DNA of 32,729 bases. Source: Achromobacter dolens. GTDB taxonomy: Bacteria > Pseudomonadota > Gammaproteobacteria > Burkholderiales > Burkholderiaceae_B. Both the position numbers and the translations under genes were made by a program. Positions within the stretch are counted from its first letter, which is position 1; each line of letters begins with the position of its first letter. Below the pieces are notes generated by a model that saw only the letters and a program-made list of their open reading frames with translations, made no database searches and was not told the DNA's origin. This document shows positions 1 through 32,729 of this stretch, piece by piece. Location of the stretch: the NCBI RefSeq assembly GCF_902859745.1, contig NZ_CADIJW010000058.1, forward strand, positions 1-32,729, read 5' to 3'.

Positions 1-959
1 CGGCGCGTCCGGCCGCCGCCCGGCCGGCCGCGCACAGCGCCACCGGCGCCGCGGCCCCCAGCCTGGGCAGCGGTCGCTGGGAAGCCTCGCGACAATTCAC
101 CGACGCGCACGGCCGCAGCCTGTCTTTCGCCCGCTACACGCCGCCGGCCGTGCCGCGCCAGGGTATGCCGCTGGTGGTGATGCTGCATGGCTGTCGCCAG
201 ACCGCGCTGGCGTTCGCGCGCGGGTCGCGCATGAACCAGTGGGCCGACGCCGGCGGATTCATGGTGCTGTACCCGCAGCAATCGATGACGCGGCAGGTGC
301 AGCGCTGCTGGCGCTGGTTCCAGCCCGACGCGCAGCACGGCGGCGCCGAGGCCGACCTGATCGCCGCCTTGATCCAGACCGAGGTGGCGCGCCACGGGCT
401 GGACCCTGAACGCGTCTACATCGCCGGCCTGTCGGCCGGCGCCGGCATGGCCGGGCTGGTGGCGCTGCGCCATCCCGCGCTGATCGCCGCGCTGGCGATG
501 CATTCCGGGCCGGTGCTGGGCGACGCGCACAGTGCCGCGGCCGGCCTGAACACGATGCGCCGCGGCTCGGTCAAGCCGTTGCTGCCGCTATTGCAGGGCG
601 TGGCGGATCCCGCCGCGTTCGCGCTCGGCATGCCGGCCATGATCCTGCAGGGGCAGATGGATCCGGCGGTGGCGCCGCGCAATGCCAGGCAATTGTTCGA
701 GCAGTTCCGCGCCCTGAACGGGCTGGCGGCGGACGAGCCGCCGGTCGAGCGGGTGCTGGGCCTTGGCACCGAGAAGGCCTATCGCCGCGTCGATCTGTTG
801 CGGGGCCGCAAGATCGTGCTGCGGTTGTGCGAAATCACCCGCGTCGAGCACGGCTGGAGCGGCGGCGATGCCTCGGTGCGCTATCACGCGCGCAGCGGCC
901 CGGATGCCTCGGCGCTGATCTGGCGGTTCTTCCAGGGGCAGCGGCGCGTGGTCGCGTAG
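1..959 (+). CDS. PHB depolymerase / LpqC-type esterase, 5' end outside window
   Basis: This is the C-terminal part of an alpha/beta-hydrolase esterase of the poly(3-hydroxybutyrate) depolymerase family. The frame is open from base 3, so the true start lies upstream; the GTG at 150 is internal. Visible motifs are the oxyanion-hole segment LHGCRQT, the nucleophile elbow GLSAG (serine codon at 432-434), an acid-loop candidate GQMDP, and a C-terminal VEHGWSGG with the probable catalytic histidine. The segment before base 150 is Ala/Pro-rich and then reads into a short beta strand, as is usual in front of this domain. Family members hydrolyse short-chain polyester or aryl ester bonds; the substrate cannot be told from the sequence, and no signal peptide can be assessed because the N-terminus is missing. 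The family call is firm; polymer-degrading activity is not shown. Confidence 0.88.
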   Translation, partial: ARPAAARPAAHSATGAAAPSLGSGRWEASRQFTDAHGRSLSFARYTPPAVPRQGMPLVVMLHGCRQTALAFARGSRMNQWADAGGFMVLYPQQSMTRQVQRCWRWFQPDAQHGGAEADLIAALIQTEVARHGLDPERVYIAGLSAGAGMAGLVALRHPALIAALAMHSGPVLGDAHSAAAGLNTMRRGSVKPLLPLLQGVADPAAFALGMPAMILQGQMDPAVAPRNARQLFEQFRALNGLAADEPPVERVLGLGTEKAYRRVDLLRGRKIVLRLCEITRVEHGWSGGDASVRYHARSGPDASALIWRFFQGQRRVVA

Positions 960-1148
960 CGCGCCTGCGGGCAAGGGCGGCGGGGTGGCCTGACGGCGGC
1001 CAGCGCGTTATTGTTCAGGAAACGGAAACAGACATGTCGTCCCCGGCGCCGGCCGGCCGTCGCGGCGCGGCGCTAACATCGCGCCACGCCCGCGGACCCG
1101 GCGCCGTTCCCGCGCCCGGCCGGGCAAGCCTATTCGGAACTCATCATC

Positions 1149-1661
1149 ATGTCCCTGTCCATCTACCAGGCCTCGGTGCCTGTCTTCATCCGCGGTTTGA
1201 GCGTGCTGGCCGCGCTGCTGGAAAAGGGCGCCGCCCACGCGGCCGCCAACGGCATCGATCCGGCCGAGCTGGTCAATGCCCGCCTGGCCCCCGACATGTA
1301 CCCGCTGTCGGGGCAGGTGCAACGCGCCAGCGACGCCTCCAAGTTCGCCACGCAGCGCCTGTCGCAGGTCGAATCGCCCAGGTTTCCCGATGAGGAAACC
1401 ACATTCGAGCAATTGCAGAAGCGCATCGCCGACACCATCGCCTACCTGCGTTCGGTGCCGGCCGAGGCGCTCGAGGGCGCCGAGGGCCGTAAGATCACGC
1501 TCAGCTTCGGCGAGTTCAAGCCCGAATTCCAGGGCGATGCCTACCTGCTGACGTTCGCGCTGCCGAACTTCTATTTCCACGTCACCACCGCCTACGACAT
1601 CCTGCGCCACGCCGGCGTGCCGATCGGCAAGCTGGACTTCCTGGGGCCGTACACGGCCTGA
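1149..1661 (+). CDS. DUF1993 family protein
   Basis: A 170-residue soluble, mostly alpha-helical protein that matches the DUF1993 family in length and pattern. It opens with a short MSLSIYQASVPVF segment, then a helix beginning RGLSVLAALLEKG, a mid-region with DMYPLSGQVQRASD, and a C-terminal FYFHVTTAYDILRHAGV followed by GKLDFLG. The C-terminal histidine-containing helix resembles the DinB-like four-helix fold, but I cannot confirm metal binding. The ATG at 1149 starts the conserved N-terminus; only a weak GGAA lies upstream. It stands alone, with no same-strand neighbour within 180 bases. Function is unknown. Confidence 0.85.
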   Translation: MSLSIYQASVPVFIRGLSVLAALLEKGAAHAAANGIDPAELVNARLAPDMYPLSGQVQRASDASKFATQRLSQVESPRFPDEETTFEQLQKRIADTIAYLRSVPAEALEGAEGRKITLSFGEFKPEFQGDAYLLTFALPNFYFHVTTAYDILRHAGVPIGKLDFLGPYTA

Positions 1662-1682
1662 CGCCGCGTCGGGGCGTCCCGC

Positions 1683-1736
1683 ACGCCCTCGCCGGTACGC
1701 CCTCGCCGGTATGCCCGCGCCCTTGCGGACGCGGGC
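1683..1736. repeat. 14-bp tandem repeat followed by inverted repeat between converging genes
   Basis: ACGCCCTCGCCGGT occurs twice in tandem (1683-1696 and 1697-1710). Directly after it GCCCGCG (1713-1719) and CGCGGGC (1730-1736) form a perfect 7-bp stem with a 10-base loop. The element lies between the converging DUF1993 and VOC genes, so a bidirectional terminator role is reasonable, but there is no T-tract. Confidence 0.55.
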
Positions 1737-1760
1737 CGGGCGGGCGCTTGAAGCGGCGGG

Positions 1761-2264
1761 TCAGCCCGGCTGCTTCGAGCGATCGCCGCAGCCTTCCATC
1801 TCGCCCATCCGGGCCATGTTGCGCTGGATTTCCTCCGGCGTCAGGTCTTCCTTGTGGGTGGCGATCGACCAGCGGTGGCCGAACGGATCCACCACCTGGC
1901 CGTAGCGGTCGCCCCAGAACATGTCGGCCGCCGGCATGGTGACCTGCGCGCCCGCCGCCACCGCCTGCTTGATCGCGGCATCCACATCCTGCACGTACAG
2001 GTGCAACGTTACCGGCGAACCCTTGAGCGCCTTTGGGCCCAGGCTGCCCCATTCGGGGAAGTCATCCATCAGCATCACCACCGAATCGCCGATGCGGATG
2101 GCGGCATGCATCACCTTGCCGCCGGGGGCCGGCAGGCGCGTCAGTTCCTTGGCATCGAACGCCTTGCGGTAGAAGGCAATGGCATCCGAGGCGCCTTCGC
2201 ACACGATGTGCGGGGTCAGGGTGTGCATGCCGTCGGGAATCGCTTGCTTTGCGGGGGTGGCCAT
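1761..2264 (-). CDS. PhnB-like VOC (glyoxalase/bleomycin-resistance fold) protein
   Basis: A 167-residue protein of the PhnB-like branch of the vicinal-oxygen-chelate superfamily. Recognisable stretches are LTPHIVCEGASDAIAFYRKAF near the N-terminus, AIRIGDSVVMLMDD in the middle, LYVQDVDAAIKQAVAAGA, and the closing strand VVDPFGHRWSIATHKEDL. The C-terminal tail has the usual TPEEIQRNM of this branch. The ATG at 2264 is preceded by GGAGACACATC, a good ribosome-binding site; the frame is open further upstream but nothing there resembles the family. VOC proteins bind a divalent metal and either catalyse isomerisation or ring chemistry, or sequester small molecules; the actual ligand is unknown. 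It lies 131 bases downstream of the DUF1428 gene on the same strand. Confidence 0.88.
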   Translation of the reverse strand: MATPAKQAIPDGMHTLTPHIVCEGASDAIAFYRKAFDAKELTRLPAPGGKVMHAAIRIGDSVVMLMDDFPEWGSLGPKALKGSPVTLHLYVQDVDAAIKQAVAAGAQVTMPAADMFWGDRYGQVVDPFGHRWSIATHKEDLTPEEIQRNMARMGEMEGCGDRSKQPG

Positions 2265-2395
2265 GATGTGTCTCCGATAACCGTGAAAAAGAGGGGTACT
2301 TGGGGGACGGGCGCCGGCGACTGCGCAGTCCGGCCCGTCCTGTTCCCACGACGAATGGGCGGCGCCGGGATCGACAGGCCGCCGCGATTTTTTTT

Positions 2396-2764
2396 TCAAC
2401 CGCGGGCCGACTTGCCCACCAGGGTGGTGAAGCCGCCCCAGCACATGCGCTTGAAATCGAACACGCCCTCGCAGGACATGCTCGTCAGGCGCGGGTCGGC
2501 CATGACCTTGGCGTTGATGCGGTCGCGTTCGGCCTTGCTGGCGAACGCGATCCAGGAGAACACCACCGTCTCGCCCTCGCGCGCGCCGGCGGCGGCGCTG
2601 AACGAGCCGAAGCCCTCGCCGTCGATGTCGTCGGCCACGCACTCGCGGAATTCCAGCGCGCCGCATTCCAGCCAGATCGAGCCGGCCAGCTCGGCCATCT
2701 TGCGATAAGTCTCGATGTTGGCCTTGGGCACGCTCAGCAGGTAACCATCTATGTACTGTTCCAT
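2396..2764 (-). CDS. DUF1428 family protein
   Basis: A 122-residue protein of the DUF1428 family (YbaA-like, dimeric alpha-beta barrel fold). It begins MEQYIDGYLLSVPKANIETYRKMA and contains WLECGALEFREC, VFSWIAFASKAERDRINAKVM, and FDFKRMCWGGFTTLV near the end, all family hallmarks. The start at 2764 is fixed by AAGGAG eight bases upstream; the longer open frame is not supported. The stop codon lies in a nine-base homopolymer run (T9 on the plus strand, 2388-2396). The gene is divergent from the GlxA-type regulator across 182 bases. The family has no established biochemical role beyond structural similarity to antibiotic-biosynthesis monooxygenase-like barrels. Confidence 0.88.
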   Translation of the reverse strand: MEQYIDGYLLSVPKANIETYRKMAELAGSIWLECGALEFRECVADDIDGEGFGSFSAAAGAREGETVVFSWIAFASKAERDRINAKVMADPRLTSMSCEGVFDFKRMCWGGFTTLVGKSARG

Positions 2765-2946
2765 CCGATGCTCCTTGATTCCGTGTCGTTGTACGCGCCC
2801 CCCGCAGGCCCGCATCGCCGCGGCGGCCGCGCCGGCAGCCATGCCGGTAGTTGTCACTGTATCGGGATCGGCAGCGCTTTCAGATAGGCGATTGCGACAT
2901 TCTTGAGGGTGGATTGCGACAGGTCTGTCGGCGTATGCTGGTGGGC

Positions 2947-3909
2947 ATGAAAAACATCGCCTTCCTGCTGCCGGCCGGCGCCAATATCGCGTCGCTGGAA
3001 ACAGCCCGGCACGGCTTCCTGGTGGCCAATGAGTACCTGGCCGCGCAGGGGCGCGCGCCGCAATTCCAGGTGCGCACGCTGGCCGCCACGCGCCAGGTCA
3101 GCCTGGACGACGGCCGCATCACGGTGCAGGCCGACCTGGTGCTGGACGAGGCCCGCGATATCGACATCTGCATCGCGCCGCCGCTGCTGGGCGCGGTGTC
3201 GGACGTGGTGCTGTCCAACCGCGAACTGGTCGATTGGATCGCCCGGCACTATCGCGGCGGCGGCGAGGTCGCCAGCCTGTGCCTGGGGGCGGCGCTGCTG
3301 GCCGCCGGCGGCCTGCTCGACGGCCAGCAGGCGGTGGTGCACTGGGCCGCGCGCAACCTGTACGCCAGCCTGTTTCCGGCGGTGGATTGGAGCATCGACC
3401 GCGTGGTCCATTCCGGCAACGGCATCTACACCAGCGGCGGCGCATTCTCGGCCGCGCACCTGGTGCTGCACCTGATCGAGAAATACACCGACCGCGACAC
3501 CGCCATCTGGTGCGCCAAGTACTTCCAGCTCGACTGGAGCCGCCAGAGCCAATTGCCGTTCTCGGTGTTCATGGGGCAGAAGGCGCACGCCGACCAGATG
3601 GTGCGCGCGGTGCAGGACTTCATCGAAAGCCGCTACACCGAAAAGATCACCGTCGAGGACCTGGCCGATCGCCACGCGCTCGGCCGCCGCACGCTCGAAC
3701 GGCGTTTTCGCCAGGCCACCGGCAACAGCATCGTCGAGTACGTGCAGCGCGTGCGCGTCGAAGCCGCCAAGCGGCGCCTGGAAAGCTCGCGCAAGAGCGT
3801 GTCGGAAGTGATGTACGAGGTCGGCTACAACGACACCAAGGCCTTTCGCGACATCTTCAATAAATACTGCGGCATGTCGCCGGTGGGCTACCGCGAACGC
3901 TACCAGTAG
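2947..3909 (+). CDS. GlxA-family AraC transcriptional regulator (DJ-1/PfpI + AraC HTH)
   Basis: A 320-residue two-domain regulator. Residues 1 to about 190 form a class-I glutamine-amidotransferase/DJ-1-like sensing domain beginning MKNIAFLLPAGANI, with the nucleophile-elbow cysteine at residue 112 in ASLCLGAALLA. Residues about 225-318 form the AraC DNA-binding domain: TVEDLADRHALGRRTLERRF is the first helix-turn-helix and VSEVMYEVGYNDTKAFRDIF followed by YCGMSPVGYRERY the second. The ATG at 2947 fits the domain start; an in-frame ATG at 2935 is possible. Relatives respond to quaternary amines, nicotinamide or glycine betaine-related compounds, but the ligand here is unknown. It may control the divergent DUF1428 gene. 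Confidence 0.92.
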   Translation: MKNIAFLLPAGANIASLETARHGFLVANEYLAAQGRAPQFQVRTLAATRQVSLDDGRITVQADLVLDEARDIDICIAPPLLGAVSDVVLSNRELVDWIARHYRGGGEVASLCLGAALLAAGGLLDGQQAVVHWAARNLYASLFPAVDWSIDRVVHSGNGIYTSGGAFSAAHLVLHLIEKYTDRDTAIWCAKYFQLDWSRQSQLPFSVFMGQKAHADQMVRAVQDFIESRYTEKITVEDLADRHALGRRTLERRFRQATGNSIVEYVQRVRVEAAKRRLESSRKSVSEVMYEVGYNDTKAFRDIFNKYCGMSPVGYRERYQ

Positions 3910-4188
3910 TCGGCCCGCGTCAGCCCGCGCGCCGGCGCGCCACGGGGAAACCCGATATAAAACTTTGCACAGCCTCCATGATCCAGCGTTATGCGTGGCG
4001 GCCGGCTGTTTGCCGCGTCGTGGGGAAATAGTCCATGGAATCAGGGCGTTAGCGTCTCCGTCTGGCGCCCGTCCGTGGCCCGGCGCGGCGGCTTCGCGCC
4101 GTTTCCCAATTGCCCGCGGGCATGCATGATGGTGCCTCCTGCCAGGCGCCGCCACGGCGCGCCGGGCCATGCGTTGGGACTTTTCTTG
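3910..4188 (+). promoter_or_regulatory. Regulatory region upstream of the hydantoinase gene
   Basis: This 279-base gap holds a self-complementary 14-mer GCGCGCCGGCGCGC (3927-3940) shortly after the regulator's stop codon, which may act as a terminator stem. An AT-rich segment around 3954-3964 contains TATAAA. At 3978-3992 lies ATGATCCAGCGTTAT, which fits the T-N11-A spacing of LysR boxes but with imperfect arms. None of these is proven. The hydantoinase gene is the natural target of such a promoter. Confidence 0.35.
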
Positions 4189-5658
4189 ATGACAGACTTC
4201 GATCTGACCTTGCACAACGGCCGCATCGTCACGGCCGATGCCGACTTCGTCGGCGACATCGGCATTGTGGACGGCGCCATTGCCGCGATCGCGACCTCGC
4301 TGCCGGCGGGCCGCCGCGCCATAGACGCGGCCGGCCGGCTGGTCATGCCGGGCGGCATCGACAGCCACTGCCACGTGGAACAGCTTTCCAGCATGGGCGT
4401 GCTGTGCGCCGACGACTGGCACACCGCCTCGATCTCGGCGGCCCATGGGGGCAACACCACCATCGTGCCGTTCGCGGCGCAGCATCGCGGCCAGTCGCTG
4501 CGCCAGGTCGCCGAGGCCTACGCCGCCTCGGCCGCCGAGAAATCGGTGATCGACTACAGCTACCACCTGATCATCTCGGACCCCACGCCCGATACCTTGA
4601 ACCGCGACCTGCCCGAGCTGATCCGCGCCGGCATCACCTCGTTCAAGGTCTTCATGACCTACGACAAGCTCAAGCTGGACGACCGCCAGTTGCTGGACGT
4701 GTTCGCCATCGCCGCGCGCGAGGGCGCGCTGCCGATGGTGCACGCCGAGAACAACGACGTCATCAGTTGGATCGCGCGCCACCTGCTGGCGGCGGGCCAC
4801 ACCGCGCCCAAGTACCACGCCGTCAGCCACGATCCGATCGCGGAGAACGAGGCCACGCAGCGCGCCATCAGCCTGGCCGCGGTGCTGGAAGTGCCGGTGC
4901 TGATCGTGCACGTCTCGACCCAGGGCGGCGCGCAGGCGATCCACGCCGCGCAGACGCTGGGCGCGCCGGTGTACGGCGAGACCTGCCCGCACTACCTGCT
5001 GCTGACCGCCGAGGATATCGACATCCCCGGCGTCGAGGGCGCCAAGTTCTGCTGCAGCCCGCCGCCGCGCGACCCGCTGTCGCAGCAGGCGCTGTGGCAG
5101 AGCCTGGACAGCGGCACGCTGGCGCTGCTGTCGTCCGATCACGCGCCGTACCGCTATGACGAATCCGGCAAGCTGCCGGCCGGCGAGGCGACCACGTTCA
5201 AGCAGATCGCCAACGGCCTGCCGGGCCTGGAAGTGCGCATGCCGCTGCTGTTTTCCGAAGGCGTGCGCAGCGGCCGCCTGACGCTGCAGCAGTTCGTGGC
5301 GCTGACCTCGACCAATCACGCCCGCATGTACGGCCTGTACCCGAAGAAGGGCACGCTGGCGGTGGGCGCGGACGCCGACATCGCGATCTGGGATCCGGAG
5401 AAGACCGTGACCCTGCGCGCCGCCGACCTGCACGACGCGGTCGGCTACACGCCCTATGAAGGCCGCCAGGTCACCGGCTGGCCCACCACGGTGATCAGCC
5501 GCGGCGACGTGATCGTGGACGACGGCGTGCTGCGCGCCGAGCGCGGCCGCGGCCAGTTCATCGCCCGCGGCCTGCCCGCCCCGCTGCAGAAGGCGCGCGA
5601 GATCAGCCCGCGCGCCGCCTTGCTGCGCAAGATTTTCCCGGCCGTGATCGCGTCCTGA
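4189..5658 (+). CDS. D-hydantoinase / dihydropyrimidinase
   Basis: A 489-residue cyclic amidohydrolase that opens hydantoin or dihydropyrimidine rings to N-carbamoyl amino acids. The full binuclear metal set is visible: H60 and H62 in DSHCHVE, the lysine carbamylated in this family at K153 in SFKVFMTYD, H185 in MVHAEN, H241 in IVHVS and D317 in SSDHAPY. The family segment ETCPHYL follows at about residue 264. Length matches cytosolic hydantoinases. The ATG at 4189 has GGGA nine bases upstream; the open frame extends further but without family similarity. The next gene, 48 bases on, is an N-carbamoyl-D-amino-acid hydrolase, which makes D-hydantoinase more likely than pyrimidine catabolism. Stereospecificity is inferred from this context, not from the sequence. 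Confidence 0.92.
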   Translation: MTDFDLTLHNGRIVTADADFVGDIGIVDGAIAAIATSLPAGRRAIDAAGRLVMPGGIDSHCHVEQLSSMGVLCADDWHTASISAAHGGNTTIVPFAAQHRGQSLRQVAEAYAASAAEKSVIDYSYHLIISDPTPDTLNRDLPELIRAGITSFKVFMTYDKLKLDDRQLLDVFAIAAREGALPMVHAENNDVISWIARHLLAAGHTAPKYHAVSHDPIAENEATQRAISLAAVLEVPVLIVHVSTQGGAQAIHAAQTLGAPVYGETCPHYLLLTAEDIDIPGVEGAKFCCSPPPRDPLSQQALWQSLDSGTLALLSSDHAPYRYDESGKLPAGEATTFKQIANGLPGLEVRMPLLFSEGVRSGRLTLQQFVALTSTNHARMYGLYPKKGTLAVGADADIAIWDPEKTVTLRAADLHDAVGYTPYEGRQVTGWPTTVISRGDVIVDDGVLRAERGRGQFIARGLPAPLQKAREISPRAALLRKIFPAVIAS

Positions 5659-5706
5659 GCGACACGGCCCTCAACGCATAGCGATAGAACCCCGGAGACT
5701 GACATC

Positions 5707-6666
5707 GTGAGCAACGCAACCCATGCGCGCAAAATGGACCTCGCGGTCGCCCAGATGGGCGCCGTCAACCTGGCCGACACCCGCGCGGTGGTGGTCCGCC
5801 GCCTCGTCGAGATGATGCGCGAAGCCGCGGCCCGCAAGGCCGAGTTCGTGGTCTTTCCCGAACTGGCGCTGACCACCTTCTTCCCGCGCTACTGGATGGA
5901 AGACGCCGAGGCGGTCGATCGCTTCTTTGAAAAGAGCATGCCCAACGCCGACGTGCAGCCGCTGTTCGACACCGCGCGCGAGCTCGGCATCGGCTTCTAC
6001 CTGGGCTACGCCGAACTGACCCCGGAAGGGCGCCAGTTCAACACCGCCATCCTGGTCGACCGCCAGGCCAAAATCATCGGCAAGTACCGCAAGATCCACC
6101 TGCCGGGCCATTCCGACCACAAGCCGGAGGCGCCGTTCCAGCACCTGGAGAAGAAGTTCTTCGAGGTCGGCGACCTGGGCTTCGGCGTCTGGGAGACCAA
6201 CGACGTCAAGATCGGCATGTGCCTGTGCAATGACCGCCGCTGGCCCGAGACCTACCGCGTGATGTCGCTGCAGAGCGCCGAGCTGATCGTGCTGGGCTAC
6301 AACACGCCGTCGTTGAACATCCACTGGAACGAGCCGGCGCACCTGCGCACCACCACGCACGAGATCGTGCTGCAGGCCAGCGCCTACCAGAACGCGGTGT
6401 GGGTCGCCGCCGCCGCCAAGTGCGGCCACGAGGATGGCCACCACATGATCGGCAGCTCCATGATCGTGGCGCCGTCGGGCGAGATCGTGGCCCGCTCGAG
6501 CGGCGAGGAAGACGAAGTCATCACCGCCCGCATCGACCTGGGCATGGGCCAGACCTTCCGCGACCACGTCTTCAACTTCGCCAAGCACCGCAGCCCGCAG
6601 CACTACAAGCTGATCATCGAGCGCACCGGCGCCGGCGAACCGCTGCCGGTGGCGCAAATCGATTAG
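5707..6666 (+). CDS. N-carbamoyl-D-amino-acid hydrolase (D-carbamoylase)
   Basis: A 319-residue nitrilase-superfamily amidase predicted to hydrolyse N-carbamoyl-D-amino acids to free D-amino acids, CO2 and ammonia. The Glu-Lys-Cys triad is visible: E52 in FPELALTTFFPR, K129 in KYRKIHLPGH, and C174 in CNDRRWPE, the motif typical of D-carbamoylases rather than of beta-ureidopropionases. Further matches to this family are GYNTPS, the QASAYQNAVWVAAAAK segment, and a C-terminal DEVITARIDL followed by HVFNFAKHRSPQHY. Start is GTG at 5707 with GGAG nine bases upstream. It is 48 bases behind the hydantoinase and almost certainly cotranscribed. Its stop codon overlaps that of the converging LysR gene by four bases (6663-6666). 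Confidence 0.94.
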   Translation: MSNATHARKMDLAVAQMGAVNLADTRAVVVRRLVEMMREAAARKAEFVVFPELALTTFFPRYWMEDAEAVDRFFEKSMPNADVQPLFDTARELGIGFYLGYAELTPEGRQFNTAILVDRQAKIIGKYRKIHLPGHSDHKPEAPFQHLEKKFFEVGDLGFGVWETNDVKIGMCLCNDRRWPETYRVMSLQSAELIVLGYNTPSLNIHWNEPAHLRTTTHEIVLQASAYQNAVWVAAAAKCGHEDGHHMIGSSMIVAPSGEIVARSSGEEDEVITARIDLGMGQTFRDHVFNFAKHRSPQHYKLIIERTGAGEPLPVAQID

Positions 6667-7625
6667 GTCCGCTTGAGGATTGCCTGCGTCATCGCGGGCA
6701 ACTCCTTTTTGACGATCTGGGAAAACTGCGTCAGGAAGGCCTTGGCGATGGACGGGGGCGGCTCGATCCGCGAATGAGACACGTACACGAACAGCGGGAT
6801 CGCCGGCTCAACGCGGCGCACCGCCAGCCCGTGCATCAGGGCGTCGGTCAGGCCATACGAGTCCACCAGCGCCACGCCGACGCCCTGGCGCACGAACGAG
6901 CACGCGGTCTGCGACGAGCGCACTTCGATCGCCGGGGCCAGGATGTCGCGGCCCTGCGGATCGAGATGCGCGTACAGCGTCTCGCCCAGCGGCGTGTCGC
7001 GGCTGTAGCCCACCAGCATCTCGCCGGCCAGCATGTCCGGCAGGATCACGCGCTCGCGCGCCAGGCGGTGGCCCGCCGGCAGCACGCAGACGATTTCGCC
7101 CTGCGCCAGCTCGGTGGTGATCAGGTTGGGATGCTCCGGCTTGAAGATGGAGATGGCGATGTCGGCGTAGCCCAGCAGCAGTTGCGGCAGCAGCGCGTCC
7201 ATGCCCAGTGGCCGGTAGCGGATGCGCACGCCGGGGTTGCGGGCGCAGAACTTCGCGGTTGCCGCCGGGATCAGCCACTCGCCGAAGCTGGGGCTGGACA
7301 CCACGCTGACCAGGCCGCCGCCGTGGCCGGCCAGGCCCGCGGCCATGTCGTTCAGGCGGTTGACGCCGGCCTGGATCGATTCCACTTCCTGGAACAGCTT
7401 GCGCGCTTCCTTGGTGGGATGCAGGCGGCCCTTGAAACGCTCGAACAGCGCATAGCCAAGGCGCAGTTCGATCGATGCCAGCACCCGGCTGATGGCCGGC
7501 TGGGTCACGTGCAGCAGCCGCCCGGCCGCGCTCAACGAGCCCGTGATCATGATGGCGTGGAATACCTCGATCTGGCGCAGATTCAACGGCGCGGAAGACC
7601 GGACCTTTCCGGGTAACTCAGACAT
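6663..7625 (-). CDS. LysR-family regulator of the hydantoin locus
   Basis: A 320-residue LysR-type regulator. The N-terminal winged helix-turn-helix covers about residues 14-72 (LNLRQIEVFHAIMITGSLSAA, then VTQPAISRVLASIELRLG), followed by a periplasmic-binding-fold sensor domain from about residue 100 (VSVVSSPSFGEWLIP). The ATG at 7625 has GAGGAAA ten bases upstream. It lies between the hydantoinase/carbamoylase pair, with which it converges with a four-base overlap, and the divergently transcribed racemase 78 bases away. This position makes it the likely local activator of the whole set, with a hydantoin or carbamoyl amino acid as inducer; that is inference. Confidence 0.92.
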   Translation of the reverse strand: MSELPGKVRSSAPLNLRQIEVFHAIMITGSLSAAGRLLHVTQPAISRVLASIELRLGYALFERFKGRLHPTKEARKLFQEVESIQAGVNRLNDMAAGLAGHGGGLVSVVSSPSFGEWLIPAATAKFCARNPGVRIRYRPLGMDALLPQLLLGYADIAISIFKPEHPNLITTELAQGEIVCVLPAGHRLARERVILPDMLAGEMLVGYSRDTPLGETLYAHLDPQGRDILAPAIEVRSSQTACSFVRQGVGVALVDSYGLTDALMHGLAVRRVEPAIPLFVYVSHSRIEPPPSIAKAFLTQFSQIVKKELPAMTQAILKRT

Positions 7626-7703
7626 GCTGCGTGCTTTCCTCTTGACCCGGGCGGTGCGCCGGCGCTTGCCGGCCCGCCTCTATTGCAAGGATTCTACTCA
7701 ATC

Positions 7704-8363
7704 GTGCCCAACGCCCGCATCCTCCTCGTAAACCCGAATTCCCTGGACAAGGTGACCGAGGCCATCGGCCGCGCGGTCGAGCCGTTCCGCCACCTGCCGC
7801 TGGATTTCCGCTGCCTGACGTCCGCCGGCGGGCCGGCCGGCATCCAGAACCAGGCCGAGGCCGACGCCAGCATCGCGCCCATGACCGAGCTGGTGCGGCG
7901 CGAGGCGGCCGGCGCCGACGCCGTGATCGTGGCCTGCTTCAGCGATCCGGGGCTGCATGGCCTGCGCGACCTGGCGCCGGTGCCCGTGCTGGGCATCGGC
8001 GAATGCTCGGTGCTGACGGCAATGAGCATCGGCGCCCGCGTCGGCGTCATCGCCATCGCCGGGGCCGCCATCCCGCGCCACCTGCGCTACTTCCGCGCCA
8101 TGGGCGTGGCCGACCGCATCTGCGGCGAACTGGCGCTGGACCTGCGCGTGAGCGACCTGGCCGACGCCGAACTGGCGTTCCAGCGCATGGCGACAGTGGG
8201 CAGGACCCTGCGCGACGCCCACGGCGCCGACGTGCTCATCATGGGGTGCGCGGGCATGGCGGACCTGCGCGCGCGGCTGCAGGAGGCCTGCGGCCTGCCG
8301 GTGGTGGAGCCGACCCAGGCCGCCGTGGCCATGGCGGTCGGGCGGATCTTCGGCGGCGCTTGA
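7704..8363 (+). CDS. Hydantoin racemase (Asp/Glu/hydantoin racemase superfamily)
   Basis: A 219-residue cofactor-independent racemase. It opens ARILLVNPNS as the family does, and has the paired acid/base cysteines C78 in ACFSDPG and C182 in GCAGM, plus the intermediate LGIGECSVLTA segment. The family interconverts D- and L-5-monosubstituted hydantoins, so that a D-specific hydantoinase can consume all of a racemic pool. I place the start at GTG 7704, preceded by CAAGGA at 7686-7691; an in-frame TTG at 7683 would add seven residues and is less likely because it overlaps that ribosome-binding site. Divergent from the LysR gene. Maleate isomerase or malonate decarboxylase relatives are alternatives, but the CFSDPG motif and neighbours favour hydantoin. 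Confidence 0.9.
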   Translation: MPNARILLVNPNSLDKVTEAIGRAVEPFRHLPLDFRCLTSAGGPAGIQNQAEADASIAPMTELVRREAAGADAVIVACFSDPGLHGLRDLAPVPVLGIGECSVLTAMSIGARVGVIAIAGAAIPRHLRYFRAMGVADRICGELALDLRVSDLADAELAFQRMATVGRTLRDAHGADVLIMGCAGMADLRARLQEACGLPVVEPTQAAVAMAVGRIFGGA

Positions 8364-8383
8364 ACGGCCGCGGGGGGCGGCAG

Positions 8384-8427
8384 CGCATCGGCCATGCCGG
8401 CGCCGTGGCGCGCGCATGGCCGATGCG
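8384..8427. terminator. Perfect 14-bp inverted repeat between converging operons
   Basis: CGCATCGGCCATGC (8384-8397) and GCATGGCCGATGCG (8414-8427) form a perfect 14-bp stem around a 16-base GC-rich loop. It sits in the 67-base gap between the racemase stop and the ATPase stop. A second small hairpin, GCGGCG-TTA-CGCCGC (8425-8439), has the ATPase stop codon as its loop and overlaps the right arm. A bidirectional transcription terminator or mRNA 3'-end stabiliser is the natural reading, though no T-tract is present on either strand. Confidence 0.7.
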
Positions 8428-8430
8428 GCG

Positions 8431-10191
<1,761 letters not shown>

Positions 10192-10203
10192 GGGGATGCT
10201 CCG

Positions 10204-11658
10204 TCAGGCGCGGCTGGGAAAGACGCGCGGCGACATGGCGTCGATGTCGCGGCCGGCGTAGTCGCGCTGCGCCACGGTGGCGATGGTCCGCGCCTGGGCG
10301 CGCTCCACTTCCTGCATGGCGCGTTCGATGTCGATGGTCAGCAGCTTGCCGTCCCTGACCACCTGCTCGCCGTCCACGTATACGTCGCGGATGGCGCGGT
10401 CGCCGGCCGAATAGATCAGGCTGCGCAGCGGCTCGCGGCCAGGCCGCATGTACGGATGCGACAGGTCGACCAGCGAGAAGTCGGCCTTGCCGCCGACCGC
10501 GATGCGGCCGATGTCCTCGCGGCCCAGCATGCGCGCGCCGTTGATCGTGGCGGCGTTGAACACTTCCTCGGTGGACGCGGCGCGGAAATGGCCGGCCTGC
10601 AGCCGGGCCACGTAGCAGGCCAGCCGCATTTCATCGAGCATGTTGTGCGGGAAGGTATCGGTGCCGATGCCGACGTTGATGCCGGCGCGCAGGTAGCGGC
10701 CCAGAAAGCTCAGCGCGATGCCGCGCCGCGCGAACACCGTCGGACAGTGCGCCACGTGCGCGCCGGAGCGTTGCAGCAGGCCGAAGTCATCGGCGTGCGG
10801 CCAATACAGCGCGCGGTGGTCGTTCAGGAAGATGCCGTGGCCGATGATGAGGCCGCCATCGAGCAGGCCCTGGTCATCGAGCCATTCGATCGGCGTGCGG
10901 CCGTGGCGGCGCGTCATCTCCGAGAATTCGACCACGCTCTGCGCGGCGTGGATCTGCATCGGGACGCCCAGGCGGCGCGCGGCGTCCCGTGCCGCCTTGA
11001 GCAGTTCGGGCGAGCAGGTGTCGACCTGCGAGGGGCACAGCATGGCGCCCAGGCGGCCGCTGGGGTGGTTGATGGCGCTGTCGGCCACCGCCAGGGCGGC
11101 CTCGAACGACTTGAGCGCCGCCGCTTCATCCCAGGTGTATTCGACCGAATGGCCGTCGTTGGTGCGCCAGGCGGCCGAGCGGAACATCGGGCCCAGCACC
11201 CCACGGATGCCGGCCGCCGCCACCACGTCGGCCCAGCCGGGGCGCGGCAGCGACATGTCCACGAAGGTGGTCACGCCGCTCAGCAGCATCTCGGCCATCG
11301 CCACCTGGTTGGAGTACTGCGCCGTCTCGATGCCGGTGCGGAACACCGGCATGTATTCGTACAGCGAGCTCTGGCCCAGCCTGTCGCTGCCCAGTTCTTC
11401 CAGCAGCCCGCGGTTGCCCGGCTCGGAAGAGGGATGGCTGTGGACGTTCACCAGGCCTGGCATCGCCATCAGGCCGTTGCCGGCCACGACCCGGTCGGCC
11501 GGACCGGCATAGTCCTTGCCGGCATGGATGACGGTGTTGCCGCGCATCACCAGGTCGGCGTTCTCGATATAGACGTGCGAGCCCAGCGCCTCGTCCCAGG
11601 CCACCAGGGTGGCGAGCTGCTTGAAATGGGTGATGCGGGTTGGATTGGTGTCGCTCAC
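10204..11658 (-). CDS. Amidohydrolase (AtzA/TrzN/SsnA-like, subtype III)
   Basis: A 484-residue metal-dependent hydrolase of the group that includes atrazine chlorohydrolase, cytosine/guanine deaminases and SsnA. Metal ligands visible are H73 and H75 in NVHSHP, H236 in QIHAAQ, H273 in GHGIF and D333 in [10 protein letters not shown]. The C-terminal composite beta domain contains [16 protein letters not shown]. Position 239 is Gln where many deaminases of this group carry the catalytic Glu (HxxE), so the reaction may not be a typical deamination. Start is GTG 11658 with a weak AGAGAG upstream. It is placed between the binding protein and the ATPase of an importer, so the imported compound is probably its substrate or a precursor of it; the substrate is unknown. 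Confidence 0.9.
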
Positions 11659-11690
11659 GGGAGACTCTCTGTGCGGCGGAATCAGGAGAA

Positions 11691-11714
11691 GGGCGGCGCG
11701 GGGGGGCGCCGCCC
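11691..11714 (-). other. Intercistronic hairpin downstream of the binding-protein gene
   Basis: GGGCGGCGC (11691-11699) and GCGCCGCCC (11706-11714) form a perfect 9-bp stem with a six-base loop that is all C in the transcript. It starts nine bases beyond the binding-protein stop codon and before the amidohydrolase ribosome-binding site. Such stems after binding-protein genes commonly protect the upstream message and lower downstream expression; here that role is inferred. Confidence 0.6.
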
Positions 11715-11722
11715 GGTGCGGT

Positions 11723-13300
11723 TTACTTCAACTCGATGTCCAGGCCCTTGTAGGCGGCGGCGCCGAAGATGCCGTGCGCACGCATCGGCTTCAAGCGCGG
11801 CCCGCCCACCAGGTACAGCGAGTCGTGGTACAGCGGAATCCACGCCACGCCGTCGGAGATCTTGGTCAGCGCCTTGGACAGGATCGCATCGCCGCTCCTG
11901 GCGTCCAGCGCCTCGCTGCCCTCGGCCAGCCAGCGGTCGGTGTCGGCGTCCTTCCAGTTCATGCGGTTCGGGGTCGGGATGCTGCTGGACAGGAAGTAGC
12001 TGTTGAGCGCCTCGCCCGTGCTCATGTAGCCGAAGCTCATGCTGAATTCATCGAACTCCTGCGTGGCCAGCTTGCCCCAGGCCGAAGTCGAGTCGAACAG
12101 TTGCACGCGCAGGTCGGCGCCGACCTTCTTCATGTCGCCCTGCACGGCTTCCATGATGTCTTTCCAGTAGCCGGTGATGCCGTAGTGCAGCAGCGACAGC
12201 TTCTGGCCGTCCTTGTAGCGGTAGCCGTCCTTGCCCATCTTCCAGCCGGCTTCGTCCAGCAGCTTGTTGGCGGCGGCCGGGTCGTAGCGGTAGGCGTCGT
12301 TGGAGCCGGCGGGGGTGTTGGTGGCCAGCATGCTGGTGGCGGGCACCGCCTCGCCGAAGGTGATGGCCTCGGTCAGCGCCTTGCGGTTGATCGCCAGGTT
12401 GAGGGCGCGGCGCACGTTCACGTCCGTCAGCATCGGCTTGTCGATCTTGAAGCCGAGGAAGAAGGTCCAGTAGAACGGGTCGGCCTTGCTGACGAACAGG
12501 CGCTTGTCGGCCTTCAGGTCCTTGATGGCCCACTGCGGCAGGTAGCGCGACAGGTCGGCCTGGCCGCTTTGCAGCGCGGTCAGGCGGGTGCTTTCCTCGG
12601 GCACGATCTTCCAGACGATCTTGTCGACCTTGGGCGTCGGGTCCTTGTAGATCGCCGGGCCCCACTTGTAGCCGGCATGGCGGGTCAGCACCACTTCATT
12701 GCGCGGCGACCAGCTCTGGAAGCAGTACGGACCGGTGCCGTCGAAGGCCTTGACGCCGTAGTCCTGGCCCAGCGCCTTGACCTGGTCGATGTTGATGACC
12801 GAGTGCATGTAGTGCGCCATCTGCTGCAGCAGCTCGTTGTAGGGCTTCTTCAGCTTGTAGACCACGGTGACGTCGTCGGGCGCGGTGATGCTGTCGACCG
12901 GACCGGCGCGCCAGCGCTCCAGGCCCTTGGTTTCCGGGTCCAGCCAGCGGGTGTAGCTGGCGACCACGTCCTTGGCCGTCATCTTGCGGCCGCTGCAGAA
13001 CGTCACGTCGTCGCGCAGGCTGAAGGTGTAGGTCAGGCCGTCCGGCGAGATGGTCCAGCTCTTGGCCAGCGCCGGCACCGGCGTCTTCATGTCGTAGTCC
13101 AGGCCCACCATGGTGTCGGCGGCCATGAACAGCACTTCGGCCGCGCCGCGCGCGGTGGTGCGGTGCGGGTCGTACTTGTCGGTGTCCAGCTCGCGCAGGA
13201 TCAGGACGGTCTTTTCGGCCTGCGCCAGCGCGGGCGCGGGGGCGGCCAGCAGGCAGGTCAAGGCCAGCGGCGCGAGGGCCAGTCCCTGGATGGTCTTCAT
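11723..13300 (-). CDS. Periplasmic peptide/nickel-type substrate-binding protein (SBP family 5)
   Basis: A 525-residue secreted receptor of the DppA/OppA class. Residues 1-26 form a signal peptide (MKTIQGLALAPLALTCLLAA, cut near ALA-Q). Family landmarks are ELDTDKYDPHRTTARGAAEVLF, the strand DGLTYTFSLRDDVTFCSGRKMTAKDVVASY, DVNVRRALNLAINRKAL, and SMLATNTPAGSNDAYRYDPAAANKLLDEAG. The ATG at 13300 has AGGGGAA upstream. It follows the two permease genes and supplies their ligand specificity. Family-5 receptors bind peptides, opines, nickel chelates and other polar amides; in this setting a hydantoin, carbamoyl amino acid or related cyclic amide is plausible but not demonstrated. Confidence 0.93.
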   Translation of the reverse strand: MKTIQGLALAPLALTCLLAAPAPALAQAEKTVLILRELDTDKYDPHRTTARGAAEVLFMAADTMVGLDYDMKTPVPALAKSWTISPDGLTYTFSLRDDVTFCSGRKMTAKDVVASYTRWLDPETKGLERWRAGPVDSITAPDDVTVVYKLKKPYNELLQQMAHYMHSVINIDQVKALGQDYGVKAFDGTGPYCFQSWSPRNEVVLTRHAGYKWGPAIYKDPTPKVDKIVWKIVPEESTRLTALQSGQADLSRYLPQWAIKDLKADKRLFVSKADPFYWTFFLGFKIDKPMLTDVNVRRALNLAINRKALTEAITFGEAVPATSMLATNTPAGSNDAYRYDPAAANKLLDEAGWKMGKDGYRYKDGQKLSLLHYGITGYWKDIMEAVQGDMKKVGADLRVQLFDSTSAWGKLATQEFDEFSMSFGYMSTGEALNSYFLSSSIPTPNRMNWKDADTDRWLAEGSEALDARSGDAILSKALTKISDGVAWIPLYHDSLYLVGGPRLKPMRAHGIFGAAAYKGLDIELK

Positions 13301-13350
13301 ATTGCGGTTCCCCTGTGTGGTTTGTGGTGTGTGGCCGGGCCTGCCGCGGT

Positions 13351-14256
13351 TCAGAACCGCAGCTTGGGATCGAGCGCGTCGCGCAGGCTGTCGCCCAGCA
13401 GGTTGAAGGCAAGCACGATGAAGAAGATGGTCATCGTGGGAATGGTCGAGATGTGCGGGAAGATCTGCAGGAACTTGCGGCCGTCGGCGGCCATGCTGCC
13501 CAGTTCCGCGAACGGCGGCTGCGGTCCCAGCCCCAGGAACGACAGCACGGAGCCCAGCAGGATGGTGTGGCCCAGTTGCAGCGTGGCGTAGATCATCAGC
13601 ATCGACGAGCAGTTCGGCAGCAGATAACGCGTGATCAGGTAAAAGTTGCCGAAGCCCATGGCGTGGCCGGCCTCCATGTATTCCTGCTTCATCACCACCA
13701 TCGCCGAGCCGCGCGCGATGCGCGCCATGCCGGGAATCGCCGAGATCCCCAGCGCCAGCACCATGCTGGTGGTGCCGGGGCCCATCAGCGCCGACAGGCT
13801 AAGGCCGAACAGGATCGCCGGGAACGACAGCAGCACGTCGACCACACGCATGATGACGCCTTCCAACGGTCGGTAGTAGGCGGCCAGGATGCCGAGCAGG
13901 GCGCCCAGGCCGGAGCCACCGATCACCGCCAGCACGCTCAGCATCAGCGTGGCGCGGATGCCGTAGATCACACGCGACAGGATGTCGCGGCCCTGCACGT
14001 CGGTGCCCAGCAGATAGTGGACGCCATCGGCCGAGGTCCAGCCCGGCGCCTTGCGGGCGATGGCCATGTTGGTCGAATACGGATCGTGCGGCGCCAGCCA
14101 GGGGGCGAACAGCGCCACCAGCACGATCGCGATCACCGCCAGCAGCGACAGCAGCAGGATGGGATCGCGGCGCAGGCGCGACGCGATGCGCGTCAGCGGC
14201 GTGGCGATGGCCTGGGGCGGCAGTCCGCCCATCGAGGAAGTGGTGCCTGCGCTCAT
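13351..14256 (-). CDS. ABC transporter permease, DppC-like
   Basis: A 301-residue inner-membrane permease. It starts with a cytoplasmic segment, then a hydrophobic helix PILLLSLLAVIAIVLVALFA, the periplasmic LAPHDPYSTNM and LLGTDVQGRDILSRVIYG that typify DppC/OppC proteins, and five further membrane segments. The EAA coupling loop is visible as EYMEAGHAMGFGNFYLITRYLLP. Start ATG 14256 overlaps the DppB-like stop by four bases (ATGA at 14253-14256), showing translational coupling. Forms the translocation channel together with the DppB-like partner. Confidence 0.94.
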   Translation of the reverse strand: MSAGTTSSMGGLPPQAIATPLTRIASRLRRDPILLLSLLAVIAIVLVALFAPWLAPHDPYSTNMAIARKAPGWTSADGVHYLLGTDVQGRDILSRVIYGIRATLMLSVLAVIGGSGLGALLGILAAYYRPLEGVIMRVVDVLLSFPAILFGLSLSALMGPGTTSMVLALGISAIPGMARIARGSAMVVMKQEYMEAGHAMGFGNFYLITRYLLPNCSSMLMIYATLQLGHTILLGSVLSFLGLGPQPPFAELGSMAADGRKFLQIFPHISTIPTMTIFFIVLAFNLLGDSLRDALDPKLRF

Positions 14257-15191
14257 GATTTGTTGCCCCGTGGATCCAGGTAGCCGTAGAGCAGATCCAC
14301 GATCAGGTTGATGAGGATGAAGCCCAGCGCGGTCACCAGGATCGCGCCCTGGGCCAGCGGGAAATCGCCGGCGAAGATGGCGCCGACCGCCATGCGGCCC
14401 ACGCCCGGCCAGGAATAGATCTGTTCGGTGACCACGGCGCCGCCCAGCAGGTTGCCCACCTGCAGGCCCACCAGTGTCACGATCGGCAGCAGCGCGTTGC
14501 GCAGCGCGTGGCGCAGCAGCACGCGGCGTTCGCCGGCGCCCTTGGCGCGCGCGGTGCGCACGTAGTCGCCGCTGAGCGTCTCGATCACGGCGGTGCGGGT
14601 GATGCGCGCCACCGGTCCGATCAGCACCGACCCCAGCGTGAGCGCGGGCAGCGCCAGCGATTGCAGGCCGGCCAGGGTCCAGATCGGGCCGTTGCGGCCG
14701 ATGTACGGCAGGATGCCGGCGCCGCCGACGTGCTGCACCAGCAGCAGGCCGACCCAGAACACCGGCAGCGACACGCCCACCACCGACAGCGTCATGACGA
14801 AGCGGTCGGTCAGCTTGCCGCGGCGGTAGGCGGCCAGCGTGCCCAGCAGGATCGCCAGCGGGATGGACCAGACCACGCTGGCCAGCATCAGCTCGGCCGT
14901 CGCGCCGATCGTGGCGCCGATCTCGTCGATCACCGGCACGTTGGAGATCATCGAGCGGCCCAGGTCCAGATGCAGCAGGCGCCACACGTACAGGGACAAC
15001 TGCTGGACGATCGATTTGTCCAGGCCGAGCTCCTGGCGCACCTGCGCCAGTTCCTCGGCGGTCGCGGTGGGGCCGGCAATCACGGCGGCGGGGTCCGCCG
15101 GCGCGACCTGCAGGAGCACGAAGCACACCACCACCACGCCCAGCAGGACGGGCAGCGAGATCGTGAAGCGATTGAGGATCTGGCGGATCAT
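14253..15191 (-). CDS. ABC transporter permease, DppB-like
   Basis: A 312-residue inner-membrane permease and first gene of the minus-strand operon. It begins with the classic single N-terminal helix (RFTISLPVLLGVVVVCFVLL followed by QVAPADP), then LGLDKSIVQQLSLYVWRLLHLDLGRSM, and the EAA loop DYVRTARAKGAGERRVLLRH about 100 residues from the C-terminus. About six membrane segments are expected. The ATG at 15191 fits the family start. The promoter must lie in the 533-base gap upstream. Confidence 0.94.
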   Translation of the reverse strand: MIRQILNRFTISLPVLLGVVVVCFVLLQVAPADPAAVIAGPTATAEELAQVRQELGLDKSIVQQLSLYVWRLLHLDLGRSMISNVPVIDEIGATIGATAELMLASVVWSIPLAILLGTLAAYRRGKLTDRFVMTLSVVGVSLPVFWVGLLLVQHVGGAGILPYIGRNGPIWTLAGLQSLALPALTLGSVLIGPVARITRTAVIETLSGDYVRTARAKGAGERRVLLRHALRNALLPIVTLVGLQVGNLLGGAVVTEQIYSWPGVGRMAVGAIFAGDFPLAQGAILVTALGFILINLIVDLLYGYLDPRGNKS

Positions 15192-15724
15192 GCGAGGCCC
15201 GCGCTAGTCATACGGGCTGGCTCGGGGACTGGCCCGGTGCGCGGCGCGCCCGCGGCGGGCCGTGGGGGGGAAAGGTGAACTGGTCTCGGCATGACACGAC
15301 CTCGTCTCTGTGGGCGTCCAGGTGCTGCGGTGGCCAAAGAATGCCAGCGCGTCCTGGCGCCGGGGACCCAGGGAAATCCACTATGGGAAGACCGCGGCGA
15401 GATTTCGTATTCCCTTCTCAACCAATTGAAATGAAAGGGTTTTTTTCGGGTTTTCGGCGAATGGCGCGACGCCTGCGATAACGCGGTGTTATGAAGCCTG
15501 CCTAAAGATTGATAGACACCGGAGCGATAGGCGGCAGGATCGGGACGCCCGGGCGGCGGATGGGCGGCGACGCCCGCATATCCATAGTTGGAATCCTTCG
15601 TTGGCGCCGGCTGGCGCGCCTCTTAGCCTGTTTGCTGTGTAAAGCGGGCGTTCGACACCGAAGGGGTGACCGAGGCCGGCGCCGCGCGGCGCCGGACGCC
15701 CGCGGGTTTTGTGGAGCGTGCGGT
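15192..15724. promoter_or_regulatory. 533-base divergent intergenic region
   Basis: No gene is visible here; the long upstream extension of the Bug frame lacks family similarity. It should hold the promoters of the DppB-first operon (minus strand) and of the Bug gene (plus strand). The segment 15400-15450 is markedly AT-richer than its surroundings. At 15478-15492 lies ATAACGCGGTGTTAT, a perfect ATAAC-N5-GTTAT dyad that meets the T-N11-A rule for LysR-type binding sites. No confident -10/-35 pair was found on either strand. Confidence 0.5.
15478..15492. promoter_or_regulatory. Candidate LysR-type operator ATAAC-N5-GTTAT
   Basis: A perfect five-base dyad with five-base spacer, with T15479 and A15491 separated by eleven bases as in LysR boxes. 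It lies in the gap between the DppB-like and Bug genes. Either LysR protein in this window could bind it; the nearer regulatory logic is the hydantoin LysR acting on the transporter operon. A chance dyad of this size cannot be excluded. Confidence 0.35.
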
Positions 15725-16699
15725 TTGAAGTTCTCTCGTTTCTGGACCCGGGTGCAAGGCCTGGCGGTGGTGTTCCTGTTGGGCGCGATGGCGCCGGCCG
15801 GCGCCGCCTATCCCGATAAACCCGTGCGGCTGGTGCTGCCGCTGGCTCCGGGCGGCGCCATGGACGTGCTCGGGCGCGGCCTGGCCGAGCGGCTCGGGGC
15901 GCTATGGAAGGTGCCTGTCATCGTCGAGAACCGCGCCGGCGCCGGTGGCAACATTGCCGCCGATCAGGTGGCGCGCGCGGCTCCCGACGGCTATACGCTG
16001 CTGCTGACCGGCGACATGCTGGTGGCCAACCAGACCCTGTTCAAGGGTGCCATCAACTACGACCCGGTCAAGAGCTTCGCGCCCATCAGCATCGTGGCGG
16101 CGACGCCGCCGGTGATCGTGGTGCGCGCCGATTCGCCCGTCCGCGATATCGCCGGCCTGCGCGACGCGGCCAGCCGGCACGTCCTGAACGTCGGCACCCC
16201 GGGCTACGGCAACAGCAACCACCGCGCGCTCACCCGCCTGCAGCAGCAAGTGCAGGGCACTGTCCAGCACGTGCCGTACAAGGGGGCGGGGCCGGCGGTG
16301 GTGGCGCTGCTGGGCGGCGAGATCGACGCCGCCATCGTGGCGTTGCCCGCCGTTTCCACCCTGATCGCCAACGGCCAGGTGCGCGCGCTCGCCGTGCTGC
16401 AGGACAACCGCAGCGCCACCGTGCCGCAGGTGCCGACGGCGGCGCAGGTCGGGCTGGCGATGGATGGCGACACCGGCTGGTTCGGCCTGCTGGCGCCGGC
16501 CGGCACCCCGCCGCAGGTGGTCGACGACGTCTGGCGCGCGGTGCGCCAGGCCGTCACCGAGCCGGATTTCCGCGCGCGCCTGCTGGCCATCGGCTTCGAG
16601 CCGATCGCCGACCAGCCGCGCGCGTTCGCCGACCGCATCGTCAGCGACGCCCTCAAATTCCCGGCGCTGCTGCGTGACAGCGGCGTGGCGCTGCAATAA
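15725..16699 (+). CDS. Bug-family (TctC-like) periplasmic solute-binding protein
   Basis: A 324-residue receptor of the tripartite tricarboxylate transporter type greatly expanded in Bordetella and relatives. A signal peptide covers about residues 1-28 (GLAVVFLLGAMAPAGAAYP), followed by KPVRLVLPLAPGGAMDVLGR, VIVENRAGAGGNIAADQVARA, the PDGYTLLLT strand and the VPYKGAGPAVVALLGGEID segment, all family signatures. I chose TTG 15725 because GGAG lies eight bases upstream and it gives a normal signal peptide; a much longer open frame upstream would bury it. No TctA/TctB membrane subunits are nearby, so it is an orphan receptor. The next gene, an alpha/beta hydrolase 27 bases on, is probably cotranscribed and may act on the bound ligand. 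Confidence 0.93.
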   Translation: MKFSRFWTRVQGLAVVFLLGAMAPAGAAYPDKPVRLVLPLAPGGAMDVLGRGLAERLGALWKVPVIVENRAGAGGNIAADQVARAAPDGYTLLLTGDMLVANQTLFKGAINYDPVKSFAPISIVAATPPVIVVRADSPVRDIAGLRDAASRHVLNVGTPGYGNSNHRALTRLQQQVQGTVQHVPYKGAGPAVVALLGGEIDAAIVALPAVSTLIANGQVRALAVLQDNRSATVPQVPTAAQVGLAMDGDTGWFGLLAPAGTPPQVVDDVWRAVRQAVTEPDFRARLLAIGFEPIADQPRAFADRIVSDALKFPALLRDSGVALQ

Positions 16700-16726
16700 C
16701 GCTTCACCGACGCGCAAGAGGCCGCC

Positions 16727-17461
16727 ATGCCCATCCTGACCATCGGCAACGCCGAGCTGCATTTCGACATCCAGGGCCAGGGCGACGCCGTGCTGGCGCT
16801 GGCCCCCGGCGGCATGCTGTCGCACCGCGAACTGTGGCGCGTGACGCGCGACGGCCGGCCGCGCGAGTATCCGGATCCGGTCGCCGCGCTCGCCAGCCGC
16901 TACCGCGTGATCGCCCCGGACCAGCGCAACGCCGGCCGCTCGCGCGCGCCGGTGCTGGCCAGCGACGGCTGGACCACCTATGCGCGGGATCACCTGGGCC
17001 TGCTGGACGCGCTGGGCGTGCAGCGCTTCCACGTGATCGGCTCCTGCATCGGTTCGTCGTTCGCGCTCAAGCTGTGCGAGCTGGCGCCCGAACGCGTGGC
17101 GTCGGCGATCCTGCAGCAACCCATCGGCATCGCCGGGCAGGAGGGCAAGCGCGGCGAGTCTTTCGACCAATGGGCCGATACCGTGCGCCAGCGCGATCCC
17201 GCCATCGACGAACGGGCCCTGGAGGGCCTGCGGCACAACCTGTTCGGCGGCGATTTCGTCTTCAGCGTCAGCCGCGACTTCGTGCGGCGCAACCCGATTC
17301 CGCTGCTGATCCTGGGCGGCAACGACCCGTTGCATCCGCGCGCCGTCTCGCTGGAGCTGGCGCAACTGGCGCCCGCGGCCACCCTGGTGGAAGCGTGGAA
17401 GACGCAGCCGCGGCGCTACCTCGACGCCATCCAGGACTTCCTGGCGCGGCACCCGGCCTGA
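16727..17461 (+). CDS. Alpha/beta hydrolase with cysteine nucleophile
   Basis: A 244-residue cytosolic alpha/beta-hydrolase-fold protein. The nucleophile elbow reads GSCIG at residues 105-109, placing Cys107 where Ser normally sits. The acid loop is visible as LLILGGNDPLHP. No histidine is present at the usual C-terminal position: after the acid loop the chain reads EAWKTQPRRYLDAIQDFLARHP. PDQRNAGRS in the middle is typical of this branch. A Cys nucleophile is known from dienelactone hydrolase, but the missing histidine makes normal hydrolysis doubtful; it may be a thiol-dependent enzyme with a different base, or a ligand-binding protein. It follows the Bug receptor by 27 bases and converges on the MFS gene. 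Confidence 0.85.
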   Translation: MPILTIGNAELHFDIQGQGDAVLALAPGGMLSHRELWRVTRDGRPREYPDPVAALASRYRVIAPDQRNAGRSRAPVLASDGWTTYARDHLGLLDALGVQRFHVIGSCIGSSFALKLCELAPERVASAILQQPIGIAGQEGKRGESFDQWADTVRQRDPAIDERALEGLRHNLFGGDFVFSVSRDFVRRNPIPLLILGGNDPLHPRAVSLELAQLAPAATLVEAWKTQPRRYLDAIQDFLARHPA

Positions 17462-17519
17462 GCGCCGCGGGACTGTCAGCGGCGCTGGACGGTACGCGAC
17501 GCCGGGCGGTGAGCGTCGC
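17461..17519. terminator. Two consecutive hairpins between converging genes
   Basis: AGCGCCGC (17461-17468) pairs with GCGGCGCT (17479-17486) around a 10-base loop, and GCGACGC (17496-17502) pairs with GCGTCGC (17513-17519) around another 10-base loop. Both stems are perfect and together fill the 65-base gap between the hydrolase and MFS stop codons; the first begins on the last base of the hydrolase stop. They probably act as a bidirectional terminator, though no T-tract follows. Confidence 0.6.
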
Positions 17520-17526
17520 CGGGCCG

Positions 17527-18915
17527 CTACGAGGCCGCCAGCGCCTGCCGCGAGCGCCGCGCCAGGCGTTCGAGCAGGGCGCTGGCCAGGCTTCCCGCCA
17601 GCGCGAACCCGACCGCCACCCACAAGGCCCAGGTGGCGCCGGCGCGGGCGTTGAACACAAAGCACGCCGCCACGAAGGCCGCGCCCATCGTCTGGCCCAG
17701 CAGCCGCGCCAGGCCGGACAGGCCGCTGGCCACGCTGGCGCGGTGCGCCGGCACGCTGAACATGATGAAGCGCTGGTTGGGCGACAGGAACAACCCGAAC
17801 CCCGTGCCGCACAACGCCATCGGCAGCATCACCGCCCACATCGGCGCGCCGGCCGGCAGCGCGCTCACCGCTAGCAGGCCGGCGGCCAGCAGCGCCAGGC
17901 CGACCATGCCCAGCAGGCTGGCGGACATCCGGTCCGACCACTTGCCCGAGAACGGCGCCAGGCAGGCCCCCATCACCGGCCAGGGCGCGATCAGCATCCC
18001 GACCTCGGCGATGTCGCGCCCCAGCGTCTGGTTCAGCAGGAACGGCAGCGCCACCATGGCCGCGCCCTGCGCCGCGAAAGCCAGCACGCACACCAGCACC
18101 GCCAGCGAGAAGGGCGCCAGGCGCAGCAGGTCCAGCGGCACGATGGCGTGCGCGCTCAGGCGTTCGCGGCGCCACAGCAACGCCCAGCTCAGCGCCGCGA
18201 GCACCCAGATCAGGGCGGTGTTCCCGTCGGGCTGCGCCACGCGTTCCAGGCCCTGCACCGCGAGCCCGAACGCCAGCGCACACAACACGGCCGCGCCGGC
18301 ATCGAGCGCCTTGCCGTCGCCAGGCAACCTGGGCAGGTGCCGCCCGGCCAGCGCCAGCGCCACCAGGCAGAAGGGCACGTTCACATAGAACAGCCAGTGC
18401 CAGCTCAGCACCGTCAGCATCGCCGACGCCAGCACCGGCCCGCCCGCCAGTGAGGCGGCCGCGATCATGGCGTTCAGGCCCATGCCCCGGCCCAGTTCCT
18501 CCTTGCGGTAGATGGCGCTCACCAGCGCCATGTTGCAGCCCATCAGCGCCGCGGCGGCCAGGCCCTGCGCGGCCCGGGCCGCCTCCAGCGACCACAGCGA
18601 CTGCGCCGCGCCGCACCAGACGGAGGCGGCCAGGAACAGCCACAGCGCCGGCAGGAACACCCGCCGGTGGCCGAGCTTTCCGGCCAGGGCGGCCAGCGGC
18701 AGCATCGTCGCCACCATGACGAGCTGATAGATCGTGACCACGCCGATCACGTCGGCGGCGCCAACGCCGAGCTGCGCGGCCATCGACGGCAGCGCCGTGT
18801 TCGTCATGGAGGTATCGAGCGTCGCCATCGAGATCGACAGGGACACGGCCAGCATCGCGTAGCGGCGCGCGGCGGGTGCCAGGGGAGCGGGGAGAGAAGC
18901 AGCAGGCGCGAACAT
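17527..18915 (-). CDS. MFS drug-efflux transporter, DHA2 (14-TM) type
   Basis: A 462-residue major-facilitator protein with about 14 hydrophobic segments. TM1 carries SISMATLDTSMTNTALPSMA, the DHA2-type motif D1 (LDxTxxNxALP). Motif A follows TM2 as ALAGKLGHRRVF, and the motif-C-like region is in TM5 (GGPVLASAMLTVLSWHWLFYVNVP). Late segments include GTGFGLFLSPNQRFIMFSVP. Relatives export toxic organic compounds or dyes by proton antiport. Start ATG 18915 is chosen by the normal N-terminal length; no strong ribosome-binding site is seen. It is divergent from a LysR gene, which is the likely regulator. Confidence 0.92.
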   Translation of the reverse strand: MFAPAASLPAPLAPAARRYAMLAVSLSISMATLDTSMTNTALPSMAAQLGVGAADVIGVVTIYQLVMVATMLPLAALAGKLGHRRVFLPALWLFLAASVWCGAAQSLWSLEAARAAQGLAAAALMGCNMALVSAIYRKEELGRGMGLNAMIAAASLAGGPVLASAMLTVLSWHWLFYVNVPFCLVALALAGRHLPRLPGDGKALDAGAAVLCALAFGLAVQGLERVAQPDGNTALIWVLAALSWALLWRRERLSAHAIVPLDLLRLAPFSLAVLVCVLAFAAQGAAMVALPFLLNQTLGRDIAEVGMLIAPWPVMGACLAPFSGKWSDRMSASLLGMVGLALLAAGLLAVSALPAGAPMWAVMLPMALCGTGFGLFLSPNQRFIMFSVPAHRASVASGLSGLARLLGQTMGAAFVAACFVFNARAGATWALWVAVGFALAGSLASALLERLARRSRQALAAS

Positions 18916-19062
18916 TGCGGTATACGGGGGCAGAGAAACGGCTCCCAGTATGAAAGCCGCGATCCTTGCGGTGAATAGCGAAATCCGTAAACCAGCCTTG
19001 CAGATATGAAATACTGGAGCCGCATGGCATCCCGGCGGCAAGGGCCGCGAAGCGAGGGCAGG
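18916..19062. promoter_or_regulatory. Divergent promoter region of the MFS/LysR pair
   Basis: The region is AT-richer than the flanking genes. CCAGTAT (18945-18951) and ATACTGG (19010-19016) are inverted copies 58 bases apart, and TATGAAA occurs next to both. They could be two half-sites for the LysR protein flanking both promoters. In-frame ATGs at 19006 and 19024 fall here and would lengthen the LysR protein if used. Confidence 0.35.
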
Positions 19063-19965
19063 GTGAACCGATCGGAAGGCATGGCGTTGCTGGTGGCGGC
19101 CGTGGACCAGGGCAGTCTCAGCGGCGCGTCGCGCGTCAGCGGGGTGTCTTTGGCCTCGGTCAGCCGCCACATCAGCGCGTTGGAGGAGCGCATTGGCACC
19201 CGGCTGCTGGTGCGTTCGACCCGGGCGCTGCGTTTGACCGAGGCTGGTCAGCGCTATTACGCCGAGGCCAAGCGCCTGCTGGCGGACATGGACGAACTGG
19301 AGAGCAGTATGCGGATCGATGCCGCCGAGCCCTCTGGCCGGCTACGCGTCACGGCGCCGACGCTCTACGGCCGCGTGCATCTGCAGCCGCTGCTGGCCAA
19401 GTTCCTGGTGCTGCATCCCAAGGTCACGCTCGACCTGCACCTGCTGGACCGCCCCGTCAACCTGCTGGAAGAGGGCATCGACCTCGCGGTGCTGGTGGGC
19501 GAGCAGCCCAGCTCCAGCCTCGTCGCGCGGCGCCTGGGATCCATCCGCTGGGTGCTGAGCGCCTCGCCCGATTACCTGGCGCGGCGCGGCACGCCCCGCA
19601 GCCTGCAGGACCTGACCCAACACGACGGCCTGGTGTACAGCCACCTGGCGACCGAGGACATGTGGACGCTGATGGACAAGGGCAAGCCCACCGTCGTGCG
19701 GGTGCCGACCCGCATGCGCTCGAACACCGTGGATGGCGTGGTCACCGCCGCCGCGGCCGGCGCCGGCATCGTCTACGCGCCCGCCTGGGCCATCGCCGAC
19801 CACGTCGCGGCGGGCCGCCTGCAACCCTTGATGGTGGCGTCGGAGACCCCGCCCCGGCCCGTGTTCGCGTTGATGACGCACCAGCGGCTGATGGCCGGCA
19901 AGGTCCGCTCGCTGGTGGAGTTCCTGGTGGAAAAACTGCGGGAAAAATCGCTCAACGAGCTATGA
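19063..19965 (+). CDS. LysR-family regulator, divergent from the MFS exporter
   Basis: A LysR regulator of about 300 residues. The winged helix-turn-helix reads MALLVAAVDQGSLSGASRVS then LASVSRHISALEERIGTRLL, followed by RSTRALRLTEAGQRYY; the effector domain begins at GRLRVTAPTLYGRVHLQPLL. This is the CrgA/AaeR-like branch that often controls divergent exporters or oxidoreductases. I prefer GTG 19063 because it puts the helix-turn-helix seven residues from the start, as is normal; ATG 19024 (GGAG four bases upstream) or ATG 19006 would add a basic N-terminal extension. Target is presumably the adjacent MFS gene; the inducer is unknown. Confidence 0.9.
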   Translation: MNRSEGMALLVAAVDQGSLSGASRVSGVSLASVSRHISALEERIGTRLLVRSTRALRLTEAGQRYYAEAKRLLADMDELESSMRIDAAEPSGRLRVTAPTLYGRVHLQPLLAKFLVLHPKVTLDLHLLDRPVNLLEEGIDLAVLVGEQPSSSLVARRLGSIRWVLSASPDYLARRGTPRSLQDLTQHDGLVYSHLATEDMWTLMDKGKPTVVRVPTRMRSNTVDGVVTAAAAGAGIVYAPAWAIADHVAAGRLQPLMVASETPPRPVFALMTHQRLMAGKVRSLVEFLVEKLREKSLNEL

Positions 19966-20001
19966 CCCGCCAGGGCGTGGCGCGTGCCGGCGGGCCGGCG
20001 T

Positions 20002-20292
20002 TCAGAGGCCGTCCAGCAGCGCCTTGCCGGTCTCGTTCGCCGACTTGCCCTGGTTGACGGCATCGGTCAGCGTCGTCACGAACCACGGCAGCACCAGCTT
20101 GGTATCGGGGTCGGACAGGCCGACGCGCAGGCGTTCCTGGGGGGCGGCGGGGGCGGCGTCGGCGCTGGCGGAGAGAGCGCTTTGCGCCGGGGCCGACGTG
20201 GCGCTGGCGGGCGCGGCCGGCGGTTGGGCCAGGGCGGCGGCGCTGGTCAGCAGCGTGGCGGCAAGCAGGGGAAGGCGGCGAAGGCAGGGCAT
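20002..20292 (-). CDS. Small secreted protein of unknown function
   Basis: A 96-residue protein with a convincing signal peptide (basic start MPCLRRLP, hydrophobic LLAATLLTSAAALA, cut before QPP), then a 30-residue Ala/Ser/Pro linker and a short C-terminal segment ERLRVGLSDPDTKLVLPWFV followed by TTLTDAVNQGKSANETGKALL. The start at 20292 has GGAG upstream. I do not recognise the family. The C-terminal 45 residues look like the conserved part. It converges with the LysR gene and is divergent from the next unknown gene; nothing links it to either. Confidence 0.68.
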   Translation of the reverse strand: MPCLRRLPLLAATLLTSAAALAQPPAAPASATSAPAQSALSASADAAPAAPQERLRVGLSDPDTKLVLPWFVTTLTDAVNQGKSANETGKALLDGL

Positions 20293-20484
20293 GGGGAACA
20301 GGCTCCAAAAGGCGGGGCGGTTCGATCATCAGCGCCCCGCGGACATCGGCGGGCGCCTGGGAAACCGTTGCCGCTATTGTGTGACGGCGCCGGGCGCCTG
20401 GATACCAGGGAGTTGTGATGGTGTGTGAATTTCTGTCCGCGCGCGGCAATCCGGCACAATCCCTGATTCGTGACGGAGAATCCG

Positions 20485-20922
20485 ATGGCTGAAACCGACC
20501 CCGGCGGTCCCGCGCAGGCGGACCTGCTGCCCTATACCCACGACGGCATCCCCGCCCAGGAGACCGGGCTGGCCAATCCCGCGGCGCAGGACGGCCGCCT
20601 GCGGGTGGTGCTGCTGGCGCCCGACCCAGCATCCGCCGCCCCGTTGCGCGATCGGGCCCGCGAGATTGCCAGCGACCTGGCCGCCCGATCGGACGCCGGC
20701 TTGCGTTTCCTCTGGGACGCCGGCCGCACGCCCGACGATCCCGAGCATCCGCCGGCAGCCTTCCTGCAAGGCTTCACGCCCTCCGACCTGGTGGTCGCCA
20801 CGGACGGCAGCTATGTCGTGCACTTCGCGCCGCACGATGCCGCCTGGTTCATGGCGGGGTATTGGCCGGCGCTGCGCTACTCGGCCGGACATCTGCCGGT
20901 GGGCTGGACGTGTGAATCCTGA
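20485..20922 (+). CDS. Conserved-looking hypothetical protein
   Basis: A 145-residue acidic soluble protein starting MAETDPGG, with GGAG six bases before ATG 20485; an in-frame GTG at 20470 is the alternative. It has no signal peptide or membrane segment. A central strand-like segment LRVVLLAPDP and a C-terminal DLVVATDGSYVVHFAPHDA-type stretch suggest a small alpha/beta fold. The end HLPVGWTCES carries a lone cysteine near the C-terminus. I do not recognise the family and the neighbours do not suggest a role. Confidence 0.6.
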   Translation: MAETDPGGPAQADLLPYTHDGIPAQETGLANPAAQDGRLRVVLLAPDPASAAPLRDRAREIASDLAARSDAGLRFLWDAGRTPDDPEHPPAAFLQGFTPSDLVVATDGSYVVHFAPHDAAWFMAGYWPALRYSAGHLPVGWTCES

Positions 20923-20998
20923 CGCGGCGGGGCGCGGATGGAGCCCGGCGGCCGGGCCGATCCGTCCGCATCCTGCGCCACTGCCCCGGGTCGATCTC

Positions 20999-21034
20999 TT
21001 GACAGTAAACCAACCAACTAGTAGATTGGTTGTC
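20999..21034 (+). promoter_or_regulatory. TetR-gene promoter with overlapping operator; predicted leaderless start
   Basis: TTGACA (20999-21004) is a consensus -35, followed after exactly 17 bases by TAGATT (21022-21027) as -10, which places the transcription start at or one base before the ATG at 21035. No ribosome-binding site precedes the ATG. CAACCAA (21011-21017) and TTGGTTG (21026-21032) form an inverted repeat with an 8-base centre covering the spacer and -10. This is a typical autorepression layout. Confidence 0.7.
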
Positions 21035-21622
21035 ATGAACCTGGAACTTTCCCCCCGCGCCCTCGAAATCGTCGACCAGACCCGGCAGTTGCTGGCGAGC
21101 GGCGGCTATCACGGCTTCAGCTATGCCGACATCTCCGAGCGGGTGCGCATCGGCAAGGCCAGCATCCACCACCATTTCCCGACCAAGGCGGACCTGGTGC
21201 TGACCGTGGTCACGCGGCATCGCGAGCAGGCCCGCTCGGGGCTGGCGGCGCTGGACCAGCATGTGACGGATCCGCGGGCGCGCTTGATGGCGTATGCGGA
21301 CTACTGGGCCAAGTGCATCCGCGATGGTTCGATGCCCATGTGCATCTGCGCCATGCTGGCAGCCGAATTGCCGATGATCCCGCAGGCGGTGGCGGACGAG
21401 GTGCGCGCCTATTTCGGCGAGCTGACCGCGTGGATCGGGTCGGTGCTGGGCGCGGGTGTCGCCACGGGGCAGTTCCAGTTGCGCAACGGTGTTCTGGTCG
21501 AGGCGCAGGCCTTCATGTCCACGATCCACGGCGCGATGCTGACGGCCCGGGCGCTGGGCGCGCCCGAGGCATTCACGGCGATCTCGCACGCGGCCATCAG
21601 GCAGTTGTCGACGCCGGCGTGA
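21035..21622 (+). CDS. TetR/AcrR-family repressor
   Basis: A 195-residue TetR regulator. The DNA-binding domain is clear: ALEIVDQTRQLLASGGYHGF, then YADISERVRIGKASIHHHFP with the recognition helix at about residues 37-48, and TKADLV. The ligand domain contains C94 and a CIC motif at residues 103-105 (SMPMCICAMLAAELP), so thiol-based sensing of electrophiles is possible. Start ATG 21035 fits the family N-terminus; it lies directly at the predicted transcription start. A strong terminator follows the stop. Palindromes in its own promoter and in that of the next gene point to control of both. Confidence 0.92.
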   Translation: MNLELSPRALEIVDQTRQLLASGGYHGFSYADISERVRIGKASIHHHFPTKADLVLTVVTRHREQARSGLAALDQHVTDPRARLMAYADYWAKCIRDGSMPMCICAMLAAELPMIPQAVADEVRAYFGELTAWIGSVLGAGVATGQFQLRNGVLVEAQAFMSTIHGAMLTARALGAPEAFTAISHAAIRQLSTPA

Positions 21623-21633
21623 TGGCCGGCCCG

Positions 21634-21660
21634 CGCGCGCCTTCGGGTGCGCGTTTTTTT
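21634..21660 (+). terminator. Rho-independent terminator of the TetR gene
   Basis: CGCGCGCC (21634-21641) pairs with GGTGCGCG (21646-21653), with one G-T wobble, around a TTCG tetraloop closed by C-G, followed by seven T (21654-21660). This is a textbook intrinsic terminator with the extra-stable UUCG loop. It begins 11 bases after the TetR stop. Confidence 0.92.
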
Positions 21661-21667
21661 GAATGAC

Positions 21668-21696
21668 TTAACCAACCAACTAGTTGGTTGTTTTAT
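21668..21696 (+). promoter_or_regulatory. Operator/promoter of the membrane-protein gene
   Basis: CAACCAACTAGTTGGTTG (21673-21690) is a perfect 18-bp palindrome and shares both arms with the site in front of the TetR gene, but with a 4-base instead of 8-base centre. A candidate promoter places TTAACC (21668-21673) and TTTTAT (21691-21696) exactly 17 bases apart, so the palindrome fills the spacer. Binding by the TetR protein would block this promoter. Confidence 0.75.
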
Positions 21697-21788
21697 GAAT
21701 TTACCGGGCGTCATTGCCCATGTCTGTCCACGTTGTCGGCGCTGTCGCCAATCCCTGGCCGCGCCTGCGCTTTCAAGGAGCCCTGCCC

Positions 21789-22292
21789 ATGCCGCATCCC
21801 ATTTCGCCTCTCGGGGCCGCACACACCCTCATCAGCCTGGTCCCCGCCTTCGCGGGCCTGTACAGCTTCGTCCGCTACCGCGGCATCGACAGCGCGACGC
21901 CGGTCGGCAAGATCTATCTGGGCGGCCTGGTGGTGGCGGTGCTGACGTCGTTCGGCCTGTCCAGCACGGGTGGATTCAACCCCGGGCATGCGCTGGGCAT
22001 CCTGGCGTTGCTGTCGGTCGCGGGGGCGCTGCTGCTGTCGCGCCTGCCGCCCCAATCGGCGGCGCGGGCTCATCTGTCGCAACTGGGGTTCGCGTTCAGC
22101 TTCTTCCTGATGTGGGTGCCGGGGATCGCGGAGACGCTGACCCGGTTGCCGGTGTCGCATCCGTTGGCCGACGGGCCGCAGTCGCCGCTGGTGCGCGGCG
22201 CGCTGGCGACGTGGTTCGCGGTCTTCGTGCTGGGCGCCATCACGCAGCAATGGTGGATCCGTTCGCAGCGTCGCCGCGCGCCGTCCCGCTAG
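21789..22292 (+). CDS. Integral membrane protein, probable target of the TetR repressor
   Basis: A 167-residue protein with about four to five hydrophobic segments: LGAAHTLISLVPAFAGLYSF, IYLGGLVVAVLTSFGLS, ALGILALLSVAGALLLS, GFAFSFFLMWVPGIAETL, and LATWFAVFVLGAITQQWWI, ending in a basic tail. Histidines in the first and third segments (AAHTLI, NPGHAL) could bind a metal or heme but this is speculative. ATG 21789 has AAGGAG eight bases upstream; an ATG 75 bases earlier in frame is less likely. I do not recognise a functional family. The shared palindrome upstream ties its expression to the TetR protein. Confidence 0.82.
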   Translation: MPHPISPLGAAHTLISLVPAFAGLYSFVRYRGIDSATPVGKIYLGGLVVAVLTSFGLSSTGGFNPGHALGILALLSVAGALLLSRLPPQSAARAHLSQLGFAFSFFLMWVPGIAETLTRLPVSHPLADGPQSPLVRGALATWFAVFVLGAITQQWWIRSQRRRAPSR

Positions 22293-22336
22293 CCAGGTGA
22301 TGCCGCGCGCGCCGTCGCGCGGCCAGGGGACTTGCC

Positions 22337-22996
22337 ATGAGCGCCAACGCCATTGACCCGATCGATCCGCCGCGCATCGACGCGGTGCGCGACCCGTACC
22401 GTCTCGAACGCCTGCACGCGCAACTGCGGACCGACCGCGCGATGCGCGCGCGGGCCGCGGCGTTCTCGCGCATCCACGCCGCGCAGACGCAGGCGGTGTC
22501 GGCAACGGCGGCGGTAGCGGCGTCTCAACCAACGCCGCCGGCCGCGCCTGCCGCGACAGCGTCATCCGCGCCGCGCGCCGCGGCCCCGAAAATGGACGCG
22601 CCCGGCATCGCGCTCGAACCCTTGCGCGACCAATACACGGCGCATTGCCTGAAGCTCGCGATCCAGGCGTTCCGTGATGAACAGGCTCGGCTGCAGGCGC
22701 GCACCGTCGCGACCAACCGGGCCGAACGCGATGCCCAGGCGGCGTTGCAGGCGCGCGCCGAGGCCGCCAATGACCTGGGCACGATTCAGGGCCTGCTGCC
22801 GCAACTGCCATATCGCTTCGTGGCGGGGCTGCCGGCGATCCTGCCGTCGCAGATCGTGGCCGCGCCCGGCCCCGCGCCCATCACGGTGGGGCCGGTGGCG
22901 CAGGCCGCGGCCTTGCGCAATGCCATCGACGATGCGCTGGCCGGCGATCCCGCCCAGCGCGCTCGCAACCGCCGCCCGCGCCCGAGCGAGGAATGA
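22337..22996 (+). CDS. Ala/Pro-rich hypothetical protein
   Basis: A 219-residue protein, charged and helical at the start (ERLHAQLRTDRAMRARAAAF), then a 40-residue Ala/Thr/Pro-rich linker, a second helical section with heptad-like Ala/Glu/Arg repeats (about 95-150, possible coiled coil), and a Pro-rich tail. No signal peptide or membrane segment. ATG 22337 has AGGGGA upstream. The opposite strand is also open across much of it, as expected at this GC content, so the call rests on the ribosome-binding site and the ordered helix-linker-helix layout. Function unknown. Confidence 0.5.
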   Translation: MSANAIDPIDPPRIDAVRDPYRLERLHAQLRTDRAMRARAAAFSRIHAAQTQAVSATAAVAASQPTPPAAPAATASSAPRAAAPKMDAPGIALEPLRDQYTAHCLKLAIQAFRDEQARLQARTVATNRAERDAQAALQARAEAANDLGTIQGLLPQLPYRFVAGLPAILPSQIVAAPGPAPITVGPVAQAAALRNAIDDALAGDPAQRARNRRPRPSEE

Positions 22997-23223
22997 TGCG
23001 CGGCCAGCGCAACGCCGGCGGTACGCGCCGAGCGCAGCCGTAACGGGCGCGGCCACCGCCGTCCGCGTCGCTGGCACATGGCGGACACGCACAGGCGCGG
23101 CCGCCAGGGCATGCCGGCCAGCGCGCGCCCCGGCTTCGCATTCAGCGTTCCGTAAATCACCTTTCAAAGTCCCTCCAAACCTAGGGTTAGTTCGCGTATC
23201 CGGCCGTTTTCGGAAGGACTACA

Positions 23224-23262
23224 TTGACTCATTCATTGGAACCAAGTCTCATTTTTTGGAAC
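23224..23262 (+). promoter_or_regulatory. IclR-operon promoter with TTGGAAC direct repeats
   Basis: TTGACT (23224-23229) and TCTCAT (23247-23252) are spaced by 17 bases and give a start near 23259. TTGGAAC occurs at 23236-23242 and again at 23256-23262, exactly 20 bases apart, that is two helical turns on the same face. One copy is in the promoter spacer and the other at the start point, a layout fitting autorepression by the IclR protein. The surrounding 140 bases are notably AT-rich for this genome. Confidence 0.5.
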
Positions 23263-23265
23263 TTT

Positions 23266-24051
23266 ATGGCCTCACTCGAAAACGCAGCCATCATTCTTCG
23301 CCTGATCAACAAGCTCAATCGCAAGGTCACGGTGACGGACCTGGTCGAGCACCTGGGGATGCCGAAAAGCTCGGCATCGCGCCTGTTGGCGCAGATGAAG
23401 GAACTGGGGCTGCTGGACCGTGAGGAGAGCACCCGCGCCTATGGCCCGGGGGTGATGATCCTGGAGCTGTCGCGGATGGTGCGCGAGACCACCTCGTTGT
23501 CCGCGCAGATGCAGGACGCGCTCAAGCGCCTGAGCGCCCAGAGCGGCCACACCGGCTACATCTCGGTGCTCGAGGGCCGCGACGTGATGGTGCTGCACGT
23601 GCAGCAGGGCTCGCATCCACTGCGCGTCACGACCTATCCCGGACACCGTTCGCCCAGTTGGGCCACCTCGACCGGCCGCGTGCTGCTGGCGCGCGACAGC
23701 GACGACAAGGTGGCCAAGCGGCTGGGCAAGCAACTGCCGTTCATTTCCGACGAAGCGCCGCGCACCGTGCCTGACGTGCTGGCGCGTCTGCGCGATGTGC
23801 GCGAGTCCGGCTTCGCCGTGGCGATCAACGAGGCCATCCCGGGGGTGGCCTCGGTCAGTTGCGCCGTGAGCGACCCGGTGTCCATGGAGCGCTTCGCCAT
23901 GTGCCTTTCCTTTCCGGCGGCCCAGGCCGATGCCGCCAGCGTGCAAGCGCTGGCCGCGGACCTGCTGACGGAAGCCAGAAGCCTCGGCCGCATCGTGTGC
24001 GATCCGGCCTGGGGATCCCCCGTTCATGCCCTCCACGAGTCAGCACCATGA
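23266..24051 (+). CDS. IclR-family transcriptional regulator
   Basis: A 261-residue IclR regulator. The N-terminal winged helix-turn-helix reads ENAAIILRLINKLNRKVTVT, DLVEHLGMPKSSASRLLAQM, KELGLLDR; the effector-binding domain follows with SGHTGYISVLEGRDVMVLHV, the SPSWATSTGRVLLA segment near the ligand pocket, and ESGFAVAINEAIPGVASVSC. ATG 23266 starts the domain in the usual place and has TTGGA upstream; an upstream in-frame TTG belongs to the predicted -35 box and is rejected as start. Its stop overlaps the transporter ATG by four bases (24048-24051), so it is translationally coupled to the operon it presumably controls. Confidence 0.93.
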   Translation: MASLENAAIILRLINKLNRKVTVTDLVEHLGMPKSSASRLLAQMKELGLLDREESTRAYGPGVMILELSRMVRETTSLSAQMQDALKRLSAQSGHTGYISVLEGRDVMVLHVQQGSHPLRVTTYPGHRSPSWATSTGRVLLARDSDDKVAKRLGKQLPFISDEAPRTVPDVLARLRDVRESGFAVAINEAIPGVASVSCAVSDPVSMERFAMCLSFPAAQADAASVQALAADLLTEARSLGRIVCDPAWGSPVHALHESAP

Positions 24052-25658
24052 TTGATTCCACCCCCCGTCACGCCGCCCAAGGCGGCGCCACCGCGCAGGA
24101 AGACCCGCATCCAAGAGCGCTCTCGCTGTCCAACCTGGTCCTGTTGGCCGCACTGAGCGTGTTTGGCGCGGTGATCGGCATCCAGTTGATCGTGACCCTG
24201 GGCGTGACGCCCAACACCTCCATCATCGGCGCGCTGGTGGCGATGATCCTGGCCCGCGTGCCGATGCGCCTGCTGCGCTCCTACCGCTCGGTCCACACGC
24301 AGAACCTGGCGCAGACCGCCATCTCCTCGGCCACCTTCGGCGCGGCCAACAGTCTGCTGCTGCCGCTGGCCATTCCCTATCTGCTGGGCCGCCCCGACAT
24401 GGTGCTGCCGATGTTCCTGGGCGTGGGGCTGGCGATGCTGCTGGACGCCTACATGCTGTATCGCCTGTTCGGCAGTTCGGTGTTCCCGGCCACCGGCGCC
24501 TGGCCGCCCGGGGTGGCCGCGGCCGAAGCCATCAAGGCCGGCGACCAGGGCGGCACGCAGGCCAAGCTGCTGGGCCTGGGCATCGTGGTGGGCGCGGTGG
24601 GCTCGTGGTTCAAGATCCCGATGTCGGCGTTCGGCGTGGCCTTCATCGGCAACATCTGGGCGCTCGGCATGTTCGGCCTGGGCCTGCTGCTGCGCGGCTA
24701 TTCCGAGCCGCTGTTCGGCATGGACATCAACAAGCAGTACATCCCGCACGGGGTGATGATCGGCGCCGGGCTGGTGGCGCTGATCCAGGTGGCGATGGTC
24801 ATGCGCGGCAAGGCCGGCCCCAAGGCCAGCGGCCCGGCCGGTCCCAGCGTCGGCAGCAGCCTGCGCCTGGGCGGGGTGGGGTACATCCTGCTGTCCGCCG
24901 GCATTTCGCTGCTGGCCGGGCTGTATGCCGACATGCCGCTGCCGATGCTGCTGGGCTTCATCCTTTATGCCGCCTTCGCCGCGCTGGTGCACGAGCTCAT
25001 CGTCGGCATCGCCGCCATGCACTCGGGCTGGTTCCCGGCGTTCGCGGTGGCGCTCATCACCTTGCTGCTGGGCCTGTTGATCGGCTTTCCGCCGCATGCG
25101 CTGGCGATCCTGTGCGGTTTCTCGGTGGCGACCGGCCCGGCCTTCGCGGACATGGGCTACGACCTCAAGGCCGGCTTCATGCTGCGCGGCAACGGCGCCG
25201 ACATGGCTCTCGAACTGGAAGGCCGCAAGCAGCAGTTGATTGCCGCCATGCTGGCCTTCCTGATCGCGATCCCGGTGGTGTACTTCAGCTATGGCGCGCT
25301 GTTCGCGGGCGGCCAACTGCCGCCGGTGGCCAAGGTCTACGTGGCCACCATCAACGCCGGCGCCACGCCGGGCATCGCGCAGATGCTGCTGGTATGGGCC
25401 ATTCCCGGCGCCATCATCCAGTTGATCGGCGGCCCCAAGCGCCAGCTCGGCGTGTTGCTGGCCACCGGCCTGCTGATCGCCAACCCGCTGGCGGGCTGGG
25501 CCGTGGCGGCGGGTATCGCGCTGCGCCTGTTGATCGAGAAGGTCGGCGGCGAAAAGCACCGCAACCACATGGAAGTGTTTGCCGGCGGGATCATCGCGGG
25601 CGACGCCATCTTCAGCTTCTTCAGCGCCGCCATCACCTCTCATTTTGGCAAGAAGTGA
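24048..25658 (+). CDS. OPT-family transporter
   Basis: A 536-residue polytopic membrane protein of the oligopeptide transporter (OPT/YSL) family, shorter than the 600-700 residues of eukaryotic members but normal for bacterial ones. It has about 14-15 membrane segments, beginning LSNLVLLAALSVFGAVIGIQ after a hydrophilic 25-residue start. Family features visible are PNTSIIGALVAM, TQNLAQTAISSATFGAANSLL, WPPGVAAAEAIKAGDQGG, and a late GNGADMALELEGRKQQLIA. Members take up small peptides or metal chelates by proton symport. The start ATG overlaps the IclR stop. With DUF1177 and AroM downstream it forms one operon; the substrate is probably what those two proteins act on. Confidence 0.88.
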   Translation: MIDSTPRHAAQGGATAQEDPHPRALSLSNLVLLAALSVFGAVIGIQLIVTLGVTPNTSIIGALVAMILARVPMRLLRSYRSVHTQNLAQTAISSATFGAANSLLLPLAIPYLLGRPDMVLPMFLGVGLAMLLDAYMLYRLFGSSVFPATGAWPPGVAAAEAIKAGDQGGTQAKLLGLGIVVGAVGSWFKIPMSAFGVAFIGNIWALGMFGLGLLLRGYSEPLFGMDINKQYIPHGVMIGAGLVALIQVAMVMRGKAGPKASGPAGPSVGSSLRLGGVGYILLSAGISLLAGLYADMPLPMLLGFILYAAFAALVHELIVGIAAMHSGWFPAFAVALITLLLGLLIGFPPHALAILCGFSVATGPAFADMGYDLKAGFMLRGNGADMALELEGRKQQLIAAMLAFLIAIPVVYFSYGALFAGGQLPPVAKVYVATINAGATPGIAQMLLVWAIPGAIIQLIGGPKRQLGVLLATGLLIANPLAGWAVAAGIALRLLIEKVGGEKHRNHMEVFAGGIIAGDAIFSFFSAAITSHFGKK

Positions 25659-25698
25659 TTCCCCCTTCTTGCCGTCTTTGCCCGAAAGGAAATCCATC

Positions 25699-26640
25699 AT
25701 GAGTCTTTCCCAGACATTGCAGGCCTTCGAAGCGCTGGACAGCGCGCACGCGTCGGGCCACACCGTGGCCACGCTGCTCGAAGGCCATCCCGGCGTCAGC
25801 GTCACCGTCACCAAGATCACCGGCGCCAACGGTTCCACCGATTTCGTGCGCATCGTCATTCCCGGCGCCCAGGGCAAACGCGCCGGCGGGCCGGCGCCCA
25901 CGCTCGGCATCGTCGGTCGCCTGGGCGGCATCGGCGCGCGGCCGGGCCGCATTGGCCTGGTGTCCGACGGCGACGGCGCGGTCGCGGCCGTGGCCGCCGC
26001 GCTCAAGCTGGCGCACATGCAGGCGCAGGGCGACGTGCTGGCCGGCGACGTGATCATCGGCACGCACATCTGCCCGGATGCGCCGACCCGTCCGCACGAA
26101 CCGGTGGATTTCATGGATTCGCCGGTCGACATGAAGGCCATGAACGAGCAGGAACTCAGCGCCGAGATGGACGCGGTGCTGTCGATCGACACCACCAAGG
26201 GCAACCGCATCATCAACCACAAGGGCTTCGCGCTGTCGCCGACGGTCAAGCAGGGCTACATCCTGCGCATGTCGGAAGACCTGCTGCGCATCATGGAGAC
26301 GACCACCGGCCGTCCCGCCGCCACCTTCCCGATCTCGCTGCAGGACATCACGCCCTACGACAACGGCGTGTACCACGTGAACAGCATCATGCAGCCGTCG
26401 GTCGCCACCGCGGCGCCGGTGGTCGGCGTGGCCATCACCACCGAGAGCGTGGTGCCGGGCTGCGGCACGGGCGCCAGCCACGAGGTCGACATCGCGTCCG
26501 CCGCCAAGTTCGCGGTCGAAGTGGCCAAGGAATTCACCCAGGGCAAGTGCCAGTTCTTCGACCGCGACGAGTACGCGCTGCTGCTCAAGCTCTACGGTTC
26601 GCTGGCCCATCTGCAGGGCGAGCAGGTCGCCAAACACTGA
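25699..26640 (+). CDS. DUF1177 family protein
   Basis: A 313-residue soluble protein of the DUF1177 family, which as far as I know has no assigned function. Visible conserved-looking stretches are GHPGVSVTVTKITG, PTLGIVGRLGGIGARPGRIG, LVSDGDGAVAAVAAALKLAH, the metal-site-like IIGTHICPDAPTRPHEPVDF (two His, one Cys, two Asp/Glu nearby), DAVLSIDTTKGN and VVGVAITTESVVPGCGTGAS. The clustering of His, Cys and acidic residues and the Gly-rich loops suggest an enzyme, possibly metal dependent; that is inference. ATG 25699 has AAGGAAA upstream. It sits 40 bases after the transporter and 18 before AroM. Confidence 0.88.
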   Translation: MSLSQTLQAFEALDSAHASGHTVATLLEGHPGVSVTVTKITGANGSTDFVRIVIPGAQGKRAGGPAPTLGIVGRLGGIGARPGRIGLVSDGDGAVAAVAAALKLAHMQAQGDVLAGDVIIGTHICPDAPTRPHEPVDFMDSPVDMKAMNEQELSAEMDAVLSIDTTKGNRIINHKGFALSPTVKQGYILRMSEDLLRIMETTTGRPAATFPISLQDITPYDNGVYHVNSIMQPSVATAAPVVGVAITTESVVPGCGTGASHEVDIASAAKFAVEVAKEFTQGKCQFFDRDEYALLLKLYGSLAHLQGEQVAKH

Positions 26641-26658
26641 ACGCACGGGAGCGCCATC

Positions 26659-27354
26659 ATGTCCGCCACGGCCAAGCTCGGCACCATCACCATCGGCCAG
26701 GCCCCCCGGCCCGACATCACGCCGATTCTCGAACGGCACCTGCCGCCCGGCACCCCCTGCCTGCACGCGGGCCTGCTCGACGGCCTGGCGCGCGATGAGA
26801 TCGAACGGCGCTACGCGCCGCGGGCCGGCCAGGCCACGCTCATCACGCGGCTGCTGGACGGCTCTTCGGTGGTGGTGGACAAGGCCGCCATGCTGGCGCT
26901 GCTCACGCAGAGGATCGCGGCGCTGGAGGCCCAGGGCTGCGCCTTCGTGCTGGTGCTGTGCACCGGCGCGTTCGACGACCTGCGCGCCGCCAGCGCGTGG
27001 CTCATCGAGCCGGACCTGATCGTCTCGCCCACCGTCGCCGCCCTGGCGGGCGCGCGGCAGGTGGGCGTGATCGTGCCGCTGGCGTCGCAGGTGGCGTCCG
27101 AGGCGCACAAGTGGCGCGCGCTGCAACACGCGCCGCTGTGCGCTGTGGCCTCGCCCTATGCCGACGGCAGTGAGTCCCTGGCCGAGGCGGCCCGAGAACT
27201 CAAGCGGCAGGGCGCCGACCTGCTGGTGCTCGACTGCATGGGGTTCGTCGAACGCCATCGGACGGCGGCCGCGGCGGCGTCCGGCCTGCCGGTGATGCTG
27301 TCGAACGCGGTGATTGCGCGGCTGACGGCGGAGCTGCTGACACAGGCAGACTGA
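26659..27354 (+). CDS. aroM: AroM family protein (Asp/Glu racemase-like fold)
   Basis: A 231-residue protein of the AroM family, which despite its name has no established part in aromatic biosynthesis. The start LGTITIGQAPRPDITPIL is the family signature. Two cysteines fall in the places of the acid/base pair of the Asp/Glu/hydantoin racemase superfamily: C101 in LVLCTGAF and C193 in LDCMGF. It therefore could be a racemase or isomerase. ATG 26659 begins the signature. Last gene of the IclR-OPT-DUF1177-AroM operon. Confidence 0.9.
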   Translation: MSATAKLGTITIGQAPRPDITPILERHLPPGTPCLHAGLLDGLARDEIERRYAPRAGQATLITRLLDGSSVVVDKAAMLALLTQRIAALEAQGCAFVLVLCTGAFDDLRAASAWLIEPDLIVSPTVAALAGARQVGVIVPLASQVASEAHKWRALQHAPLCAVASPYADGSESLAEAARELKRQGADLLVLDCMGFVERHRTAAAAASGLPVMLSNAVIARLTAELLTQAD

Positions 27355-27364
27355 TACGCGCGTG

Positions 27365-27408
27365 TTGACGGCGGCCGGCTAGTAACGTATCGTTTTGCGC
27401 AGTTACTA
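27365..27408 (+). promoter_or_regulatory. Promoter with inverted repeat upstream of the DinB-like gene
   Basis: TTGACG (27365-27370) and TATCGT (27388-27393) are 17 bases apart. TAGTAAC (27380-27386) and GTTACTA (27402-27408) form a perfect 7-bp inverted repeat with a 15-base centre that encloses the -10 and the predicted start. This looks like a repressor site; no regulator gene is adjacent on this side. Confidence 0.5.
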
Positions 27409-27421
27409 TCCGAGCGTCGCC

Positions 27422-28231
27422 ATGCACTCCCGTTTCGACCGATTTCGCGCCACCCCGCTCGGGCAGCAGCTCGAGGCCCTGATCGATGAGCCCGGCCGCT
27501 ACCTCGAGTACGCGGCGCTGTCGCGGGTGGGCGTGGCCGCCGTCGCCGCCATCAGCGATGACATCGAGAGGTTGTTTCCCGAAGTCGCGGCGGACACCAC
27601 CGCGCGGCAGTTCTGCGGCGCGCTGGTGGCCGACCTGATGCGGCGCCACGGGCACGACGTGGTGCAGGCGCGCGGCCGGGTGGCGGGCCCGGTCTTCAGC
27701 TATGGCGCGGTGTTCAGCCCGCGGCCCGTGGCGCTGCCGTTCGCCGGCGTCATCGACGAGCTGGCGCGCATGCCGGACGCGCTGGCCGGCCTGATGGGGC
27801 GGGTGCCCGCGGCGTGGCGCACCCGCCGGCCCGAAGGCACCGGCTTTTCGGCCACCGAACACGTCTGCCACCTGCGCGACCTGGACGCCGTGTTCACCCA
27901 GCGCATCGCGGCCATCCTGGCCGCGCCGCTGCCGCGCATCGATTCCGTCGACGGCACGGCCCTGGCGGCCGAGCGCGACTACCAGGAACAGGACCCGGAC
28001 GCCGCGCTGGCGTCGTTCCGCCGCGGCCGGGCGCAGTTGTGCGCCTCGCTGCGCAAGCTGGACGCGGCGGCGCTGGCGCGCTGCGGCCTGCGCGACGGCC
28101 TGCACCGCATGACGCTGGAGCAGATCGCGCGCGAGCTGCTCGACCACGACCGCACCCATTGCCAGGAACTGGAGGAACTGCTCGCCGAGCTGGCGCCGCC
28201 GGCCGCCCGCGGCAAAGGCGGCCCCGCATGA
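27422..28231 (+). CDS. DinB-superfamily protein with N-terminal extension
   Basis: A 269-residue protein whose C-terminal half (about residues 105-255) is a DinB-like four-helix bundle. The metal-binding histidine triad is visible: H147 in TEHVCHL and H242 and H246 in DHDRTHCQEL. Such proteins include thiol-S-transferases using mycothiol or bacillithiol, and uncharacterised metal hydrolases. The first about 100 residues (LEALIDEPGRYLEYAALSRV, later DLMRRHGHDVVQARG and FSYGAVFSP) are not part of the usual fold and I do not recognise them. ATG 27422 begins the extension; no strong ribosome-binding site is seen. The stop overlaps the next start (ATGA at 28228-28231), so it is coupled to the alpha/beta hydrolase. 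Confidence 0.8.
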   Translation: MHSRFDRFRATPLGQQLEALIDEPGRYLEYAALSRVGVAAVAAISDDIERLFPEVAADTTARQFCGALVADLMRRHGHDVVQARGRVAGPVFSYGAVFSPRPVALPFAGVIDELARMPDALAGLMGRVPAAWRTRRPEGTGFSATEHVCHLRDLDAVFTQRIAAILAAPLPRIDSVDGTALAAERDYQEQDPDAALASFRRGRAQLCASLRKLDAAALARCGLRDGLHRMTLEQIARELLDHDRTHCQELEELLAELAPPAARGKGGPA

Positions 28232-28977
28232 GCCGCGCGTCCGCCGCGCCGCCGATGCTGCTGATCCACGGCCTCATCGGCGCTTTCGATGTCGACGCGG
28301 GCCTGCCACCGCACGCCGCGCCGCCGCTGCTGGGCTACGGCGAACACCAGGCGACGCCGCCGGCGCGCATCTCGCTGCCGGCGCAGGTCGAGCACCTGCG
28401 CGCGTTCATCGACACGCATTTCGATGGCGTCGCGGTCGACCTGGTGGGGCATTCGGTCGGCGGCGCGGTGGCGATGCTGCTGGCGCAGGCCTATCCGCAG
28501 CGGGTGCGCCGCATCGTCAATGTCGAGGGCAATTTCACGCTGGCCGACGCGTTCTGGTCGGCGTCCGTGGCGCGCATGAGCGCGGGCGAGGCCGAGGCCA
28601 TGCTGGACGGCTTTCGCGCCGATCCGCTCGGCTGGCTGGGCGGCGCGGTGGCCGAGCCCCGGCCGCATTGGCGCGACACCGCCGCCCGCTGGCTCGCCCA
28701 GCAGCCGGCCTCGACGCTGCGTGCCATGGCGGCGTCGGTGGTGGCGGTGACGGGCGCGGCAGGTTACCAGGACACCTTGCGGCAGGTGTTCGCGCGCCAT
28801 CCTGTGTACCTGCTGTCGGGCGGGCGTTCGCACGCCGGCTGGAACGTGCCAGACTGGGCCTGGCGCGCCTGCGCGGGGCGGCAGGCGCTGGACGGCTGCG
28901 GCCACCTGATGATGCTGGAGCGGCCCGAGGCATTCGTGGCGGCGCTGCGCCACTGCCTGGGGCATGACGGCAATTAA
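28228..28977 (+). CDS. Alpha/beta hydrolase
   Basis: A 249-residue alpha/beta hydrolase with all parts of a catalytic triad: oxyanion region LLIHGLIGAF, nucleophile elbow GHSVGG with Ser76, and a C-terminal histidine in DGCGHLMMLERPEAFVAAL. A cap region lies at about residues 105-170 (ADAFWSASVARMSAGEAEAM). The family includes esterases, haloperoxidases and C-C hydrolases; the substrate is not evident. Start ATG 28228 overlaps the DinB-like stop by four bases. Confidence 0.9.
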   Translation: MSRASAAPPMLLIHGLIGAFDVDAGLPPHAAPPLLGYGEHQATPPARISLPAQVEHLRAFIDTHFDGVAVDLVGHSVGGAVAMLLAQAYPQRVRRIVNVEGNFTLADAFWSASVARMSAGEAEAMLDGFRADPLGWLGGAVAEPRPHWRDTAARWLAQQPASTLRAMAASVVAVTGAAGYQDTLRQVFARHPVYLLSGGRSHAGWNVPDWAWRACAGRQALDGCGHLMMLERPEAFVAALRHCLGHDGN

Positions 28978-29047
28978 AGCGGGGGCATCGGCTATATTTC
29001 CAGCGCCTCCTGTCTCTCGCGGGCCGTTGCCGGCCCCACTGAATCCC

Positions 29048-29995
29048 ATGTCCGAAAAACCCGTCGAACCGCAAGCCGTCCTCAGCCCCAACGCCCGCTA
29101 CGCGATCTTCATCGTCGCCACGCTGAACCCCGGCGCCGACAACGCCGCCGCCGTGCGCGCCTGGTGCGAAGACGTCGGCAACCTGGTGCGCACCGTCGGC
29201 ACGCGCGCGGTGGCGGCCGACCTGTCCTGTGTCTGTGGTTTCGGCTCGGCGGCCTGGGACACGCTGTTCGGCGCGCCGCGGCCCGCCGGCCTGCATCCGT
29301 TCCGCGAGATCGGCGCGGGCGAGCGCGTCGCCGTCTCGACGCCCGGCGACATCCTGCTGCACATTCGCGCCGAAGCCATGGACGCCTGTTTCGAGCTGGC
29401 CACCTTGCTGGTGGCCGCGCTGGGCTCGGCGGCCACCGTGGTCGATGAAGTGCATGGCTTCCGCTACTTCGACCGGCGCGCCATCATCGGCTTCGTCGAC
29501 GGCACCGAGAACCCGCAGGGCTTCGAGCTGCCCGGCTACACCCTGATCGGCGACGAGGACGAAGCGTTCGCCGGCGGCAGCTACGTGCTGGTGCAGAAGT
29601 ACCTGCACGACATGGCGGCCTGGGAAAAGCTGTCGACCGAACAGCAGGAACTCATCATCGGCCGCCGCAAGCTCACCAACGTCGAACTGCCCGACGACGT
29701 CAAGCCGTCGTACTCGCACAGCGCCCTGACCACCCTGGAAGAGGATGGCCAGGAGATCAAGATCCTGCGCGACAACATGCCGTTCGGCCGCGCCGGCGCT
29801 GGCGAATTTGGCACCTACTTCATCGGCTACGCGCGTTCGCCCAAGCCGATCGAACAGATGCTCGAGAACATGTTCGTCGGCCGTCCGGCCGGCAACTACG
29901 ACCGCCTGCTGGACTACAGCCGCGCCGTCACCGGCAGCCTGTTCTTCGTGCCGTCGGCCGAGCTGCTGGACGAGCTGGCCGGACGCGAAGGCTGA
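29048..29995 (+). CDS. DyP-type peroxidase (YfeX-like)
   Basis: A 315-residue heme peroxidase of the dye-decolourising family, closest in motif spacing to YfeX. The distal GFVDGTENP has catalytic Asp151, the proximal heme ligand is His224 in SYSHSAL, and the distal arginine is R241 in LRDNMPFG; the spacing between these is close to that in E. coli YfeX. GTYFIGYARSPKPIE follows. No signal peptide is present, so it acts in the cytoplasm; no encapsulin gene is nearby. ATG 29048 fits the family; the promoter may use TATATT at 28993-28998. Substrate in vivo is unsettled for this group (porphyrinogens have been proposed). Confidence 0.95.
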   Translation: MSEKPVEPQAVLSPNARYAIFIVATLNPGADNAAAVRAWCEDVGNLVRTVGTRAVAADLSCVCGFGSAAWDTLFGAPRPAGLHPFREIGAGERVAVSTPGDILLHIRAEAMDACFELATLLVAALGSAATVVDEVHGFRYFDRRAIIGFVDGTENPQGFELPGYTLIGDEDEAFAGGSYVLVQKYLHDMAAWEKLSTEQQELIIGRRKLTNVELPDDVKPSYSHSALTTLEEDGQEIKILRDNMPFGRAGAGEFGTYFIGYARSPKPIEQMLENMFVGRPAGNYDRLLDYSRAVTGSLFFVPSAELLDELAGREG

Positions 29996-30001
29996 TCGGT
30001 A

Positions 30002-30448
30002 TCAGTCGGGAATCTGCGGCTCCACCAGCCGCATCAACTGCGCCAGCGATTCCTGCCAGCCCAGGTAGCACATCTCCGGCGGAATCACCGCGGGGATGTT
30101 CTCCTGCACCACGGTCATCTCCGTGCCGCAGGAGACCTTGCGCAGGGTGATGGTGGTCTGCATCTGTCCCGGCAGGTTCGGATCGTCGAACTGGTCCGTG
30201 TAGCGGATCTTCTCGCCCGGCACCAGTTCCAGGTACTCGCCGCCGAAATCGTGGGCGTGGCCGGTGCCGAAATTGCGGAACGACATGCGGTGCCGCCCGC
30301 CCACCCGCGCGTCCAGTTCATGGACCTCGCAGGTGAAGCCGTAGGGCGGCAGCCAGCGCACGACCGCGTCGGGTTCGAGGAAGGCGCGGTAGACGCGTTC
30401 GGGAGTGGTGCGCAGGACGCGATGCAGGGTCACGGTGCCAGTCGTCAT
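30002..30448 (-). CDS. SRPBCC / AHA1-domain protein
   Basis: A 148-residue START-like (SRPBCC) protein of the AHA1 (activator of Hsp90 ATPase homologue) group. It begins HRVLRTTPERVYRAFLEPDA, with the family's WLPPYGFTCEVHELDARVGG and a MSFRNFGTGHAHDFGGEYLE strand, and ends in YLGWQESLAQLMRLVEP. These proteins have a hydrophobic cavity and bind small ligands or partner proteins; bacterial members are mostly uncharacterised. Start ATG 30448 is preceded by AGGCGGA. It converges with the DyP gene, leaving six bases between stops. Confidence 0.9.
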   Translation of the reverse strand: MTTGTVTLHRVLRTTPERVYRAFLEPDAVVRWLPPYGFTCEVHELDARVGGRHRMSFRNFGTGHAHDFGGEYLELVPGEKIRYTDQFDDPNLPGQMQTTITLRKVSCGTEMTVVQENIPAVIPPEMCYLGWQESLAQLMRLVEPQIPD

Positions 30449-30536
30449 GATGAATCCGCCTTTGAAGGGAAGTTGAGCGTACTGGTTCGACGTTCGAGCA
30501 TCCCGCGGATCGACATGACTGGCATGGGGACAAACC

Positions 30537-32264
30537 CTAGGTCGTCGCCCTGTCGGCTTGCGCCGCCGTTTCCCGCAGCAGCACATCCTCATAGAAGGCG
30601 CCGATCGGCAGCGCGCGGTCGCGCACCTGGATCTCCAGCACCCAGATGCCGTCGGCGGGCACGAAATCCGCCTGCGCCAGTTGGTGCTTGCCGTAGAGCG
30701 CGTGCGGAAAATCCGCCACGCGGTGGCCCGGGATCTCGCGCACCAGTTCGCAGCCGTGCTGGCGGGCGTGCGCCTCGGCGCGGTCGTACAGGGCGGCGCC
30801 GGTCAGGCCCTGGAGCCAGTCCTCGCGGGTGCGCTCGAACACCTGGCGCGCGGCCTCGGCGCAGCGCTCATGGTCGGCGTCGGCGCCCAGCACGAAGGTG
30901 TCGCCGTAGTCGCCCTCGTAGCCGTCCCAGACCGGGCCGATGTCGACCACGAACACGTCCTCTTCCCGCAGGCGGCGCTGGAAGTCGGTGGGCTGCACCG
31001 CGGGCGACTGCGAGTCGGGGCCGAAGCGGATGTAGGTGGGGTGCCAGTTGTGCGACGAACCCATCTGGCGCAGGTGCGCGTCGGCCGCGTTGACCGCCTC
31101 GCGCGTGGTCATGCCGGGCCGCATCAGCGCGGCGATCTCGCGCACCGCGTCGCGCGAGCGGCGACGCGCCTCGAGGATGCCGTCCAGGGTGAAGTGGCTG
31201 CCGACCCGTTCCCAGGGATGGGCGGGGGCGGCCGGCGCGCCGGCGGCGGCCGCGTCCTGCGAGGGCAGGAACGCTTCCGCGTGGAAGCGGTCGCGCGCCA
31301 GTCCGGCCGCGCCCAGCCGCTCGCGCGCCGCCCGCACCATCGCCGGGTTGCCGCAGGCGTAGACCACGGTGCGGGTCCAGTCATGGTCGGCGGCGAGGGC
31401 GGCGTCCTGCACATGCCAGGGGGCGGCGGCCTGCGCGGCGGGGGGCTCCGACAGCACGGCGTGCCAGGCGAAGCCGGCGCCCTTGCCCTGCAGCGCATCG
31501 AGCAGCGGTCCCGCGTAGCAATCGTCCTCCGTCCGGCCGCCCCAGTAGAGCGTGACGCGCTTGAAGCGCGGGTCCCGCAGCGCTTGCATCAGGATCGGAT
31601 GGATGCCGGCGTAGCCGGTGCCGGTGGCCAGCAGCACCAGGTGCTCGATGTCCGCGGGCCAGCCGTCGGCCGGCCAGACGCAGGCGCCCTGCGGGCCTTC
31701 CAGGGACAGCGTATCGCCGGGCATCAGGCGCGGCAGGATGCGTTCGGTGAAGCCGCCGCCGGGCATGCGGCGGATGTGGAATTCGAGTTGCGCGGGGCCG
31801 GCGGCGGCGGGTACGTTGGCGATCGAGAAGGGGCGCTGGCTGCCGTCTTCCAGCAGGAAACGCACGTGCTGGCCGGCCTGCCAGGTGAAGGCGGCTTCGC
31901 CGCGCACCGCGATGACCAGCCGGGTGACGTCGGCCGTCAGCGGCGCGCGCGACAGCACGGTGGCCTCGCGCCGCTGCAGCGGCCGGGGCGGGGCCTGCCA
32001 ATGCGGAAACCGCAGCGTCAGGTCGCTGGCGGCGCGGCACTGGCACATCAGCAGTTCGTCGTCGGCGGTGACGTAGGAATGTTCATTGGGCGGCGCGATG
32101 CGTTCGTGGCGGCCGGCGGTGACCACCGCCCGGCAGGCGCCGCATTCGCCGCGCTGACAGGAGAAGGGCACGGCCGCGCCCTGGGCCAGCGCGGCGTCCA
32201 GGATCGAGGTGGCGCCATCGTAGGTGAATTGGCCGCTGGCGAGCGTGATGGTGTGGGTGGGCAT
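30537..32264 (-). CDS. Fusion protein: 2Fe-2S/FAD/NAD(P) reductase joined to M24 metallopeptidase
   Basis: A 575-residue single open frame with two normally separate parts. Residues 1-90 form a plant-type 2Fe-2S ferredoxin with C36, C41, C44 and C74 (CX4CX2CX29C). Residues 95-195 form an FAD domain with RPFS at 144-147, and 205-330 an NAD domain with GTGYAG at 215-220 and CGNPAM at 304-309; this order matches reductases of ring-hydroxylating and aryl monooxygenases. An Ala/Pro linker (338-350) leads to an M24 domain (355-565) with all five metal ligands at methionine-aminopeptidase-like positions: D441, D452, H514, E544, E559. No break or frameshift lies between the parts. ATG 32264 begins the ferredoxin. 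The oxygenase it would serve is not in the window. Divergent from a MocR-type gene. Confidence 0.9.
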   Translation of the reverse strand: MPTHTITLASGQFTYDGATSILDAALAQGAAVPFSCQRGECGACRAVVTAGRHERIAPPNEHSYVTADDELLMCQCRAASDLTLRFPHWQAPPRPLQRREATVLSRAPLTADVTRLVIAVRGEAAFTWQAGQHVRFLLEDGSQRPFSIANVPAAAGPAQLEFHIRRMPGGGFTERILPRLMPGDTLSLEGPQGACVWPADGWPADIEHLVLLATGTGYAGIHPILMQALRDPRFKRVTLYWGGRTEDDCYAGPLLDALQGKGAGFAWHAVLSEPPAAQAAAPWHVQDAALAADHDWTRTVVYACGNPAMVRAARERLGAAGLARDRFHAEAFLPSQDAAAAGAPAAPAHPWERVGSHFTLDGILEARRRSRDAVREIAALMRPGMTTREAVNAADAHLRQMGSSHNWHPTYIRFGPDSQSPAVQPTDFQRRLREEDVFVVDIGPVWDGYEGDYGDTFVLGADADHERCAEAARQVFERTREDWLQGLTGAALYDRAEAHARQHGCELVREIPGHRVADFPHALYGKHQLAQADFVPADGIWVLEIQVRDRALPIGAFYEDVLLRETAAQADRATT

Positions 32265-32306
32265 GGCACGGTTCCGAAAGACGGGTCGATGGGCGTAATG
32301 TAGGGA

Positions 32307-32360
32307 TAGAATGGCTGGGTGAAATAGGGCCATTTCCATGAATATGAGCAAGCCACTTAC
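32307..32360 (+). promoter_or_regulatory. Leader region with mini-ORF upstream of the MocR-type gene
   Basis: TAGAAT (32307-32312) is a good -10 without a clear -35. TAGGG at 32325-32329 precedes ATG 32338 by eight bases and would start an eight-residue leader peptide, MNMSKPLT, whose TGA stop (32362-32364) overlaps the regulator's ATG at 32361. ATGAGCAAGCCACT is present twice, at 32344-32357 and 32361-32374, so the leader ends with a copy of the regulator's own first codons. Confidence 0.6.
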
Positions 32361-32729
32361 ATGAGCAAGCCACTGGTGCGCGATGCCCGGCTGGAATCCA
32401 GCCTCGACCTGCCGGTCGACCCGCCGCGCGCGGGAGAATCCAAGCAGGCCTGGGTCTACCGGCAGATCCGCGAACGGATCCTGCGCGGCGTGCTGCCCTC
32501 GGGCGGGCGGCTGCCGTCCACCCGCGACCTGGCGGCGCGCTGGCACGTGGCCCGCTCCACGGTCGAGGCCGCCTACGACCAGTTGCGCGGCGAGGGCTAT
32601 ACCGCGGGCGCGGTCGGTTCCGGCACCTACGTGGCGGCGGTCATCCCGGACAATTTCTTCCGGCGCGGCCTGCCTGGCGATGACGGCGCGGCCAGCGGAC
32701 CGGGCGCGGCCAGCGGACCGGGCGCGGCC
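32361..32729 (+). CDS. MocR-type GntR-family regulator, 3' end outside window
   Basis: The first 123 codons of a GntR-family regulator. The winged helix-turn-helix is clear: KQAWVYRQIRERILRGVLPS, GGRLPSTRDLAARWHVARST, VEAAYDQLRGEGYTAGAVGS, then GTYVAAVIPD. This branch (S/TRDLA with a YDQLRGEGY helix and GSGTYV) is that of MocR regulators, which carry a PLP-dependent aminotransferase-like effector domain; that domain would lie beyond the window end, so the MocR call is inference. A linker with PGAASG repeats begins at the window edge. No ribosome-binding site directly precedes ATG 32361, which suggests coupling to the leader ORF. Likely regulator of the divergent reductase-M24 gene. Confidence 0.85.
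   Translation, partial: MSKPLVRDARLESSLDLPVDPPRAGESKQAWVYRQIRERILRGVLPSGGRLPSTRDLAARWHVARSTVEAAYDQLRGEGYTAGAVGSGTYVAAVIPDNFFRRGLPGDDGAASGPGAASGPGAA
32685..32729 (+). repeat. 18-bp tandem repeat in the MocR linker
   Basis: GGCGCGGCCAGCGGACCG is repeated perfectly at 32685-32702 and 32703-32720, and a half copy continues to the window end. It encodes a GAASGP hexapeptide repeat in the linker after the DNA-binding domain. More copies may follow outside the window. Confidence 0.9.

Follow-up and report, generated by a model that had tools for sequence, protein, structure and literature searches.

An apparently undescribed fusion of a Fer2-FAD-NAD(P) reductase with an M24 domain, conserved beside its own MocR-type regulator

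The window analyzed here is a 32,729-nucleotide stretch of Achromobacter dolens DNA (contig NZ_CADIJW010000058.1). On its minus strand, at 30537..32264, a single reading frame of 575 amino acids (start ATG at 32264, stop at 30537-30539) joins a reductase to an M24 domain. The original prediction had placed the frame correctly and given no strand. Divergent from the fusion lies the gene of a MocR-type regulator (32361..32729, plus strand; Pfam GntR, 1.5e-13), which is truncated where both contig and window stop, so that only the N-terminal 123 amino acids, the GntR part, are retained. The intervening divergent promoter region contains a putative MocR operator (32310..32355, minus strand; TGGCYTG-N-ATGGCYCTA-N-GCCATT). 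On its other side, the fusion is followed by an AHSA1/SRPBCC-family gene (30002-30448, minus strand, likely start 30448), and a related gene comes after the fusion in five other loci (L009, L011, L012, L013 and L014). A DyP-type peroxidase gene (28964-29995, plus strand) converges on the fusion locus, and 25579-27354 holds a DUF1177 gene and, after it, one of the AroM family.

Scanning genome contigs confirmed 125 relatives of the fusion, from which the best 80 loci were kept (44-96% identical). These 80 of 125 come from Achromobacter, Variovorax, Herbaspirillum, Roseateles, Paraburkholderia, Collimonas, Comamonas, Pseudomonas and one record labelled Pantoea. Both halves are read in a single frame in 79 of the 80, so the fusion is neither a matter of chance nor an assembly error, and an artefact or a frameshift join is ruled out. 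This confirms the claim of one uninterrupted frame across both halves; the original prediction was to be abandoned if a stop or frameshift parted the halves or if homologues always appeared as two proteins, and the relatives instead read as one. The sole exception, from Variovorax sp. E3 (L086), is a broken copy with two overlapping ORFs; it was dropped before residue conservation was counted over 80 aligned rows (the window and 79 relatives). Both halves are under purifying selection, with omega values of 0.11-0.42 for the reductase and 0.04-0.18 for the M24 half across 10 chosen pairs, which are not independent because five of them share the window, and for the other pairs the border between the halves is approximate. 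The M24 value is the lower one in every one of the 10 pairs. As the original prediction had supposed, no description of a reductase-M24 architecture was found in the open-licence literature searched. This conserved enzyme architecture, composed of known parts and located beside its own regulator, is real and apparently undescribed.

The reductase half consists of three domains on the minus strand: a 2Fe-2S ferredoxin domain (32031..32219, residues 16-78; Pfam Fer2, 4.1e-11), an FAD-binding domain (31680..31961, residues 102-195; FAD_binding_6, 3.6e-08) with the motif R144-x-F-S, and an NAD(P)-binding domain (31323..31634, residues 211-314; NAD_binding_1, 2.4e-13). Each of these Pfam matches lies above its curated cut-off, as does the Peptidase_M24 match described below. 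The cluster cysteines C36, C41, C44 and C74 are invariant in 80/80 aligned rows, and R144, S147, G215-T216-G217 and C304-G305 are likewise invariant in this alignment. The layout is that of class IB or BenC-type reductases (Fer2-FAD-NAD order, C-x4-C-x2-C-x29-C, RxFS and NAD motifs), and the expectation of a complete 2Fe-2S/FAD/NAD reductase is borne out. GcoB and BenC-type reductases are the electron donors of the P450 GcoA and of class IB Rieske dioxygenases, and the usual task of reductases so laid out is single-electron delivery to a metal centre. GcoB is also the nearest solved structure to the reductase half (5ogx, 1.1e-25). The fusion shares domain order, cluster cysteines and FAD and NAD motifs with these enzymes, but carries an extra C-terminal M24 domain and has no conserved cognate oxygenase gene alongside. 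The NCBIfam matches to BenC, AntC, MmoC and further reductases fall far short of the cut-offs; against the BenC equivalog the fusion scores 107 of the 430 bits required.

Relatives of the reductase half give little direction as to a partner. In a 398-genome sample, the nearest non-fused relatives among the matches listed are merely 31-38% identical, and the reductase half was accordingly rejected as a pointer to one. M24 is absent at 22 of 24 checked reductase-relative loci, the remaining two being fusions themselves. NqrF is among the matches listed, and two relatives on plasmids carry the annotation deoxysugar reductase; going by these labels, the relatives do not all feed oxygenases. When the fusion was searched against plasmids, 21 records matched, and in none of them did a single place cover 80% of the query.

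The M24 pita-bread domain (30570..31178, minus strand) extends from residue 363 to about 565, with the Pfam Peptidase_M24 match at residues 363-516 (1.8e-23). Its residues D441, D452, H514, E544 and E559 align with D97, D108, H171, E204 and E235 of Escherichia coli methionyl aminopeptidase (MetAP), which we take to be the metal ligands of that enzyme. D441, D452 and H514 are invariant in 80/80 rows, and E544 and E559 in 79/80. The original prediction was therefore correct in listing these five ligands as kept and, as far as retained cofactor and metal residues can indicate, in regarding both halves as active. Structural comparison with VIA-align finds the pita-bread fold in this half, for which MetAP is the nearest solved structure, and NCBIfam gives a weak match to type I methionyl aminopeptidase. 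The second-sphere histidines of MetAP are presumably H79 and H178. H521 pairs with the histidine at the H178 position in one alignment, with a gap there in MAFFT, and neither of two sequence alignments places a histidine at the H79 position, in a loop that aligns poorly and has the invariant H408 nearby. Compared with M24 metallopeptidases such as MetAP, prolidase and aminopeptidase P, the fusion has no N-terminal creatinase domain and differs in the joined reductase. The ligands would allow amide or C-N hydrolysis, whereas the analogy to ectoine hydrolase drawn in the original prediction finds no sequence support. We know of no redox-active M24 enzyme. A model of the full-length protein (pLDDT 78.5, pTM 0.51) does not fix the domain arrangement and was too uncertain for that arrangement to be read from it.

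The same genera also contain a stand-alone M24 subfamily of about 220 amino acids (e.g. G000:C50), roughly 36-46% identical to the M24 half. All 18 of 18 stand-alone relatives share the ligand set of the fusion, which is the ordinary M24 hydrolase set; a GHRxxDFPH motif, present in nearly all, is likewise shared. D417, R430 and L523 are invariants specific to the fused form. Unlike the fusion, these genes have no reductase nearby: none was found at E 1e-5 across 38 loci with flanks of up to about 10 kb, shorter at contig ends, in a search that included the ORFs of L136, L144, L147, L209, L210, L212, L215, L219 and L221, although these are absent from the neighbour map, a different ORF or cluster having been picked there. 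Five of them are adjoined by a DJ-1/AraC-type regulator (L134 scanned by Pfam) and some by a GGACT-family protein (L147 scanned). Since the 38 loci lack a recognisable reductase, the ancestral M24 activity seems to need no electrons. That the subfamily seems ordinarily to work without them is what speaks most strongly against redox chemistry in the fused M24 half. An ancestral state with a reductase gene next to a separate M24 gene was also considered, but such a pair occurs at 0/38 stand-alone loci.

Genomes were scored as fusion-positive from an M24 match in an open frame of at least 565 amino acids that is clearly closer than the stand-alone group, so that each call rests on the M24 half and frame length rather than on a check of the reductase half. 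By this measure, the fusion is present in 21 of 37 Achromobacter genomes (the window's own and 36 others) and a stand-alone relative in 13, some having both. It is present in 9/79 Pseudomonas genomes and, within the 398-genome phylum sample, in three genomes, that of the window and two of Pseudomonas. We infer the genus labels of the genome sets, Pseudomonas (g56) and Achromobacter (g1), from their named loci. When the M24 sequences of 40 fusions and 38 stand-alone proteins are placed in one tree together with MetAP, a single change separates fused from stand-alone in 100% of 200 bootstrap trees, and the branch dividing off the fused group has mixed support (96/45, with weak SH-aLRT). The simplest reading is that the fusion arose once.

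The pairing with a MocR regulator, suggested in the original prediction, proves real and much stronger than was visible from the window. Across 81 loci (the window and the best 80 of 125), 80 have a divergent MocR beside the fusion, 79 by direct search and L029 added by tblastn. Paraburkholderia ginsengiterrae (L030) has the fusion without an adjoining MocR, and visual inspection of the 150 bases upstream revealed no comparable motif. The regulator is cut by a contig end in L009 as in the window; three full-length relatives that were scanned have GntR and Aminotran_1_2 domains (Pfam), and of 79 aligned regulators, 77 have the PLP lysine and two have a gap at that position. In L019 (5868-7895, minus strand), L017, L024 and L027, all from Achromobacter, the regulator is a three-part protein of 669-681 amino acids that carries GntR, aminotransferase-like and C-terminal AraC-type HTH parts in one frame; Pfam was run on L019 (HTH_18, 1.7e-19) and the tail was matched in the other three. 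A divergent MocR, the GntR and aminotransferase domains and the conserved lysine are features that the locus shares with MocR regulons for PLP, GABA, taurine and ectoine. The main text of a MocR regulon reconstruction contains no words beginning 'peptidase' or 'reductase' (PMC5320631).

The conserved motif between the two genes is lineage-specific. Its Achromobacter form, searched with zero mismatches in 41 genomes (25 of them Achromobacter), occurs once in each of 14, and the backwards pattern used as a control occurs 0 times in all 41. All 14 matches lie 1.0-1.4 kb upstream of the fused M24 half, and they account for 14 of the 15 fusion-bearing Achromobacter genomes in the searched set, G008 having no match. 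The Pseudomonas form, allowing up to 3 mismatches, is found once in each of 9/79 genomes, the same nine that have the fusion. No second target was found in these 41 and 79 genomes with strict patterns, which could miss diverged sites. Within the limits of such patterns, the MocR appears to have one target gene, as the motif occurs once per genome and always at the fusion, and we regard the motif as the putative operator to which the regulator would bind. A second copy of the initial 14 bases of the MocR gene (32361-32374) lies just upstream (32344-32357), so that one motif box is present twice; the ATG of this upstream copy is not in frame.

The MocR gene is also the sole widely shared neighbour. 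When ORFs in flanks of up to 8 kb were clustered over the 81 loci, the next clusters were present in at most 19/81. Annotation covered nine common clusters by one Pfam-scanned representative each, and none of the nine is an oxygenase: they are a chemoreceptor, a PLD-like protein, an M20 peptidase, an alpha/beta hydrolase, a LysR regulator, a TonB receptor, an ABC ATPase, a glutamate symporter and a solute-binding protein. Nine Rieske proteins used as queries found a Rieske-like ORF in the flanks of 1/81 loci (L055, weak, 3e-09). Judged by these queries and the nine annotated clusters, the cognate oxygenase gene expected in the same cluster as a class IB or BenC-type reductase is not found there. 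The proposal of a partner oxygenase just past the right edge of the window is accordingly not supported, as the contig ends there and the flanks yield a candidate at just that one locus.

A partner encoded elsewhere, the other location originally proposed, finds some support. On this account, the fusion would be a bifunctional catabolic enzyme whose reductase half feeds an unlinked oxygenase and whose M24 half cleaves, by hydrolysis, an amide or C-N bond in a substrate or product of that pathway, with no electron exchange between the halves. The M24 ligands are all intact, and the existence of stand-alone relatives without reductases makes hydrolysis the default M24 activity. Rieske genes (PF00848) are present in 37/37 Achromobacter genomes, with a mean of 5.3 in the 21 that have the fusion and 4.1 in the 16 without it (Mann-Whitney p 0.009, or 0.025 without two incomplete genomes, in a test that ignores kinship and genome size). 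Five fusion-bearing Achromobacter genomes (G002, G015, G019, G024 and G027) share an orthologous Rieske oxygenase gene, 89-99% identical (L226:1750-2982, plus strand; L227:18475-19707, minus strand; L228, L229 and L230). It lies on the fusion contig, 15-40 kb away, in all but G015, where it is on another contig, and no other reductase than the fusion itself was found near it in the stretches fetched (flanks of 2-15 kb). This gene is the best candidate for an unlinked oxygenase in that subgroup, by orthology and position, although the shared gene order is weak evidence because the five genomes are close kin. It is not a constant partner, since the window's own genome holds other Rieske types: its four PF00848 matches do not include this one and are at most about 31% identical to it. 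The near absence of Rieske-like ORFs from the fetched flanks and of a second motif target from the genomes searched also weigh against a separately encoded oxygenase, and we consider this explanation possible but somewhat doubtful.

Two further explanations dispense with a partner. The reductase half might reduce a small molecule directly (a ferric chelate, a quinone or a nitro or N-oxide compound) that the M24 half then hydrolyses. Flavin reductase and FNR relatives are among the matches listed, and no further component would be required at the locus, but Fer2 would be superfluous for hydride transfer and yet its cysteines never vary, which leaves this idea rather improbable. Alternatively, the reductase could merely keep a redox-sensitive Fe(II) M24 hydrolase reduced, a form of self-repair under oxidising conditions. 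Such a role agrees with the intact hydrolase ligands, and a reductase in cis would account for the absent neighbouring partner; given that the stand-alone relatives do without one and that an entire NAD(P)H/FAD/2Fe-2S module would be an expensive means to this end, we hold it to be quite improbable.

The reading that we tentatively prefer, while stopping short of calling it probable, is electron transfer within one chain, in which NAD(P)H supplies the M24 metal site by way of FAD and the 2Fe-2S cluster. An acceptor in cis is the simplest account of an invariant cluster, a chain that ends in a two-metal site, one regulator and no second conserved component. The fusion and the MocR look like a self-contained two-gene unit. 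The MocR would presumably sense an amine or amino-acid-like ligand via PLP and thereby switch one target gene, whose product would be a single-chain redox metalloenzyme. NAD(P)H would reduce FAD, and FAD the [2Fe-2S] cluster in single-electron steps; from the cluster, electrons would move in cis to the M24 domain, whose dinuclear metal site, probably of iron, would convert the substrate. What was observed is the architecture, the M24 fold, conservation of the cofactor and metal residues, purifying selection on either half, the regulator alongside and a motif found only here; we infer the electron path to the M24 site, the metal, the substrate, and the binding of the MocR and its ligand. Hydrolase-type ligands, reductase-free stand-alone loci, relatives of the reductase half that do not feed oxygenases, and in fusion genomes the Rieske excess and the orthologous Rieske gene of the five relatives argue against a path in cis. 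A more specific version, in which the M24 half is the first pita-bread-fold oxygenase or another electron-driven metal enzyme, with D/D/H/E/E probably binding di-iron that is reduced in cis and activates O2, the substrate being an amine or amino-acid-like compound to which the MocR responds, is on balance unlikely. NicX, considered as an earlier case of a dioxygenase derived from a peptidase-like fold, was set aside, as the main text of PMC7910607 has no words beginning 'peptidase' or 'M29'.

A formal parallel is with self-sufficient oxygenases such as CYP116B and LumU, in which, as in the fusion, a reductase chain and a terminal metal domain share one polypeptide. Their terminal domain is a P450, whereas that of the fusion has the M24 fold, and Pfam finds only M24 there and no known oxygenase family. 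LumU occurs naturally as a P450 that carries ferredoxin and reductase parts in its single chain (PMC12746152), and a statement in a 2025 review has it that no self-sufficient Rieske oxygenase had yet been identified (PMC12445004).

The fusion is carried by several genera of soil and water bacteria, and in dozens of species a reductase is permanently fused to, and conserved together with, an intact M24 site beside its own regulator, the sole widely conserved neighbour. This raises the question of whether a classic hydrolase fold has been turned into an electron-driven enzyme, and the prospect of new chemistry is realistic. Were the fold so converted, further M24 proteins labelled as peptidases would merit re-examination. 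If not, the fusion would still be an apparently undescribed bifunctional enzyme, whose substrate may be traceable through its MocR regulator.
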